Made by a program: the position numbers and the translations under genes
Notes under the pieces: generated by a model
The model's input: the letters and a program-made list of their open reading frames with translations, nothing else
Told to the model about the DNA's origin: nothing
Databases searched by the model: none
From: Aureibaculum flavum
GTDB lineage: Bacteria > Bacteroidota > Bacteroidia > Flavobacteriales > Flavobacteriaceae
Reading direction: 5' to 3'
DNA length: 64,000 nucleotides
NCBI RefSeq assembly: GCF_016406085.1
Contig: NZ_JAEHFJ010000012.1
Span: forward strand, 1-64,000
Shown here: piece after piece, positions 1-64,000 of the stretch
Layout: every line of letters begins with the position of its first letter
Position numbering within the stretch: position 1 is the stretch's first letter

Positions 1-107
1 CTATTAAGTTGGCCAGATTCAATTTCTTCAACCAATTGAAGCTTGAAAGAAAGCGAATAATCTTTTTGGCTACGCTTGACGTAACCCGTCTTTGCTATTG
101 TTTTCAT
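1..107 (-). CDS. IS3-family transposase OrfA, N-terminal part (cut by window edge)
   Basis: Reading the minus strand from an ATG at 107 gives 35 codons that run off the left edge. The basic start followed by SFKLQLVEEIESGQLN matches the first helix-turn-helix of IS3-family OrfA proteins, which bind the element's ends; the catalytic OrfB would lie outside the window. The ATG sits about 40 bases inside the putative element end at 148, as expected for IS3 members. The family call rests only on the N-terminus, so the IS subgroup cannot be assigned and it cannot be said whether the element is intact. Confidence 0.7.
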   Translation of the reverse strand, partial: MKTIAKTGYVKRSQKDYSLSFKLQLVEEIESGQLN

Positions 108-148
108 TACACTATAGTTTTAGTGTATCGCTATTTCAGGACGGGACA
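1..148 (-). mobile_element. IS3-family insertion sequence, one end
   Basis: The element's outer end is placed at 148. On the minus strand the sequence starts TGTCCCGTCCTGAAATAGCG and leads into orfA after a small hairpin (ACACTA/TAGTGT, about 109-126). TG...CA ends are typical of IS3 members. Immediately outside, the bases ttttttaaac resemble, but are not identical to, the ttttttatac that precedes the other repeat copies. The element therefore appears to have inserted inside one unit of the 453-bp repeat array. The exact boundary and target duplication need the other end of the element. Confidence 0.6.
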
Positions 149-158
149 TTTTTTAAAC

Positions 159-182
159 AAAAAAACCCCACGCTACGTGGGG
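159..182 (-). terminator. Rho-independent terminator, repeat copy 1
   Basis: CCCCACG-cta-CGTGGGG stem at 166-182, followed on the minus strand by seven T residues (165-159). It stands about 30 bases after the stop codon of the small minus-strand ORF. Confidence 0.75.
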
Positions 183-209
183 TTGATTTCTTCTAACTAA
201 ACTATCAAC

Positions 210-344
210 TTAAACTAATTTTTGTCTTAATTCTGGGGAGAAAGGAGACATGAGTCTATCGGTCAAATTATTGTCTTTTTCATAGCAATTTTCCCGTTTT
301 CGACTGAAGCGTTGTTTGTAACGCTGCTTCGAATATGAAACAAT
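210..344 (-). CDS. Possible small basic protein, repeat copy 1
   Basis: An open frame of about 44 codons ends in TAA at 212-210 just before the hairpin. Its product would be rich in Arg and Lys and end in MSPFSPELRQKLV. No ATG starts the frame; ATT at 344 or another unusual codon would have to serve, or only the last 13 residues from an internal ATG are made. Support comes from copy 3, where all differences inside this frame are synonymous. No family recognised; it could also be the 3' part of a decayed gene or a non-coding RNA. Confidence 0.3.
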   Translation of the reverse strand: MVSYSKQRYKQRFSRKRENCYEKDNNLTDRLMSPFSPELRQKLV

Positions 345-611
345 TAGCTTTGAGAAATTCCCCCTAAAAAAGTAAATAAAATGTTTTAAAAATTATAACA
401 AACTGATAAACAGTATATAAAAATATAATTAATTTTAGTTGTTATTTTGAAAAGTGATTTTACCACCAATTTTATTTGCTGTCGATTACAAAACAGATTC
501 GTATTTAATTTTTCTTTTGCATATTAAATTCATTTCTATTTTGTTACTACATATAATTATTAATTCTGAATTGGGAAGTTTTCTTTACAGGTAAACGGAG
601 GTTTTTTATAC

Positions 612-635
612 AAAAAAACCCCACGCTACGTGGGG
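612..635 (-). terminator. Rho-independent terminator, repeat copy 2
   Basis: Same hairpin and T-tract as copy 1, 453 bases further on. Confidence 0.75.
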
Positions 636-662
636 TTGATTTCTTCTAACTAAACTATCAAC

Positions 663-797
663 TTAAACTAATTTTTGTCTTAATTCTGGGGAGAAAGGAG
701 ACATGAGTCTATCGGTCAAATTATTGTCTTTTTCATAGCAATTTTCCCGTTTTCGACTGAAGCGTTGTTTGTAACGCTGCTTCGAATATGAAACAAT
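663..797 (-). CDS. Possible small basic protein, repeat copy 2
   Basis: Identical to the frame in copy 1. The same reservations about the start codon apply. Confidence 0.3.
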   Translation of the reverse strand: MVSYSKQRYKQRFSRKRENCYEKDNNLTDRLMSPFSPELRQKLV

Positions 798-1064
798 TAG
801 CTTTGAGAAATTCCCCCTAAAAAAGTAAATAAAATGTTTTAAAAATTATAACAAACTGATAAACAGTATATAAAAATATAATTAATTTTAGTTGTTATTT
901 TGAAAAGTGATTTTACCACCAATTTTATTTGCTGTCGATTACAAAACAGATTCGTATTTAATTTTTCTTTTGCATATTAAATTCATTTCTATTTTGTTAC
1001 TACATATAATTATTAATTCTGAATTGGGAAGTTTTCTTTACAGGTAAACGGAGGTTTTTTATAC

Positions 1065-1088
1065 AAAAAAACCCCACGCTACGTGGGG
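1065..1088 (-). terminator. Rho-independent terminator, repeat copy 3
   Basis: Same hairpin and T-tract. It is conserved although the bases just outside it (1089-1098) have changed in this copy. Confidence 0.75.
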
Positions 1089-1115
1089 TTTATTTTTTCT
1101 AACTAAACTATCAAC

Positions 1116-1250
1116 TTAAACTAATTTTTGTCTTAATTCTGGGGAGAAAGGAGACATGAGTCTATCGGTTAAATTATTGTCTTTTTCATAGCAATTTTCC
1201 CGTTTTCGACTGAAGCGTTGTTTATAACGTTGCTTCGAATATGAAACAAT
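1116..1250 (-). CDS. Possible small basic protein, repeat copy 3
   Basis: Same protein as copies 1 and 2 in spite of four base changes (CTA/TTA, CAG/CAA, TAC/TAT, TTG/TTA). Just upstream, the AAG of copies 1-2 has become a TAG stop, which bounds the frame and argues that any start lies within the last ~44 codons. Confidence 0.3.
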   Translation of the reverse strand: MVSYSKQRYKQRFSRKRENCYEKDNNLTDRLMSPFSPELRQKLV

Positions 1251-1409
1251 TAACTACGAGAAATTCCCCCTAAAAAAGGAAAATAATTATTAAATAGATT
1301 CTAATCTACTGGTGTTTAGAGTTATAAATATCTTATTGTTCTTTAGCAAAGATAAATCACACCAACATCATGATTGATGTAAAATGTATTGAATATCATA
1401 CAGTTCAGT

Positions 1410-2845
1410 TTAAGATTTAATTATTTTATAAGTTGCTTTATTACCATTTTCATCCTTAATTTTCAGATAATAAACCGCACTTTTAAGTCCTGAAATATCT
1501 AGAATCTCTCTGTTAGGGTTGTAACTATTTAATTTTTGTCCTAATAGGTTGTAAATTTCGATACTTGTAATATCTATACCATTATTTGAAACTGTAAGGT
1601 TGTCTTTAGCAGGGTTGGGATATACTTTTAAGCTCTGTTTTATGAATGAATCATCTACGGCAAGTATGCTACTAAATTTTGTATCAATCAAGTCCCACAA
1701 TTCACTTCTATTACCATCATAATTCAACGCCCATATACCTATGCCCCCTAAGTTTTTACTTAAAGCTAAGCTATATTTTAAATCTAAACTTTGCTCATTG
1801 TCAGCCCAAACTTGATGCCAGTCACCGGATGACTGCCACGCATAATATGGTGTTTGTGAGCTTGCGTTCCAAACATCGCCACCATGATTATCAGATTCTA
1901 TGACAGTATCTTGGTAGAAAGTGGAACCTTCATATGATGTTATTGAAGAGCCTGCAGAACTCGAAGATGTTTTATAGTGCTTGCCGTAATAAGGAACTGC
2001 AAGTACTATTTTTTCAGGGTAATTAGCTATGGCTTCACCGTAGTCATTAGTAAGCGATTTAGTTACGCTAATACCTCCACTGGGATGTGTTAAAGGAGCT
2101 ACCGCAGCAGTATATGAACTCCAGACCCATTATAGTCATAAGCCATAACTATGAGCTGATCTACAGCTTCGGCCAAATCATTAAGTTCCCAACCGCTCCA
2201 ATTGACAGCCGGTGCGTCAAAAGAAACTTCTTTTCCGGGTAAATTTGTATGGATGTAGTCTGTTAAATCGGCCATAAAGGTATTTATAAGAGAACCCCTA
2301 TCCGCAGAGTCTAAGCCTTCAAAATCAATATTTACACCATCTAATTGGTACGTTGTTATTGTGTTTTTTATAGCAGTAAATAATGCTGTTTTAGAAGTCG
2401 AGTTCGTAAGTAATGTATGAATTTGAGAACTGTTAAAATTAGTAACAGCCATAATAACTTTTACACCTTCAGTATGTGCTGCATTAATAACATTTGTCCA
2501 TGGCCAGCCTGAAGGGTTTGTAATTGTACCTGAAGCGGAAGCTTTAAAATCAAATGCCGCGATATGTGTAAGTAAATCATATTGAAGGTTGTCATGGGCT
2601 CCACTAGAATATTCCCAATAGGGTAGAAATCCAAATATTATTTTAGATAGGTTTGTAGATTTTTTTGTTTGAAGCGGGATTATATCTACTCCGTTTGGAT
2701 TGTAAGAAGATTTTAATATTTTAGTATATCCAAATTCTTCACTATGTTGTTGATGGGTTGATTTTCTATCAATTTCTTGACTAAAACTTAAGGTAAATAC
2801 TAGTAATGAAAGGGAAGTTAGTAATGTTTTTTTCATGGGGTTCAT
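1410..2845 (-). pseudogene. Glycoside hydrolase family 18 (chitinase-like) with T9SS sorting domain, frameshifted
   Basis: The 5' frame (2845-2099) encodes a signal peptide, a GH18 barrel with the active-site stretch DGVNIDFE (residues 169-176, catalytic Glu 176) and MAYDYNG. The frame is lost at about 2121-2127. Reading on in the next frame gives WSSYTAAVAPLTHPSGG and a full GH18 second half ending GIGIWALNYDG, then a type A T9SS C-terminal sorting domain (VYPNPAKDNL) to the stop at 1410. One missing base in GGGTCTGGAG explains everything; repaired length is about 479 residues. GH18 enzymes hydrolyse chitin or peptidoglycan-type beta-1,4 glycans; the T9SS tail would export and anchor it. The shift may be a real mutation or an assembly error. 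The start overlaps the upstream gene by ATGA; an ATG at 2836 is equally possible. Confidence 0.9.
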
Positions 2846-3189
2846 TCTTTTTTTATGAGTAAATAATAATTGTTTTCTAATGGTAAATAACCTTGGTCAT
2901 ATATATAAAAATAGGTGTTTCCAGTTTTTGTAGTGTAGATTGATGTGAAAAAGGTAAAATCAAAATTGTGATTCAATAATTTTGCTCGGGTTACTTTTGT
3001 TTTACCTGTTGTATTAAGATCTGAAAGTGTTTTGTAATTTTTTCTTAAGCGATTATTGGTGTTTCTAATTAGGTTTTTACTATCTCTGTTTACTTTATTA
3101 TTAAAAGCATTACGACAATAATCAGAACAAAACTTTTTATCTTGACGGCCAATAATTTTTGATCCACATTCGGGGCATAATTTTTCCAT
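2842..3189 (-). CDS. Small zinc-ribbon protein of unknown function
   Basis: 115 residues. The N-terminus has CPECGSK and, 13 residues on, FCSDYCRNAF, a four-cysteine zinc ribbon of the DUF2116 type seen in many Bacteroidota proteins. The remainder is basic, then ends in an aromatic-rich stretch (TGNTYFYIYDQGYLPL) like the tail of flavobacterial homologues. It overlaps the chitinase gene downstream by four bases (ATGA), so the two are probably co-translated. Predicted cytoplasmic; nucleic-acid or protein binding through the ribbon is an inference only. Confidence 0.75.
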   Translation of the reverse strand: MEKLCPECGSKIIGRQDKKFCSDYCRNAFNNKVNRDSKNLIRNTNNRLRKNYKTLSDLNTTGKTKVTRAKLLNHNFDFTFFTSIYTTKTGNTYFYIYDQGYLPLENNYYLLIKKE

Positions 3190-3192
3190 AGA

Positions 3193-3915
3193 TTATTGTT
3201 GTTTATATTTCTCATTTTCATAAGTCAGGGTAACTTTTTCAGTTTGCACAGAAGTTACCTTGTCTTCACATTCACCTTTGCTTTCCTCATACACAACAGT
3301 TTTGTTGGTAATGTCAACAACGATATCTAAGAAGCCATTAGTTGCGTTTTTAGATATTGAAAATTGTCTGCTTTCAATTTCAAATTTTCCATAACACTTC
3401 ATGTCGGTTTCGCCTATCGATTCATAGATAGGGTAGTTTTTTAAAATATTTTTTAATTCTTTGCCCTGACTGATAAATAATGAAATTGATTTTGCATAGT
3501 AGGGATTCGGTTGCGACATGCTTCTTTCATGTAAAACAACACCAAATGCGTTTGTGTTTTTATTAATTAAATGCGAAGTTGTGTCAATACTAATGTCATA
3601 AATAAAAATCGCGTCAGACTGCCAACCACTTGTTTCGTAACTTTCAAAAAATAAACTTTTAATTTCTTTCGTTTTGTTGTTGACTAAAACGACATAACTA
3701 TCTAACGCTGTAAAATCTTCTTCTAGTTTTCCTATTTTGGGTATTACAATAACCGTTTCATCTGTATTGTAAGGTAATTGCATTTCGGCGAAGGAACCAT
3801 CACAATCTTCTACATTAATATTTAATTGATTCATCACATTTAATGTTAAATCAGATAATTGTGCAAAGGAAATTTGGCAGCAAAAAGCAAAAAATAGAAT
3901 ACTTTTAAAATTCAT
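3193..3915 (-). CDS. Secreted protein of unknown function
   Basis: The product has a Sec signal peptide (MNFKSILFFAFCCQISFAQ) when started at the ATG at 3915; the frame is open up to 3945, but those ten extra residues would spoil the signal. The mature ~220 residues carry no motif I recognise. It lies three bases upstream of the zinc-ribbon gene and reads in the same direction, so the three genes 3915-1410 may be one transcript. Confidence 0.7.
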   Translation of the reverse strand: MNFKSILFFAFCCQISFAQLSDLTLNVMNQLNINVEDCDGSFAEMQLPYNTDETVIVIPKIGKLEEDFTALDSYVVLVNNKTKEIKSLFFESYETSGWQSDAIFIYDISIDTTSHLINKNTNAFGVVLHERSMSQPNPYYAKSISLFISQGKELKNILKNYPIYESIGETDMKCYGKFEIESRQFSISKNATNGFLDIVVDITNKTVVYEESKGECEDKVTSVQTEKVTLTYENEKYKQQ

Positions 3916-4070
3916 GGTCATCATTATATATAATGCAATATACAATTTATCCGTTTACATTCAGTTAAGCCTTGATTAAATACACTAGTAAGTAATCTTT
4001 CAATACTTAATAATATTTTAAGTAGATGTTCTATTTTTCAGTAATTTAGCTTAGTTAATTACGTACTATA

Positions 4071-5132
4071 ATGGATTTAAAAGATGGTGTAAAAACATCG
4101 GAAAATAAAGTATCCTCTGAAGCTTATAAGCTATGTGAATTTGTTAAAGATAAAAGCAATTCATTGATAGATCGATTAGAAAGTTTCGAAGATATTATTA
4201 ATTTGGAATCTGGAGATACAGGTTTGAATAGAGCAAAAACGCTGGAACGTGAGTTTGATATTCGTCAATTGTATATTAAATATGAAGGAGATAATCCAAC
4301 AGGTACTCAAAAAGATCGCATAGCTTTTGCTCAAGTTTATGATGCATTGCGTAGAGAGTTTGATGTAATTTCTTTAGCTACTTGTGGTAATTATGGTGTA
4401 GCAATGGCATTAGCTTCAAATCTTGCTGGCATTAAATGTAAAATTTATATACCAGAAACCTATCATACTGATCGGATTGTTGAAATGGAGTCACTCAATG
4501 CAGAAATTATACGTTTGCCCGGAAGTTATGAAGATGTTGTTATGAGTAGCACAGAAATTGCTGAAATAAATGGATGGTATGATGCCAACCCAGGAGGCGT
4601 AAATACACCTTTGCAAATTTCAGCCTATTCACAAATCGCTTTTGAAATTGTTGAAGAATTAGGTGATGCACCTATGTGTTGTGCTGCCCCGGTTTCTAAC
4701 GGCACTTTGTTTGCTGGTATCTATCGCGGATTTGTAAGTCTTTACAAAAGAGGGAAAACCTCTCGAATTCCTAAAATGATTGCCGGATCTTCTTCTGGTA
4801 AAAATCCTATTGTACAATCTTTTAAACAAGGCTTAGATTATTGTAAAGATTTAAACCCTGAAGCTATAAAAGAAACAAAATACAATGAACCCTTAATTAA
4901 TTGGCACAGTTTTGATGGTGAAGAGGCGTTATATGCCTTACAACAATCGGAAGGTGAGGCATTCAATATTAGCGATAAAAAAATGAAAGAAATGTGTTCG
5001 TTTTTATTGAAAAAAGAAGGGATAAAAATATTGCCAGCGGCTACAGCAGGTCTTATTGCCTTGTTAGAATTAGATGAAAAATTAAACTTTAAACCTGATA
5101 GATTTGTGGCAGTTATCACTGCAAAATTTTAA
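4071..5132 (+). CDS. Threonine-synthase-like PLP-dependent enzyme (fold type II)
   Basis: 353 residues. Signatures of the tryptophan-synthase-beta/threonine-synthase fold are visible: the PLP lysine in GTQKDR (Lys81), the substrate loop TCGNYG (about residue 110) and a glycine-rich phosphate-binding segment VSNGTLFAG. Such enzymes carry out beta- or gamma-eliminations, replacements or racemisation of amino acids. True threonine synthase normally sits with thrA/thrB; here the next gene, 17 bases on, is DUF1611 (DgcN-like) and then a DgcA-like epimerase, so a role in D-amino-acid metabolism is more likely. The substrate cannot be read from the sequence. Confidence 0.75.
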   Translation: MDLKDGVKTSENKVSSEAYKLCEFVKDKSNSLIDRLESFEDIINLESGDTGLNRAKTLEREFDIRQLYIKYEGDNPTGTQKDRIAFAQVYDALRREFDVISLATCGNYGVAMALASNLAGIKCKIYIPETYHTDRIVEMESLNAEIIRLPGSYEDVVMSSTEIAEINGWYDANPGGVNTPLQISAYSQIAFEIVEELGDAPMCCAAPVSNGTLFAGIYRGFVSLYKRGKTSRIPKMIAGSSSGKNPIVQSFKQGLDYCKDLNPEAIKETKYNEPLINWHSFDGEEALYALQQSEGEAFNISDKKMKEMCSFLLKKEGIKILPAATAGLIALLELDEKLNFKPDRFVAVITAKF

Positions 5133-5149
5133 AATAAAATTAGTTAAAG

Positions 5150-6220
5150 ATGAAAAATTCAATTGATGGAAAAGCATTAGTTTATTGTGACGATGCTTTT
5201 AATACGCCTAACGGAAAAACGGCTCACGGATTAGTTCGTTTTACCGAACGATACGACGTTGTTGGTGTTATTGATGGTAATTATGCTGGGCAAGATGCTG
5301 GACAAGTATTGGATGGAAAGGCAAATAATATACCAATTTTTAAAAGTATTGAAAGTGCTGTAAAGAAGCTGACAGAAACGAATAATACACCTAGATCTTT
5401 GGTTATTGGGTTGGCTCCTGATGGAGGTCGTTTGCCAGTTCAGGCTAAAGATACTATTAAAAAAGCCTTAGAAATGGGGTGGAACGTTGATAGTGGATTA
5501 CATGATTTTCTAACAAATGATAAAGTGCTAACAAAGTTAGCTGCTGAAAATAATTGCACTATTAGAGATGTACGTAAAACTCCAGATAGAGATCAACTAC
5601 ATTTTTTTACAGGAGATATAGAAAAAGTTAATTGTTTAAAATTAGCCATTTTAGGTACAGATTCTGCCATTGGAAAACGCACCACAGCTTGGATTATCGT
5701 TCACGCTTTTCGAAAAGCGGGACTAAAATCGGAAATGATAGGAACTGGTCAAACTGCTTGGATGCAAGGGGCGAAGTATTCTATGATTATGGATAGTTGT
5801 ATCAATGATTTTGTCTCTGGAGAAATTGAACACGCAGTAGTCAGTGCCTACAATAATGAAAAGCCTGATGTTATTGTCATTGAAGGTCAAGGAAGTTTAA
5901 TGAATCCTGCCTATCCAGGTGGATTTGAAATTTTGGCTGCCGGAAGACCGGATTATGTTATTTTGCAACATGCTCCTAAACGTGTTGAGTATGATGGATT
6001 TCCTGGATATAAATTGCATTCAATAAAGGAGCAAATAAATGCTATTGAGGTTATTTCAGGTAAAAAAGTAATTGCAATTACTATAAATCATGAAGAAATG
6101 ACAGCAGATGAAATTTTACCTGCTTGCGAAGCAGTAGAAAAAGAAACAGGATTACCAACTTTTGATGTATTAGCTTATGGAGCTGACGAGTTAATTGGCC
6201 TGTTAAAATCTAAATTATAA
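5150..6220 (+). CDS. DUF1611 family protein, DgcN-like (D-glutamate N-acetyltransferase candidate)
   Basis: 356 residues with a Rossmann-like N-terminal part (VVGVIDGNYAGQDAGQVLDG) and a C-terminal P-loop-type domain with GTDSAIGKRTT (around residue 170) and VIEGQGSLMNPAYPGG. This is the DUF1611 pattern. Family members named DgcN are reported to N-acetylate D-glutamate, the first step of a catabolic route whose second step is DgcA. Both neighbours fit that: a PLP enzyme 17 bases upstream and an enolase-superfamily epimerase downstream. Assignment to D-glutamate is by family and context, not by residues seen here. Confidence 0.75.
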   Translation: MKNSIDGKALVYCDDAFNTPNGKTAHGLVRFTERYDVVGVIDGNYAGQDAGQVLDGKANNIPIFKSIESAVKKLTETNNTPRSLVIGLAPDGGRLPVQAKDTIKKALEMGWNVDSGLHDFLTNDKVLTKLAAENNCTIRDVRKTPDRDQLHFFTGDIEKVNCLKLAILGTDSAIGKRTTAWIIVHAFRKAGLKSEMIGTGQTAWMQGAKYSMIMDSCINDFVSGEIEHAVVSAYNNEKPDVIVIEGQGSLMNPAYPGGFEILAAGRPDYVILQHAPKRVEYDGFPGYKLHSIKEQINAIEVISGKKVIAITINHEEMTADEILPACEAVEKETGLPTFDVLAYGADELIGLLKSKL

Positions 6221-6414
6221 TAACCACTGAAGTTGTATACGTTATTTTCCTCTTTATAATTCTATCAAATAATCGTTGAGCGTATAAGGATGAAAGTAAC
6301 GTATAACATTATCAAATTAACACTTGGTCCTATTAGGTGTTTTAAATATTTAGGTCTGCTTCTAATTTTAGTACATCGTTATTAATCAAGCAGTCCGCTT
6401 AGCTTTTAAATAAA
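6221..6414. other. Intergenic region with inverted repeat TATACGTTA/TAACGTATA
   Basis: The nine-base arms lie near 6236 and 6297, about 50 bases apart. A further small hairpin, AACAC...GTGTT, lies near 6319-6342. They could be a protein-binding site or a weak RNA structure before the epimerase gene; no poly-T follows, so it is not a clear terminator. Confidence 0.4.
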
Positions 6415-7476
6415 ATGAAAATTAATAAAATATCTTACCAACGTTTTGATATTAAATTATCAGAACCTTATACCATTGCGTATGAAACCATAAGTAAATC
6501 GGTTAACTTTATTCTAAAAATAGAAACCGAATCCATTTTGGTAGGGTACGGTTGTGCAGCACCAGACCCTGTGGTTACGAATGAAACTCCTGATGCGGTA
6601 GAAGCAGCTATTAATGATATCATCATTCCTTTTTTAAAAGGTAAAAACCCATTTCATTATGCTAAAATACTAGCGGATTTAAAAGTGTTGTTAAAAGAAA
6701 AGTCATCATCCTTGGCAATGGTAGATTTGGCATTGCATGATTTAATCGCCAAAAAAGCCGACGTGCCGTTGTATGAATATTTGGGAGGTTATCGCAATAG
6801 TATTGCGACAAGTATCACTATTGGAATTCTTCCAATACAAGAAACATTGAAACAAGCCAAAGAATTTGTAAAACAAGGGTTTGGTATTATAAAAGTTAAA
6901 GGTGGACTAAATGTGTCAGAAGATATTGAAAAAATGATGCAAATTCATGAAGCTTATCCAAATATTAAATTACGATTTGATGGAAATCAAGGTTATTCTT
7001 TTTCTGAATCTATCGAATTTGTAGAAGGAACTAAAAAAATTGGAATAGAAGTATTTGAACAACCAACATTAGTAGAAAATGAAGAAAAATTAGGTAAAGT
7101 GACCCAAAATGTGCACTTGCCAGTAATGGCTGATGAAAGTTTAAAAACGTTAAAAGATGTCTTTCGTCTCGCTCAAAATGAGCATATAGATATGGTGAAT
7201 ATTAAATTGCAGAAAGTAGGTGGTATTTTAGAAGGGTTGCACATAAATTCTGTGGCTAAATCGGCAAAACTAGAAGCTATGGTGGGTTGTATCGATGAGT
7301 GTGGTTTAGGTATTTCAGCAGGCTTGCATTTTGCTCTTTCTAGACCTAATATTCATTATGCTGACTTAGACGGGCACCTCGACATGATTAACGATCCTTG
7401 TAAAGGTCTGTTTGATTTAAAAGATGGAGTGCTTTATCCTAGTTCTTATCCTGGATTGGGTAATTTAAATCTTTAG
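6415..7476 (+). CDS. Enolase-superfamily epimerase (dipeptide epimerase / DgcA-like)
   Basis: 353 residues of the muconate-lactonising-enzyme subgroup. The capping domain is residues 1-125; the barrel carries the acid/base lysines K160-V-K162, metal ligands Asp189, Glu215 and Asp240, and the opposite base Lys264 (NIKLQKVGG). This set is that of L-Ala-D/L-Glu epimerases and of DgcA, reported to epimerise N-acetyl-D-glutamate. The neighbouring DUF1611 gene favours the DgcA reading; muropeptide recycling is the alternative. It starts 194 bases after the DUF1611 gene, so it may have its own promoter. Confidence 0.85.
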   Translation: MKINKISYQRFDIKLSEPYTIAYETISKSVNFILKIETESILVGYGCAAPDPVVTNETPDAVEAAINDIIIPFLKGKNPFHYAKILADLKVLLKEKSSSLAMVDLALHDLIAKKADVPLYEYLGGYRNSIATSITIGILPIQETLKQAKEFVKQGFGIIKVKGGLNVSEDIEKMMQIHEAYPNIKLRFDGNQGYSFSESIEFVEGTKKIGIEVFEQPTLVENEEKLGKVTQNVHLPVMADESLKTLKDVFRLAQNEHIDMVNIKLQKVGGILEGLHINSVAKSAKLEAMVGCIDECGLGISAGLHFALSRPNIHYADLDGHLDMINDPCKGLFDLKDGVLYPSSYPGLGNLNL

Positions 7477-7555
7477 TATGTTTCAGGTGTTAAGTTTAGT
7501 TTTAGAAGATTGAAATTCAGTAGTTTATTAGTGTTTTTATACTAATCGGTCTGTT

Positions 7556-8197
7556 TTATTTTATATTTTTATTGGCAATAAGCAATGTATTTGAGCCATT
7601 AACTTTTTCTTCAAGGGCAACATCATAGTTTTTACCTTCTAATAATTGCACAATTTTGGCAATTTTATTTCCATCTTTCAATTCCAAAGAAGCATTGCAT
7701 AAAATAGTAGAAGAAGCGTTCATTAAGTTTCTCCAAAATGGGTATTCTAAAAATGGACTGGGCACTTTAGTGTCAATGTATAAATCGATGATTATTAAAT
7801 CGAAATTTTTGGTGTTGAGTTGCATAAAAATTTTGGCGTCATCACAAATAATAGAAAGATTTTTACCTTCTTTAACATCAAACTCTTCATCGGCAATTTT
7901 TATAATTACAGGGTCAATTTCTACGGCTGTAATTTTATGTTGATAATTGAAATCGTTTTGTAAGGTTTTTATTACACTACCACCTCCCATTCCTAAAATA
8001 AGGATTTCTTTACAAGTACTAAGATCAATTTTTTGCAAGCCAATTTTTAATATTTTCTGCAGAGAGCCGTATGAATAGTTGGCATTTGTAGAATTTAGGT
8101 GCTTAATGCCGTTGTACCAAGTAATTTCCAATTCGCCACTAAATTTAGAGGTTATTTTTTTGGTAACTGGGTAAATATAGCTGAAGAGTTTTTTCAT
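7556..8197 (-). CDS. Spermidine-synthase-like methyltransferase-fold protein
   Basis: 213 residues with the SpeE-type Rossmann core: ILILGMGGGSVIKTL (glycine-rich nucleotide loop), AVEIDPVIIKIA, and DLIIIDLY. It lacks the full length and most active-site residues of a true spermidine synthase, like the many short fused-MFS or stand-alone homologues in Bacteroidota. It faces the epimerase gene (convergent, 79 bases apart). Biochemical substrate unknown. Confidence 0.75.
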   Translation of the reverse strand: MKKLFSYIYPVTKKITSKFSGELEITWYNGIKHLNSTNANYSYGSLQKILKIGLQKIDLSTCKEILILGMGGGSVIKTLQNDFNYQHKITAVEIDPVIIKIADEEFDVKEGKNLSIICDDAKIFMQLNTKNFDLIIIDLYIDTKVPSPFLEYPFWRNLMNASSTILCNASLELKDGNKIAKIVQLLEGKNYDVALEEKVNGSNTLLIANKNIK

Positions 8198-8519
8198 TTG
8201 AAAAACAAATTTACGATTAATTTAAAACATTTGTTAATAAAATTTCGACTGCTAAGTCGGTTGTAGATAAATGAAATTTTTGCCAACGTTGTTAGTTTCA
8301 AACAAGTACAAAAGTCAATGTAAATAATAGATTTTTGTCAACTTAATTACGCAAATTAAGTATTGATAGTTAAACGTTTGTAAATCAATATTGTTGAAGT
8401 GATACTAACACAATGTTAATAAAAATTGGAAAAAGATAATCTTGGGTATGTGAAATGAAAGCGATAAAACAGCAATTTTACAGTCCTCAACTTCACGAGT
8501 ATTTTAAAATAAATTTGCC
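8198..8519. other. 322-base intergenic region upstream of nrdB
   Basis: Divergent promoters for the SpeE-like gene and nrdB must lie here. I found no convincing NrdR-box pair. TAATCTTG at about 8438-8445 is a near-match to the -7 box on the plus strand. The small hairpin CGACtgctaaGTCG near 8247 has no T-tract. Nothing else was recognised. Confidence 0.4.
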
Positions 8520-9794
8520 ATGGAAATTACGCATTTAGTAAAACGGGATTATACTAAAGAATCGTTTCAGTTATATAAAATAACTCAAGCGGTTTTTAAA
8601 GCAATGAGAGCTGCTGAGCATGGTGATATTGATGATGCTGAAAAAATTACTGAAAGTGTTTATCAATCTCTTTTAGAGAGAAAAGCAAAACATCAAGACT
8701 ATTTGCCTACCATTGAGCAAGTACAAGATTTTGTTGAGAACAAGTTAATGGAAAGTGGCTTTTTTGATGTTGCTAAAGGGTATATTCTTTATAGAAATGA
8801 GCAAGCTCAAAAACGTAAATCGAATATTTTTGAAAAGAGAATTAACCTAAAACCTTACGAGTATCCAGCACTTTATGAATATGTTTCGGCAATTCGTCAT
8901 TCATATTGGATTCATACTGAATATAATTATACAAGTGATGTTCAAGATTTTAAAACTCGCTTAACTGAAGTAGAGCAAAGTGCGATAAAGAACACAATGT
9001 TGGCAATTTCTCAAATTGAAGTAGCCGTTAAAAGTTTTTGGGGTGATATTTATCATAAAATGCCTAAACCAGAAATAGGTTCAGTAGGTGCAACATTTGC
9101 AGAAAGTGAAGTGCGTCATCATGATGCGTACTCACATTTACTTGAAATTTTAGGTTTGAACGATGAATTTAAGAACCTAAAGAAAAAGCCTGTAATTATG
9201 AAACGGGTTCAATATTTAGAAACCGCTTTAAAGAATGCCAAAAGTGATGATAATAAAGAATATGCAGAATCTATTTTGCTTTTCTCATTATTTATCGAAC
9301 ATGTATCATTGTTTTCTCAGTTTTTAATTATAATGGCTTTTAACAAGCATAAAAACATGTTAAAAGGTATTTCAAATGTTGTAGAAGCAACATCTAAAGA
9401 AGAACAAATTCATGGTGATTTTGGTATTGATATTATCAAAATAATTAAAGATGAAAATCCTGATTGGTTTGATGATGATCACGCCAAAATGATTCAAGAC
9501 ATGTGTCGAGAAGCATTTGTTTCTGAAAGCAGTATTGTAGATTGGATTTTTGAAGCAGGCGAACTAGATTTTCTACCAAAAGCCTTGGTAAATGAATTTA
9601 TCAAAAAACGTTTTAACAATTCTTTAGAAAGTATTGGCATTGAGAAAGTATTTGAAGTAGACGAAATATTATTAAACGAAACCGAGTGGTTTGATGATGA
9701 AATTATTGGCACCAAACATGGCGATTTTTTCGTAAAACGATCAATCAACTATAGTAAAAGAACAAAAAGTATAACCAGCGACGACTTATTTTAA
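8520..9794 (+). CDS. nrdB: Ribonucleotide reductase class I beta subunit with N-terminal ATP-cone
   Basis: 424 residues. Residues 1-95 form an ATP-cone (HLVKRD...FQLYKITQAVFKAM), normally found on NrdA. Residues 100-424 are the ferritin-like radical domain with metal ligands in IEVAVKSFWGD and ESEVRHHDAYSH (E-x-x-H, with Tyr four residues after the His, the position of the radical tyrosine). The C-terminus SDDLF resembles the tail that docks to NrdA. Known proteins of this layout (Leeuwenhoekiella NrdB) are switched off by dATP through the cone on the beta subunit and use a dimanganese centre. Metal type here is inferred only. nrdA follows with a one-base TAATG overlap. Confidence 0.93.
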   Translation: MEITHLVKRDYTKESFQLYKITQAVFKAMRAAEHGDIDDAEKITESVYQSLLERKAKHQDYLPTIEQVQDFVENKLMESGFFDVAKGYILYRNEQAQKRKSNIFEKRINLKPYEYPALYEYVSAIRHSYWIHTEYNYTSDVQDFKTRLTEVEQSAIKNTMLAISQIEVAVKSFWGDIYHKMPKPEIGSVGATFAESEVRHHDAYSHLLEILGLNDEFKNLKKKPVIMKRVQYLETALKNAKSDDNKEYAESILLFSLFIEHVSLFSQFLIIMAFNKHKNMLKGISNVVEATSKEEQIHGDFGIDIIKIIKDENPDWFDDDHAKMIQDMCREAFVSESSIVDWIFEAGELDFLPKALVNEFIKKRFNNSLESIGIEKVFEVDEILLNETEWFDDEIIGTKHGDFFVKRSINYSKRTKSITSDDLF

Positions 9795-11578
9795 TGAACG
9801 ACTTAAACAAAACACAAGAATCAACAAAGACAACTTTATTAAACGAACAACTTTTAAAAGCAAGAAAAGAAACGCTTAAAAATTTAGCTCCATCAAAAGA
9901 AACCGGTTTTGAATGGTTAAATGAACATAGTCGTAATTTTTTAAATTCGGGCTATTTATCAGAAGGCGTAAATGCAGAGCAACGAATTAGAGAAATTGCT
10001 GATAGAGCAGAACAAATTTTAGATATGCCTGGTTTTTCAGATAAATTCTTTGGCTATATGTCAGAAGGGTTTTTCTCATTAGCATCACCAGTATGGTCAA
10101 ACTTCGGTAAAGAAAGAGGTTTGCCAATTAGCTGTTTTGGTTCGCATATTGGCGATGATATGGGTAATATACTTTATACCCAATCTGAAGTGGGTATGAT
10201 GTCTAAACTTGGAGGTGGAACTTCAGGATATTTTGGAAAAATAAGAGGTCGTGGTGCTGAAGTGACAGATAACGGACAAGCGTCTGGAGCAGTGCATATT
10301 ATGCAACTTTTTGAATCTATGGTAGATGTCGTTAGCCAAGGTTCTATACGTCGTGGTCGTTTTTCGCCTTACTTACCTGTAGAGCATCCAGATATTATGG
10401 AATTTTTGGAAATTGGTACTGAAGGTAATCCGATTCAAGAGTTAACGCACGGTGTAACGGTTACAGACAAGTGGATGCAAGAAATGATTGATGGTGATGC
10501 TGATAAGCGTACCATTTGGGCCAAAGTTTTACAACGTAGAGGTGAAATGGGGTATCCTTATATTTTCTTTAAAGATCATGCTAACAATTTTGCGGCCGAT
10601 GTTTATAAAGACAAACAACATACAGTTTACGCTAGTAATTTATGTACAGAGATCATGTTACCATCAAACGATGATTGGTCGTTTGTATGTGTTTTATCAT
10701 CAGTAAATGTGCTTCATTATGATAAGTGGAAAGATACAGATGCTGTTGAAACTATGGTTTACTTTTTAGATGCAGTAATTTCAGAATTTCTTGAGAAGTT
10801 AGAAAGGTATCGAGATTCTGATAGTCGTGAAGACCGTCAAACGTTTTTGTTTATGGAGCGTGCTTATAATTTTGCAAAAGACAATCGTGCTTTAGGTCTA
10901 GGCGTTTTAGGTTGGCATTCATTATTGCAGTCTAAGGATCTAGCATTTAATAGTGAAAAAGCGTACATGTTAAACAACGAGATCTTTAAAAATATTAAAG
11001 TAAAATCTTACAAAGCATCTGCTGAGTTAGCTGATAAATTTGGAGAGCCAGCGGTTTTAAAAGGATACGGAAGAAGAAATGCGACATTGAATGCTGTTGC
11101 ACCAACAACATCATCCGCTTTTATATTAGGACAAGTTTCTCAAGGTATTGAGCCAATTTGGTCTAATATATATGTAAAAGATATTGCGAAAGTAAAAACT
11201 ACTATTAAAAATCCATTCTTAGTTAAGTTATTGGAGGAGAAAGGTCAAAATACAACTAGTGTTTGGCATAGTATCCGTGAACGGGATGGTTCAGTACAAC
11301 ATTTAGAGTTTTTAAGTGAGAATGAAAAAGAGGTGTTTAAAACATATCCTGAAATAGATCAAATGGATGTTGTTTATCAAGCAGCCAATCGTCAGAATCA
11401 TATTGACCAGGGGCAATCGGTAAACCTAATTATACACCCAGATACTCCTGTTAAGGAAATCAACAAAATACACGTTACAGCATGGCAAATGGGCTTAAAG
11501 TCATTGTACTATCAACACAGTATGAATGCAGCTCAGAAGTTTAAACAAAAGAAAGAGTGTAGTAGTTGCGAAGCGTAA
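9794..11578 (+). CDS. nrdA: Ribonucleotide reductase class I alpha subunit, short form without ATP-cone
   Basis: 594 residues, shorter than the ~760 of standard NrdA because the N-terminal ATP-cone is absent. Redox cysteines are visible: ISCFGS (first active-site Cys), NLCTE (radical Cys with Asn and Glu), VCVLSSVN (second Cys) and the C-terminal shuttle pair CSSC. PTTSSAFILGQVSQGIEP is the usual substrate-binding segment. It reduces ribonucleotides to deoxyribonucleotides with NrdB. Start overlaps the nrdB stop, so the two are made together; a strong hairpin terminator follows. Confidence 0.95.
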   Translation: MNDLNKTQESTKTTLLNEQLLKARKETLKNLAPSKETGFEWLNEHSRNFLNSGYLSEGVNAEQRIREIADRAEQILDMPGFSDKFFGYMSEGFFSLASPVWSNFGKERGLPISCFGSHIGDDMGNILYTQSEVGMMSKLGGGTSGYFGKIRGRGAEVTDNGQASGAVHIMQLFESMVDVVSQGSIRRGRFSPYLPVEHPDIMEFLEIGTEGNPIQELTHGVTVTDKWMQEMIDGDADKRTIWAKVLQRRGEMGYPYIFFKDHANNFAADVYKDKQHTVYASNLCTEIMLPSNDDWSFVCVLSSVNVLHYDKWKDTDAVETMVYFLDAVISEFLEKLERYRDSDSREDRQTFLFMERAYNFAKDNRALGLGVLGWHSLLQSKDLAFNSEKAYMLNNEIFKNIKVKSYKASAELADKFGEPAVLKGYGRRNATLNAVAPTTSSAFILGQVSQGIEPIWSNIYVKDIAKVKTTIKNPFLVKLLEEKGQNTTSVWHSIRERDGSVQHLEFLSENEKEVFKTYPEIDQMDVVYQAANRQNHIDQGQSVNLIIHPDTPVKEINKIHVTAWQMGLKSLYYQHSMNAAQKFKQKKECSSCEA

Positions 11579-11598
11579 TAGCTAGTTTACAATCCATA

Positions 11599-11636
11599 AA
11601 AAAAGCCAGATACAATTAAATGTATCTGGCTTTTTT
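11599..11636. terminator. Bidirectional Rho-independent terminator after nrdA
   Basis: Perfect 16-bp stem AAAAAAGCCAGATACA / TGTATCTGGCTTTTTT with a six-base loop, between the convergent nrdA and hmuY genes. It has T-runs on both strands. Confidence 0.95.
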
Positions 11637-11694
11637 ATTGACTATTTTAAATAGATTTCAAATCCAATAATAAAGTGGTTTTGCTTCTTTTTTT

Positions 11695-12333
11695 TTAGAA
11701 GGTTGTTACACCGTCATTTGGTTGATAAACATAATTGAAAGTAAAATAAGGACTTTCATCAGTAAATGCATCTGGTTCTGCTGGAGCATCTTTATAATAG
11801 CTCAAAATCTCCATTTTTGCATAGTTTCCAGTTCTAGTTTTAACTACCAATATTTTTCCTGGTGTAGGATTGATTAAATGTGTAGGGTCTCCTGCATAAG
11901 TATACCATCCATTACCACTTCCTTCAGGGATGGCATATCCTGTCTCTGAATCTTGCTTAAACATTGATAAATTCGCTTCGGTAACAGATGCTATAGTTCC
12001 AGAAGCAATATATACAGCGGCTTCTTTAGTTCTTATCGGTTCATCTGTTGTGCCCGCAGACGTACCGCCATTTACAATAATTGAAAGTCCTCTAAAGGCG
12101 ATATCCCATTCTGTTTCGCTAGTCGTGGTTTTACCTGTTGCAAAATCAAACTTAGTAAACTCTCCAGAAAAAGTAGGTGCTCCCTGCTGGCTTCCACCTT
12201 CCACTGGTGCATGTAAATTAACTATACTTTCAGATTTTACTTCTACTAACGGAGTTGGATCATCATCATCGCTACATGATGCAAATCCTACAAATAATGC
12301 TACTACTATTAAAAATTTTATTGTTTTACTCAT
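11695..12333 (-). CDS. HmuY-family heme-binding lipoprotein
   Basis: About 212 residues from the ATG at 12333; the frame is open to 12384 but the signal peptide MSKTIKFLIVVALFVGFASC only makes sense from the later start. The lipobox FASC is followed by an acidic DDDD, typical of surface-exposed Bacteroidota lipoproteins. WDIAFRG, GNGWYTY, AKMEILSYYKDAP and the ending FNYVYQPNDG match the HmuY family, which takes heme from host or environment and passes it to a TonB receptor. It lies 70 bases after the receptor gene and is probably co-transcribed. Confidence 0.85.
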   Translation of the reverse strand: MSKTIKFLIVVALFVGFASCSDDDDPTPLVEVKSESIVNLHAPVEGGSQQGAPTFSGEFTKFDFATGKTTTSETEWDIAFRGLSIIVNGGTSAGTTDEPIRTKEAAVYIASGTIASVTEANLSMFKQDSETGYAIPEGSGNGWYTYAGDPTHLINPTPGKILVVKTRTGNYAKMEILSYYKDAPAEPDAFTDESPYFTFNYVYQPNDGVTTF

Positions 12334-12403
12334 AGAATTACTATTTTTTGTAATGTGTTCGTGATTTTTCTTTGAAAAGTTCATGTTTATTTAGTGTTAT
12401 AAA

Positions 12404-14482
12404 TTATAATTGAATATTAAGTTTTGCGTAAAGAATTCTACCTGGTATATTACCAATATTTTGGGGGTCCGTAAAATCGAAAATATTGTCAATACCAAGT
12501 CCTAATCTATAGTTTTTATAAATGGTTTTGTTTACGGCAACATTTACAATTGCATAGCCGTCTACAAAATCGTCATAACTGTCTAAGTAACTATTGCCGT
12601 TTTTATCATTTAAACCATATTTACTTCGATAAGTTCCTCTAATGTTGGTATCCATATTCCATTCAGGAATATTATAAAAGACTTTTAAATTTGCCATATG
12701 ACGAGAGCGATTAAACAAACCAAAGTAATCGTCCTTTTTGAGTTGAAATGAAGGGGAGCTGGCATCTACTCTCGCAAATACTTCTCCATTTTTAAATGCT
12801 TTTTCTGCGTCTTTATCCTTTGCATATAGCAATTGATAACCTCCAGTAATTTTTAATTGATTATCAGGCCTCCAAGTGATATTAAATTCTGAACCTTGTG
12901 TGTAAACTTTGTTTATATTAAAATAACTGAATACACTTTGTCCATTCGTTTTGGTTGCAACTATTTTATTATCTATTAAATCATCAATATTATTCCTAAA
13001 TAAGTTCAGGTCTAACTTAAGTGTTGTAGATATTTTATAGTCAAAGCCTAAATCTATACTCACAGAATTTTCAGGTTTTAATTCACTATCAAATTGGTCT
13101 AATGAAATAGAAATTATAGCTAATTGACCTTGCTCATCTAATGCTTTTATGGCTTCTGGGGCTGCGTTATATCCTAAAAGTGTATAGCCAATAGTGGCAT
13201 TTGTAAAGTTAAAATAGAGTTGTCTAAAGTCAGGAGCTTTAAATCCATAACCTATAGATCCTTTTAAAGCTAGTTTATCATTTACTTCATAGCGTAATGC
13301 TACTTTTGGACTAAACTGTGATTTGTATTCGCTGTGGCCATCGAAACGTGCACCTAAAATAATATTTATATTTTCTGTGGGATTACCATCATATTGTAAA
13401 TAGGCATATGGTGAATTATAAATGGGCTTTTCAGAAAAATCAGTCCTATCTAAAGTTTCATGATTAAAGCCAGTACCAGCGATAAATGATGATTTATCAT
13501 TCGGGTTATAGGTTGCCCTAATTTCTGGACGAACAAGCAATTGCTTATAAAAAGCATCAGTTGCTGATGTAGAATTGGCATCATCTAAATATTCATTGGC
13601 GTTATATTGGGTAGCATAGAATTCAAAATAACTACTCCATGTATCACTATATTTATTATTTAATTTAATATGCGTATTCCAATCTTCTATTTTTGTTTCA
13701 CCTTTTAATAATGACGAGGCAACATAATCTTGCTTTTGATTGTAATATTTACCAGCAACAATCAAATCAGTTCTGTTCGAAAATTTATAGGTTAGTTTGG
13801 GGTTAATAGTATGATTTCGAAAAGGATCAACAGTACTTAGCTCGTTACGATCAGTTAAACTATAACCATCACTACTATATCTATTAAAAAACGTACTAAT
13901 ACCTAATTTATCTTTTTTGTAGCTTAATGTTGTCCCTAAATCGTGTGTGTTAAATGAACTTATTCTATAATTTAGGTTTCCATGAAAACCATTTTTAGGA
14001 GTTTCTGTAATAATGTTAATAACACCACCAAGAGCTTCGCTGCCATAGAGGCTAGAAGAAGCACCGCGTACTACCTCAATTTGTTTAATATTACCTACAG
14101 TTATTCTACTAATGTCTAAAGTACCCGCTAAACGACCTACCAAGGGTACGCCATCTACAAGAATTAAGGTATATGCACCATCTAAACCTTGCATTTGAAT
14201 ACCTTTGCTACCACCAAAATCGGGTATCGTTATTAATCCGGTTTGTTCATTCAAAATATTATTTAAACGAACAGAATTAGAGCGTTGAATGTCTTTCTGA
14301 GAAATAATCTGGGCAGGTAATGGGAGTGAAGATAATTGTCTAATCGTTCTAGTAGCCGTAACTATAATTTCTTCTAAATTTTCAATTTTTACAGAATCTT
14401 TTGTAGTAGGGTTTTCCTCTTGAGAAGATACAAGAAAGGTGAAAAAAAGTGATAATAAAGTAAAGATATGTTTTTTACTCAA
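12404..14482 (-). CDS. TonB-dependent heme receptor (HmuR-like)
   Basis: 692 residues: signal peptide, TonB-box region EEIIVTATRT (~37-46), plug with QGLDGAYTLILVDGVPLVGR and VVRGASSSLYGSEALGGVINI, then a 22-strand-type barrel ending ILYAKLNIQL with a terminal hydrophobic residue. The hmuY neighbour identifies the likely cargo as heme or hemoprotein iron. The start codon appears to be TTG, giving MSKKHIFTLLSLFF; no ATG lies near. A TATATTTG box is found about 25-31 bases upstream, so the leader is short. Iron control is likely but no Fur box was recognised. Confidence 0.88.
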   Translation of the reverse strand: MSKKHIFTLLSLFFTFLVSSQEENPTTKDSVKIENLEEIIVTATRTIRQLSSLPLPAQIISQKDIQRSNSVRLNNILNEQTGLITIPDFGGSKGIQMQGLDGAYTLILVDGVPLVGRLAGTLDISRITVGNIKQIEVVRGASSSLYGSEALGGVINIITETPKNGFHGNLNYRISSFNTHDLGTTLSYKKDKLGISTFFNRYSSDGYSLTDRNELSTVDPFRNHTINPKLTYKFSNRTDLIVAGKYYNQKQDYVASSLLKGETKIEDWNTHIKLNNKYSDTWSSYFEFYATQYNANEYLDDANSTSATDAFYKQLLVRPEIRATYNPNDKSSFIAGTGFNHETLDRTDFSEKPIYNSPYAYLQYDGNPTENINIILGARFDGHSEYKSQFSPKVALRYEVNDKLALKGSIGYGFKAPDFRQLYFNFTNATIGYTLLGYNAAPEAIKALDEQGQLAIISISLDQFDSELKPENSVSIDLGFDYKISTTLKLDLNLFRNNIDDLIDNKIVATKTNGQSVFSYFNINKVYTQGSEFNITWRPDNQLKITGGYQLLYAKDKDAEKAFKNGEVFARVDASSPSFQLKKDDYFGLFNRSRHMANLKVFYNIPEWNMDTNIRGTYRSKYGLNDKNGNSYLDSYDDFVDGYAIVNVAVNKTIYKNYRLGLGIDNIFDFTDPQNIGNIPGRILYAKLNIQL

Positions 14483-14505
14483 ATCCGTTTTGGTGAAATT
14501 TCGTG

Positions 14506-14513
14506 CAAATATA
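14506..14513 (-). promoter_or_regulatory. -7 promoter box for the hmu receptor operon
   Basis: TATATTTG on the minus strand fits the Bacteroidota TAnnTTTG -7 consensus. A TTG about 15 bases further upstream could be the -33 element. Predicted start of transcription lies near 14500, leaving a ~17-base leader before the TTG start codon. Confidence 0.55.
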
Positions 14514-14699
14514 TGGGTTATTTTGAATCAATCTAAATAGGTTGAGTTAAAATTTAATTATTTTCATACATTTAAAATTAGATTATTAAAAATGAAGCAC
14601 TTAGTAAAGTTGTATGTGCTATTTATTACTTAAACATTTTACTAATAATCATGTTTTAATAATATAAATAAAAGTTGTAAAAAATATTTAACCATTATT

Positions 14700-14786
14700 T
14701 GCGTTATAGTTCTACAAAATGCTAGAGGCGGAAAATCGCTTTGAGCGAGAAAAAGTGAAAGACCGTCTGCTAGGCGGTCTTTTTAA
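14700..14786 (+). ncRNA. Candidate small RNA ending in an orphan terminator
   Basis: A strong hairpin (AAAGACCGTC / GGCGGTCTTT, 14758-14782, one G-T pair) followed by TTTTT stands between two divergent genes, with no coding frame on the plus strand before it. A second small hairpin CGCtttgaGCG precedes it. ATTATTTG near 14694-14701, with TTG ~16 bases upstream, could be the promoter, giving an RNA of roughly 85 bases. Not matched to any known RNA family. Confidence 0.4.
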
Positions 14787-14912
14787 TTATAAATATTTCT
14801 TCAAATAGTCTAAATATTCCTCGATAAGCCGCGAATATAGATTGCCTAATTTTTTGGAAACATAAGTTTTATACATTTGAAACGTTTAATAGTTTAACTA
14901 AAACCAAAAATT

Positions 14913-15131
14913 ATGTCAAAAATAGGAGGATACATTGCAATCTTCGGAATTGCATCAATTATTTTATATTTCTTTAATTATGAGCTTAGAATCCTTGGTT
15001 GGATCGGTGCTTGGGGAGAAACTACAGCTTGGATTATTAGAATAGGACTTGTAGTGCTAGGTGCTGTACTTTTCTTTATTGGAGCAAGTGGAGATACAGA
15101 AGAAGAGGTAGAGGTTCAACGACCAGAATAA
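14913..15131 (+). CDS. Small two-helix membrane protein
   Basis: 72 residues with two hydrophobic segments (about 6-24 and 42-62) separated by a Gly/Trp-rich loop (LGWIGAWGETTAW) and an acidic tail EEEVEVQRPE. Similar short proteins are common in Flavobacteriaceae; function unknown. It starts an apparent two-gene operon with the next gene 24 bases downstream. Confidence 0.65.
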   Translation: MSKIGGYIAIFGIASIILYFFNYELRILGWIGAWGETTAWIIRIGLVVLGAVLFFIGASGDTEEEVEVQRPE

Positions 15132-15155
15132 TATTAAAAAGGTTATCGATCCAAA

Positions 15156-15713
15156 ATGAAAAAGTCAAAATCCAAATTATGGAAACGGATTCTTTTCGGA
15201 TTGATAGCCTTTATTTTTACAATGGCTGTTTTTATTGGTGGTGCATTTTTAAAAGCCAATATCCAAAAGAGTGAAGCAGCTCAATTAACTGACAAAGATT
15301 TTATTAAAGAAGAAGTTGTTGTTGATTCGGCATATGTAGAATTCCTTTATAGGATGCCAATTCCTGAAATGCTAAGGCAATATTATGAACCTTCATTTGC
15401 CGAAATAACTGTTTCAGTCAAAAATAGTCCCATTAAGTTCCGTTCTCCACAGTTTATACCCGAAAGTGCATCTTTAGGTGGTTCTGATTTTAGGAACATA
15501 AATCTGAAATCAGGTGACACAATTATAATTGTTTATTTAAATAATGCCCTCACGCAAGCAAAAAACCCAAACTTCCTATCCAATTTCTACCATCGCTACA
15601 AGAGACCATTAGTATACAATATGAGTACAAAAAATGAACAACTTTATGATGTGGGGATGGATTATGACAAATATATTGATGATAAAATACACAATGAATG
15701 TTTTTTTTTGTGA
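15156..15713 (+). CDS. Membrane-anchored protein of unknown function, poly-T tract at its end
   Basis: 185 residues with one N-terminal membrane helix (LFGLIAFIFTMAVFIGGAFL) and a ~150-residue outer domain with no known motif. The last codons run through nine T residues (15701-15709) into TGA. With ten T residues the frame would continue into VIILVMIFIIAFVGFKFNL and stop after about 21 more residues, adding a second membrane helix. The gene may thus be phase-variable, frameshifted, or simply end here. Confidence 0.6.
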   Translation: MKKSKSKLWKRILFGLIAFIFTMAVFIGGAFLKANIQKSEAAQLTDKDFIKEEVVVDSAYVEFLYRMPIPEMLRQYYEPSFAEITVSVKNSPIKFRSPQFIPESASLGGSDFRNINLKSGDTIIIVYLNNALTQAKNPNFLSNFYHRYKRPLVYNMSTKNEQLYDVGMDYDKYIDDKIHNECFFL

Positions 15714-15879
15714 TAATCCTCGTCATGATATTTATAATTGCATTTGTAGGGTTTAAGTTTAACCTTATGAAGTAGAGTAAATTTTTTTACGGATTGACAG
15801 TTTATTGAAATTATAACATCTTCCCTAACTCAAAAAACCTGTTCGCTCATTACTAGTTTTTTTTAAAGTATAAGCATAC

Positions 15880-15887
15880 TATTTTTG
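15880..15887 (+). promoter_or_regulatory. -7 promoter box for the barrel/A2M operon
   Basis: TATTTTTG fits TAnnTTTG and lies 19 bases before the signal-peptide ATG at 15906. No clear -33 TTG is seen; a T-run lies at the expected distance. Confidence 0.45.
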
Positions 15888-15905
15888 AAATCAAATCAAC
15901 TAACA

Positions 15906-18680
15906 ATGAAAAGGCTACTTATATTAATCTCATTTTTTATCCCAATTTTAACCTTTGCCCAACAGGGAATAATTTCTGGAGTGCTATCAGATGAATCTGG
16001 TCCATTACCAGGAGTTTCAATAACAATTAAGGGAACAAACACAGGCACACAGACTGATTTTGATGGACAATACAGCATTAATTGTTCTGTTCGCGATGTT
16101 CTGATTTACAGTTTCATAGGTATGAATACTAAAGAAGTAACAGTTACTTCCAGAATGTTGGGTTATGCTAATAACCTGACACTAACACCAGAAATTCCTG
16201 TTAAAAATATACTCTCTGATGCCTATAATAATGCTGTAAAAAGTGATAATGAGCCATTCAGTATTCAAAGAAATGAAAAAGAGTATAATCGTGATGTTTA
16301 TTTCCAATATGATAGAATCAAAAAAATTGAGATAGAAAAGGAAAAGGTTAAATTAAGTTATTTTCTTCCTGATATTTTTTATGAAGTTGGATTTACGTCA
16401 GATTTTACTGTAAAGTCAATAAAAAATAGCAATTTACCATCTTTACAGAATACCTATAGTCAAGGCGAACCTGTAAATAACAATACTACTCACCTTGGTC
16501 CGGAAAGTAATAGTGTTTTTTCTTTTGGACCACGAATTTCCAACTTGGAGTTTGACAATAGCAATTATCCTTATGATGTAAACGGAAAATTAATTCCAAA
16601 AGGTACAGGTTCAGCAAAACCTGCCAATGTTTATGACAATTCAATATTGAACACATCTCTAAGACAAAATAATCATTTGTATTTTAATGTTTCTTCTGCT
16701 TATTACCTTTTAGGTTTAGATTATAAAAATACTATAGATAATGATATTTTTAATGTCAATAAAAACACCACCAATCAATTTAATGCCAATTTTTTAACGC
16801 AAAACAATACCAAAAAAATCAATTGGGATGCGTTTATTAATTATACGGTTACTGATAATAATCAATCCAATTTGAATGGATATCAAACAAATTTGTTGTT
16901 AAATGCAATGGCAACACCAATCAGCTTTGAAAACAGACAAGGTGTCGTATTAAATGATGGTTCTCAACGTAGTTTCAGTAATATATTAAATAACCCATCA
17001 TGGATATTTGACAATATTGACAATACTATAAAAACGGACAATTTTATTGCAAGCCTGAAACAGAAAATTAAACTATCTGATGTTTCAAGTCTTGAACCAG
17101 CTATTAATTTTACAAATTCTAGTTCCACGGAAGTTGTAAAATTTGCAAAAAACACTGCTGGTTTTCTTGATGGATATGCTAAAAATAGAAAAGTAGATGA
17201 TCAAAAAACCAACATTGCTATTCAATATAATTATAGCAAATACTTGAGTGTGTTTAACCTTGGAATAAAATCAAATATTAGTTATCAAAACGAGGGTTTG
17301 GATTATGATTTAAATGAAATAAACGGATTGGTTATTAACAATCAATCGCAACATAAGAATAGAAATACCTTACAATGGAATAATACTATTACTTCAAAGT
17401 TCTGGAATGAACAATTAACCGTAGTGTTAACAAATAATAGCTTTGTTTCCTCTATTCAAAACTCAAAATTATGGTTGCCAGCTCTTAATGTAACTGGAGA
17501 GTTTAGAAATATGCTAAATTCAAATTGGATCAATAATTTGTCCTTGTCTGCAAGTGTTTCAAAAAATGTAAATGAAAGCCCACTATTATATACCAATAGA
17601 AGTCACAATAGCCTTAATCTGTTACCAGAACAATCTAGATTTTATTTAGATAACAATGATTTATTTCTAACAGGAGACCTTAATCTGGAAGAAAAAACAA
17701 ATTTTGAAATTGACGCTTCCTTACAAGCAAGAGTTTTAGAAATTGGTTTAAACCTTAACCTTACCTATTATATAAATAAAACGAATAACTCTGTATTTCC
17801 AATACTTAATCAAAACAACTATGAATTGGCAAATGTTGCTGACGTAAGAACGAATGGATTTGAACTTAGTTTTCAAGCTTTTTTTAGAGATCGGTATAAC
17901 CATTTTAAATACACTCCAAATATTGTTTTTGCTACATATCAATCAAATGTTACGAAAATGCTTAACCATGAATCTGTACCCATTGCAGGTTTTAAGACCA
18001 TTTCTCAAAATTTAGTTACCAATCAACCTGCTGGAGTTTTGGTAGGTTCTGCATATGCAAGAGATGTAAGTGGTAATAAAATTATTGATGCTTCGGGTTT
18101 TCCAATGGTGGCAGAAACACTCAAAATTATTGGCGACCCAACTCCTGATTTTAATATGGGATTTTCAAATAATTTTGAGCTGAAGGACTTTAGTTTCAAT
18201 TTTGTTATAGATGTCAGAAAAGGTGGAGATGTCTGGAATGGAACTCAAAACGTCTTAGATTATTTAGGACGCTCTTCACGCTCTGCCAATGACCGTCAAA
18301 TTACCAATTATATTTTTGAGGGTGTAAATCAGCAAGGTGATGTAAATACTATTCCGGTAGATTTTGCCAATCCCGAAAATGGATTACAAGGCAATAAGTT
18401 TGTGCGTTACGGATTTTCAGGAGTAGCGGAAGGTGCTATTGTTGATGGTAGTTATCTCAATTTGAAATCTGTAGAAATTGGTTATACAAAGCATTGGAAC
18501 GAACGATTTGTAAGAAATCTAAACGTTAAAATTTACGCAAATAATCTATTTACCTATTCAAAGTTTAAAGGAACCAATCCATACAGCAGCTTATTTGGAG
18601 CTTCAACGGGTACAGCACTCAATTTTTTTAACACACCTTTAATCACAGAAATTGGTTTAAAATTAAATCTAGAAATATAA
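15906..18680 (+). CDS. SusC-like TonB outer-membrane barrel lacking a plug domain
   Basis: 924 residues from ATG 15906 (signal peptide MKRLLILISFFIPILTFAQ; the TTG at 15885 overlaps the promoter box). Residues ~20-95 are a carboxypeptidase-regulatory-like domain (GPLPGVSITIKGTNTGTQTD). Where SusC proteins then have a ~120-residue plug, this one goes straight into linker and barrel (LSYFLPDIFYEVGFTSDF). SusC barrel signatures follow: GDPTPDFNMGFSNNFELKDFSF, DVRKGGDVWNGTQ and KIYANNLFTYSKFKGTNPYSS. The missing plug is found in the next gene, whose ATG overlaps this stop codon (TAATG). I infer an outer-membrane channel closed in trans by the A2M protein. Cargo unknown; no SusD partner nearby. 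Confidence 0.88.
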   Translation: MKRLLILISFFIPILTFAQQGIISGVLSDESGPLPGVSITIKGTNTGTQTDFDGQYSINCSVRDVLIYSFIGMNTKEVTVTSRMLGYANNLTLTPEIPVKNILSDAYNNAVKSDNEPFSIQRNEKEYNRDVYFQYDRIKKIEIEKEKVKLSYFLPDIFYEVGFTSDFTVKSIKNSNLPSLQNTYSQGEPVNNNTTHLGPESNSVFSFGPRISNLEFDNSNYPYDVNGKLIPKGTGSAKPANVYDNSILNTSLRQNNHLYFNVSSAYYLLGLDYKNTIDNDIFNVNKNTTNQFNANFLTQNNTKKINWDAFINYTVTDNNQSNLNGYQTNLLLNAMATPISFENRQGVVLNDGSQRSFSNILNNPSWIFDNIDNTIKTDNFIASLKQKIKLSDVSSLEPAINFTNSSSTEVVKFAKNTAGFLDGYAKNRKVDDQKTNIAIQYNYSKYLSVFNLGIKSNISYQNEGLDYDLNEINGLVINNQSQHKNRNTLQWNNTITSKFWNEQLTVVLTNNSFVSSIQNSKLWLPALNVTGEFRNMLNSNWINNLSLSASVSKNVNESPLLYTNRSHNSLNLLPEQSRFYLDNNDLFLTGDLNLEEKTNFEIDASLQARVLEIGLNLNLTYYINKTNNSVFPILNQNNYELANVADVRTNGFELSFQAFFRDRYNHFKYTPNIVFATYQSNVTKMLNHESVPIAGFKTISQNLVTNQPAGVLVGSAYARDVSGNKIIDASGFPMVAETLKIIGDPTPDFNMGFSNNFELKDFSFNFVIDVRKGGDVWNGTQNVLDYLGRSSRSANDRQITNYIFEGVNQQGDVNTIPVDFANPENGLQGNKFVRYGFSGVAEGAIVDGSYLNLKSVEIGYTKHWNERFVRNLNVKIYANNLFTYSKFKGTNPYSSLFGASTGTALNFFNTPLITEIGLKLNLEI

Positions 18681-21600
18681 TGGTTTCAACTAAAAAATAT
18701 TCGAACACAATTATCTTTTGTATAGCTTTATTAATGATGCTTTCATTTAAAGCTACAGAAAATAATCAAAAAAATACTATAGAAAAAGTATACGCTCAGA
18801 CAGATAGAACGTTCTATTTTCCAGGAGAAACCCTTTGGTTTAAAGCTTATGTTATCGATGCTGAAAACAAAATTACTGCATATAGTGATGTATTAACTGC
18901 AGAGTTGATATCACCAAAAGGTTCCGTAGTATCGAAATTAAAATTAGAAATTAACCAAGGTTATGCTTATGGCGATTTTAATATTTCAAATGATTGGTCT
19001 GGAGGAGTTTATACCTTAAAACTATACACCAATTGGATGCGTAATTTTGGGGAAGAAGCCTTATTCAAAAAAAAGATTACAGTTCAGAAAGTAGTAAAAC
19101 CCAACCTATTATTAAACTTAAAATTTCAAAAAGAAGGCTATGGAAGTGGTTCAGAGGTTATTGCCGATTTCGAGGTAAAAGATTTAAAAAACCAGCCTCT
19201 AAAAAATCACAACATTCTTTTTGATGTAATGGTGAGTGGAAAATCTTTTTTGACAAAAAAAATAAATACAGATAATGATGGAAAAGCAAATCCAACTTTT
19301 CAATTACCTGATACTTTAGAAACTTCTGATGTGTTACTCAATGTGCAAATTCCTTACCAAGGAAGCACGGAATCTATTGCGAGAAGTGTACCTGTTGTAT
19401 TAGATAATATTGACTTACAATTTTTCCCAGAAAGCGGACAGATATTAATAGACAATGAAAATAACATTGCGTTTAAAGCCTTAAATGAATTCGGAAAACC
19501 AGTAGATGTTTCTGGTGAAATAGTAGATGAAAAAGGGATTAAAGTAGCAAATTTTTCGAGTTATCATGATGGTATGGGGTCTTTTCAATTGTCAACGAGG
19601 ACAAATAACTATTATGCTAAAATTACAGCACCTTTTAAGTCTTCAAAACGTATTACGTTGCCAATGTCGATTGTAAAAGGGGTTAAATTTTCAGTAACCA
19701 CCGAAAAAAAACATACAATTGTAAATTTGGTATCAACGCTAGACGAGAATTTATCCTTAGAAGTTCAAAATAATAATAAATTGCTATTAACAAAAAAAAT
19801 CGGTTCCAAATCGCAAATTATAAAAGTAAATACAAAGGATTATCCAATGGGAATTTCAAAGTTTTCTATTAAGGATAAGTATGGAAACATAATAGCAGAA
19901 AGACTTGTATTTATCAATAAAGATCAAGAACTTAATGTAGATATAACTTTAGATAAAGAAAGCTATCAAACGAGAGAAAGAGTAAAAGTTAAATTAAAAA
20001 CTACAGATAAAAACAACAATCCCATTCCGTCAAACTTATCCATCGCAGTTGCAGATAATAAATTAATTTCTTTGGCGGATGATAAGCAAGACCATATGTT
20101 GTCTTATTTATTGATGTCATCTGAATTGAAAGGTAAAATCTATAAGCCTATTTTTTACTTTGATAAAGAAGAATTAAAAGCCGATAAAGCATTAGATTAT
20201 GTAATGCTAACACATGGCTGGAGAACTTACACTGAAGTTACATTTGAAAATGCCAAGTTTAAGCCTGAAAAGCAATCTATTGAATCAGGTATTGTTACAT
20301 TAAAAAATGGAAAACCTGTAAAAGCACATTTATTACTTTTTGATATGATTGGCAATGAAGTTGGTGTATTTGATACAGATGAAAAGGGACAATATTCATT
20401 TAAAAAGCAGGGAGGAATTACCTATGTTTTACTCGCTTATACTGATGACCAACGTCACGTTTTGATTAACAACCAAAAAAGTACAACAGCCAATTTTTCA
20501 AGTGAAGCTACGAGTACAATTATTGATGTAGATGATGAACAAAAACAACAATTTATTGGCAACGAAAATCCTATAAAAAAAACAATTCAACAAAAGGCGG
20601 AAATATCGGATATCATGTTGGCATCTGACAGTGCATTAGATGAGGTTGTAGTTATAGGTTACGGTGTAATGAAAAAATCAAATTTAACAGGAAGTGTTGC
20701 CATTATCAATTCAAAAGGGCTGGCTGAAAATGGAGATCTGGTAAAAGTACTTCAAGGGAAAGTAAGCGGGGTTGAGGTTGCTAATACTCAAATTTATGGG
20801 GTAACGGGAGCCACTGGAAATATCTCTATAAGAGGAAGTAGATCTGTTTCAGGAAACGGCGAACCATTATTTATTCTAGATGGAACTGTAGTAGAAAATG
20901 TTGCTGCTATTGCTGCTGATAATATAGAGAGCGTAACTGTTTTAAAAGACGTTTCTGCAACCGTATTATATGGAAGTCGAGGGGCAAATGGTGTTATTGT
21001 AATGCGATCTAAAAATAGGAAAATTAATAATTATGGTAAAAAAAGTTTAAATAATATTAAGTATAATAATTATTCTGTGGCTACTTTTTATCCTCAAAAA
21101 AGCAGAAATTTCAATAAACGGAGTGCGTTTTATATGCCGAAATATGACAGTAAAGAATTGTCAGAAGAACGCTCGGACTTTAGACAAACAATTTATTGGA
21201 ATCCAGTAGTACAAACTGACGAAAACGGAGAAGCGGAATTTGAGTTTTACAATTCAGATGCTATTACTTCCTTTAAAATCACAGCAGAAGGTATTGGTGC
21301 AAACGGATTAATAGGAAGACAAGAAAAATTTTTCAGCACTAAAAAACTACTGAATGTCGATTTTAAGGTCCCTGCCTATCTAACAGTTAATGATACTGTG
21401 GTTTTACCTATTACGGTCAGAAATGAATCGGACCAAATATTAACGGTCAAGTTGGATATTAATTTTCCAAAAGGTATAAAATTGCTTACTGATTTTAACA
21501 CTTCAATTTCAGTTGATGCAGCAAGCAGTTCAATAGTGAATGTAAAAATTATTCCAATAGAAAAATCTGAAGAAGAAACAATAACTGTAACAGTGAAATC

Positions 21601-23233
21601 TAAAAATTTGAACGATGTGTTAGATAAAAAAATAGCGATTGTCAGTCCTTATTTTCCTACAGAAGTTTCTATGTCGGGTACTAAAAATCAAACTTTTGAC
21701 TTTGATGTAAACCATGTCGTACCTAATACAATTTTGGCAAACTTTACTATTTACACTGATATTGTGGGTGATGTTATGGATGGAATAGAATCCATAATTA
21801 GGCAACCATATGGATGTTTTGAGCAGGTCTCTTCAAGTACCTATCCAAATATTTTAGTGTTAAAATATTTACAAGAAACGGGTAAGAACAATCCTGAAAT
21901 TGAAGATAAAGCCCTTGGATACATAGAAGATGGATATAAAAAATTGATTGCTTATGAAACTAGCCAAGGTGGGTTTGAATGGTTCGGAAAAACCCCACCA
22001 CATGAAACTTTAACTGCTTATGGGATTCTAGAATTCAATGAAATGAAAGCCGTTTATCCTAATGTTGACCAGAAGATGATAGAAAGAACCGTTGAATGGT
22101 TAATAAGTAGAAAAGATGGAAAAGGTGGTTTTAAAAAGAGCGATTTAGGTTATGATAGTTTTGCAAAATCTCTCATAGAAGTTGCAAATGCCTACATAGT
22201 ATACGCACTTTCGGAATCAGGAGTTTCAGTAGATATTATTAAAGAATTTGATAAGGCTTACACTGAAGCAATAAAGAGTGAAGATATATATCGTATGGCT
22301 TTAATGGCTTTGACGAGCTATAATATGAATAAAACTGAAAATGCCACTGTTTTGACAAACAAGATAATAGATCAATTAAACAAATACGGGTTTGAAAAAT
22401 TGCCAGTTGAAAACACCATTACAAGATCCTATGGTAATTCAAAAAATATTGAAACTACGGCATTTGTTTTACTGGCACTAATGAAATCTAAAGATCATGT
22501 TGATATAATTTCACAAGGCGTGGAACACCTTGTAAGTCTCAGACAAAATGGCGGTTTTGGTTCAACACAATCTACTTCAATGGCTCTGAAATCCTTAATT
22601 GAGTTTACTAAAATAAGTAAGCGAAAAATGATTGAACAAAATGACCCTATTGAATTAATAGTTAATGGAAAGTCTTTTAAATCTGATTTAAATATAGATG
22701 AGAATGGAAAAATTACTATTGATGATTTTAATAAACATATTACTTCTGGAAGTCAAAAAGTACAAGTAAAATTTTCTAACCCAGAAGTAACTTTTCCGTA
22801 TAGCCTTACTATAGGTTGGGACAGCTATTTACCAGATTCATCACCTGAAACGAGAATTAATTTAAGCATTCAAATTGAAAATAAAAATTATAAAGTCGGT
22901 GATAATATCAGGATGTCCGTTAACTTAGAAAACAAAACGAATGAAGATGTATCCATGCCAATCGCCATTATCGGAATTCCTTCAGGAGCAAGTGTTCAAT
23001 CATGGCAGTTGCAGGAAATTGTAGATAGAGAAGAAGTTGCTTTTTATGAAATTTTCGATAATTATTTGGTTTTATATTGGAGAGCTTTTGCCGCGAAAGA
23101 AAATAAAACCATTCAACTTGATTTAAAATCAGAAGTAGCAGGCGTTTACCAAGCACCAGCTTCAACTGCTTATTTATATTATGCTAGCGAGTATAAATAC
23201 TGGATTGGAGGTAATAAAATTGAAATAAAATAA
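18680..23233 (+). CDS. Alpha-2-macroglobulin family protein with embedded TonB plug domain
   Basis: 1517 residues. A signal peptide without lipobox is followed by macroglobulin domains (QTDRTFYFPGETLWFKAYV, ~40-58) up to ~530, and a carboxypeptidase-regulatory-like domain (~533-600). Then comes a complete TonB-receptor plug (654-777): LDEVVVIGYGVMKKSNLTGS, LQGKVSGVEV, GNISIRGS, PLFILDG and VLYGSRGANGVIV. The A2M domain follows (TIYWNPVVQTDENGEAEFEF, ~834) and the thioester domain with PYGCFEQ (Cys1046-Gln1049). Bacterial A2Ms trap proteases through the thioester. Here the plug occupies the middle of the chain, near the bait region of classical A2Ms, and the partner barrel upstream has none. 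Likely periplasmic or surface-facing and bound to the barrel; role unknown. Confidence 0.9.
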   Translation: MVSTKKYSNTIIFCIALLMMLSFKATENNQKNTIEKVYAQTDRTFYFPGETLWFKAYVIDAENKITAYSDVLTAELISPKGSVVSKLKLEINQGYAYGDFNISNDWSGGVYTLKLYTNWMRNFGEEALFKKKITVQKVVKPNLLLNLKFQKEGYGSGSEVIADFEVKDLKNQPLKNHNILFDVMVSGKSFLTKKINTDNDGKANPTFQLPDTLETSDVLLNVQIPYQGSTESIARSVPVVLDNIDLQFFPESGQILIDNENNIAFKALNEFGKPVDVSGEIVDEKGIKVANFSSYHDGMGSFQLSTRTNNYYAKITAPFKSSKRITLPMSIVKGVKFSVTTEKKHTIVNLVSTLDENLSLEVQNNNKLLLTKKIGSKSQIIKVNTKDYPMGISKFSIKDKYGNIIAERLVFINKDQELNVDITLDKESYQTRERVKVKLKTTDKNNNPIPSNLSIAVADNKLISLADDKQDHMLSYLLMSSELKGKIYKPIFYFDKEELKADKALDYVMLTHGWRTYTEVTFENAKFKPEKQSIESGIVTLKNGKPVKAHLLLFDMIGNEVGVFDTDEKGQYSFKKQGGITYVLLAYTDDQRHVLINNQKSTTANFSSEATSTIIDVDDEQKQQFIGNENPIKKTIQQKAEISDIMLASDSALDEVVVIGYGVMKKSNLTGSVAIINSKGLAENGDLVKVLQGKVSGVEVANTQIYGVTGATGNISIRGSRSVSGNGEPLFILDGTVVENVAAIAADNIESVTVLKDVSATVLYGSRGANGVIVMRSKNRKINNYGKKSLNNIKYNNYSVATFYPQKSRNFNKRSAFYMPKYDSKELSEERSDFRQTIYWNPVVQTDENGEAEFEFYNSDAITSFKITAEGIGANGLIGRQEKFFSTKKLLNVDFKVPAYLTVNDTVVLPITVRNESDQILTVKLDINFPKGIKLLTDFNTSISVDAASSSIVNVKIIPIEKSEEETITVTVKSKNLNDVLDKKIAIVSPYFPTEVSMSGTKNQTFDFDVNHVVPNTILANFTIYTDIVGDVMDGIESIIRQPYGCFEQVSSSTYPNILVLKYLQETGKNNPEIEDKALGYIEDGYKKLIAYETSQGGFEWFGKTPPHETLTAYGILEFNEMKAVYPNVDQKMIERTVEWLISRKDGKGGFKKSDLGYDSFAKSLIEVANAYIVYALSESGVSVDIIKEFDKAYTEAIKSEDIYRMALMALTSYNMNKTENATVLTNKIIDQLNKYGFEKLPVENTITRSYGNSKNIETTAFVLLALMKSKDHVDIISQGVEHLVSLRQNGGFGSTQSTSMALKSLIEFTKISKRKMIEQNDPIELIVNGKSFKSDLNIDENGKITIDDFNKHITSGSQKVQVKFSNPEVTFPYSLTIGWDSYLPDSSPETRINLSIQIENKNYKVGDNIRMSVNLENKTNEDVSMPIAIIGIPSGASVQSWQLQEIVDREEVAFYEIFDNYLVLYWRAFAAKENKTIQLDLKSEVAGVYQAPASTAYLYYASEYKYWIGGNKIEIK

Positions 23234-23240
23234 TTTTAAA

Positions 23241-23282
23241 CATAAAACATAAAACATAAAACATAAAACATAAAATATAAAA
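23241..23282 (+). repeat. Heptanucleotide repeat (cataaaa)
   Basis: Five perfect and one altered tandem copy of cataaaa right after the A2M stop codon. Such arrays can vary in number; being outside a frame, it would affect at most RNA stability. Confidence 0.85.
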
Positions 23283-23355
23283 TTGAAATATCTGTATCAG
23301 GTAATGGTGGTCTGGTATCTCAATTAAAGGAGATTTTTTCAGTGAGTAAGTAGCT

Positions 23356-23385
23356 AAAAGCGTTAACATAAGTTGACGCTTTTTT
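23356..23385 (+). terminator. Rho-independent terminator after the A2M gene
   Basis: AAAAGCGTTAAC-ataa-GTTGACGCTTTT stem (one G-T pair) followed by T residues. It separates the barrel/A2M transcript from the VIT gene 100 bases downstream. Confidence 0.85.
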
Positions 23386-23486
23386 GTGTTTATAACATTA
23401 GTAACGTATATATTAAATAAATTTCACAAGCAATTGGCATAAAATTTGCAGATTTCTTAAAACAATTTTTTTCTAAAATTGACCCT

Positions 23487-26400
23487 ATGAAAAAAGCAAT
23501 TAGCCTTTGTATTTCCTTATTTATTTTAGTATTTGGATATGCTCAAAGATGTCCAACATTAAAAGTGAAAAATCAAGAATTAGGCCTGTCATCATTAGAT
23601 ATTAAGGTTGATATCGTAGGTAATATAGCAACAACAACCTATGATATGCTTTTTTACAATCCTACAAATTCAGTGTTAGAAGGGGAATTATCATTTCCTT
23701 TGGGAGAAGATCATAATGTTTCACGATTTGCCTTAGAGGTGAATGGGAAATTAAGAGAAGCAGTTGTCGTTGAAAAAGAATTAGGTCGAATTGCTTTTGA
23801 AAATGTGGTTAGAAGGGGAGTCGATCCGGCATTACTTGAAAAGGGTTCGGGTAACAATTACAAAGCTCGTATTTATCCTATTCCCGCAAAGGGCTATAAA
23901 AGGGTTTTATTGGCTTATGAGCAAGAACTTGTTTTTCATCTAAATTCTCATGCTTATGAATTACCCTTAAATTTTAAGAATAAACTAGATTCCTTCAAGT
24001 TAAATATCTCGGTCTTTGATCAAAAATACAAACCAATTATTGAGAAAAATGGCATTTCAGAATTTGAATTTTCAAATTGGAATAAGAATTATACAATTGA
24101 CATTAAAAAGAGAAATTACATTGCAAATAAGCCATTATTAATTAAAATCCCTTTATCTGTTACCACAGAAAAAGTAATGGTTAGTGACAATTACTTTTAT
24201 ATTTATAAAACGCTATCTCCAAAGAAAAGACTCCGAAAAAAACCAAATTTTATTACCATCTATTGGGATGCGTCACTTTCATTAAGAGAACGGAATATTG
24301 AGAAGGAAATTAATTTTTTACAGGAGTATTTTGCGTATCAGAAAAATGTAAAAGTACAATTGGTTACATTTAGTAATACGATATTAACGGATAAACCATT
24401 TACCGTAAAAAATGGTAATTGGGAATCTTTAAAAAAGGAATTAAAGAAGGTGGTTTATGATGGTGGGACTAATTACTCAATACTTTCTTCAAAAATAAGA
24501 AATACATATGCTAGCCTGTTATTTACGGACGGAATAGCAACTTTGAGTGATTTGGAATTAAAAAGTGAGACTCCAGTTTTTGTTATAAATAGTAGTTTAA
24601 AATCTAATCATGCAGGGTTGAAAAGACTTGCTGAAGTAACAAATGGAAGTTATATTAATCTCCAAACCAACGCTATTTCTGAAGCAATATCAAAAATGAA
24701 ATTTGAACCTTATAAGTTCTTGGGTTACGAATCTAATAATAAGACCTTAGAGATTTATCCTGTTTCACCTATTAGTGTTTCAAATGATTTTTCTATTTCT
24801 GGTAAATATTCAGACAACATAAAAAGTATTGTTTTAAAATTTGGATACGGAAACGAGGTCCTTCAAAGGGTTGAAATAGACGTGAAAAAACCTATAATTC
24901 ACAAAATTGTAGAAAGAATTTGGGCTCAGAAAAAATTAGAGAACCTAATGTTAAATGTCAAAAAGAATAAACATCAAATAACAGAATTAGGTAAAGCATT
25001 TAGTTTGGTAACTAAGTACACCTCTTTAATTGTGTTGGAAGATGTTAGAGATTATGTTACCTATCAAATAACACCTCCTGAAGAATTATTAGAAGAATAC
25101 AACAAAATAATGGCTCAACAAGAAGAAAAAAATGTTAGTCCTCCGAGTCGAAATGTGGTTGGGGATAATGCTCGTATGATGAGAATTTCACCAAACCCTA
25201 AATCTATACGAATTATGAATGATGTTATAGAGTTGGATGAGGAAATAATTGAATCTGATGAAATAGTAATGAATGAAATCGTTGAAATTGTTGAGGATAG
25301 TGAGGTTATTGAAGATGTACCCTTTTCCATAATTGAAGAAGTACCGGTGTATCCAGGTTGCGAGGGTTCCAATGATGAAAAGAAAAAATGTTTTAGTGAT
25401 AGTATAACTCATCATTTTAGTGAAAACTTTAATGGTGAACTAAGTAATAATTTAGGTCTTCCGAAAGGCACATACAGAGTTTATGCACGATTTACTATAA
25501 ACAGACGTGGTAATGTTGTGAATTTACTAGCAAGAGGACCACATAGAAAACTAGAAGTTGAAACCGTTAGAGTGCTGCGTTTGTTACCAAAAATGATTCC
25601 TGGAAAACAAAGAGGAAGATCAGTAGCAGTTAATTATACGTTACCTATAGTTTTCAAAATAGGTTCTGGTAGTCAAGGGCAATCATTCACCGTAGAACCA
25701 TATGTGTTTACACCTTCTCGAGATGTAGCTAATTATAGAAAATATAAAGGAGACCTCACTGTAAAAGAGAGAGGCGTTAAAACTGATTATTTAAGCGAAT
25801 TAGAATTGGCCACAAACAAAGAACAAGCCTATCAAATTTATCTAGAACAAAGAGAAAACTATTTAGAAACACCTGCTTACTTTGTAGATGTTGCCAATCA
25901 CTTTAAGCTCGATTATAATGATACTATTTATTCATCTAGAATTCTATCTAATATAGCAGAAATAGATTTTGATAATTATGAATTATTAAAGGTGTTTGCC
26001 TATCAATTACAAATTGACAAACACGATGATATGGCACTATTCATATTTAAGCAAATATTGAACTTAAGACCTGAAGATTCTCAATCGTACAGAGATTTGG
26101 CAATTGCATATCAGAACATAGGCTATTGTCAAGAAGCGTTAGATTTATTTAACAGTGTTATTACGGGTGAAATTTATAAAGATTCTCATAGACGTAAATT
26201 TAAAGGGATAGAAACTGTTGTCAGAAATGAAATCAGATACCTTATTCAAAAACACAAAGATGATTTGGATCTAAGTAAGGTTGATAAAGAGCTGTTAGAT
26301 TCGGTAAATTATGATATACGAGTTGTTGTAGATTGGAACCGTAATGATACTGATATCGATTTGCATATTATAGATCCAAATTTAGAAGAATGTTTTTACA

Positions 26401-26672
26401 GTCATAATAAAACAACTATTGGTGGTTATATGACTGAAGATATGACACAAGGTTTTGGGCCCGAAGAGTTCACTTTAAAAAATGCTATTAAAGGAACATA
26501 TTATGTAAAAATTAAATATTTTGGAGATAGATACCAAAAGGTTGAAAACCCTACATTTATGAAAGTTACAATTTATAAAAAGTTCGGATCAGAAAAGGAA
26601 ACAAAGGAGACTCAAATTATAAGGCTTACTAAAAACGATGAAGAAGAAATAATTGCTAAGTTAACGTTTTAA
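23487..26672 (+). CDS. VIT-VWA protein with embedded TonB C-terminal domain, TPR and DUF2135-like tail
   Basis: 1061 residues with a signal peptide (GYA-Q). In order: a VIT domain (~20-150; FYNPTNSVLEGELSFPLGED, ARIYPIPAKGYKRVLLAYEQ); a von Willebrand A domain with MIDAS-like DASLS, GGTNYS and FTDGIA (~255-420); a Glu-rich linker; a TonB C-terminal domain (~619-722; EVPVYPGCEG, YARFTINRRGNVVNL, VNYTLPIVFKI); TPR-like repeats (~790-930); and a C-terminal DUF2135-like fold (DTDIDLHIIDP...EEFTLKNAIKGTYYVKIKY). VIT plus VWA is the core of inter-alpha-inhibitor heavy chains. TonB_C normally ends a protein and touches receptor TonB boxes; here it is internal. It lies downstream of the A2M-plug gene but past a terminator, so shared function is an inference. 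Confidence 0.85.
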   Translation: MKKAISLCISLFILVFGYAQRCPTLKVKNQELGLSSLDIKVDIVGNIATTTYDMLFYNPTNSVLEGELSFPLGEDHNVSRFALEVNGKLREAVVVEKELGRIAFENVVRRGVDPALLEKGSGNNYKARIYPIPAKGYKRVLLAYEQELVFHLNSHAYELPLNFKNKLDSFKLNISVFDQKYKPIIEKNGISEFEFSNWNKNYTIDIKKRNYIANKPLLIKIPLSVTTEKVMVSDNYFYIYKTLSPKKRLRKKPNFITIYWDASLSLRERNIEKEINFLQEYFAYQKNVKVQLVTFSNTILTDKPFTVKNGNWESLKKELKKVVYDGGTNYSILSSKIRNTYASLLFTDGIATLSDLELKSETPVFVINSSLKSNHAGLKRLAEVTNGSYINLQTNAISEAISKMKFEPYKFLGYESNNKTLEIYPVSPISVSNDFSISGKYSDNIKSIVLKFGYGNEVLQRVEIDVKKPIIHKIVERIWAQKKLENLMLNVKKNKHQITELGKAFSLVTKYTSLIVLEDVRDYVTYQITPPEELLEEYNKIMAQQEEKNVSPPSRNVVGDNARMMRISPNPKSIRIMNDVIELDEEIIESDEIVMNEIVEIVEDSEVIEDVPFSIIEEVPVYPGCEGSNDEKKKCFSDSITHHFSENFNGELSNNLGLPKGTYRVYARFTINRRGNVVNLLARGPHRKLEVETVRVLRLLPKMIPGKQRGRSVAVNYTLPIVFKIGSGSQGQSFTVEPYVFTPSRDVANYRKYKGDLTVKERGVKTDYLSELELATNKEQAYQIYLEQRENYLETPAYFVDVANHFKLDYNDTIYSSRILSNIAEIDFDNYELLKVFAYQLQIDKHDDMALFIFKQILNLRPEDSQSYRDLAIAYQNIGYCQEALDLFNSVITGEIYKDSHRRKFKGIETVVRNEIRYLIQKHKDDLDLSKVDKELLDSVNYDIRVVVDWNRNDTDIDLHIIDPNLEECFYSHNKTTIGGYMTEDMTQGFGPEEFTLKNAIKGTYYVKIKYFGDRYQKVENPTFMKVTIYKKFGSEKETKETQIIRLTKNDEEEIIAKLTF

Positions 26673-26744
26673 AGTTTTTTAAGAATAAACCAAAAAAGTT
26701 AAAATTTATTCAATTTTTCCATGCCCAAAACAACAATTGCGATG

Positions 26745-26752
26745 TAACTTTG
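26745..26752 (+). promoter_or_regulatory. -7 promoter box before the small membrane protein
   Basis: TAACTTTG fits TAnnTTTG and ends 22 bases before the ATG at 26774. Confidence 0.5.
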
Positions 26753-26773
26753 TAAGAGCAATTTTTTCGAACT

Positions 26774-26923
26774 ATGGGAATGTCAAACTTTTGGTTCTAT
26801 TTTATAATGGTGGTGGTAATTCTCCATTTTGTGATAGGCTTCGGATATTTAATTTATAAACTATCACCTAGAAAGAGTGATAAGAAAAAAAATGAATCTG
26901 AAGAAGATAATAATGCACCCTGA
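26774..26923 (+). CDS. Small single-helix membrane protein
   Basis: 49 residues beginning MGMSNFWFYFIM; a second ATG lies at 26780. One hydrophobic helix (about residues 5-30) is followed by a Lys-rich then Asp/Glu-rich tail (SDKKKNESEEDNNAP). A promoter box stands at the right distance and the composition is that of a real membrane protein, so I believe it is expressed. Function unknown; it lies 173 bases before ppc in the same direction. Confidence 0.55.
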   Translation: MGMSNFWFYFIMVVVILHFVIGFGYLIYKLSPRKSDKKKNESEEDNNAP

Positions 26924-27096
26924 ATTTTTTTTATAAACCTACAATAGTTATATTATAGATTACTTTGTTATTATTCATTAACACAATGATAAAGCAATTT
27001 CAATTTCAAAAAATTAAATATATCATAAAAATTAAAAGAAGCCATCTACAATCACTTTGGCATTCGTATTTTTACCAAAATATTATAACATAATAT

Positions 27097-29679
27097 ATGT
27101 CTGTACAACCAAGATTACAACGATTCAATCAAAACGTATTGTCTAAATATCAAATTTACAATAGTATTTTTATGACATTGCCGTTTGATTCTATTACTAA
27201 GACGGGCGTTTTATTGCCCTTATTTCATGAAACCTGTAAAAACGGTTTTAAAAACGGTGAGAATCCCACTACAATTGTTGATACTTTTTTTAACAAATAT
27301 CAAGCGAGACGAAATAAAGAAAGTCAAATTAATTTGTTATTTCGTTTTATTCAATATATCGAAAGACAGGTAGTATTGTTTGATGCCATCGAAGATGCGG
27401 CTTTTCCAGTTGTTCATAATATGGATGGTATTGGAACATTGCGAAATTTGAAAGAAAATGCCAGAGCAGAGAGTCAATTGGAGCAGTTGAGACAGTATTT
27501 AGAAGAGTTTAAGGTTCGTATCGTTTTAACAGCACATCCAACTCAGTTTTATCCTGGTAGTGTGTTGGGAATCATTACCGATTTAACAAAAGCTATAAAG
27601 GAAACTGACTTAACAGCCATTACCGATTTATTAGCTCAATTAGGTAAAACTGCTTTTTATAAAAAGAAAAAACCTACTCCTTATGACGAGGCTGTAAGTT
27701 TAATATGGTATTTAGAAAACGTGTTTTATTATTCTTTCGGTTCTATTTTCGACTATATTCAACAAAACATTTTTGAAAATAAAGATATTGATAACAACAT
27801 CATTAATGTTGGTTTCTGGCCAGGAGGCGATAGAGACGGAAACCCTTTTGTAACCCCTGAAATTACAAGAAAAGTTGCAAACAGATTAAGAGAAACAATA
27901 CTTAAAAATTATTATAGAGATATACGAAGAATAAAAAGAAAATTAACCTTTAATGGACTAGAGGAGCGTCTAGGAAAACTAGAGCGTCAATTATATAACA
28001 GTTTTGTTGAAGAAGGAGCCTCTCCGCAAATAAGTTTAGAAGCCTTTGTAGCGGAATTAAAAGATATTAAAACTCTAGTTGTTGAAGAACATCAATCATT
28101 GTACTTAAATGAAATAAACAGTTTGTTGAATAAAATAAAACTGTTTGGGTATCATTTTGCCATTTTAGATATTAGGCAGGATAGTCGTGTGCACGAAGGT
28201 GTTTTTAATACGTTAGTTGAAGGTTTAATCGCATCTAATAGTACTATTTTTCCTAAGGATTATTTTGAACTGACAGCAAAAGAGCAAGTGAAACTTTTAT
28301 CTGAAGTAAAAGGTAGTGTTGATGTATCGGAATTAAAAGATGAAGAATTATTAAAGTCTTTTGAAACCATAAAAACGGTAAAGGAAATTCAACAGAATAA
28401 TGGAGAACGAGCTGTGCATAGGTATATTATCAGTAATACACAGAGTACATTACATGTTATGCAATTGTTTGCAATGTTAAAATTGGCGGCATTTGGTGAT
28501 GATGTAACGCTTGATATTGGTCCATTATTTGAAACGGTACCTGATTTGGAAATTGCCCATGAGGTTATGGAAGAATTGTATACCAATCCAGCATATGCTA
28601 AACATTTAAAAGAGCGTAAAAACAAACAATTGATTATGCTCGGTTTTTCTGATGGAACCAAAGATGGTGGTTATTTAATGGCCAACTGGGCTATTTTTAA
28701 AGCCAAAGAACGTTTAACAGAAGTTTCTAGGAAATATAATATTGATGTTATTTTCTTTGATGGTAGAGGTGGGCCACCAGCTAGAGGTGGAGGTAAAACA
28801 CATCAGTTTTATGCATCACTCGGACCAACAATTGAAGCCAAACAAGTACAATTAACTATTCAAGGGCAGACCATTAGTTCTAATTTTGGAACTTTAGATT
28901 CGTCGCAATACAATTTAGAGCAATTAATTAGTTCTGGTATTTACAACAAATTGGAAACCAATTTGGCTATGACAGAAGAGGATAGAGTAGTGATGGAAGA
29001 AATGGCAAACATCAGTTATAAAAAATATGTTGATTTTAAGAATCACCCTATGTTTGTACCCTATTTAGAACGTATGAGTACGCTTAAATACTATGCAAAA
29101 ACAAATATTGGTAGTAGACCGAGTAAAAGAGGAAAATCGGACACGTTAAAATTTGAAGATTTAAGAGCCATTCCTTTTGTAGGTTCATGGAGTCAGTTAA
29201 AACAAAATGTTCCAGGTTTTTACGGTGTAGGAACTGCTATTAAACAATATGAAGACAGAGGTGAGTTTGATAAGGTAGAAGCCTTGTACAAAAATTCAAA
29301 ATTCTTTAAAACATTAGTAGAAAATAGTATGATGTCCTTGTCAAAATCCTTTTTTGATTTGACAAAGTATATGTCAGAAGATGCTGAGTTTGGACCTTTT
29401 TGGGATATCATTCATGAAGAATATCAAACTTCTAAAAGATTATTGTTAAAACTTACAGGTTCAAAGGCGTTAATGGATAATCAGCCTGCTGGTAAAGCTT
29501 CTATTGATATTCGAGAATCTATTGTATTACCATTATTGACCATACAACAATATGCTTTAAAAAAGATTCAAGAATTAGAAAAAGAAGATCCAAAAGATAA
29601 GGAGAAGATTAAGGTTTATGAAAAACTGGTAACACGTTCTTTATTTGGAAATATTAATGCGGCTAGGAATTCGGCATAA
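27097..29679 (+). CDS. ppc: Phosphoenolpyruvate carboxylase
   Basis: 860 residues, the normal family length. All active-site signatures are present: VLTAHPTQ (catalytic His), GFWPGGDRDGNPFVT, LGFSDGTKDGGYLMANW, and FFDGRGGPPARGGGKTHQF. The enzyme makes oxaloacetate from phosphoenolpyruvate and bicarbonate to refill the citric acid cycle. Cytoplasmic. It stands alone, with its own terminator downstream. Confidence 0.96.
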   Translation: MSVQPRLQRFNQNVLSKYQIYNSIFMTLPFDSITKTGVLLPLFHETCKNGFKNGENPTTIVDTFFNKYQARRNKESQINLLFRFIQYIERQVVLFDAIEDAAFPVVHNMDGIGTLRNLKENARAESQLEQLRQYLEEFKVRIVLTAHPTQFYPGSVLGIITDLTKAIKETDLTAITDLLAQLGKTAFYKKKKPTPYDEAVSLIWYLENVFYYSFGSIFDYIQQNIFENKDIDNNIINVGFWPGGDRDGNPFVTPEITRKVANRLRETILKNYYRDIRRIKRKLTFNGLEERLGKLERQLYNSFVEEGASPQISLEAFVAELKDIKTLVVEEHQSLYLNEINSLLNKIKLFGYHFAILDIRQDSRVHEGVFNTLVEGLIASNSTIFPKDYFELTAKEQVKLLSEVKGSVDVSELKDEELLKSFETIKTVKEIQQNNGERAVHRYIISNTQSTLHVMQLFAMLKLAAFGDDVTLDIGPLFETVPDLEIAHEVMEELYTNPAYAKHLKERKNKQLIMLGFSDGTKDGGYLMANWAIFKAKERLTEVSRKYNIDVIFFDGRGGPPARGGGKTHQFYASLGPTIEAKQVQLTIQGQTISSNFGTLDSSQYNLEQLISSGIYNKLETNLAMTEEDRVVMEEMANISYKKYVDFKNHPMFVPYLERMSTLKYYAKTNIGSRPSKRGKSDTLKFEDLRAIPFVGSWSQLKQNVPGFYGVGTAIKQYEDRGEFDKVEALYKNSKFFKTLVENSMMSLSKSFFDLTKYMSEDAEFGPFWDIIHEEYQTSKRLLLKLTGSKALMDNQPAGKASIDIRESIVLPLLTIQQYALKKIQELEKEDPKDKEKIKVYEKLVTRSLFGNINAARNSA

Positions 29680-29710
29680 TAGTATTTCTTCATTTATAAC
29701 CATAAAATTT

Positions 29711-29746
29711 AAGACCACACAAGTTTTCTAAACTTGTGTGGTCTTT
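29711..29746. terminator. Bidirectional terminator between ppc and the EamA gene
   Basis: AAGACCACACAAGTTT / AAACTTGTGTGGTCTT, a perfect 16-bp stem with a three-base loop, between two convergent genes. Confidence 0.95.
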
Positions 29747-29773
29747 ACAGTTTGTTTAATGTGAATAAAAGTT

Positions 29774-30676
29774 TTATTTCGTGCTTTTGACCTTTACTAT
29801 TTTTTTATGGAATACCCGTAAGCCAATTGGAGTGGGATAAAAGGTAATCCAAATACCAAAGAGGAGCACTAATCCTCCTAGAACCATTTGAAGAGTTATT
29901 TCCTCATTTAAAAACAACCATGCCAATATAGAGGCTAGAATAGCTTGTCCTAATAAACTTACAGATACTCGAGTGGCACGCATATTTTGAGTAGCATAAC
30001 TAATAAGTAACCATGCTAATAGTTGACAAATAATGGCCATGGCAATAAGAATTAACCAGCTGGTGTTAGAAAATCCAATGACAGGTTCGTTCATAAAGAA
30101 ACTAACTATGCCTAAATAAATTGCAGCTGAAGTAATACTTATGGTCATAAAACGCCATATGTCTATTTGATTTAATACATTTTTACTAATAAGCATGTAA
30201 AAGGCATATAATACCCCTGAAAGTACGCCAAAAGCAAAAGCACGATCAAAATCTAAATTTCTAAATACATGAATGCCAACTAATAGTATCATACCTATTA
30301 TGGCAACAACAGTACCTATCCAAAAATTTCTTTTAGGTTTATCTTTTAAGAAGAAGAACGCTCCAATACCTACCCAAACAGGAGATAGGTTCGTAAGCAA
30401 AGAAGCCTGTGTAGCCGTTGAATCTATAATAGAAATATTCCAAACTGTAACATCTGAAGCGAAGATAACACCGCAAAGAACACTCAGCAGGGTTACTTTT
30501 AACGAAGGGAATTTAAATTTTTTAAATAGCAAAACATATGGTATAATTAAAACGCACGAAAATGCCATTCGGTAGAAGGCTGAAACTACTCCAGATACCA
30601 AACTTAATTTTACTAATACAGGGAAAATACTGATACAGATTATCCCTATTGCTAATGCTATTCTTGGTGTATTCAT
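29774..30676 (-). CDS. EamA/DMT-family transporter
   Basis: 300 residues with ten predicted membrane helices arranged as two EamA repeats (about 5-140 and 150-280), and a basic C-terminus (KKIVKVKSTK). DMT proteins export or import small metabolites such as amino acids; the substrate cannot be told. Convergent with ppc. Confidence 0.85.
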   Translation of the reverse strand: MNTPRIALAIGIICISIFPVLVKLSLVSGVVSAFYRMAFSCVLIIPYVLLFKKFKFPSLKVTLLSVLCGVIFASDVTVWNISIIDSTATQASLLTNLSPVWVGIGAFFFLKDKPKRNFWIGTVVAIIGMILLVGIHVFRNLDFDRAFAFGVLSGVLYAFYMLISKNVLNQIDIWRFMTISITSAAIYLGIVSFFMNEPVIGFSNTSWLILIAMAIICQLLAWLLISYATQNMRATRVSVSLLGQAILASILAWLFLNEEITLQMVLGGLVLLFGIWITFYPTPIGLRVFHKKIVKVKSTK

Positions 30677-30807
30677 AAGAAATGAAAAGATGCAAAAGTA
30701 GTATAATTTGTAAAATGGAAACTAAAAAAATAATTAATTAGAAGAGAAGATTTCTAAGCCCTCAAAACCCCGATAGTTCAAGGTGAAAAACAGTGAGGTC
30801 TAATTAT

Positions 30808-32931
30808 TTATTTGTGTAATTTCAATTGAATTCTTTTTCTAGGCACATCTACTTCCAGAACTTTTACGATAATTTGTTGATGTAAACTTACATGTTCGCT
30901 GACATCTTTTACAAAGGAGTCAGATAAGTTAGAAACATGGATAAGTCCACTTTCTTTGATGCCAATATCTACAAAACAGCCAAAATTGGTAATGTTATTG
31001 ACAATTCCAGGTAATAACTGCCCTTCTTTTACGTCAGTGATGGTTTTAATATTCTGATTAAACGTGAATACTTTAGCTTTTTCACGAGGGTCTAATCCTG
31101 GTTTTTCTAATTCTGAAACAATATCCGTTAGCGTGGGTAATCCTATAGTTTGGTTAACGTATTTTTTAAGATCAATTTTCTTCAAAAGATCAGAATTTCC
31201 AATTAAATCTTCTACATCCTTTTTTACATCGTTGGCCATGTTTTTTACAATAGCATAACTTTCTGGATGTACAGCAGAATCGTCTAACGAGTTTTTAGCG
31301 TTTTTAATTCGTAAAAACCCAGCCCCTTGCTCAAATGCTTTATCCCCCAAACGGGCAACTTTTTTTATTTGACTTCTTGAGGTAAATGCACCATTTTCTT
31401 CTCGATATGTCACTATGTTTTCTGCCAATTTAGGACCGATACCAGAAACATAACTCAATAATGATTCACTGGCTGTATTAATGTTTACACCAATAGTGTT
31501 TACACAGCTCTCCACCACAGTATCTAAGCTTTGTTGCAATTTTGATTGATCAACATCGTGTTGGTATTGCCCTACACCAATAGATTTAGCATCAATTTTT
31601 ACCAATTCAGCTAAAGGATCAGATAACCTTCTGCCAATAGAAACGGCACCACGTACGGTAACATCATAATTAGGAAATTCATCTCTGGCAATTTTAGATG
31701 CTGAATATATTGAGGCACCAGCTTCGCTTACCACAAATACTTCTATGTCTTTATTAAATCGTATTTTTCTGATGAGGTGTTCTGTTTCTCGAGATGCAGT
31801 TCCATTACCAATAGCAATGGCTTCAATTTTATAAGCATCTACCAAAGAACTTATCTTTTTAATGGCTCCTATGTTGTCATTTTGTGGAGCATGTGGATAA
31901 ATGGTCTCATTATGTGCCAATCCGCCTTGTGCGTTAAGGCAAACCACTTTACAGCCAGATCTAAACCCCGGATCAATAGCCAATATATTTTTTTCACCTA
32001 AAGGAGCACCCAACAGTAATTGTTTGAGGTTTTTAGCAAAAACGAGAATGGCACTCTCATCCGCTTTTTCTTTAGATAAACTTAATATTTCATTAGATAG
32101 AGCAGGAAACAATAAGCGTTTATACGCATCTTGAATTGCGATTATAATTTGATTGGCAGCTTCTCCATTAGAACGGACAACACGGTTTTCGATATTGTAT
32201 AAAGCCTTATCATTATCAATCTCTATTTTTACACGAATAAAACCTTCATTTTCAGCTCTTAAAATTGCTAATAAACGGTGTGATGGACATCTGCTTAAAC
32301 TTTCTGACCAATCGAAATAATCTCTAAATTTTTGAGCTTTTTCATCTTCTTTTTTACTTCCAATAACCTTTGTTGTAATTTGGGAAAATCGCTCTAATTG
32401 TTTACGGATACTATTTCTGATGTCAGTACGTTCATTAATCCACTCGGAAATGATATGTCTAGCACCTTCTAAACCCTCTTCAACTGATGTTATTTCATTA
32501 TTTAGGTATTTATATGCAATTGAATCTAGATCATGAGTGTTCTGACTCATTATAATCTTTGCCAACGGTTCTAAGCCATTTTTTCGAGCTGTTTCAGCCT
32601 TAGTTTTACGTTTCTTCTTATAGGGTAAATAAAGATCTTCTAGTGTGGTTAAGTCGGTGGTTGCTTCAATTTTCTGTTTGAGTTCAGTAGTTAAAACACC
32701 TTGTTCTTCCAATGACTTTAGAATAGAAAGTTTACGTTTTGCTAATGTTTCAAATTGTTCTTTGTATTTGACAATATCACCAATTTGAACTTCATCTAAG
32801 TTCCCCGTTGCTTCTTTACGATACCGAGATATAAACGGAATGGTACAATCTTGATTTAATAATTCAATAGTGTTTTGTATTCCTCTATCGGGAAGGTTGG
32901 TAAAAGATCTTATGTAGTTGAGTAATTGCAT
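30808..32931 (-). CDS. tex: Tex-family RNA-binding transcription accessory protein
   Basis: 707 residues, typical Tex length. N-terminal helical region with FISRYRKEATGNLDE and LEDLYLPYKKKRKTKAETAR, central YqgF/RNase H-like domain (AIDPGFRSGCKVVCLN), helix-hairpin-helix (LLSYVSGIGPKLAENIVTYR) and C-terminal S1 domain (GIVNNITNFGCFVDIGIKESGLIHVS). Tex binds nucleic acid and aids transcription and stress fitness. Monocistronic by position. Confidence 0.95.
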   Translation of the reverse strand: MQLLNYIRSFTNLPDRGIQNTIELLNQDCTIPFISRYRKEATGNLDEVQIGDIVKYKEQFETLAKRKLSILKSLEEQGVLTTELKQKIEATTDLTTLEDLYLPYKKKRKTKAETARKNGLEPLAKIIMSQNTHDLDSIAYKYLNNEITSVEEGLEGARHIISEWINERTDIRNSIRKQLERFSQITTKVIGSKKEDEKAQKFRDYFDWSESLSRCPSHRLLAILRAENEGFIRVKIEIDNDKALYNIENRVVRSNGEAANQIIIAIQDAYKRLLFPALSNEILSLSKEKADESAILVFAKNLKQLLLGAPLGEKNILAIDPGFRSGCKVVCLNAQGGLAHNETIYPHAPQNDNIGAIKKISSLVDAYKIEAIAIGNGTASRETEHLIRKIRFNKDIEVFVVSEAGASIYSASKIARDEFPNYDVTVRGAVSIGRRLSDPLAELVKIDAKSIGVGQYQHDVDQSKLQQSLDTVVESCVNTIGVNINTASESLLSYVSGIGPKLAENIVTYREENGAFTSRSQIKKVARLGDKAFEQGAGFLRIKNAKNSLDDSAVHPESYAIVKNMANDVKKDVEDLIGNSDLLKKIDLKKYVNQTIGLPTLTDIVSELEKPGLDPREKAKVFTFNQNIKTITDVKEGQLLPGIVNNITNFGCFVDIGIKESGLIHVSNLSDSFVKDVSEHVSLHQQIIVKVLEVDVPRKRIQLKLHK

Positions 32932-32991
32932 TGCTTAAATTGAAGATGCAATATAAAAACTATCTCGCAGAAATATAGATTAAAATAGAAG

Positions 32992-33150
32992 TTATGCTAC
33001 CTTTTTATGTAAATCAAAACAAGGACATTTTTTACAACGTTTTTGTTCGCCTTTTTTGAATTTTTTACAGCAATCACTTTTTACTTTATCAGGTATAAGA
33101 CCCAATTTCTGTAACTTTTTAATTGCTTTTTTTTTCTTTTTTTTACCCAA
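32992..33150 (-). CDS. Small Lys/Cys-rich protein, TTG start
   Basis: 52 codons from TTG at 33150: a run of eight Lys, then KKLQKLGLIPDKVKSDCCKK, and a CKKCPCFDLH end. The CC and C-x2-C-x-C cysteines look like a metal-binding knuckle. The only nearby start is TTG. Similar very short basic Cys proteins occur in flavobacteria, but I cannot name a family. Two facing genes leave this 300-base gap otherwise empty, and the frame ends properly before tex. Confidence 0.5.
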   Translation of the reverse strand: MGKKKKKKAIKKLQKLGLIPDKVKSDCCKKFKKGEQKRCKKCPCFDLHKKVA

Positions 33151-33233
33151 AATTATTCAGATCATAAAATAACACTACAAATATAGTTATTTTTATTAAA
33201 TCTAAATAAGTACAATAATGTAGAATTGAAAAA

Positions 33234-34685
33234 TTAATCCTTGAACAAGGCTAACGTGTATTCTTCTTTTGGCCAAGGAGAGTAATTCCCCAGAATATAA
33301 TAATCTTTAAACCTGAAAAGTGACTTCCCTTTTGATGACAAGTTATTTTCATCTTCATAATCTTTTATTTTGTCAAAGGCATTTTTTTCTATTTCACCTT
33401 TTATGTGATTAAAATTATCATCAAAAAGCCCTTTAAACTGTATGGATTTAGTTCGAGAATAAGAATTGTACGCAAACATAGCTGGGTTAAAAAAAACAGT
33501 AACTGCACCAAATGTAGCCATTGGTAGCCGCATACCCATCGGCATCATCATCATGCCACCGCCTGAGCTAACTTCTTTCTTACCACCGATAGAAATTTCA
33601 TATGTATCGTTATGTTTAAAAACAGAAATACCAATATTACCATTGGTTATTTTTCTTAGAAATTTTCTCGTTTTTTCGAGTTCTCTGTAACTATCAAATT
33701 CCCCTCCAACCTGAATTATGGGTGTGTTTTTAAAAGATATAACCTCATCAACAGTAGTATTGTATTCTTTTATTAAATTACCTGTTTCAAAATTATAAAT
33801 AGAAAAATTAAATTTTTTCTTAGTAGCGGCTACCATATAAATGTTGTCACCATTAATGAAGGTGTTGGTTTCTTTTAAATGAGTCTCTTTAAATGGTTTG
33901 TCAAATTCAATAACTTGGTAAGCAAACGAATCTAAGCTTAATGTTACAACTTTTGTGAAATCTTCATTTTCATCAAATGAGAATATAATTTCCGAACCTC
34001 GTTTATACATTTTTGTTTTTTCAGAGGTAATTTCAATTGCATTTGGATTTATTTCTTCAATTTTATTTATATCCACTAATTTTTTTAAGCCATAACTACC
34101 GTCGGCAGATATTGTCAAAAGGTTATAGAGTGATTCTTTTTCCTCGAAATCTTGTGATAAATCGATTTCTTTTTTTACAAAATGAGAACCTTTTTCGAAG
34201 ACATAAACGTTCAATTTTGAAGTACGTCTGACAATAGTTAAGATGTAGAATTTATTATTGTATTCAACAGTTTGAATAAACTTTTCGTCTTTTAATTCTA
34301 AAGGTATTTCAGCTACATTAGAATTGTCGTTTTCATAAGAAAATAATAAGGAAGCAAATTTATCTCTTCTCTTATTGGTCATGAAAATTGTATAATTCCC
34401 GTTATAGATGCTACTGCCAATAATTGTTTTATATTTTCGACTCCGTTTGTCGGAAACTATTTCATCAATTATTTTAAAATTACTATCAAATAAATAACCA
34501 TATGCTTGCTTGGCATCTGTAATAAATAGTGAAGTTTCTTGATTTTGTTCATTTACTATTGGAATGACTTCTTTAATATGTGCTTTTGAAGTTTTTAAAT
34601 AATTATTAAATGTTATTATTTCTTCTTGAGCAAATGAAGAAAAACTTATAGTTAAGGCATAAATAAAAAGTATTACTTTTTTCAT
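33234..34685 (-). CDS. Secreted protein of unknown function with Met-rich loop
   Basis: 483 residues with a signal peptide (FIYALTISFSSFAQ). The body shows beta-propeller-like spacing (repeated ...YGYLF..., ...YIL..., ...YMVAAT...), but I cannot assign a fold. Around residues 376-390 is a Gly/Met-rich segment SGGGMMMMPMGMRLPMA, possibly a membrane-touching or metal-binding loop. It lies 12 bases downstream of the NlpE-META lipoprotein gene, in the same direction. Confidence 0.6.
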   Translation of the reverse strand: MKKVILFIYALTISFSSFAQEEIITFNNYLKTSKAHIKEVIPIVNEQNQETSLFITDAKQAYGYLFDSNFKIIDEIVSDKRSRKYKTIIGSSIYNGNYTIFMTNKRRDKFASLLFSYENDNSNVAEIPLELKDEKFIQTVEYNNKFYILTIVRRTSKLNVYVFEKGSHFVKKEIDLSQDFEEKESLYNLLTISADGSYGLKKLVDINKIEEINPNAIEITSEKTKMYKRGSEIIFSFDENEDFTKVVTLSLDSFAYQVIEFDKPFKETHLKETNTFINGDNIYMVAATKKKFNFSIYNFETGNLIKEYNTTVDEVISFKNTPIIQVGGEFDSYRELEKTRKFLRKITNGNIGISVFKHNDTYEISIGGKKEVSSGGGMMMMPMGMRLPMATFGAVTVFFNPAMFAYNSYSRTKSIQFKGLFDDNFNHIKGEIEKNAFDKIKDYEDENNLSSKGKSLFRFKDYYILGNYSPWPKEEYTLALFKD

Positions 34686-34697
34686 AAACAGTTCATT

Positions 34698-35495
34698 CTA
34701 ATAAAAATAGGCCACTTTAAATTTTGCTAACGGAGCCATTTTCGCTTTGTTCAAAGTCATCGTTTCTCCATTAAGCGAATAATTATCAGCAGTATTTAGT
34801 ACTTCTAAAAACTGTTTTTCAGTTTCCATATTTGGACAATACATTTTGGTGGCTCCTAGTTGTGAAAAAACAATTTGATTCCCTTCTTTAAGTTCGAAAG
34901 TCCCAAAAAAGCGATTACAACCCGCATTACCATAAATTTTGTTTTCTTCTTCAGGCCTTAAAATTAAATAAGGTTGTTTACCTTTTTTCTTGTCAAAGTC
35001 TACTTTTTGGCCATTCAGTTCAACCAATTTCCAATGTCTGTCTGTAAGTTGTGAATTTTGTTTGTTGAAAATATAATATTGAGCTAATCCCGAAGCGTCG
35101 GGATCTGTAATTTTATTACCGTTTTCATCTAATTTCCAAATCCTATTTTCACCAACAAAATACTGTTCTGTTTTTTGATTTTTCAATGTGATTATTTGCC
35201 CTGATGTACTCCAAGAAAAAGAACCTTTGTCTTCAAAAACAGTATCTTTTTTACCTAAGTATTTTGATTTTTTAACAAAAGTTAAGTCATTATTTAATTT
35301 AAGAACGGTTTGAATCCCTTCACAATCAGCACATGGTAATGTAGCTTGATAGGTGCCATTCCAATCTAAGGAATTCATACTACTATGCATATCAATAACT
35401 GTTTCTTCTACTTTTTCTTCACTTATTTTTTTCTTTGTACTGCACGCAGACAAAATAATTGCAAGTGTAATTAGAGTTAACTTTATCGTTTTCAT
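34698..35495 (-). CDS. NlpE-like and META domain lipoprotein
   Basis: 265 residues from ATG 35495 (two codons more if 35501 is used). The signal peptide ends at the lipobox LSAC. Residues ~45-140 match the NlpE N-terminal domain (GTYQATLPCADCEGIQT, with its Cys pair); ~160-262 match META/HslJ (HWKLVELNGQKV, GNAGCNRFFGTF, FSQLGATKMYCPN). NlpE-type lipoproteins sense envelope or copper stress; META domains are stress-related periplasmic folds. It lies three bases after metG, so it may ride on that transcript. Confidence 0.85.
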   Translation of the reverse strand: MKTIKLTLITLAIILSACSTKKKISEEKVEETVIDMHSSMNSLDWNGTYQATLPCADCEGIQTVLKLNNDLTFVKKSKYLGKKDTVFEDKGSFSWSTSGQIITLKNQKTEQYFVGENRIWKLDENGNKITDPDASGLAQYYIFNKQNSQLTDRHWKLVELNGQKVDFDKKKGKQPYLILRPEEENKIYGNAGCNRFFGTFELKEGNQIVFSQLGATKMYCPNMETEKQFLEVLNTADNYSLNGETMTLNKAKMAPLAKFKVAYFY

Positions 35496-35504
35496 AATCA
35501 TTAT

Positions 35505-37574
35505 TTATGAGATCCGCCCACCATTTACAATCTTAGCATCTGGCTCTACAAATGCTAATTTTCCGTCGGGAGTATCGCACATTAATATCATTCCTTGACT
35601 TTCTACACCACGAATAGTACGTGGAGCCAAATTGGTTAATACAGTAACCTGCTTTCCGATAATGTCTTCTGGGCTAAAACTTTGAGCAATGCCAGAAACG
35701 ATGGTTCTAACATCTATACCCACATCAACTTTTAACTGTAATAATTTTTTCGTTTTAGCTACCTTTACGGCTTCTAAAATCGTACCAATTCTAATGTCTA
35801 GTTTGGTGAAATCATCAAACTCAATGGTTTCCTTTAGAGGTTCAACTCCCGATGCTTCAGGATTGTTTTCCAGTTTGTTGGCTTTCTTTGAAGCCGCTAA
35901 CTTGTCTAACTGAACTTGAATTTCAACATCTTCAATTTTGGCAAATAACAATTCGGCTTTGTTTATTTGATGGCCTGGTTTTAGTAAAACATTTTCTTTT
36001 GACACATTTCCCCATAACATCTCACTTGAATTAACGCCGAGCATGTCTTTTAGTTTGTTAGAAGTAAATGGTAAAAAGGGCTCACTCAAAATTGAAAGTG
36101 CCGTCGCTATTTGAAGTGCTACAAACATTATCGTTTTTACGCGTTCTTCATCTTGCTTTATAACTTTCCAAGGTTCTTCATCGGCCAAATATTTATTACC
36201 CATTCTGGCAAGATTCATTAACTCGTTTTGAGCCTCTCTGAATCTGTATCTTTCAATAGATTTTGAAATAATTTGAGGATATTTTTTTAATAGCATCAAG
36301 GTGTCTTCATCTACTTCGCTAAATGCATTCGGACTTGGTACAATACCGTCGTAGTATTTATGAGTTAATACTGCGACACGATTTATAAAATTCCCAAAAA
36401 TGGCAACTAACTCATTATTGTTTCTTGCTTGAAAATCTTTCCAAGTAAAGTCATTATCTTTAGTTTCAGGTGCATTTGCAGTTAGTGTATAACGCAACAC
36501 ATCTTGTTTGCCAGGAAAATCTTCTAAATATTCGTGCAACCAAACCGCCCAGTTTTTAGATGTGGAAAGTTTATTTCCTTCCAAATTTAAAAACTCATTT
36601 GCGGGTACGTTTTCAGGTAAAATATAAGAGCCTTCCGCCTTAAGCATACTCGGAAAAATAATACAGTGAAAAACGATATTATCTTTACCTATAAAATGTA
36701 ATAATTTGGTGTCTTCATCTTTCCAATACGGTTCCCAATCCTTACCGGTACGTTCTGCCCATTCTTTTGTGGAAGAAATATAACCAATAGGAGCATCAAA
36801 CCAAACATAAAGCACTTTGCCTTCACCACCTTCAACAGGTACAGGGATTCCCCAATCTAAATCACGAGTTACCGCTCTTGGTCTTAAACCATCATCTAAC
36901 CAAGATTTTACTTGTCCCAATACATTAGGTTTCCAGTCATTAGCATGCCCTTCAACTATCCAAGTTCTTAACCAATCTTGGTATTGATCTAAAGGTAAAA
37001 ACCAGTGTTTGGTTTCTTTTAACGTAGGTGTGTTTCCAGTAATAGCTGATTTCGGATTGATTAAATCAGTAGCATTATGGCTTGTACCACAATTTTCACA
37101 TTGATCGCCATAACTTTCTTCAAAACCACATTTGGGACACGTACCAACAACAAATCGATCTGCTAAAAACTGATTGGCTTCCGCGTCGTATAATTGTTCG
37201 TTGGTTTCTTCTATAAACTTACCGTCTTCATATAATTTTTTAAAAAATTCAGAAGCAGTATCGTGATGTATTTTTGCGGTAGTACGCGAATAATTATCAA
37301 ATGAAATTCCAAATTCGGCAAATGATTTTTTAATCATTTCATGGTATTTGTCAACCACTTGTTGAGGCGAAATTCCTTCTTTTTTCGCTTTTATAGTAAT
37401 GGGTACGCCATGCTCATCAGAACCGCATATATAAAGCACATCGCTACCTTGTAAACGTTGATAACGGGCATAAATATCTGCAGGTACATAAACCCCTGCT
37501 AAATGCCCAATATGTACGGGTCCATTTGTGTAGGGTAATGCTGCAGTAATAGTATATCTTTTCGGTGTGTTCAT
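35505..37574 (-). CDS. metG: Methionyl-tRNA synthetase
   Basis: 689 residues. Class I signatures: [14 protein letters not shown] (HIGH) and KLSTS (KMSKS equivalent). The zinc knuckle is CPKCG...CENCG. The C-terminal part carries an EMAP/Trbp111-like tRNA-binding domain ([20 protein letters not shown]) that makes it dimeric. Essential for charging tRNA-Met. A TACTTTTG box precedes the gene. Confidence 0.97.
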
Positions 37575-37592
37575 TCCTCAATTTTAGTAGAG

Positions 37593-37600
37593 CAAAAGTA
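37593..37600 (-). promoter_or_regulatory. -7 promoter box for metG
   Basis: TACTTTTG on the minus strand fits TAnnTTTG and lies 19 bases upstream of the ATG at 37574. Confidence 0.5.
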
Positions 37601-37677
37601 AGAAAAAGCACTCATAACACTAGTTATATTTAGCATTTTATATACTTTTACACAAAACCCCATCAATTATAATTATC

Positions 37678-38664
37678 ATGAATAAAATTTTTAGCGTTTT
37701 CTTATTATTTATCTCAATAACGCTTTTAGCACAGAATGAAAGTAATACTTCATTGATTAAACCACCTACTTTACAAAAAGGTGATCTAGTAATGATTGTA
37801 GCTCCGGCAGGTATTGTTAGAGATTCTGTTGGCGTTAAAAATGGGATTGACTTGTTAAAAAAGTGGGGACTGAAAGTGAAATTAGGTAAGAACTTATTCA
37901 ATCAACATTTTAGATTTGCCGGTACTGATGAAGAACGCTTGGCTGATTTTCAAGAAGCCTTAGATGATGATAATGTGAAAGCCATTTGGTGTGCTAGAGG
38001 TGGTTATGGAGCCATTCGGATTTTAGATGATCTTGATTTTACAAAGTTTAAGCAAAACCCTAAGTGGATTATTGGTTTTTCTGATATAACGGCCTTTCAT
38101 AATGAAGTGCACATTATGGGTATTGAAACGATGCATGGTATAATGCCATTAACCTATAAACCGGATAGTAAAGAACAGCGACAAGCCTTAAAGTCGTTGA
38201 AGAGGGCATTTTTTGGTAAAAAAGTTAAATATAGAATAGCCGAATCTGATTATAACCGTGAAGGTGATGCCGAAGGAGAAGTTATTGGCGGAAACTTGTC
38301 ATTGGTTTATAGTATGTTAGGTTCAAAATCACAGATAGATCCGAAAGGTAAAATATTATTTTTAGAGGAAGTTGGTGAAGCCTTGTATCATATTGATAGG
38401 ATGATGATTAGTTTAAAAAGAGCGGGCTATTTTGAAAACTGTAAAGGGCTTATTATTGGTGGAATGTCCGATCGAAAAACCGATGCTTCGGAATTTGGAA
38501 TGACTTATGAAGAAATAATTTTAGATGCTGTAAAAGAATATGATTTCCCAGTAGCATTTGATTTCCCTGCAGGTCATATTACGGATAACCGTACCTTGAT
38601 TCTAGGAAGAAAAATTGAAATGAAAGTTAAAGGAAGTAAGACGGTTGTAAAGTTTGATAAATAG
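37678..38664 (+). CDS. LD-carboxypeptidase (peptidase S66)
   Basis: 328 residues with a signal peptide (MNKIFSVFLLFISITLLAQ). S66 signatures: KGDLVMIVAPAG, WCARGGYGAIRILDDLD, GFSDITAFHNE (nucleophile Ser in GFSD), LFLEEVGE (Glu) and PAGHITDN (His), the Ser-Glu-His triad. It removes the terminal D-alanine from muropeptide tetrapeptides; export to the periplasm suggests peptidoglycan recycling or remodelling. Confidence 0.9.
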   Translation: MNKIFSVFLLFISITLLAQNESNTSLIKPPTLQKGDLVMIVAPAGIVRDSVGVKNGIDLLKKWGLKVKLGKNLFNQHFRFAGTDEERLADFQEALDDDNVKAIWCARGGYGAIRILDDLDFTKFKQNPKWIIGFSDITAFHNEVHIMGIETMHGIMPLTYKPDSKEQRQALKSLKRAFFGKKVKYRIAESDYNREGDAEGEVIGGNLSLVYSMLGSKSQIDPKGKILFLEEVGEALYHIDRMMISLKRAGYFENCKGLIIGGMSDRKTDASEFGMTYEEIILDAVKEYDFPVAFDFPAGHITDNRTLILGRKIEMKVKGSKTVVKFDK

Positions 38665-38667
38665 AAA

Positions 38668-38720
38668 AATCTCCTCCCTAACCCTCTCCAAAAGGAAGGG
38701 CATTTGAGGGTGAAACACTT
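38668..38720. repeat. Flavobacterial intergenic repeat (CCTCC/GGAGG type)
   Basis: Pyrimidine-rich then purine-rich run ccctctccaaaaggaaggg, followed by gagggtg. It is related in style to the element after YraN and is probably a mobile palindromic unit of flavobacterial genomes. Confidence 0.45.
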
Positions 38721-38772
38721 TTTTTAAACTTACAATTCCTGAATAATCTATATCATTTTAAACTTATAAATT

Positions 38773-39132
38773 ATGGCTGAGCATAACGAATTAGGAAAAA
38801 AAGGGGAGGAGTTGGCCATTGCGTTTTTAAAAAAAAATGGATATAGAATTCGCGATATCAATTATAGATATCTAAAAGCAGAAATAGATATCATAGCACA
38901 AAAAGATGCTATTTTAGCCATAGTTGAGGTTAAAACACGTTCAACAAGAGATTTTGGACTTCCACAAGACTTTGTAAACCAAAAGAAAATAAAGCTGTTA
39001 GTTATGGCTGCTGACCATTACGTTGTTTCTAAAGATTTAGATGTAAATGTACGGTTTGATATTATTGCGATAATAAACGATAATGGCAAATTTGAAATTG
39101 AGCATTTAGAAGATGCCTTTTATCATTTTTAA
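38773..39132 (+). CDS. YraN-family (UPF0102) endonuclease-like protein
   Basis: 119 residues with LGKKGEELAIAFLKKNGYRI, EIDIIAQKDAILAIVEVKTR (the D...E-x-K restriction-endonuclease-like core) and the RFD ending. YraN proteins resemble Holliday-junction resolvases and are usually of full length ~120, as here. Precise role not settled. Confidence 0.9.
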   Translation: MAEHNELGKKGEELAIAFLKKNGYRIRDINYRYLKAEIDIIAQKDAILAIVEVKTRSTRDFGLPQDFVNQKKIKLLVMAADHYVVSKDLDVNVRFDIIAIINDNGKFEIEHLEDAFYHF

Positions 39133-39152
39133 ATAATAGAATATAATTAATT

Positions 39153-39195
39153 CCTCCCCTTTTTTCAAGGGGAGGTGCCGATAGGTGGAGGGGTT
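39153..39195. repeat. Palindromic repeat CCTCCCCTT/AAGGGGAGG acting as terminator
   Basis: Nine-bp stem (39153-39161 / 39167-39175), then ggtgccgataggtggagggg. This is the repeated motif found between many flavobacterial genes. It sits between the convergent YraN and TlpA-like genes and can stop both transcripts. Confidence 0.65.
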
Positions 39196-40541
39196 TAATT
39201 TTTTCCCTCAAAAAACGCCTTTACATCCTCAATAGTATCAGGTTTTGCCAAAATGTTTTTGTTAGCATCTAATATGAAATAAGAAGGAGTAGAGGTTACA
39301 CCGTATTCTTGAGCAAATTCATTTTTCCATTTGTGTGCTCCATACACATTTATAAACGAAGGGTAGTTTAAAATTAATTTTTGCCAGATCGGTTTACTAG
39401 TTTCTTCTTCCATACCGACCGCTATAACTTTTATTTTTGTGTTTCCCTTTAAATAGTCGTTTAGAACAGGAATTTCTTTCAGGCAATGTCCACATTGTGA
39501 ACTCCAAAAAACTACGATGTAGGTATCACTTTCTGATAACTTATAGAGGTTGTTCTTTACATTGTTAATAGTCCAATTAATATTTGGTGCTTTATTACCA
39601 ATGGCTGTTTTAATTTTAACTTCAACATCTTTTTTAAAGTCTAAATCTTGATAACTAGCAGGTAGTTTATTGTAATAATTCTCTAGTATAAATTGAACTA
39701 TAGGTACATTTTGCTGTTGTGTGAAGTTATATAATAGAACTTCTTCAATATCTTTCGCTAAGCGATAGTTCGTTCCAATTTTTGTAACTACCGTTGTAAT
39801 CGCTTCTTTTTTAAGCTGATTGTTAACTTGATAGTCATCAGAGGCATTCAAGTAAAAAATATAGTCGTTTATTTTGTCGGTTATAAAAGTTGAACCCAAC
39901 AAGGTTTCATTATTAAAATCAACAGTATCGAAAAAATGTGTTTTTGTACTTTTAAGATAATCATTTGGTTTTTCAATAGGTTGCGATGCGTTATAACGCC
40001 CACTTGCTTTTATGAAATGATATGCAAGTTTTCCTTTTGATTGTTTTTCTGATTGCTCTTGTGTTTTGACTAAATCGGCATGTTTTTTCTGATATAAAGT
40101 GTTGAGTTTAGGTTTATTTTGAGTGCTAAAATAGGCCACTTGTAGCGAGTCTAAAGTGTATTGAATTCCAGCAGATTTATTCAAATAAGAATAATACAAT
40201 TTATTTTCTTCCGAACTTGTAAATTGAATTTCGTGGTTTGGGTTTTCAGGGTTAAATGTAAAAGCAATGTCTTCGTTATTATAAATAACATCAATAAAAA
40301 GCTGATTTTGTAAATCGTACACTAGACGGTAAATACCTACATTTAATGTGTCGGATAATGTAAAGGAAAATGCTCCTTCTTTGATGTCAGCATTAGCAAT
40401 ATAGTTTTGTTTTGCTCCTTGCATGTGGTATAAAATCATCCATTCATAATCGCCAGCAGGTTGCATTTTACCGGTAATAGTATGTTGGGCATAACCAAAA
40501 GTAGTTGCTAAAAAAAATAAAAGTATAAGTTTCTTAATCAT
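39195..40541 (-). CDS. Secreted TlpA-like thiol-disulfide protein
   Basis: 448 residues with a signal peptide (MIKKLILLFFLATTFGYAQ). An N-terminal beta-sandwich domain (GKMQPAGDYEWMILYHMQGAKQ) and a helical middle precede a C-terminal thioredoxin fold: VVFWSSQCGHCLKEIPVL (CGHC active site) and the cis-Pro loop GVTSTPSYFILD. Such Bacteroidota proteins reduce or shuffle periplasmic disulfides; partner unknown. Confidence 0.88.
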   Translation of the reverse strand: MIKKLILLFFLATTFGYAQHTITGKMQPAGDYEWMILYHMQGAKQNYIANADIKEGAFSFTLSDTLNVGIYRLVYDLQNQLFIDVIYNNEDIAFTFNPENPNHEIQFTSSEENKLYYSYLNKSAGIQYTLDSLQVAYFSTQNKPKLNTLYQKKHADLVKTQEQSEKQSKGKLAYHFIKASGRYNASQPIEKPNDYLKSTKTHFFDTVDFNNETLLGSTFITDKINDYIFYLNASDDYQVNNQLKKEAITTVVTKIGTNYRLAKDIEEVLLYNFTQQQNVPIVQFILENYYNKLPASYQDLDFKKDVEVKIKTAIGNKAPNINWTINNVKNNLYKLSESDTYIVVFWSSQCGHCLKEIPVLNDYLKGNTKIKVIAVGMEEETSKPIWQKLILNYPSFINVYGAHKWKNEFAQEYGVTSTPSYFILDANKNILAKPDTIEDVKAFFEGKN

Positions 40542-40558
40542 AATATATTTTATAAAAA

Positions 40559-40605
40559 CGTCAGTTCGAGTGCCACGCTTTTCGCGTGGTGTATCGAGAA
40601 CTAGT
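40559..40605. repeat. Palindromic intergenic repeat (CAGTTCGAG...CTCGATAC type)
   Basis: CCACGC-ttttc-GCGTGG stem inside an imperfect outer repeat GTTCGAG / TATCGAGAAC. This is a widespread flavobacterial intergenic element. Confidence 0.6.
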
Positions 40606-40626
40606 CAAAAATCAAACCAAAGATAA

Positions 40627-41637
40627 CTATTCTACCATAAATGTTATAGGTAAAGTATAATTAATAGAAACAGGTCTGTTTCTTTGCGTGGCGGGTTTAA
40701 GTTGAGGTAATTCGTTTATAATTCTTTGAATTTCTTCTTTAAGTTTAAGATGAGGAGCAAGGACTTTTAATTCTTGAACTTTCCCATTTTTATCAATCTT
40801 AAAAGTGGCTATAATTCTATGTTTTCCTTCTTTTAAATTTAAATTGCTAGTTAAATTGGCGTCAAATTTAGAAAGCACAAACTCATTTATTTTTTTAGTA
40901 AACTCTTCTTTCTTTTCATAACTTGTTTTTGCTCTTGACCCTTTAAATGTAGGTGGTGATTCTTCGATCAAACCAAAAACCAAAGGTTCAATAAAGACGT
41001 CACCAGTAATTTCTGTAATTTCAATGATCTCTACACTGTCTTGGCTCTTGCAAACTAAACTATCTTTTTCTATAATTTTTACTGGTTCTACGGCTTCTGG
41101 AAGTCTCAAGACTGTTAAACCAGGTGTAACAAGTGGTGGTGGAGGAATCGGTGGTAATATTGATGGTTTTTCTATTAAAGTATCTTTTTTCTTTTCAAGA
41201 ATACTATCTACTTTGGTATTTGCTCCTAATGAATCAATTTTCTCATGGATTGATATCTCAGAATTGGCAATACTATCCAACACAATTACCTGATTTATCT
41301 TCTGCTTTTTACCATCATTGTTACAACTCATCAACGTTGCACCCATGGTTATCAATAAAGCTAATAAAAACATTCTTGAATAAGATCTTTGTTGAAATAA
41401 GACTTGCTCTGGAATCTCTATAATAATGCTGTCCAATTGTTTTTGTTGAAAGCGACCACATACCTTTTTACCTTGATTTTCAATAAAGAAAGATTGTATT
41501 TCAGTTACAGACTTTTTGGTAAAATCAACCACCGTTTTTGCACAAGAATTGCAAAATTTACCTTGTTGATTTGGGGTCATTTCATGCCAATCTTCATGGC
41601 ACGGTTTCGGAATAGAAATGTGGAGCTGCTTCTTCAT
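40627..41637 (-). CDS. TonB C-terminal domain protein with Cys-rich N-terminal domain
   Basis: 336 residues from ATG 41637. The N-terminus KPCHEDWHEMTPNQQGKFCNSCAKTVVDFT is a known Bacteroidota-specific domain with CxxC, probably cytoplasmic. A membrane helix (FLLALLITMGATLMSC) then a Pro-rich spacer (PPIPPPPLVTP) leads to a TonB C-terminal domain (HRIIATFKIDKNGKVQELKVL, VSINYTLPITFMVE). This is the layout of a TonB energy transducer. No ExbBD genes lie beside it. Confidence 0.85.
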   Translation of the reverse strand: MKKQLHISIPKPCHEDWHEMTPNQQGKFCNSCAKTVVDFTKKSVTEIQSFFIENQGKKVCGRFQQKQLDSIIIEIPEQVLFQQRSYSRMFLLALLITMGATLMSCNNDGKKQKINQVIVLDSIANSEISIHEKIDSLGANTKVDSILEKKKDTLIEKPSILPPIPPPPLVTPGLTVLRLPEAVEPVKIIEKDSLVCKSQDSVEIIEITEITGDVFIEPLVFGLIEESPPTFKGSRAKTSYEKKEEFTKKINEFVLSKFDANLTSNLNLKEGKHRIIATFKIDKNGKVQELKVLAPHLKLKEEIQRIINELPQLKPATQRNRPVSINYTLPITFMVE

Positions 41638-41695
41638 GGCTGATACTTTATATAGAAGTATCAAAATTTGTACCGAAAAAAAAGTAATTTAATGC

Positions 41696-44600
41696 TTAAA
41701 CCTTACGCAATATCTCCAACGCCTTTTCAATAGAATCAATTCTAATAAAAGTCAATAACAGACGCAGACCGTTTCTGGTTTCCTTTTCTTTCATTACAGA
41801 AGTGGTAGGATTTTTTTGAACAAATTGCAACACTCTAGTGAACATTTCGGTCTGATAATAGCTAGACTGCGTGTCGGAAATAAAATAACCAATCATTCTT
41901 TTTTTCTTCAAAATGAGGCGTTCAAAACCAATGTCTTTTGCCAACCATTTTACACGAACGCTATTTAATAAATCTTCAGCTTGTACGGGTAATTCACCAA
42001 AACGGTCAATCAATTGTTGTTCAAAGATGTTAAGCTCCTCTTCGGTATTTAAGTCGTTTAAGTCATTGTATAACTTGAGTCTTTCCGTTATGGAGTTGAT
42101 ATAATCATCAGGGAAAAGCAATTCAAAATCCGTATCAATTTGAATTTCTTTTACAAATGGCTTAGGCTTATCTGAAGTGTCTTTATACAAGTCTTTAAAC
42201 TCATTTTCTTTTAGTTCTTCAATGGCTTCGTTTAATATTTTCTGATAGGTATCAAAACCAATATCATTAATAAAACCACTTTGCTCACCACCTAATAAAT
42301 CTCCAGCTCCACGAATTTCTAAATCTTTCATGGCTATATTTAAACCACTCCCTAAATCAGAGAACACTTCTAATGCTTGAATACGCTTTCGGGCATCATC
42401 CGTCATCATATGATATGGAGGTGTTATAAAATAACAAAAGGCTTTTTTGTTAGATCGTCCAACACGACCTCGCATTTGATGTAAATCTGACAATCCGAAA
42501 TTATTAGCATTGTTAATGAAAATAGTGTTCGCATTAGGTACATCTAGACCACTTTCCACAATAGTTGTAGAAACCAATACATCAAACTCATTATTCATAA
42601 AAGCCATCATAAGTTGTTCTAACTTTTTTCCGTCCATTTGTCCATGGCCAATGGCAACTTTAGCATCTGGAATAAGGCGTTGTATGAGTCCCGCCACTTC
42701 TTTAATGTTTTCTATTCGATTATGGATAAAAAACACCTGTCCACCTCTTGAGATTTCATATTGAATGGCATCTCTAATAGTTTCTTCAGTAAAGCGGATC
42801 ACGTTCGTTTCTATTGGGTGCCTGTTGGGTGGAGCCGTATTGATAACTGATAAGTCACGAGCGGCCATCAATGAAAATTGTAAGGTACGCGGAATAGGAG
42901 TTGCGGTCAACGTTAATGTGTCTACATTTTCTTTTATAGTCTTTAGTTTGTCCTTTACGCCAACGCCAAATTTTTGCTCTTCATCAACAATTAGCAACCC
43001 TAAATCTTTAAATTTCACTTTCTTGTTCACCAATTGATGTGTACCAATAACAATATCAATGTTTCCAGATTCAAGACCTTTAATAATTTCATTTCGTTGT
43101 TTGGTAGTTCTAAATCGGTTCATATAATCTACCACAACAGGTAAGTCTTTTAGCCGTTCAGCAAATGTTCTAAAATGTTGGAATGCCAAAATAGTTGTAG
43201 GTACCAATACTGCAACTTGTTTGCCATTATCGACTGCTTTAAAAGCTGCACGAATGGCGACTTCTGTTTTACCGAAACCAACGTCACCACAGACCAATCT
43301 GTCCATAGGTTGCTGACTCTCCATATCTGACTTTACATCTTGCGTAGCCGATAATTGGTCAGGCGTATCTTCATACATAAAACTCGATTCCAATTCCAAC
43401 TGCATATAGCTATCGGGTTTAGATTGATACCCTTTTTGTAATTTTCGCTTGGCATAGAGTTGAATTAAATCATATGCAACCTGCTTAACACGAGTTTTAG
43501 TTTTTTGCTTGAGTTTTTTCCAAGCACCAGAACCCAATTTATAAATTTTAGGCGGTTTACCCTCTTTGCCACTAAACTTGCTTATTTTATGTAGTGAATG
43601 GATGCTGATATATAGAATATCTCTATCTCCATAAACTAGTTTTATTGCTTCCTGTTTTTTACCTTCAACATCTATTTTTTGCAGTCCACCAAACTTACCA
43701 ATTCCATGATCCATATGGGTCACATAATCACCAATTTCTAGATTGGTCAGCTCTTTCAGCGTAATAGATTGCTTTTTCGAAAAGCCACTTTTAAGTCGGA
43801 ATTTATGATAACGTTCAAAAATTTGATGATCTGTATAACAGGCAATTTTTAAATCATTATCGATAAATCCTTCATATATTGGAAAAACAAGGGTTTTATA
43901 CTTAACATTTTCATCAATGTCTTTAAAAATATCGTGAAAACGTTGAGCTTGCTTTTCATTGGCACAAAAAAGATAATTTTTTAAGCCAAGTTTGGTGTTT
44001 TCGTTAAGGTTGTTAATTAATAAATCAAACTGCTTATTAAATGAAGGTTGCGGTTTAATTTGGAATGAAATTTCAACCGCTTGATGTTCTCCGTGTTGTT
44101 TATTACCAAAAGCAACCAAGCTAAATTCTTGGAGCTGATTTTTTATAAAGTTACCATCACAGAACAACTCTTCAGGTTCCGCTAATTTTACGGTCTGTTT
44201 TTGCTCCGAGAATGCTGATTTTGCTTTTTCAAATAGTCCATTTAGGCTATCAAAAATTAGGTCAGTATTTTTTGCGAAAACAACTGTTTTACTGGAAATG
44301 TATTTAAGAAAACTCTCTCGTTTTTCTTGCAGTTTTTTATTTTCAACATTCGGTAAAATACTTATTCTCTTTAGCTTTTCAATGGAAAGCTGCGTTTCAA
44401 TATCAAAAGTTCTGATACTATCTACTTCATCTCCAAAAAATTCTATTCGATAAGGTTCATCATTAGAAAAAGAAAAAACATCTACAATTCCACCTCTTAC
44501 AGCAAATTCTCCAGGTTCAGTAACAAAATCAACGCGATTAAAATGATATTCAAAAAGCATTTCATTGACAAAATCGAGTGAAATTGCCATACCAATACTC

Positions 44601-45034
44601 AGTTTTAGGGTATTTCTGTCCAATTCACTTTTTGTAACTACTTTTTCAAAAAGAGCATCAGGATAGGTAACTATTACTGCAGGTTTTTTACGAGAATTAA
44701 TTCGATTAAGTACTTCAGAGCGTAATAGAATGTTGGCATTGTCTGTCTCCTCTATTTGATAGGGACGACGGTAAGAGCCAGGATAGAAAAGCACATTTTT
44801 GTCCCCTAATAGTTGCTCTAAATCGTTGAGATAATAAGCAGCCTCTTCCTTGTCATTAAAAATGAGTACGTACGGTTTTTCTACAGATAAAAAAGTATTT
44901 GAAATGACAAAAGACAATGAAGAACCTGCCAAATGCGATAAAAATAGCTTTTGGTTTTCTTGTTTTAATAATGTAGCAATTCGCTTTACGTTGTCAGATT
45001 GCTCATAAAGTTTAACAATGGCTTGTTTGCTCAA
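41696..45034 (-). CDS. mfd: Transcription-repair coupling factor
   Basis: 1112 residues. N-terminal UvrB-like region, RNA-polymerase-interacting domain (EIGDYVTHMDHGIGKFGGL), helicase motor (GDVGFGKTEVAIRAAF, IVDEEQKFGV, TLTATPIPRTL, GRVGRSNKKAFCYF) and C-terminal TRCF domain. Mfd removes stalled polymerase and recruits UvrA. Full length and motifs make the call secure. Confidence 0.97.
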   Translation of the reverse strand: MSKQAIVKLYEQSDNVKRIATLLKQENQKLFLSHLAGSSLSFVISNTFLSVEKPYVLIFNDKEEAAYYLNDLEQLLGDKNVLFYPGSYRRPYQIEETDNANILLRSEVLNRINSRKKPAVIVTYPDALFEKVVTKSELDRNTLKLSIGMAISLDFVNEMLFEYHFNRVDFVTEPGEFAVRGGIVDVFSFSNDEPYRIEFFGDEVDSIRTFDIETQLSIEKLKRISILPNVENKKLQEKRESFLKYISSKTVVFAKNTDLIFDSLNGLFEKAKSAFSEQKQTVKLAEPEELFCDGNFIKNQLQEFSLVAFGNKQHGEHQAVEISFQIKPQPSFNKQFDLLINNLNENTKLGLKNYLFCANEKQAQRFHDIFKDIDENVKYKTLVFPIYEGFIDNDLKIACYTDHQIFERYHKFRLKSGFSKKQSITLKELTNLEIGDYVTHMDHGIGKFGGLQKIDVEGKKQEAIKLVYGDRDILYISIHSLHKISKFSGKEGKPPKIYKLGSGAWKKLKQKTKTRVKQVAYDLIQLYAKRKLQKGYQSKPDSYMQLELESSFMYEDTPDQLSATQDVKSDMESQQPMDRLVCGDVGFGKTEVAIRAAFKAVDNGKQVAVLVPTTILAFQHFRTFAERLKDLPVVVDYMNRFRTTKQRNEIIKGLESGNIDIVIGTHQLVNKKVKFKDLGLLIVDEEQKFGVGVKDKLKTIKENVDTLTLTATPIPRTLQFSLMAARDLSVINTAPPNRHPIETNVIRFTEETIRDAIQYEISRGGQVFFIHNRIENIKEVAGLIQRLIPDAKVAIGHGQMDGKKLEQLMMAFMNNEFDVLVSTTIVESGLDVPNANTIFINNANNFGLSDLHQMRGRVGRSNKKAFCYFITPPYHMMTDDARKRIQALEVFSDLGSGLNIAMKDLEIRGAGDLLGGEQSGFINDIGFDTYQKILNEAIEELKENEFKDLYKDTSDKPKPFVKEIQIDTDFELLFPDDYINSITERLKLYNDLNDLNTEEELNIFEQQLIDRFGELPVQAEDLLNSVRVKWLAKDIGFERLILKKKRMIGYFISDTQSSYYQTEMFTRVLQFVQKNPTTSVMKEKETRNGLRLLLTFIRIDSIEKALEILRKV

Positions 45035-45132
45035 TTGTTTAGAATTTTAAACTCATTAGCCAAATGGTAATCGAGTGTGAGGGTGCAAAGATAAAATTAT
45101 AAATAACCTTATTAAAATATCCTCAGTTTATT

Positions 45133-45140
45133 TATATTTG
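45133..45140 (+). promoter_or_regulatory. -7 promoter box for terB-like gene
   Basis: TATATTTG fits TAnnTTTG and lies 18 bases upstream of the ATG at 45159. Confidence 0.55.
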
Positions 45141-45158
45141 ACAACTTAAAAATTAGAC

Positions 45159-45596
45159 ATGTCCATATCAGATTTATATTCAAGTGGTGCTCAAAAAGAT
45201 AATTTGAGCCATTTTGCCAATATTGTTCAATTAGCTTTGGCTGATGAAAAGCTAACAGATTCTGAAAATGGACTATTGGAGAAATTGTCAAAAACATTTG
45301 AAATTGGAGATGATAAGTATCAAGAAATAGTAAAAGATGCTGATAAATTTGCTATACGTCCACCGAATAGTTACGATGAACGTATTGAGCGATTGTTTAA
45401 ATTGACACAAATGATTTTTGCAGATGATGAAGTTACCGGTTCTGAAATGATTGTGTTGAGACGTGTTGCTATAGGCTTAGGTTTTCCAACAGCTAATGTA
45501 GAAACAATTTGTGATGAAGCCGTTCACCTTGTATTAAATGACGAAGACCTCGAAGAATTTACACAAGCAATTAAAGCAGTAAATAAAAGCAAATAG
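45159..45596 (+). CDS. TerB-like tellurite-resistance-family protein
   Basis: 145 residues, all-helical, with two TerB/DjlA-like repeats: VQLALADEKLTDSENGLLEKL and TQMIFADDEVTGSEMIVLRRV, each with the acidic A(D/E)DE-loop typical of the family. No ter operon neighbours; role unknown. Confidence 0.8.
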   Translation: MSISDLYSSGAQKDNLSHFANIVQLALADEKLTDSENGLLEKLSKTFEIGDDKYQEIVKDADKFAIRPPNSYDERIERLFKLTQMIFADDEVTGSEMIVLRRVAIGLGFPTANVETICDEAVHLVLNDEDLEEFTQAIKAVNKSK

Positions 45597-45597
45597 C

Positions 45598-46464
45598 TTA
45601 AAAATCGAAATAAAAGGCCTTTTTAGTTCCAAATTTGGTGATTAATAGCTGAGCGTCAGTATTCGTAATTTTTATTGGACTTAACATTGGCGTTATTGTT
45701 TTTTTAGATTTATTTCTTACCTCTATAAAAATGTTATCAATTGAGAGATATTGATTTTCTTCATTTTTAAGAAAAAAGATAGAAACTTTTGAATGTTTAT
45801 AAGCCAATCCTTTTTCAGCATTGCTAATCAAATCGATACCTTGTTCTTTTAGGTTTGCAATTATTTTTTCTTCTGTATAAAAAGAATTAAAATCAAAATC
45901 TAAAGTTAGTTTAGTATACCAATTGTTGAATTTTAACGAATATGGGTTTTCAGGAAATAATAAGGTGTATCTGATTGCTATAAAGAAAATAATTAGAGCT
46001 TCAACGATCCAAATAGCGGTAAGTATTAACCCATTTACTGGAGCATCCATACTGCCTAAAGACCATGTGCCATATTTGTTTATTTCAGCAATTATTGAAA
46101 AGAAGTTATTAGGATAAAAGAAATAGCTAGTAAATTCATTTAGGTTAGGAATACTGCCTGAAAGAGTAAATAGTATAAAAGCAATCCAATGTGAATAATA
46201 AACAATAATTAACGAAAAAAGGGTCAAATAAAGTCTTCTTGTTCTTGTTGTAATTTTAAATATTTTACCGGTTATTTGAATAGAAAATGCTACAGTAAAT
46301 CCTAATCCAACAGTTATAAAAAAATTAAAATATATAATTGGTATTAAGTATGTCAGATTATAAAGCCAACCTAGAAATACTGATATTAAAAAAATAAAGA
46401 AAAATCCCAATATTGCAGATGTTGGGTTTGAATGATTTTGTGCTTCGTATTTAGAAAAATTCAT
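45598..46464 (-). CDS. Multi-pass membrane protein of unknown function
   Basis: 288 residues. About five hydrophobic helices in residues 15-175 (LGFFFIFLISVFLGWLYNL and following), then a soluble C-terminal domain of about 100 residues. No recognised motif. The stop lies two bases past the TerB gene's stop on the other strand. Confidence 0.65.
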   Translation of the reverse strand: MNFSKYEAQNHSNPTSAILGFFFIFLISVFLGWLYNLTYLIPIIYFNFFITVGLGFTVAFSIQITGKIFKITTRTRRLYLTLFSLIIVYYSHWIAFILFTLSGSIPNLNEFTSYFFYPNNFFSIIAEINKYGTWSLGSMDAPVNGLILTAIWIVEALIIFFIAIRYTLLFPENPYSLKFNNWYTKLTLDFDFNSFYTEEKIIANLKEQGIDLISNAEKGLAYKHSKVSIFFLKNEENQYLSIDNIFIEVRNKSKKTITPMLSPIKITNTDAQLLITKFGTKKAFYFDF

Positions 46465-46488
46465 AAAAGAAGGTAAATTTCAGGTCTA

Positions 46489-47640
46489 TTATTTGTTTTT
46501 AAAACAACTTACAAATTTTTGAAAATCATCATCAGAGTTATAAACACTTGGTGAAACTCTAATGGCATCACCACGGTAAGAAACATGAATTTGTTCCTCT
46601 TTAAATTTTGTTTTTAATTGTTGTAATTGAATATGTTCAGGTAAATAAACACCAAACAGATGTTTACTTCTATAAGCATCATCTTCAATAATACATCCTA
46701 AGTTTCTTAGTTCAGAAACTCCTTTCTTAGAAATAGAATGGCAATAATTTTGAAAATGTTCAGGTTGCCATTTCAATAGTTGATTAATACTTTCAGTTAA
46801 CATCGGAACCAAAATAAAATTACTGCATTCCCCCATATTATAGCGTCCTGCTTTTGGTTGATAGCCAGGATTGTAATTTACCAATTGTGTAAAGTCTTCA
46901 CTTTTATAACGGTTAATCCAATTATTTTCAAGCGGTTCGCCATCGTTAAAATCGTCAGAATAATAGGCCATACCTAATCCATAAGGGCCCATTAGCCATT
47001 TGTAACCCACAGATATGACGGCATCTGGTTTTATTTCTTTAACGGAGAATGGAGCGGCTCCAATAAATTGTGAGCCATCAATAATCAATGCTGCGTTATA
47101 CAGTTTTGATTTTTCTCTAATTGCCATTAAGTCAAATATTGTACCATCTGCCCAATGAATTGGACCTAAACTAATCACAGCAGTTTTTTTATTTATGGCA
47201 TCTAATATATTTTTATTCCACGCTTTACCTTTTTCTGTGAGATTTTTTGGAGTAGCAATTACTTTTATTGTTGCTTTTTTTTGGGCAGCTACTTTTTGCC
47301 AAGCATAAACATTACTAGGAAATTGAGCATCTACTATTATAATTTCGTCACCAGCTTCAAGTTTTACATTATTAGCGGCATTTGCTAAACCGTACGAGGC
47401 GGAAGGAATTATTGCTGTATTGTTAAAATCGGGCACATCAATTAGTTCAGCAAAAGCTTTTTTTAGCATTTCTGGACCATTAAAAAAATCGTCAACACCT
47501 ATTGTATGAGGAAATCCTTGTTTTGATACTGCGTCATGTCCTGCTTTTTCAACACTTTTTAATTGCGGAGACATGTAAGCCCCGTTAAGATAAGTTATGG
47601 ATTCAGGAAGGTTAAATAATGATTTTTGATTTGTTAGCAT
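46489..47640 (-). CDS. Class V aminotransferase
   Basis: 383 residues. The PLP lysine is in SVGYKWLMGPYGLG, preceded by LIIDGSQFIGAAPFSV (Asp binding the pyridine). It has YLNGAYMSPQLKSVE at the start and HVSYRGDAIRVSPSVYN at the end, like cysteine-desulfurase and isopenicillin-epimerase-type family members. Substrate not predictable; it is not next to suf/isc genes. Confidence 0.85.
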   Translation of the reverse strand: MLTNQKSLFNLPESITYLNGAYMSPQLKSVEKAGHDAVSKQGFPHTIGVDDFFNGPEMLKKAFAELIDVPDFNNTAIIPSASYGLANAANNVKLEAGDEIIIVDAQFPSNVYAWQKVAAQKKATIKVIATPKNLTEKGKAWNKNILDAINKKTAVISLGPIHWADGTIFDLMAIREKSKLYNAALIIDGSQFIGAAPFSVKEIKPDAVISVGYKWLMGPYGLGMAYYSDDFNDGEPLENNWINRYKSEDFTQLVNYNPGYQPKAGRYNMGECSNFILVPMLTESINQLLKWQPEHFQNYCHSISKKGVSELRNLGCIIEDDAYRSKHLFGVYLPEHIQLQQLKTKFKEEQIHVSYRGDAIRVSPSVYNSDDDFQKFVSCFKNK

Positions 47641-47722
47641 GAAATAAAGAATTGATGTCTATAAAACGGAATACCGATGTATGTGCTGGATTGTTTCTAC
47701 TGAATCAAAAATAGGTAAAAAA

Positions 47723-49975
47723 TTAATGTAATAAATAACGGAGCCCGAAAAAACCTCTTATTCCTTGATTCGGTGCATAAACATAAGCAGGGTCAAAAGT
47801 TAGGGCATACGGATTATCGGCTGTGGCTACAGCATTACCATTTGGGTCAAATTGTACATTTTTATCAAAAGGATCATTAGCACGGGCAATTATAAAGGGA
47901 TTTCCTTTATTTGGTGTCCAGTTTAATAAGTTCTTTACACCTCCATAAAGTTCTATGTTTTTAAATCCATCATAAGTGAATTGAATATTTTGTATGCTCC
48001 AAGCTGGCGAGTATTCATTTCGAGGATCTAAATCACTCAAAAGAGGTAATCGCATTGGTCCGTAAATGTTACCTGTATAATCAACAATGATATTTGGTTT
48101 GAAAAATTTATAGGATATTGACCATGTTCCGGTAAACTTTTCCGTTAAAATCTGGTTGGTTTTTATATTATTTTCAGTTTTTGATACCTCTTGAAAAGTA
48201 ACACCTGCCATTACTTTTAATCCGTTGCTGAAAACAGCATCAACATTTGCACTTAAACCTTTTGTAGTTGCATGTCCATCAAGATTACTATAGATGATTT
48301 CATTTGGATTGCTATCATAATCTGGTAAAATTAAATTGGTAAAATGAGTATACCATGCAGAAGCATCTACTGAAAAGATGATATCATTTTTAGTATAGAA
48401 TTTTTGAAGAAAATTAAGATTAACATTGTAAGAACGTTCTGGTTTTAAGTCTTCAGTAATAATAACCTCTCGTGAACCTGTTAGTGCTGCATGTTCTTCA
48501 GTAAACAAATTCACTACTCTAAAACCTGTACCAGCATTTAGTCTGATTATAGCTTCTTCAGAAGGTTTAAATCGATAGGCTAACCTTGGTGTAAAAATAT
48601 TACCATGTCGGCTGTCATAATCATATCTAGCACCCAAAAGGAGGGTATGCTTTTTGTTAAATGCTATTTCGTCTTGAAGAAATAATGAAGGAATGGTAAC
48701 TTCATCCGCTTTATTAGTTGCTGGAGTATTGTCATTATAATAATTGTACCGTGCAGCAACACCCATTAAAATATCGTGATTGTTGAGTTTTTTATCCCAT
48801 GTTAATTGTCCAAAACCAATACGTTGTTGAGCTAAATAGGCAACGTCGCCATAAACAGAATTTTGGTCATGATCGGTATAGGAAAATGAAAGCATCATTT
48901 TTTCTTTTATGGGTAATTGGTATTTACTCAAAACTTCAAATCTAGAGGTGTAAATACTCTCACCATAAACTTCATTTCCTCCTCTGTAGCTTTTATTCCA
49001 ATCCATTTCACCACCCCATCTGTCTTCATAAAAGTATCTACCAGCAATTGAAAAAACTCTGTCATCCTTGCGTTTAAAATCCCATTTTTGAAATAGTGAA
49101 ATTCTATCTTGTAAAGTTACATCTGTAAAGTTATCGTCGTTGTTATCAATAGGATTGCTATAGTTAAAGTAATTTGCTCCAAATAGCATTGTTGCTTTTT
49201 TTCCTAATTTTGATTTAAATCCAAAGTCAGCATTTATTTCACCCCATGATGAGGCATTTCCATCAAAGAAAAATTGAGGAGCATTTTCAGGTATTTTTGT
49301 AATTATATTTATGAGTCCACCAACAGCTTCACTACCATATAGAGAGGACGCAGGTCCCTTTACAATTTCTACCTGTTCAATTAATGAATTAGGAATTCCA
49401 GATAATCCATAGACTGTTGACAATCCACTAACTATTGGCATTCCATCAATTAAAACCATAGTGTACGGACCTTCTAATCCGTTAATATGAATATCACCTG
49501 TGTTACAAACATTACAGTTTAATTGTGGCCGTACTCCATTTACATTCTGTAAGGCTTCAAAAATATTTGGGGTAGGGTTTCTTTTAAAAAAAGTAGGCGT
49601 GTAAACTTCAACTGGTACGGGACTTTCTAATCGACTTACGGCCTTTAATGTGCCAGTGACTACAATCTCTTCTAAAGAATTGTCTTCTTTTAAATTGAAG
49701 TTTATTTTTAATGGAGTATTGGTAACATTTATTTTCTTTTTTACGGTACCGTATCCTGAAAAGGAAACAAATATAGTGTATGAACCTTCCTTAACGTTCA
49801 CTATGGTGTAAAATCCATTTTTATCGGTTGCAGCACCTTGTTTTGAGTCAGATAAATAAACATTTGCAAAAGGTAAAGGCCCATCATTACTAGTGATTAA
49901 TCCCGAAATAGTACTGGTTTGACTAAATAAAGCGGCAGTATGTATCATAAAAATAAGGGTAAATACTCTAAACAT
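47723..49975 (-). CDS. TonB-dependent receptor, probably iron-regulated
   Basis: 750 residues: signal peptide, carboxypeptidase-regulatory-like domain (GPLPFANVYLSDSKQGAATDK, ~29-105), TonB-box region EEIVVTG, plug (CNTGDIHINGLEGPYTMVLIDG, VEIVKGPASSLYGSEAVGGLINI) and barrel. NVCNTG in the plug is a conserved cysteine pair. Divergent from a DtxR-type regulator and sharing a 36-bp inverted repeat with it, so metal or siderophore uptake under iron control is likely. A TATATTTG box lies within the shared region. Confidence 0.88.
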   Translation of the reverse strand: MFRVFTLIFMIHTAALFSQTSTISGLITSNDGPLPFANVYLSDSKQGAATDKNGFYTIVNVKEGSYTIFVSFSGYGTVKKKINVTNTPLKINFNLKEDNSLEEIVVTGTLKAVSRLESPVPVEVYTPTFFKRNPTPNIFEALQNVNGVRPQLNCNVCNTGDIHINGLEGPYTMVLIDGMPIVSGLSTVYGLSGIPNSLIEQVEIVKGPASSLYGSEAVGGLINIITKIPENAPQFFFDGNASSWGEINADFGFKSKLGKKATMLFGANYFNYSNPIDNNDDNFTDVTLQDRISLFQKWDFKRKDDRVFSIAGRYFYEDRWGGEMDWNKSYRGGNEVYGESIYTSRFEVLSKYQLPIKEKMMLSFSYTDHDQNSVYGDVAYLAQQRIGFGQLTWDKKLNNHDILMGVAARYNYYNDNTPATNKADEVTIPSLFLQDEIAFNKKHTLLLGARYDYDSRHGNIFTPRLAYRFKPSEEAIIRLNAGTGFRVVNLFTEEHAALTGSREVIITEDLKPERSYNVNLNFLQKFYTKNDIIFSVDASAWYTHFTNLILPDYDSNPNEIIYSNLDGHATTKGLSANVDAVFSNGLKVMAGVTFQEVSKTENNIKTNQILTEKFTGTWSISYKFFKPNIIVDYTGNIYGPMRLPLLSDLDPRNEYSPAWSIQNIQFTYDGFKNIELYGGVKNLLNWTPNKGNPFIIARANDPFDKNVQFDPNGNAVATADNPYALTFDPAYVYAPNQGIRGFFGLRYLLH

Positions 49976-50003
49976 AGTTGGTAATTGTATATTAATATTT
50001 TGA

Positions 50004-50011
50004 CAAATATA
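50004..50011 (-). promoter_or_regulatory. -7 promoter box for the TonB receptor
   Basis: TATATTTG on the minus strand, 28 bases before the receptor ATG. Its upstream side touches the inverted repeat at 50010-50045. Confidence 0.6.
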
Positions 50012-50045
50012 AATATATTTTTAGGTTTGACTAAAAATATATTTA
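50010..50045. promoter_or_regulatory. 36-bp perfect inverted repeat, putative DtxR-family operator
   Basis: Fifteen-base arms TAAATATATTTTTAG and CTAAAAATATATTTA flank the centre gtttga. The core TTAGG..CTAA resembles DtxR/IdeR-type operators (TTAGGTTAGGCTAACCTAA style). It lies between the receptor -7 box and the regulator -7 box, where a bound repressor would block the receptor promoter's -33 region. Confidence 0.7.
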
Positions 50046-50060
50046 ATAAAATTAAAAACG

Positions 50061-50068
50061 TATATTTG
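50061..50068 (+). promoter_or_regulatory. -7 promoter box for the dtxR/feo operon
   Basis: TATATTTG fits TAnnTTTG and lies 18 bases before the ATG at 50087. This supports the choice of that start, since the earlier possible start at 49985 lies upstream of the promoter. Confidence 0.6.
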
Positions 50069-50086
50069 CATAGTCAAAATTATTAT

Positions 50087-50743
50087 ATGCTTAGTTCTTC
50101 TGAAGAAAATTATTTAAAATCGATTTATCATCTTGAGCTTCTTGAGCCCAAAGGAGTTAGTACCAATGCTATTGCAAAAAAAATGAATACCAAAGCATCA
50201 TCTGTAACGGATATGGTACAGAAGTTATCTGATAAAAAATTGGTAGTCTATAAAAAATATCAAGGTGTTCAACTTTCTAAAGAGGGAAAAGGAATTGCAG
50301 TTTATTTGGTAAGAAAACATCGCTTATGGGAATGTTTTTTAGTAGATAAATTAGATTTTGCATGGGATGAGGTACATGAAATTGCAGAACAGTTAGAGCA
50401 TATAAAGTCAGACGATTTGGTGGATAAGCTTGATGAATTTTTGGATTTCCCAACGATAGATCCACATGGGGACCCTATTCCAGATAAGGATGGTAACATT
50501 ACCAAAAGGGAAAAAATTCAATTGTCTTATTTAGAGGTAAACCAAGAAAGTACTTTGTTAGGAGTTAAAGATTCGTCAGACGAATTTTTAAGATATTTAG
50601 ATAAAAACGAGATTGCAATAGGTCAAAAAATTACGGTACTTGCTAAAGAGCCTTTTGATAATTCTTTAACGATTAAAGTTGGAAAAAAGGAGATGTTAAT
50701 TTCACAAAAAGCGGCTCATAACTTATATTTAATAAAAAAATGA
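50087..50743 (+). CDS. DtxR/MntR-family iron- or manganese-dependent regulator
   Basis: 218 residues from ATG 50087 (MLSSSEENYLKSIYHLE). N-terminal winged helix (SVTDMVQKLSDKKLVVYKKYQGVQLS), dimerisation and metal-binding helices ([22 protein letters not shown]), and a short C-terminal SH3-like domain. It binds DNA when loaded with Fe2+ or Mn2+ and represses uptake genes. It likely binds the inverted repeat just upstream. It overlaps the next gene by ATGA and heads the feo operon. Confidence 0.9.
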   Translation: MLSSSEENYLKSIYHLELLEPKGVSTNAIAKKMNTKASSVTDMVQKLSDKKLVVYKKYQGVQLSKEGKGIAVYLVRKHRLWECFLVDKLDFAWDEVHEIAEQLEHIKSDDLVDKLDEFLDFPTIDPHGDPIPDKDGNITKREKIQLSYLEVNQESTLLGVKDSSDEFLRYLDKNEIAIGQKITVLAKEPFDNSLTIKVGKKEMLISQKAAHNLYLIKK

Positions 50744-51774
50744 ATTACAATCCAACATATGCATTATTAATATTTTTCGGACTGGTTCTGATATCATATT
50801 TATTGTTTAGACCAAAATCAGGATGGTTTTGGGTCATTAAGAATAATTTAAAATCAAACGAAAAAATAGTTATTGAAGATGTTTTAAAACAATTATATCA
50901 CACGGAGAATGCCGGAAAAGATATGAATTTACATCAGCTAAGTAATTCATTGAAATTTGATGAAAGAACCATAGTTGATGTTATTAAAAAAATGACAATT
51001 ATTGAATTGTTAACCTTTGATGGCGAAAATTTAAAATTAACGGATTCTGGTAGAGATTATGCATTGCGAATTGTTAGAGTGCATAGGCTTTGGGAAAAAT
51101 ATTTAGCTGAAAAAACAGGTTTTGATAAAATGGAGTGGCACGATCGAGCAGAAGATATGGAGCATAAATTGAGCCATGAGGAAACCGATTTATTAGCCAC
51201 ACATTTAGGAAATCCGCAATATGATCCACATGGAGATCCTATTCCCACCAAATTGGGAAAAGTGGCTGATTTAGAAGGTGAATTTTTGTCATCTTTAAAA
51301 GTTGGTTCTGTTGGTAGAATAGTGCATATAGAAGATGAGCCTGATGTAATTTACAAACAAATACTTGCAGAGAAAATTCATATTGGTTCTCAAATAAGAG
51401 TTATAGAAAATAATAAAGAACGCGTGGTTTTTTATGCGGAAGGCCAAGAGTTTGTTTTAGCTCCAATAGTTGCGGCAAATATTACCATTACGCTTCTTGA
51501 AAAAGAAGAATCATTAGAAGAGAATATGGCTAGATTATCTAGTTTAAAAGATAATGAAGAGGCTTCTATTATAGGAATTTCAAAAGAAAGTAGAGGAGAT
51601 AGCAGAAGAAGATTATTGGATTTAGGATTTGTAAGGGGTGCTAAAATAAGCATTGATTTAGAGAGCCCTTTTGGTAATCCTATTGCTTATTTAATTAAAG
51701 GCACCAGCATTGCTTTAAGGCATGATCAAGCTTCTAAAATTCTCATCAAAAAGGGTATAGAAAATGGAAAATAA
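50740..51774 (+). CDS. Membrane-anchored DtxR-like protein fused to FeoA
   Basis: 344 residues. One membrane helix ([16 protein letters not shown], ~8-24), a winged helix ([14 protein letters not shown]), the DtxR metal-binding segment [18 protein letters not shown] with DPHGDPIP, an SH3-like stretch, and a C-terminal FeoA domain ([41 protein letters not shown], ~285-335). It seems to be a duplicate of the preceding regulator that gained a membrane anchor and a FeoA. FeoA domains touch FeoB; the fusion may tie iron sensing to transport. It overlaps feoB by 11 bases. Confidence 0.85.
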
Positions 51775-52528
51775 AGTAAATAGTGCTTGTGAAACCTGCC
51801 CGCAATTTAATGCGAAAGGATTAAAAAAGTTAGGCGTTCATACAGATAATATTGACTATGTAGTCGCTTTAGCGGGTAATCCAAATACAGGAAAAAGTAC
51901 CGTTTTTAATGCATTAACTGGTTTGCGTCAACATACAGGAAATTGGCCAGGTAAAACGGTGGTTAGAGCCGAAGGTGCTTTTGAGTATAATGACAGTAAA
52001 TTTAAATTGGTTGATTTACCAGGAACCTATTCACTATTATCTACATCGCAAGATGAGGAGGTGGCACGAGATTTTATTCTTTTCGGAAAGCCTAATGTAA
52101 CTGTAATTGTTGTAGATGCCAGTAGGTTAGAACGAAATCTAAATTTAGTATTACAAATATTAGAGATTACAGATAAAGCAGTGTTATGCTTAAACCTTAT
52201 GGATGAGGCCAAAAGAAATAACATTAAAATAGATGAAAGAACGCTCTCTAGAGATTTGGGAATACCTGTGGTGCCAACAAGTGCTCGGTTTAACGAAGGG
52301 ATTCCTGATTTAATACAAACGATTAGCGAAGTGGCTTCAGGAAAAATAATTTGTAAACCACATAGAATAAAAAATGTACCCAAAAAAATTGAAGATGCTG
52401 TTGAAAAGTTGAGTACAGAGATAAAAAAACAGTTTCCAACGATACCAAATAGTCGATGGATTGCCTTTAGATTGTTAGAAGGTGATAATCGTATTATAAA
52501 AGCGTTAAAAACAGGTGAATTTGCTTAA
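51764..52528 (+). CDS. FeoB GTPase (N-terminal) domain as separate protein
   Basis: 254 residues. G1 [10 protein letters not shown]2 region [10 protein letters not shown]3 DLPGTYSL, G4 [10 protein letters not shown]5 TSAR, then the start of the GDI-like helices ([13 protein letters not shown]). The N-terminus carries ACETCP, a small Cys motif. This is the cytosolic G-protein half of FeoB. It stops at TAA 52526-52528; a second in-frame TAA follows six bases later and the permease half restarts in the same frame. Confidence 0.9.
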
Positions 52529-52537
52529 AAATAACAA

Positions 52538-53953
52538 ATGAATAAAGACGAGATAGAAAATTTAATAACCTTATCTTCAGATTTACGCTGGAAAATCGGC
52601 GACGATTTTCACGATAGTTTAGCAGAAGGTATTTATGCTGATGCTTCTGAAATTTCAAATGCATCAGTAAGCAAAGATAATGAGAAGAAAAAGTTTCGTT
52701 TAGATGCGAAGATTGATAGAATTGTAACGAGTAAAACGTGGGGATTTCCAATCATGTTTTTAGTGTTGGCTTTGATATTATGGATTACAATTATAGGTGC
52801 TAATTACCCATCAGCTATGTTAGCTGATGTATTGCTAGATATTGTTCATCCCTTTTTAAAAGGATTGGCAGCGGGTATAGGAATGCCGTGGTGGTTAGAC
52901 GGATTTTTAATTGATGGTGTTTATTTAGCTGTCGCATGGGTTATTGCTGTAATGTTGCCACCCATGGCTATCTTTTTTCCTTTATTTACATTGCTTGAAG
53001 ATTTTGGTTATTTGCCTAGAGTAGCCTTTAATATGGACTATTTGTTTAAAAAATCTGGAGCTCATGGTAAACAAGCATTAACGATGAGTATGGGTTTTGG
53101 CTGTAACGCTGCAGGAGTAGTAGCAACACGAATTATTGATAGTCCAAGAGAACGTTTAATTGCAATTATTACTAATAATTTTTCATTATGTAATGGTCGT
53201 TGGCCTACTCAGATATTAATAGCTACCATTTTTATAGGTGCCGTAGTTCCTTCTTCACTTTCTACCGTTGCTTCTATGTCGGCGGTTATTGGAATTGCAA
53301 TTTTAGGAATATTTTTTATGTTTTTAACATCATGGGCTCTAACGAAAACGGTGTTAAAAGGAGAGGTTTCCACTTTTAATTTGGAATTACCACCTTATCG
53401 TCCTCCAAGAGTATTAAAAACAATTTATACTTCATTAATTGACAGAACTTTAATTGTTTTATGGAGAGCTATTGTTTTTGCAGCTCCGGCCGGTGCGGTA
53501 ATATGGTTAATCTCGAATATTTATATAGGTAATGAAAGTATTGCCGCTTGGACAATAGATTCTTTAGATAGTTTTGGTTTTCTACTGGGTTTAAATGGAG
53601 TCATTTTATTGGCGTATATCGTAGCTATTCCAGCAAATGAAATTGTTATACCAACTATTTTGATGTTAACTGTTTTAGTTACTGGTGTTACAGGAGGTGA
53701 AGGTGCGGGAGTTATGTTTGAATTAGATTCAGTAAATGCCACAGGCGATTTATTACGATCAGGAGGCTGGACCTTGCTTACAGCGGTTAATTTGATGTTA
53801 TTTAGCTTGTTGCACAATCCGTGTAGTACAACTATTTATACCATATATAAAGAAACAAATAGTTTAAAATGGACAACTGTGGCTACTCTTTTACCAGTAA
53901 TTATGGGTTTTGTAGTTACTTTTTTAGTTGCACAAATTTGGCGATTGTTTTGA
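52538..53953 (+). CDS. FeoB ferrous iron permease domain as separate protein
   Basis: 471 residues. Starts [14 protein letters not shown], a piece matching the end of the FeoB linker, then a helical permease with two Gate domains: [44 protein letters not shown] and [16 protein letters not shown]. Together with the upstream gene the two halves make about 725 residues, a normal FeoB. Takes up Fe2+ across the inner membrane with the separate GTPase and the FeoA fusion. Confidence 0.92.
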
Positions 53954-53981
53954 TATAATATACTTTTATAAAAAAATCGAT

Positions 53982-56900
53982 TTGCAACCATCAACATTTC
54001 AAGTTTATAATGCATCCGCAGGAAGTGGTAAAACATTTACGCTTGTAAAGTCTTATTTAAAGATTTTATTAGAAACGGAAGAGACGTATCGTTTTCAACA
54101 TATTTTAGCCGTAACCTTTACCAATAAGGCAGCGGCAGAAATGAAAACTAGGGTGATAGAAAATCTAAGAGCATTTTCTAATCCTGATATTTTAAAAAAT
54201 AAAACAGACCTTTTTAAGACAATAGAAGCTGATTTTTTAAAGGAAGGAGTAATTGTAAATGATATTGCATTACATCAACGCTCCAAAAAAGTAGTAAATG
54301 CTATTCTTCAAAATTATTCTGCATTTAATATAACCACCATTGATAGTTTTACACATCGGTTAATTCGAAGTTTTGCTCATGATTTGGGACTGTCGCTTAA
54401 TTTTGATGTTGAAATGGATGCCAATTCGTTATTAGACGAGGCTGTAGATCAATTGATTTCTCAAATTGGTGAAGATGCTGAATTAACAACCATTTTAATC
54501 GATTTTGCATTACAGAAAACAGATGATGATAAGTCGTGGGATATAACACGAGAACTAAAAGAAATTGCCAAAATATTATTGAATGAAAATGATAAAATAC
54601 AGCTCGAAAAAATTCAAGAAAAACCAATAAAAGATTTTATTGACTTAAAAAATCAGTTACTTAAAGATCAAAAATTACTAGAAAGCCAATTCAAGTCAAT
54701 TGGTGAAGAAGGTATAAGAATTATTGAAAATTTGGGATTAAATTTCAATGACTTTTTTAGGTCAATGTTACCCAATCATTTTAAAAATATAGCTTACAAT
54801 TTAGAAAAGGCTAAATTTTTTAATGTAAATAGCTTAAGAGAAAAGGTAACGAATCAAGAGTTTTATGCAAAATCAAAATCACCTGATATAAAAGCAGCCA
54901 TTGATGGCGTAGCCTCTGAATTAAGCTCTTTGTATTTTGAGTCTGAAAAAATATATCAAGAATATATTTTAAAGCAACTTTTTCTTAAGAACTTAATTCC
55001 ACTTGCCGTATTAAGTCGTATTAACAAGACCTTAAACGAGATAAAAGAAGAAAAGAATATTCGCTTAAATGCTGAGTTTAATCAGCTTATAAGTAAAAAT
55101 TTGCAAGATCAACCGGCACCTTATATTTACGAGCGTATTGGTGAAAAATTCAAGCATTATTTTATTGATGAAATGCAAGATACATCCTTGCTGCAATGGC
55201 ATAATATCATTCCGTTAATAAAAAACGCTTTGTCTCAAGAACATACCGGATTGCTTTTGGTGGGTGACACCAAACAGTCCATTTATCGTTGGCGAGGAAG
55301 TGAGCCAGAGCAGTTCCTAAAATTGGCTCAAGATGGAGATACGCATGCTCATAACCCTTTTCATATAAAAAAAGAGTTACGGTCTTTAGAAACGAATTAT
55401 CGAAGCTATACGGAGGTTATTAATTTTAACAACAACTTTTTTCAATACATTTCTAATTATTTTAATGAAGTTGATTACAAGGATATTTACTTTAATGAGA
55501 ATAGGCAACAACAAACCAATAAAGTGGGCGGGTATGTTTCGTTATCTTTTGTTGAAAAAGGCTTAGTTGCTGATGAAAAGGAGTTGGCTTACGGAGAAAA
55601 AGTACTACAGATTATTAAAAATGCAGCGGAAGATTTTCAATTAAATGAAATTTGTGTACTCACAAGAACAAAGAAGCATGGTGTTGCTATTGCCAATTTT
55701 TTAACAGAAAATAATGTCGATATTATCAGTTCAGAAACGTTGTTATTACAGAATTCTGAAAAGGTTAATTATGTGATTGATGTATTAACCTATCTTCAAA
55801 ATAACAACGATAAAGAGGCTAAGTTTAATCTGCTCTATTTTTTATATAATCATTTAGGTGTGACTAGTGATAAGCACTTGTTTTTTAAAGAATTAATTGA
55901 CTTGTCTGTCGTAGAGTTATTTCAGTATTTAAACGATTTTCAAATTGACTTTGACCCTAAAGAAATTGGACAATTACCACTTTATGAAAGTGTTGAGTAT
56001 ATTTTAAGAAGCGTTCATTTTAATGAAACTTCTGATGCCTATTTACAATTCTTTTTAGATGAGGTATTAAAATATTCACTAAAAAAATCAACAGATACTC
56101 GAGCGTTTTTAGAATTTTGGAAAGATAAAAAAGATAAGCTCAGTATCGTAGTGCCTGAAGAAAAAAATGCCGTTCAGATTATGACCATTCATAAGTCTAA
56201 AGGACTGGAGTTTCCAGTAGTTATTTTTCCTTTCGATTTAGATATTTATAGAGATATGGGGTCTAAAGGTTGGTATTCGATTGAAAACCCTGAAGACTTT
56301 AATAATTTTGAGACTTTATTGGTCAATCAGAGTAAATCGTTAGAGAATATTGGCGAACTAGGTCAGCAGTTGTATCAATCCTATCGAAATGAAAAAGAAT
56401 TAGACAATATTAATTTGCTATATGTAACTTTTACTAGGGCCATTGAGCAATTATATATTATTGGAGAGCAAAAAACGCTGAAGGATAAACCTGCCACTTC
56501 TTCTCAGTTTTTAATGGATTTTCTAGATAAAAAAGGGGAGTGGAGTGAGACTAAAACGGAATATACTTTCGGAAATAAAGAAAGAGTTTCTGTTAAGCCT
56601 GAGGACAAGAAAAACACGGTACAATTCAATCAATTAATGAGTACTTCTTGGCAATCGCATAACATTGCTATTGTGGCAAATTCTTCATTATTATGGGATA
56701 GTGAGCGAGGTGAATCTATTAAATATGGTAATTTAATTCACGAATTGATGGCTCAGATCAAAACGGCAGATGATATTGAAGAGGTTATTCAAAAATATGT
56801 GAGTTTAGGGAATATTATTGCGAGTGATAAGGAAACAATTAATGGTTTAATCCATCAAATCGTATCACATCCAAGTTTAGAAAGTTATTACCAGCAGAAC

Positions 56901-57143
56901 AATACAGTCTATAACGAACGTGAGATCTTTACAGAATTAGGTGAGATTATCATTCCCGATCGCTTGGTAATTGATGAAAAGAATAAAGCCACAATTATCG
57001 ATTATAAAACAGGAAAACCAGAAAAAAAATACCATCATCAACTGAATAGTTATGCTAATGTTGTATCACAATTAGGCTATACTGTTGCTAAAAAAATGTT
57101 GGTTTATATAGATGAAGCTATCGCAGTAGAAGAGGTTTTATAA
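53982..57143 (+). CDS. AddA/RecB-like UvrD-type helicase-nuclease
   Basis: About 1053 residues from a TTG at 53982 (MQPSTFQVYNASAGSGKT, the usual N-terminus of flavobacterial homologues; the frame is open back to 53928 inside feoB). Walker A ASAGSGKTFT, TFTNKAAAEMK, FIDEMQDTSLLQW, GDTKQSIYRWRGSEPEQF and HKSKGLEFPVV are UvrD/RecB helicase motifs. A C-terminal RecB-type nuclease domain follows: GNLIHELM, IIPDRLVID...IIDYKTG. It processes double-strand breaks. The AddB-like partner is not in the window. Co-directional with feoB, 28 bases apart. Confidence 0.85.
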   Translation: MQPSTFQVYNASAGSGKTFTLVKSYLKILLETEETYRFQHILAVTFTNKAAAEMKTRVIENLRAFSNPDILKNKTDLFKTIEADFLKEGVIVNDIALHQRSKKVVNAILQNYSAFNITTIDSFTHRLIRSFAHDLGLSLNFDVEMDANSLLDEAVDQLISQIGEDAELTTILIDFALQKTDDDKSWDITRELKEIAKILLNENDKIQLEKIQEKPIKDFIDLKNQLLKDQKLLESQFKSIGEEGIRIIENLGLNFNDFFRSMLPNHFKNIAYNLEKAKFFNVNSLREKVTNQEFYAKSKSPDIKAAIDGVASELSSLYFESEKIYQEYILKQLFLKNLIPLAVLSRINKTLNEIKEEKNIRLNAEFNQLISKNLQDQPAPYIYERIGEKFKHYFIDEMQDTSLLQWHNIIPLIKNALSQEHTGLLLVGDTKQSIYRWRGSEPEQFLKLAQDGDTHAHNPFHIKKELRSLETNYRSYTEVINFNNNFFQYISNYFNEVDYKDIYFNENRQQQTNKVGGYVSLSFVEKGLVADEKELAYGEKVLQIIKNAAEDFQLNEICVLTRTKKHGVAIANFLTENNVDIISSETLLLQNSEKVNYVIDVLTYLQNNNDKEAKFNLLYFLYNHLGVTSDKHLFFKELIDLSVVELFQYLNDFQIDFDPKEIGQLPLYESVEYILRSVHFNETSDAYLQFFLDEVLKYSLKKSTDTRAFLEFWKDKKDKLSIVVPEEKNAVQIMTIHKSKGLEFPVVIFPFDLDIYRDMGSKGWYSIENPEDFNNFETLLVNQSKSLENIGELGQQLYQSYRNEKELDNINLLYVTFTRAIEQLYIIGEQKTLKDKPATSSQFLMDFLDKKGEWSETKTEYTFGNKERVSVKPEDKKNTVQFNQLMSTSWQSHNIAIVANSSLLWDSERGESIKYGNLIHELMAQIKTADDIEEVIQKYVSLGNIIASDKETINGLIHQIVSHPSLESYYQQNNTVYNEREIFTELGEIIIPDRLVIDEKNKATIIDYKTGKPEKKYHHQLNSYANVVSQLGYTVAKKMLVYIDEAIAVEEVL

Positions 57144-57187
57144 TAACTTGATTTTAAATTAAATTGTCCTATTAAATCTCAAACCGC

Positions 57188-57195
57188 TACTTTTG
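57188..57195 (+). promoter_or_regulatory. -7 promoter box for cvpA
   Basis: TACTTTTG fits TAnnTTTG and lies 17 bases before the ATG at 57213. Confidence 0.5.
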
Positions 57196-57212
57196 AGCAT
57201 TAAACCTAACCT

Positions 57213-57722
57213 ATGAATACCTTAGATATAATATTAGCAGCCTTATTACTTTTCGGATTGGTCCGTGGATTTATGAAAGGTTTTTTTGTAGAAGTTGCCG
57301 GATTAGCAGCTTTGGCGTTAGGACTCTATGGAGCTATTCATTTTTCACATTTTGCCTCTAATTATATAGAAAGAAGTGTGGAATGGAATGATAAACAGAT
57401 TCAAATTGCCTCATTTGCTGTCACTTTTCTAGTGATTATTATTGCAATTTCTTTGGCCGGTAAACTATTGACTAAAATTGCAGATGTTGCAGCATTAGGC
57501 CTCTTTAATAAATTTATGGGCGGTGTATTTGGCGTTGCTAAGATTGGATTGATTTTAAGCGTAGTTTTAGTAGTATTTAGTAAATTAAATAGAACAATAC
57601 CTTTTCTTACAGAGGAGCAAATAGAGGAATCAGAATTGTACGAACCCGTTAGAGGTTTTGTACCCTTAATTTTTCCGAATATAGTTCAAGAGAATGATGA
57701 GGTTAATAAAGATGACGTTTAA
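57213..57722 (+). CDS. CvpA-family membrane protein
   Basis: 169 residues with four membrane helices. The CvpA signature DIILAALLLFGLVRGFMKGFF opens it, and GLFNKFMGGVFGVAKIGLILS lies in the C-terminal half. The family is linked to colicin V production and envelope integrity in other bacteria; role here unknown. Its stop overlaps the stop of the convergent reductase gene by four bases. Confidence 0.88.
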   Translation: MNTLDIILAALLLFGLVRGFMKGFFVEVAGLAALALGLYGAIHFSHFASNYIERSVEWNDKQIQIASFAVTFLVIIIAISLAGKLLTKIADVAALGLFNKFMGGVFGVAKIGLILSVVLVVFSKLNRTIPFLTEEQIEESELYEPVRGFVPLIFPNIVQENDEVNKDDV

Positions 57723-59923
57723 TAACAATCCATCAAAACCGCTCCTTTGTTTTGATAATAGCTTAAAGGTTTGTTTAAATGTTGTTGACAAATCGTATCT
57801 AAGGTTTGTATAACGTCTTTTTGCATTACAACAGAACCGCAAATCATAATGACACCTTTGTTTTTAAGAATTTCTGCAATCTGTTCACTGTCCTTTTTTA
57901 GCAAATGTTGGACATAAACCTTTTGATCTTTTTCTTGCGACAGAGCCAAATGTAAAGATTGTAAGTTTCCATTGTTAAGGTAGGTTACCACTTCTTTTTT
58001 ATACAATTCAAATGAAGCGTTTGTGCGGCCACCCCAATAGAGTTGTAATACAGCATTTTTGTTGTTTTCATGCATCATGCCTAAATAGGGGCCAATACCA
58101 GTTCCTGTAGCAATTAACACTACATTTTTTGCTTTTTTAGGAAAATGGAAGCCTTTATTTTTTAGAATACTACATTCTATTTTGTCACCAATGTTCAGAT
58201 TATTAAGCGTATTAGAAACATAACCATCGTCATGCAATTTTACGCTAATTGAAATGGTGTTTCTATCTGATTTTCCAATAGAATAAAGACGTTCTCTATC
58301 ATCTTTATCACTAGTTATTGATAATAAATCACCAGATTTGAACCTTACTTTACCTAAGGAAACCTTTAGACGAATTAAAAAAGTGTTATCAGATTGTTCA
58401 TTTGCTTTTGTGTTTTTTATGACTTCAAATGTGTAGGTTTTTCGTTTCTTTTTTGAGAGGATAGCTTCAGGTAATCTTATATCTAAATTTTCTTTTTCTT
58501 TCCATTGCAGTAACCATTGGTTAAAAGATGCTAAAGACTGATTATTAATAGTAAAAACATTATCCAATCGATTGTTATTAGGATGTTGTTGTAACATTTC
58601 ATCAACATCATATGCATATTTACAAAAGTCAGGATAAGCTAATGAACCAAATCCCACAACAGAATAATCAAAGGGTTTTCCTTGTTGATGAGTTTCTAAT
58701 AGTGATTGGAATTTCTTTGCATTCGTTGGGGCTTCTCCTTTACCATATGTTGCTGTCATCACAATTAGATGTCGCATGTTTTTATAGCTACTATAACTGT
58801 TTAGTTCTGCTAAGAACGATTTTTTACCAAGCCTTATTAATTCTGAATGTAGAGCATTGGCAAAATAGAATGTATTACCATTTTCTGAACCGATAAGAAT
58901 CACATATTCACAAGCATCTTTTTTAAAGCGATTTTTAATTCGCGACTTTCTGCGTTGCAAGGCAATGGTAAATCCTGAATACATAAAAAATAATATTCCA
59001 ACACAGGCTAACAATAAGATAATACTCCAAATAATACTGGCTTGCCCTGTGTGGAAAATAAGACTGTAATAAGAAATAATTGCTGTAAACGGATAATTAA
59101 CCTCGCTAACAATGTCACCGTTAAATTGATTTACTAATACTTCTTTATCCTTTAATTGTAATAAAAAATAACTGTCTGAAAATTCAGCGAAAGGGAATTC
59201 TATTTTTCTGACTTCAGATAACCTTGTATTATTGAAAATATCGAAATCTGATAATTGTAATACCGGTTCTTCGGCAAAAAGGGTATCTTCTTGATGAACT
59301 ATTTTAGCTTTTGGAATAATGGCAAACTGCTCTAATGAAAGATAAACACCACTTATGGTGATAATCAGTATGGGAATTAACAACCATCTTCCAAATAGCG
59401 TATGATAATACGGATTGAATTTTTCTTTTACAATGGGTCTAAAAAAGCCACGAAAGCCTCCTTGCTTTTTTAAGATTAGAAAAATTCCTGTTATACTAAT
59501 TAAAAAAAGTAATAATGAGCTCAGTCCAATAAAAAAACGCCCAATGCTTTTTAGAAATAACGAACGATGTAGGTTGGTTGCAAATTGAAATATGGAATTT
59601 GTTTCGGTAGGTTTTCCTAAATTTTCTCCAGTTTTAGGATTAATATAGAAGATTTCGTTATTGCCTTCTTTATCTATTATTGATGCAGTAACCCAATCAT
59701 TTTTATCAATTTCTACAGAGATAATTTCAGTATAATTTTCACGAAGTGTAGTCGCTATTTCAGCAACGGTAATCTCGTTTAAATTATTAGTTGTGTAAGG
59801 TTGTACACGATTTGTAATAGGCTCAAATGCTAATATAATTCCAGTTATGGAAGCTAGTAAGATAAAAATAGAAGAAGATACAGCCAAAACAAGATGACTG
59901 TACCTCCAAACTGAAATTGTCAT
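57719..59923 (-). CDS. PepSY membrane protein fused to flavodoxin and FAD/NAD(P) reductase (XusC-like)
   Basis: 734 residues. The N-terminal ~330 is a PepSY-associated membrane unit (WRYSHLVLAVSSSIFILLAS and three further helices) with periplasmic loops. Then a flavodoxin domain (VILIGSENGNTFYFANAL, VMTATYGKGEAPTNA, ~337-480) and a FAD/NAD(P) reductase module (ERLYSIGKSD, VLIATGTGIGPYLGMM, ICGSVVMQKDV). Electrons from NAD(P)H would cross the membrane to reduce ferric siderophore. The gene ends a minus-strand series with a DUF4374 lipoprotein and TonB receptor, as XusABC in Bacteroides; XusC there is the PepSY member. Confidence 0.85.
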   Translation of the reverse strand: MTISVWRYSHLVLAVSSSIFILLASITGIILAFEPITNRVQPYTTNNLNEITVAEIATTLRENYTEIISVEIDKNDWVTASIIDKEGNNEIFYINPKTGENLGKPTETNSIFQFATNLHRSLFLKSIGRFFIGLSSLLLFLISITGIFLILKKQGGFRGFFRPIVKEKFNPYYHTLFGRWLLIPILIITISGVYLSLEQFAIIPKAKIVHQEDTLFAEEPVLQLSDFDIFNNTRLSEVRKIEFPFAEFSDSYFLLQLKDKEVLVNQFNGDIVSEVNYPFTAIISYYSLIFHTGQASIIWSIILLLACVGILFFMYSGFTIALQRRKSRIKNRFKKDACEYVILIGSENGNTFYFANALHSELIRLGKKSFLAELNSYSSYKNMRHLIVMTATYGKGEAPTNAKKFQSLLETHQQGKPFDYSVVGFGSLAYPDFCKYAYDVDEMLQQHPNNNRLDNVFTINNQSLASFNQWLLQWKEKENLDIRLPEAILSKKKRKTYTFEVIKNTKANEQSDNTFLIRLKVSLGKVRFKSGDLLSITSDKDDRERLYSIGKSDRNTISISVKLHDDGYVSNTLNNLNIGDKIECSILKNKGFHFPKKAKNVVLIATGTGIGPYLGMMHENNKNAVLQLYWGGRTNASFELYKKEVVTYLNNGNLQSLHLALSQEKDQKVYVQHLLKKDSEQIAEILKNKGVIMICGSVVMQKDVIQTLDTICQQHLNKPLSYYQNKGAVLMDCY

Positions 59924-60103
59924 AAATTAATTTTAAAGTCCACTGTTTTAAAATTTCAACCAATAATAATCAAAAGTCAAAAATTTAAAGAATTACTATT
60001 TTAATTGTTGTTTTTTCTCCCGAAACTTCGAGATTGGAACATATTTGCAATTTGCCTTTTGTGATTTTAATCTATTTACAAAATATGATATATGAAATCC
60101 ATT

Positions 60104-60589
60104 TTATTTCTGCGGAAGCATTCTTATATAACGGATGTAGCCAGTACCATCTACTTTACTTTTTACACTTTCTGAGGTCAATTCAAAAGTTACGTCATCT
60201 GCAACATATTTTTGATCTTCAACAGCAGTTTCAAAACGAATTTTATATCCTTTGTTTAATAAGTCGTCATCTATTTTAATGACTTTAATGGTACGTTCTC
60301 CACCGCTAATTGTGGCTCCAGTAATTGCATCGATAGTATTGGTTGTATTTTCAAAATAGTTCCACCAATTTGTTAAATCGTGATACCACTCATTATCATC
60401 GCCAATTACATTTAAAGTCTCTACGTAATTGCCTTGAGCATCTAATAAAGAAACGGCAATATAAGCTCCTTCACCATCGTAATTAATAAGCTGAATCATG
60501 CATTTGTAAGAGGTGCTTTTGGCTACTGGACTAAAAGCAGCAAGAGTTAGTACCGTTACGATGCTTAAAATAAATAGTTTAAATTTCAT
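60104..60589 (-). CDS. DUF2271 periplasmic protein
   Basis: 161 residues from ATG 60589 (signal peptide MKFKLFILSIVTVLTLAAF). It contains the DUF2271 core DAITGATISGGERTIKVIKID and a Trp-rich patch (EWYHDLTNWWNYF). Members are often next to PepSY/FMN proteins and may help handle flavin or metal; nothing is proven. It lies between the ankyrin and the reductase genes in the same direction. Confidence 0.8.
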   Translation of the reverse strand: MKFKLFILSIVTVLTLAAFSPVAKSTSYKCMIQLINYDGEGAYIAVSLLDAQGNYVETLNVIGDDNEWYHDLTNWWNYFENTTNTIDAITGATISGGERTIKVIKIDDDLLNKGYKIRFETAVEDQKYVADDVTFELTSESVKSKVDGTGYIRYIRMLPQK

Positions 60590-60669
60590 GTGTTTATATT
60601 TATTGCCTGCCACGATGGCAAGCTTGGTTTTTCAATGGATCTCAAAGTAGCTCCGAGATTATTCACAAT

Positions 60670-62154
60670 TTATAATTTTAAAAATTCGATAGTATTCTTG
60701 TTTAAAAATTCATTCTCTAATGCTAAATCATAGGCTGACTCTTCAAAGTCTGTTAAAACACTTGATTTTGCTCCTAAGGAAATTAAATGTTTGATAATTT
60801 TTGCATTATCGGTTGTCATTGCAGCAATGTGCAATGGCGTTAGTCCGTTGCTGTTTTTAGCGTTAATATCAACTTTTATGTTAGCAATTTTATCTAATAA
60901 ATCAGTATCGTTTTTGGTTACCGCCAAATGCATAAGGTTGTTGTTTTCCTTTTGGATGTGTAACATTTCCAATCCTTTTTTGGTTAGTAAATCCCACTTT
61001 TCATTAAATTGTTTTATATTTCTTTTAGAGTAAGAATCAACAAGGTAGTAAGCAAGATTGTTATTATCTTTATCCAAACTATTGATATCCGCACCTTTAT
61101 TAATTAAAAAGGAAACTACATCGGGTGAGTTAGCAGCAACAGCATTGGTTAATGCTGATTTTCCTACTTTGTTTTTAGCATTTATAGCTACATTTTTATC
61201 AACAAAATAGGTAATAATCTCTAAATTATTTCTGCCAGCGGCATTTATTAAAGCGGTATTACCTTCGCTATCTGCTTTGGTTGGATCAACACCTTTTTCT
61301 ATAAAATAATCGAATATGGCCTTATCTTTATTACCAGATGCTAATTTATGAATTGGGTTAACTCCTTTTTTATTTGTGATGTTTGGGCTAATACCTAAAC
61401 CTTCTAAATACTTAAAGAATGCTAGGCTATTGCCACCACCACGACCTACCGTAGCTGCTTCTAAAAAAGCATTACCACCATCTGAGTTGGTATCTTTATA
61501 AGAGATTCCTTTCTTAATTAGTAATTCAATTATTTCTTTATTCCCAGATCGTGCAGCATAATCTATGGTGTTTAAACCAGACTTGTCTGTAGCAGATAAT
61601 TTTAAACCCTTTTTGATAAAATAGTCTAACTCGTTTAAGTTTTTGGCTCTACCAATCAACTGATGTAATGCGTTTGCACCTTTTGGATTGGTTTCATTTA
61701 TGGTGGCACCGTTAGCTAAAAGCAAGTTGTAAAGTTCAGGATTGGTTTGTCCACCTCCAGCTGCAAAAAGTAAAACCGTACTCCCTTTATCATCAAGTAT
61801 GTCCGTTTTTGCTCCATTGCTGATAAGGTGTTTCATTACAGGTAAATTCCCTTTTAAACCTGCCCAAAACAAATACGTACGACCGTCATGTGTAATCTTG
61901 TTAACATCGTTACCATCATAGCTTAATAGATGTTTAATAACATCATCAGATGCGTTGGCTAAAATGGCATTTACAGTAGCGTCAAAGTTGCTTGAGCTTA
62001 ATGCTGTGGCATCATTACCTGCTTTTACTTGTTGTACTACATCAGCAATTGTGGTCGTTGGTTTCCAGAAGTCGCGACTCCAGAAAATATTAGTTTGCTG
62101 TGCTGTAATTGTACTGGCAATAACTAATAATATTATTGTAAAATATTTTTTCAT
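60670..62154 (-). CDS. Secreted ankyrin-repeat protein
   Basis: 494 residues with a signal peptide (TIILLVIASTITAQ). About a dozen ankyrin repeats follow, visible as repeated N-x-x-G-x-x-x-L/A and G-A-x-x-(D/N) blocks, for example KGNLPVMKHLISNGAKTDIL, SGNKEIIELLIKKGISYKDT and SPDVVSFLINKGADINSLDK. It should form a long curved solenoid that binds a protein, perhaps in the periplasm. Its place within the siderophore cluster suggests that it is an accessory of that system. Confidence 0.88.
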   Translation of the reverse strand: MKKYFTIILLVIASTITAQQTNIFWSRDFWKPTTTIADVVQQVKAGNDATALSSSNFDATVNAILANASDDVIKHLLSYDGNDVNKITHDGRTYLFWAGLKGNLPVMKHLISNGAKTDILDDKGSTVLLFAAGGGQTNPELYNLLLANGATINETNPKGANALHQLIGRAKNLNELDYFIKKGLKLSATDKSGLNTIDYAARSGNKEIIELLIKKGISYKDTNSDGGNAFLEAATVGRGGGNSLAFFKYLEGLGISPNITNKKGVNPIHKLASGNKDKAIFDYFIEKGVDPTKADSEGNTALINAAGRNNLEIITYFVDKNVAINAKNKVGKSALTNAVAANSPDVVSFLINKGADINSLDKDNNNLAYYLVDSYSKRNIKQFNEKWDLLTKKGLEMLHIQKENNNLMHLAVTKNDTDLLDKIANIKVDINAKNSNGLTPLHIAAMTTDNAKIIKHLISLGAKSSVLTDFEESAYDLALENEFLNKNTIEFLKL

Positions 62155-62170
62155 AAGTTAAGATTAAATA

Positions 62171-62198
62171 TACTGCCCGATAATGAAATCGGGCAGTA
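62171..62198. other. Hairpin between DUF4374 and ankyrin genes
   Basis: Perfect 11-bp stem TACTGCCCGAT/ATCGGGCAGTA with a six-base loop, and no long T-run on the minus strand. Likely an operon stem that alters RNA stability or ratio rather than a full terminator. Confidence 0.7.
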
Positions 62199-62211
62199 AA
62201 GATATGAGAAA

Positions 62212-63483
62212 TTAATACACTCCAAGGTAAAATGAGTCTGCACCATTATCAAGTTCGGCTCCTATTGTAAAGCCATCTGGTGATGTGCTTTGTGGATCGA
62301 ACATATAGATGTTACCTGATTCTCCAAGAGGAGCAATAGCCATATAGAAATTACCATCTTTTCCTAAAACACCAGATTGGTAATACCACATCCATAAATT
62401 ATTAGGTAGGTTCAGCTTCACGGCAGTTTTGTTGTATAGATCTACTCTGGCAACACCCCAAGGCGTAGTATCGTCACTTCCACTTCCTATTGTGGCATCG
62501 TAATATGGAGCATACCCTATTCCGTTACCTACATAGTACCAGCCATTAGCACCAACGTTAGTCATACCCAATGCAGTTGATAAATCTAATTCATAAGCGT
62601 TGTCATAAGCTCCATTTTTTATTTTAATTAATTTAGCAGGCTCTGCTGTTAAATGATAAATATCTCCCAATTCATCAGTATGGTAAACAGGGGCACGGTA
62701 GCCATATGTAGAGCCTTGAGCTACCTCAGATTCTAATAAAGTAGGATTTTCTAAAGATGGATAATCAACCACTAATGTTGTGGCTTTATAATCAGTTGTG
62801 TTAATGTTTTCATGAGTATTTGGGTCATAACCTCTCTTGGCAACACCGTAGTATGCCTTTCCACCTTGGATAGTAGGATTGTCTATTCTCCAAATATGTA
62901 AGCCATCTTCCGTATGAGGAATAACAACTTCTGACTTTTCAGCCAATGATAAATCAGCTAATTCAATACGTTGTAAAACTGCAGTTGCATCAGTACGCGT
63001 ATAGATATCATCTACATAAATGTGCTCCGTGTTTATGGTATGTACAAGAGCATCATCAGCATTAAGTACTTTCCATCTTGGATACGCCGTACCCATTGCA
63101 ATTTGTACATTGGTTTCTTCTAGTTGTACATAATTTGAACCTCCTTTGATTTCATATTTGTATAAAAATCCACCTCCATAACTTAGGTTATATAAGTATT
63201 TTCCAGATGGTGATCCGTAAATTCTTGCTGTACGAACAGAAGGAACCTCAAAACCTTCTCCGTCAAATGAAATGCTTCCATTTGATATGTCTGTGAAGGC
63301 TTGTGCATAAGTACCAGAATTTCCTTCTGAACTTACTCCAAAAGCTACATTGTAAAATTCCTGATTACCTACCAGAATGGGTTCTTCTGGATCGTCATTG
63401 GAGTCGCAGCTTGTAAATAGTGCACCTATTAAGGTTGCTGATAATAGCAATGATTTGCTTATTGATATTAAATTTGTTTTCAT
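62212..63483 (-). CDS. DUF4374 lipoprotein, XusB-like siderophore binder
   Basis: 423 residues with lipobox LFTSC followed by acidic DSNDDPEEP, pointing to the cell surface. The remainder is DUF4374, a beta-propeller family with repeated Gly/Asp-rich blades (RTARIYGSPSGKYLYNLSYGGG, YPRWKVLNADDALVH, PTIQGGKAYYGVAKRG). In Bacteroides, XusB (next to TonB receptor XusA and PepSY protein XusC) binds ferric siderophore; the same three types of gene are present here. Cargo inferred from context. Confidence 0.85.
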   Translation of the reverse strand: MKTNLISISKSLLLSATLIGALFTSCDSNDDPEEPILVGNQEFYNVAFGVSSEGNSGTYAQAFTDISNGSISFDGEGFEVPSVRTARIYGSPSGKYLYNLSYGGGFLYKYEIKGGSNYVQLEETNVQIAMGTAYPRWKVLNADDALVHTINTEHIYVDDIYTRTDATAVLQRIELADLSLAEKSEVVIPHTEDGLHIWRIDNPTIQGGKAYYGVAKRGYDPNTHENINTTDYKATTLVVDYPSLENPTLLESEVAQGSTYGYRAPVYHTDELGDIYHLTAEPAKLIKIKNGAYDNAYELDLSTALGMTNVGANGWYYVGNGIGYAPYYDATIGSGSDDTTPWGVARVDLYNKTAVKLNLPNNLWMWYYQSGVLGKDGNFYMAIAPLGESGNIYMFDPQSTSPDGFTIGAELDNGADSFYLGVY

Positions 63484-63517
63484 AATAATAGAAATAATTT
63501 ATATTGATTTATATGAT

Positions 63518-64000
63518 TTAAAATATGGGTCTATAGGTTAGTTTAATGTAGAAAGACCGACCAGGTTTTTGCATTGCCCAGTTGTCAAAAACTTGTTCGT
63601 CTGTAATATTTTTAGCATTAAAACTTAGGGTGATTTTATTATTTGGTGCTGTATAAGAAGCTCCAAAGTCATGTATCGCTTGTGTTGGAATGTAGGCTTT
63701 TCCTGTACTGGCATAACTCTCCCAGTTTCTGAAAAATTCATGCGTATATCCGAAATTATAATTGACCGAAAATTTAGAGTTCTCTTTAAATAATTTATTG
63801 AACTTGTATTCTATATAAGTATTTGAAGTGAGGTAAGGTGTATTTCGCAACCGATCCCCATAATGGCCGTATTCTGATCCATTTTCATCATATCTTAAAT
63901 TGTAACGGGCATTAAAGTTGGAAAAGTTAGTCGCTATAAAAAGACGATTATCGTAATTGTATTTTAATTCTACATCAAAACCTGAACTCTTAACTTTTCC
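63518..64000 (-). CDS. TonB-dependent receptor, C-terminal part (XusA-like), cut by window edge
   Basis: The minus-strand frame is open from the right edge to the stop at 63518. It shows outer-membrane barrel strands (SGFDVELKYNYDNRLFIATN, FNYGYTHEFF-type pattern, SFNAKNITDEQVFDN) and the usual ending FYIKLTYRPIF with terminal Phe. It is first in the DUF4374, ankyrin, DUF2271 and PepSY-reductase series. Its plug lies outside the window. Likely a ferric-siderophore receptor. Confidence 0.85.
   Translation of the reverse strand, partial: GKVKSSGFDVELKYNYDNRLFIATNFSNFNARYNLRYDENGSEYGHYGDRLRNTPYLTSNTYIEYKFNKLFKENSKFSVNYNFGYTHEFFRNWESYASTGKAYIPTQAIHDFGASYTAPNNKITLSFNAKNITDEQVFDNWAMQKPGRSFYIKLTYRPIF

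What the first reader, a model, noticed from the sequence alone, without database searches (positions are those of the whole stretch)
15906..23233. TonB receptor split in two: plugless SusC-like barrel coupled to an alpha-2-macroglobulin that carries the plug
The first gene has signal peptide, carboxypeptidase-like domain and SusC barrel but no plug. The second, overlapping it by one base (TAATG), is an A2M with thioester CFEQ and a full plug (residues 654-777) inside it. Plugs are normally N-terminal on their own barrel. A plug supplied in trans by a protease-trap-like protein suggests a new kind of outer-membrane machine. The A2M may be docked in or under the channel; thioester capture of a protease or surface damage could be signalled through the plug, or the barrel may export or anchor the A2M. 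Mechanism is inference; the domain split is seen.
Basis: partly seen in the sequence, partly recalled or inferred. Interest (0 to 1): 0.88.

Follow-up and report, generated by a model that had tools for sequence, protein, structure and literature searches.

The report
Plugless barrel with plug-bearing alpha-2-macroglobulin partner
Two neighbouring genes encode an outer-membrane channel that lacks its usual stopper and an immune-type trap protein that carries the stopper, and its motor-binding handle, in the place where such traps normally hold their trigger, which suggests an undescribed energy-driven capture gate in Bacteroidota.

Summary
Gene 1 (15906-18680) encodes a SusC-type 22-strand barrel with no plug. 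Gene 2 (18680-23233) encodes an A2M with MG2, A2M, TED and a GCFEQ thioester motif, plus a TonB box and complete SusC plug at the bait-region position.

Of 80 best relatives, all carry the plug in the A2M. A P1-like barrel lies upstream in 77; two are cut at contig ends and one (L128) has none within 996 bases. 0 of 77 barrels has a plug. In 120 family genomes both genes occur in the same 8.

I add that the TonB box may be the core feature. In another Flavobacteriaceae A2M class it sits at the bait position in 22 of 28 loci, 20 of them without a plug. A third class (1860 aa) has it in 0 of 21.

Best reading: the A2M's plug closes the barrel from the periplasm, and TonB pulls the bait/plug segment. 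That this arms the thioester is inference. No complex could be modelled, and plug-barrel coevolution was weak.

The parts
15906..18680 (+). P1: plugless SusC-type TonB-dependent-receptor barrel, 924 aa
15906..15962 (+). P1 signal peptide (about residues 1-19, by eye), no lipobox
   Evidence: sequence; AF2 helix 2-16
15963..16166 (+). P1 carboxypeptidase-regulatory-like domain (residues 20-87), the NTE of SusC proteins
   Evidence: PF13715 at 23-82; model
16167..16307 (+). P1 low-confidence linker (about 88-134) where the TonB box and plug of an ordinary SusC would be
   Evidence: pLDDT under 50 at 88-106 and 114-123; strict TonB-box motif in the first 250 residues: 0 of 74 P1
16377..18677 (+). 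P1 beta-barrel (residues 158-924)
   Evidence: TIGR04056 positions 217-980; fold match SusC BT2264, 5fq6, E 4.6e-45
18680..23233 (+). P2: thioester alpha-2-macroglobulin with TonB box and plug, 1517 aa
18785..19033 (+). P2 MG2 domain (36-118)
   Evidence: PF01835 E 6.2e-13
19922..20068 (+). P2 bait-region-domain-like stretch (415-463), weak
   Evidence: PF07703 E 0.0025, below the cut-off in the window; 16 of 28 P2 scanned match at E 0.01
20288..20488 (+). P2 carboxypeptidase-regulatory-like domain before the plug (about 537-603)
   Evidence: PF13620 in 18 of 28 P2 scanned (not called in the window's own P2); strands in the model
20636..20662 (+). P2 TonB box LDEVVVIGY (653-661)
   Evidence: matches the Ton box DEVVVTG of Bt1763 (PMC7782687); 71 of 74 (loose) or 61 of 74 (strict) P2
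20675..20995 (+). P2 plug domain (666-772) at the bait-region position
   Evidence: PF07715 E 1.2e-9; plug in all 80 relatives
21188..21457 (+). P2 A2M domain (837-926), the stretch that follows the bait region in A2M proteins
   Evidence: PF00207 E 7.6e-12; alignment to TEP1 starts at about 827-835 / 601-605
21746..22603 (+). P2 thioester (TED) domain (1023-1308)
   Evidence: PF07678 E 1.6e-35
21812..21826 (+). P2 thioester motif GCFEQ (1045-1049)
   Evidence: present in all 80 relatives

Best explanation
P1 and P2 are two halves of one outer-membrane machine. P2 is a soluble periplasmic A2M whose bait segment holds the front half of a SusC protein (regulatory-like domain, TonB box, plug) on flexible linkers. 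The plug seals the P1 barrel from the periplasmic side, so the A2M hangs under the channel. TonB binds the TonB box of P2 and pulls. In an ordinary SusC this displaces the plug and opens the channel; here the same pull also tugs the bait/alpha'NT strand of the A2M, the element whose release exposes the thioester in known A2Ms. So gate opening and arming of the thioester trap would be coupled, and whatever enters (protease, toxin or peptide) would be captured covalently. Shown: domains, positions, near-constant pairing, lack of plug in P1, TonB-box conservation. Inferred: periplasmic location, docking, TonB action, force trigger, cargo.
For: Pairing: P1 in 77 of the 78 relatives with at least 996 bases upstream, same strand, P1 first (L129 with a 1.2-kb gap), 73 of 77 gaps within 12 nt (the start codon nearest the P1 stop was taken, which favours small gaps). 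The same 8 of 120 family genomes hold both; the four weaker P1-like hits in that search (a second one in G057, and G070, G010, G035; E 9e-73 to 1.5e-31) are SusC genes with a plug. Complementarity: plug in 80 of 80 P2 loci and 0 of 77 P1; Pfam Plug 0 of 52 P1 and 28 of 28 P2. P2 plugs resemble SusC plugs as much as each other (0.40 against 0.41; SusC-SusC 0.44) and keep the SusC signature in 28 of 28, against 9 of 20 TED-less relatives without a P1-like neighbour. The TonB box is the best-kept part of the variable segment (identity 0.62; linkers 0.18-0.31, plug 0.43) and matches the mutationally tested Ton box of Bt1763. Bait position: PF07703-like, plug, PF00207 in order. In class ii A2Ms the box persists without a plug in 20 of 28 (9 of these with no regulatory-like domain), against 0 of 21 in class iii; background 0.013 per window. 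A trigger by bait release is published for human A2M (PMC9352918) and E. coli A2M (PMC4498604).
Against: No complex model could be made. Plug distances correlate only 0.54 with barrel distances (partial 0.14, small though the largest of the plug's partial values), while the other P2 domains reach 0.87-0.93 with the barrel. The plug tree is unresolved, with P2 plugs interleaved with SusC plugs, so plugs may be exchanged. The plug is modelled poorly alone (block pLDDT about 46-70). L128 has a plug-A2M but no P1 within the 996 bases upstream that its contig holds. A plug in an A2M occurs without a P1-like neighbour in other classes. The strict TonB-box motif is found in only 7 of 20 TED-less relatives. 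I found no protease-trapping or TonB-binding data for these proteins in the papers seen. Cargo is unknown.
Confidence: 0.55

Rival explanations
1. Docking only: P1 is an outer-membrane anchor that holds the A2M under the membrane through the plug, placing an ordinary protease trap at the point of entry. TonB plays no part and the thioester is triggered by bait cleavage as usual.
For: Same pairing and plug data; [quoted passage not shown] low-confidence linkers flank the plug.
Against: The TonB box is the most conserved stretch of the segment and persists in class ii A2Ms where the plug is mostly gone and no P1-like gene was seen beside the 7 read in context.
Confidence: 0.16
2. Passenger: front halves of SusC genes recombine repeatedly into the variable bait region of A2Ms. 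TonB may use the box, but the plug no longer enters P1, which is closed by its own loops or another protein.
For: Plug distances are decoupled from all other domains; P2 plugs interleave with SusC plugs; decayed plugs in class ii.
Against: Plug found in 80 of 80 P2 and kept at SusC-like similarity, but lost or unrecognised in many A2M-like relatives without such a barrel (10 of 20 and 24 of 28).
Confidence: 0.14
3. Importer: P1-P2 is a TonB-dependent importer of proteins or peptides. The A2M part is a periplasmic receiver and the thioester is not triggered by force.
For: SusC fold and TonB box; SusC relatives import glycans and peptides (established).
Against: No SusD match in the two genes scanned beside the window pair; an invariant thioester motif suggests covalent chemistry.
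Confidence: 0.1
4. Exporter: the P1 barrel carries P2 to the cell surface, with the plug as a targeting handle.
For: Conserved gene order, barrel first.
Against: Lipobox-like start in only 3 of 74 P2 and no T9SS tail domain listed in the Pfam scans of P2; a folded A2M of about 1500 residues should not fit a 22-strand barrel (recalled geometry).
Confidence: 0.04
5. Artefact: a SusC gene broken or joined to an A2M by sequencing or assembly error.
For: None found.
Against: 77 loci with the same order; apart from those cut at contig ends, only L135 has its P2 split in two frames.
Confidence: 0.01

Closest known systems
SusC/RagA TonB-dependent transporters (Bt1763, BT2264, RagA)
   Same: Barrel fold, regulatory-like N-terminal domain, plug and TonB-box sequences
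   Different: Here plug and TonB box are on another protein; no SusD match in the two genes scanned beside the window pair; TIGR04056 scores below the curated cut-off on each half
Alpha-2-macroglobulins with thioester (E. coli ECAM/YfhM, human A2ML1/CD109, TEP1)
   Same: MG domains, A2M, TED and CxEQ; fold matches E 3.7e-44 to A2ML1
   Different: Bait position holds TonB box and plug; lipobox-like start in only 3 of 74; partner gene is a barrel
T9SS translocon SprA with its separate Plug protein (PMC7463736, passages seen)
   Same: A Bacteroidota outer-membrane barrel closed at the periplasmic end by a different polypeptide
   Different: 36-strand barrel of another family; no A2M or TonB box is mentioned in the passages seen
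Artificially split FhuA (plug and barrel expressed apart; recalled, no call)
   Same: A TonB receptor plug supplied in trans can work
   Different: Laboratory construct, not natural
Class ii Flavobacteriaceae A2M, about 2000-2200 aa
   Same: TonB box at bait position, in 4 of 28 with a full plug; [ED]C[AN]EQ motif in 7 of 7 read whole
   Different: No P1-like gene beside the 7 copies whose surroundings were read; plug mostly lost

Membership tests
SusC/RagA TonB-dependent transporter (P1) | 22-strand barrel of SusC fold | tested here: met
   AF2 model, 22 strands by my count, top PDB match 5fq6 E 4.6e-45, TMq 0.68
SusC/RagA TonB-dependent transporter (P1) | Plug and TonB box on the same chain | tested here: not met
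   0 of 77 and 0 of 52 with plug; strict TonB-box motif in the first 250 residues 0 of 74
SusC/RagA TonB-dependent transporter (P1) | Score over the curated TIGR04056 cut-off | tested here: not met
   146.3 against 368.25 bits
SusC/RagA TonB-dependent transporter (P1) | Adjacent SusD-like lipoprotein | tested here: not met
   The two window neighbours scanned have no SusD match; not tested by profile in the relatives
Alpha-2-macroglobulin (P2) | MG2, A2M and TED domains | tested here: met
   28 of 28 P2 scanned, the window included; fold search
Alpha-2-macroglobulin (P2) | Thioester motif CxEQ | tested here: met
   GCFEQ in all 80 relatives and the window
Alpha-2-macroglobulin (P2) | Cleavable bait region between BRD and A2M domains that triggers trapping | not testable with these tools
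   The position is occupied by TonB box and plug; function needs biochemistry
ECAM-type bacterial A2M | Lipoprotein encoded beside PbpC (recalled) | tested here: not met
   P2 neighbour is P1; lipobox-like start in 3 of 74
TonB-dependent protein (P2) | TonB box sequence | tested here: met
   71 of 74 loose, 61 of 74 strict; binding itself not testable here
T9SS translocon with Plug | SprA-type barrel | tested here: not met
   The best folds are SusC

The most novel reading that the evidence does not exclude
Bacteroidota have turned the bait region of A2M traps into a TonB handle. Instead of waiting for a protease to cut the bait, proton-motive force delivered by TonB pulls it, giving a powered thioester trap. 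The P1-P2 pair is the full form, in which the pulled plug is also the gate of a dedicated channel, so opening and capture are one stroke; class ii A2Ms are a form that mostly kept the handle alone.
Probability: 0.3. Interest if true: 0.95.

Novelty: categorically new. Interest (0 to 1): 0.84.

Why it matters
If right, it is a TonB receptor split between two proteins, with the plug on an immune-type thioester protein, and TonB force would drive something other than transport. It gives a concrete handle on what A2Ms do in Bacteroidota and makes an old question testable: can the A2M switch be thrown by pulling the bait and not only by cutting it? The authors of PMC9352918 name triggers other than proteolysis or reduction as an open point (passage seen).

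Tried and rejected
Cryptic plug in P1 residues 95-200: rejected; a hairpin at about 138-152 recalls the last hairpin of a plug but is short, and no plug profile matches it.

Coevolution of plug and barrel by distance matrices on 74 pairs: weak (partial 0.14), inconclusive; segment length and noise also shape these numbers. Residue-level coupling was not tried: 74 pairs are too few.

Origin of the plug by tree (61 rows, 138 columns): bootstrap not settled, 36 of 58 inner branches open; no conclusion on one or many insertions.

TED-less MG2-plug relatives as a second split-receptor family: no P1-like gene beside them in the loci read, but in L056 and L144 an ordinary plug-bearing SusC gene lies two genes away. 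Neighbours were compared with P1, P2 and the plug profile only (in one search with the window's proteins by BLAST).

Search for relatives of the plugless A2M of L139: only its own genome, 1 of 81. Chitinophaga-type P2 in a class sample: 1 of 295. Both show rarity and give no further outgroup.

Class iii control: in the bait-window test (0 of 21) 4 windows were misplaced (L183, L201, L204, L210); the whole-protein scan of the 21 proteins found no strict motif. Its PbpC neighbour is a recalled label.

Class ii count: 30 loci fetched, 2 dropped because cut (L178, L180), 28 counted; 14 of the 28 come from the window's own genus, so they are not independent. Two of the six without the strict motif have near variants (L159 LDEVVGYG, L179 LDAVVVT).

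Rows dropped: the 74 pairs (motif part), 70, 93 and 99 are the window plus 73 of the 80 loci; L095, L104, L105, L112, L114, L128 and L135 were left out as cut, split or without P1. Alignments A3 and A4 (structure prediction) also hold 74 rows each, but a different set: near-duplicates dropped, L140-L142 added. The scans of P1 used 52 of the 74 rows of A3; those of P2 used 28 sequences (the window whole, 26 other rows of A4, and L104, which is cut).

Full report
WHAT IS THERE. Gene 1 (P1, 15906-18680) and gene 2 (P2, 18680-23233) overlap by one base, TAATG. P1 has a signal peptide (by eye), a CarbopepD_reg_2 domain (23-82) and a SusC barrel, with no plug. P2 has a signal peptide (by eye), MG2, a Plug at 666-772, an A2M domain at 837-926 and a TED at 1023-1308 with GCFEQ at 1045-1049. 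The two proteins split one SusC model between them: TIGR04056 positions 59-262 fall on P2 (634-825) and 217-980 on P1 (165-923). The AlphaFold2 model of P1 is confident (pLDDT 89.9) and shows a small domain, a low-confidence linker of about 45 residues and then the barrel, 22 long strands by my count; its best solved match is the SusC BT2264. The model of P2 318-1517 (pLDDT 75.5) matches A2ML1, CD109, TEP1 and bacterial A2Ms (E 3.7e-44 and weaker); the plug and the linkers on both sides are among its weak parts, as expected for a plug modelled without a barrel.

IT IS A CONSERVED PAIR. A scan of the species-genome collection with the P2 alignment gave 129 relatives, of which the best 80 were kept: Flavobacteriaceae (Aquimarina, Winogradskyella, Psychroserpens, Kordia, Tenacibaculum, Dokdonia, Maribacter and others), Chitinophaga and its relatives, Desertivirga, a Saprospiraceae MAG and a Roseivirga MAG. 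In 77 of the 80 a P1-like gene lies upstream on the same strand, next to P2 in 76 and across 1.2 kb in L129. Of the other three, L105 and L114 are cut at the contig end; L128 has 996 bases upstream with no P1 match, so it either lacks P1 or has it further away, as in L129. 73 of 77 gaps are within 12 nt, taking the start codon nearest the P1 stop. The outer neighbours differ between many of the loci read. In 120 genomes of the family the strong P1 hits (E 1e-100 or less) and the strong P2 hits (E 1e-200 or less) are the same 8 genomes, the window's included; if they were spread independently the chance would be about 1e-12. The four weaker P1 hits (a second one in G057, and one each in G070, G010, G035) were fetched and carry a plug, so they are ordinary SusC genes. 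The system is sporadic: 4 of 395 genomes in a sample across the phylum have a full P2.

THE PLUG IS ON THE A2M AND NOT ON THE BARREL. With a profile made from seven P2 plugs, 80 of 81 P2 frames match; the 81st is the second half of a P2 split in two frames (L135), whose first half has the plug. None of 77 P1 matches. With Pfam, Plug matches 0 of 52 P1 and 28 of 28 P2; TIGR04056 matches 48 of 52 P1, and a regulatory-like domain is found in 28 of 52 P1. P2 plugs are as close to 20 SusC plugs (16 of the window's genome, 4 of relatives) as to each other (0.40, 0.41), and SusC plugs among themselves reach 0.44. The SusC signature TIGR04057 is found in 28 of 28 P2.

THE PLUG SITS WHERE THE BAIT REGION BELONGS. 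In A2Ms the bait segment lies between the bait-region domain (PF07703) and the A2M domain (PF00207) (established). In P2 a weak PF07703 match (415-463), a regulatory-like domain (called in 18 of 28), the TonB box, the plug and then PF00207 follow in order, and the alignments to mosquito TEP1 start at about 827-835 of P2, after the plug. Cleavage of this segment is the A2M trigger: in human A2M the strand that follows it retracts from a channel (PMC9352918, passages seen), and in E. coli A2M untethering of the bait exposes the thioester (PMC4498604, passages seen).

THE TONB BOX. LDEVVVIGY (653-661) of P2 matches the Ton box DEVVVTG of Bt1763, whose deletion or mutation gave a growth defect on levan like that of the SusD deletion (PMC7782687, passages seen). 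It is present in 71 of 74 P2 by a loose pattern and 61 of 74 by a strict one, and by the strict pattern in none of 74 P1 in their first 250 residues; by a looser pattern 12 of 74 P1 match near residues 69-100, which I read as the end of the regulatory-like domain. It is the best-conserved part of the segment: mean identity 0.62, against 0.18-0.31 for the linkers and 0.43 for the plug.

A WIDER PATTERN. The same family holds two other large A2Ms, and the window's genome has both. Class iii (about 1860 aa; a lipoprotein by its start in the two copies read in context, followed there by a gene of about 785 aa that I take from recall to be PbpC) has no strict TonB-box motif anywhere in 21 of 21 proteins. 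Class ii (about 2000-2200 aa, with [ED]C[AN]EQ in 7 of 7 read whole) has the strict motif at the bait position in 22 of 28 loci; 4 of 28 keep a complete plug, 20 have the box without a plug, 9 of these lack the regulatory-like domain too, and 4 have none of the three. The background is 5 motifs in 93,354 residues, 0.013 per 240-residue window; class ii against class iii gives Fisher 8e-9, though 14 of the 28 are from one genus. A TED-less half-A2M class (20 read, 814-1340 aa) has an LxEV core in at least nine tenths, the strict box in only 7 of 20 and a Pfam plug in 10 of 20. Neither class has a P1-like gene beside it in the loci read, though in L056 and L144 an ordinary plug-bearing SusC gene lies two genes away. 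One A2M from another class of the phylum (L139) has the TED but no plug and no P1-like neighbour. So where there is no dedicated plugless barrel the plug tends to decay, and in class ii the TonB box tends to stay; where P1 is present the plug stays recognisable. This is the best evidence here both for docking of the plug in P1 and for TonB acting on the bait.

HOW IT LIKELY WORKS. P2 has a plain signal peptide by eye, a lipobox-like start in only 3 of 74, and no T9SS tail domain is listed in the Pfam scans, so I expect it in the periplasm. Both ends of a TonB-receptor plug face the periplasm (established knowledge), so a plug looped out of an A2M could enter a barrel from below. A 22-strand barrel without any stopper should be harmful, so a conserved plugless barrel needs one; P2 brings it (inference). 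In Bt1763 the plug can leave the barrel in vitro, and in the type 9 secretion system a separate Plug protein closes SprA at the periplasmic end (PMC7463736, passages seen). TonB pulling on the TonB box would withdraw the plug and at the same time pull on the bait strand. That this arms the thioester, so that what enters is caught, is inference; I give it about 0.3.

AGAINST. Plug and barrel distances are only loosely coupled (0.54; partial 0.14), much less than barrel and the other P2 domains (0.87-0.93). The plug tree is unresolved and mixes P2 and SusC plugs, so plugs may be swapped in from SusC genes from time to time. L128 shows no P1 within reach. No complex could be modelled with the tools at hand. 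I looked for no expression data, and the cargo is unknown.

LITERATURE. 'TonB box' with 'macroglobulin' gave no paper; TonB-dependent receptor, plug domain, alpha-2-macroglobulin and Bacteroidetes together gave none. Looser searches gave longer lists of which I saw titles and starts of abstracts only for the papers listed (10 of 48, 20 of 37, 15 of 161, 12 of 15, 12 of 24); none of those was about this pair. The library holds open-licence papers only; one relevant review (10.1111/mmi.14683) was not held.

Noticed in passing
window 23487-26672 (+): Next gene downstream: 1061-aa protein with VIT, weak VWA, TonB_C (665-725, just under cut-off) and DUF2135 domains. A TonB C-terminal-like domain beside a TonB-box A2M is suggestive. 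A 584-aa protein in L052 (4763-6517) beside a TED-less MG2-plug gene resembles its C-terminal part.
   Followed up: partly
L182:2867-9451 (window genome, C12) and L151-L180: The long Flavobacteriaceae A2M class has a TonB box, and in 4 of 28 a full SusC plug, at the bait position.
   Followed up: yes
L046, L053, L058 and L143-L145: TED-less MG2-plug proteins, in tandem arrays of two or three in L046, L053 and L058; LxEV core mostly kept, plug recognised by Pfam in 10 of 20, function unknown.
   Followed up: partly
L142:3623-4090; L146:5006-5683; L147:4696-6042; L140:1891-4203: Plug domains outside any receptor: a 156-aa protein with two half plugs, 226- and 449-aa regulatory-domain-plus-plug proteins, and a plug-VWA-secretion-tail protein just upstream of the pair in L140, itself after a gene that looks like a sigma factor by eye.
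   Followed up: no
L139:7174-11880: Thioester A2M of the same family from another class with regulatory-like domains but no plug and no P1-like neighbour; by eye it has a TonB-box-like VQEVIV before the A2M domain.
   Followed up: partly
L086, L091: P1 proteins of two Dokdonia records of only about 800 aa, with part of the barrel apparently missing, still beside a full plug-A2M.
   Followed up: no
L107, L113, L124, L134, L129 and relatives: Chitinophagaceae-type P1 proteins (about 840-900 aa) match the window P1 mostly from about residue 155-170 on, so they may lack the N-terminal regulatory-like domain and be little more than a barrel; L134 and L129 had no Pfam match.
   Followed up: partly
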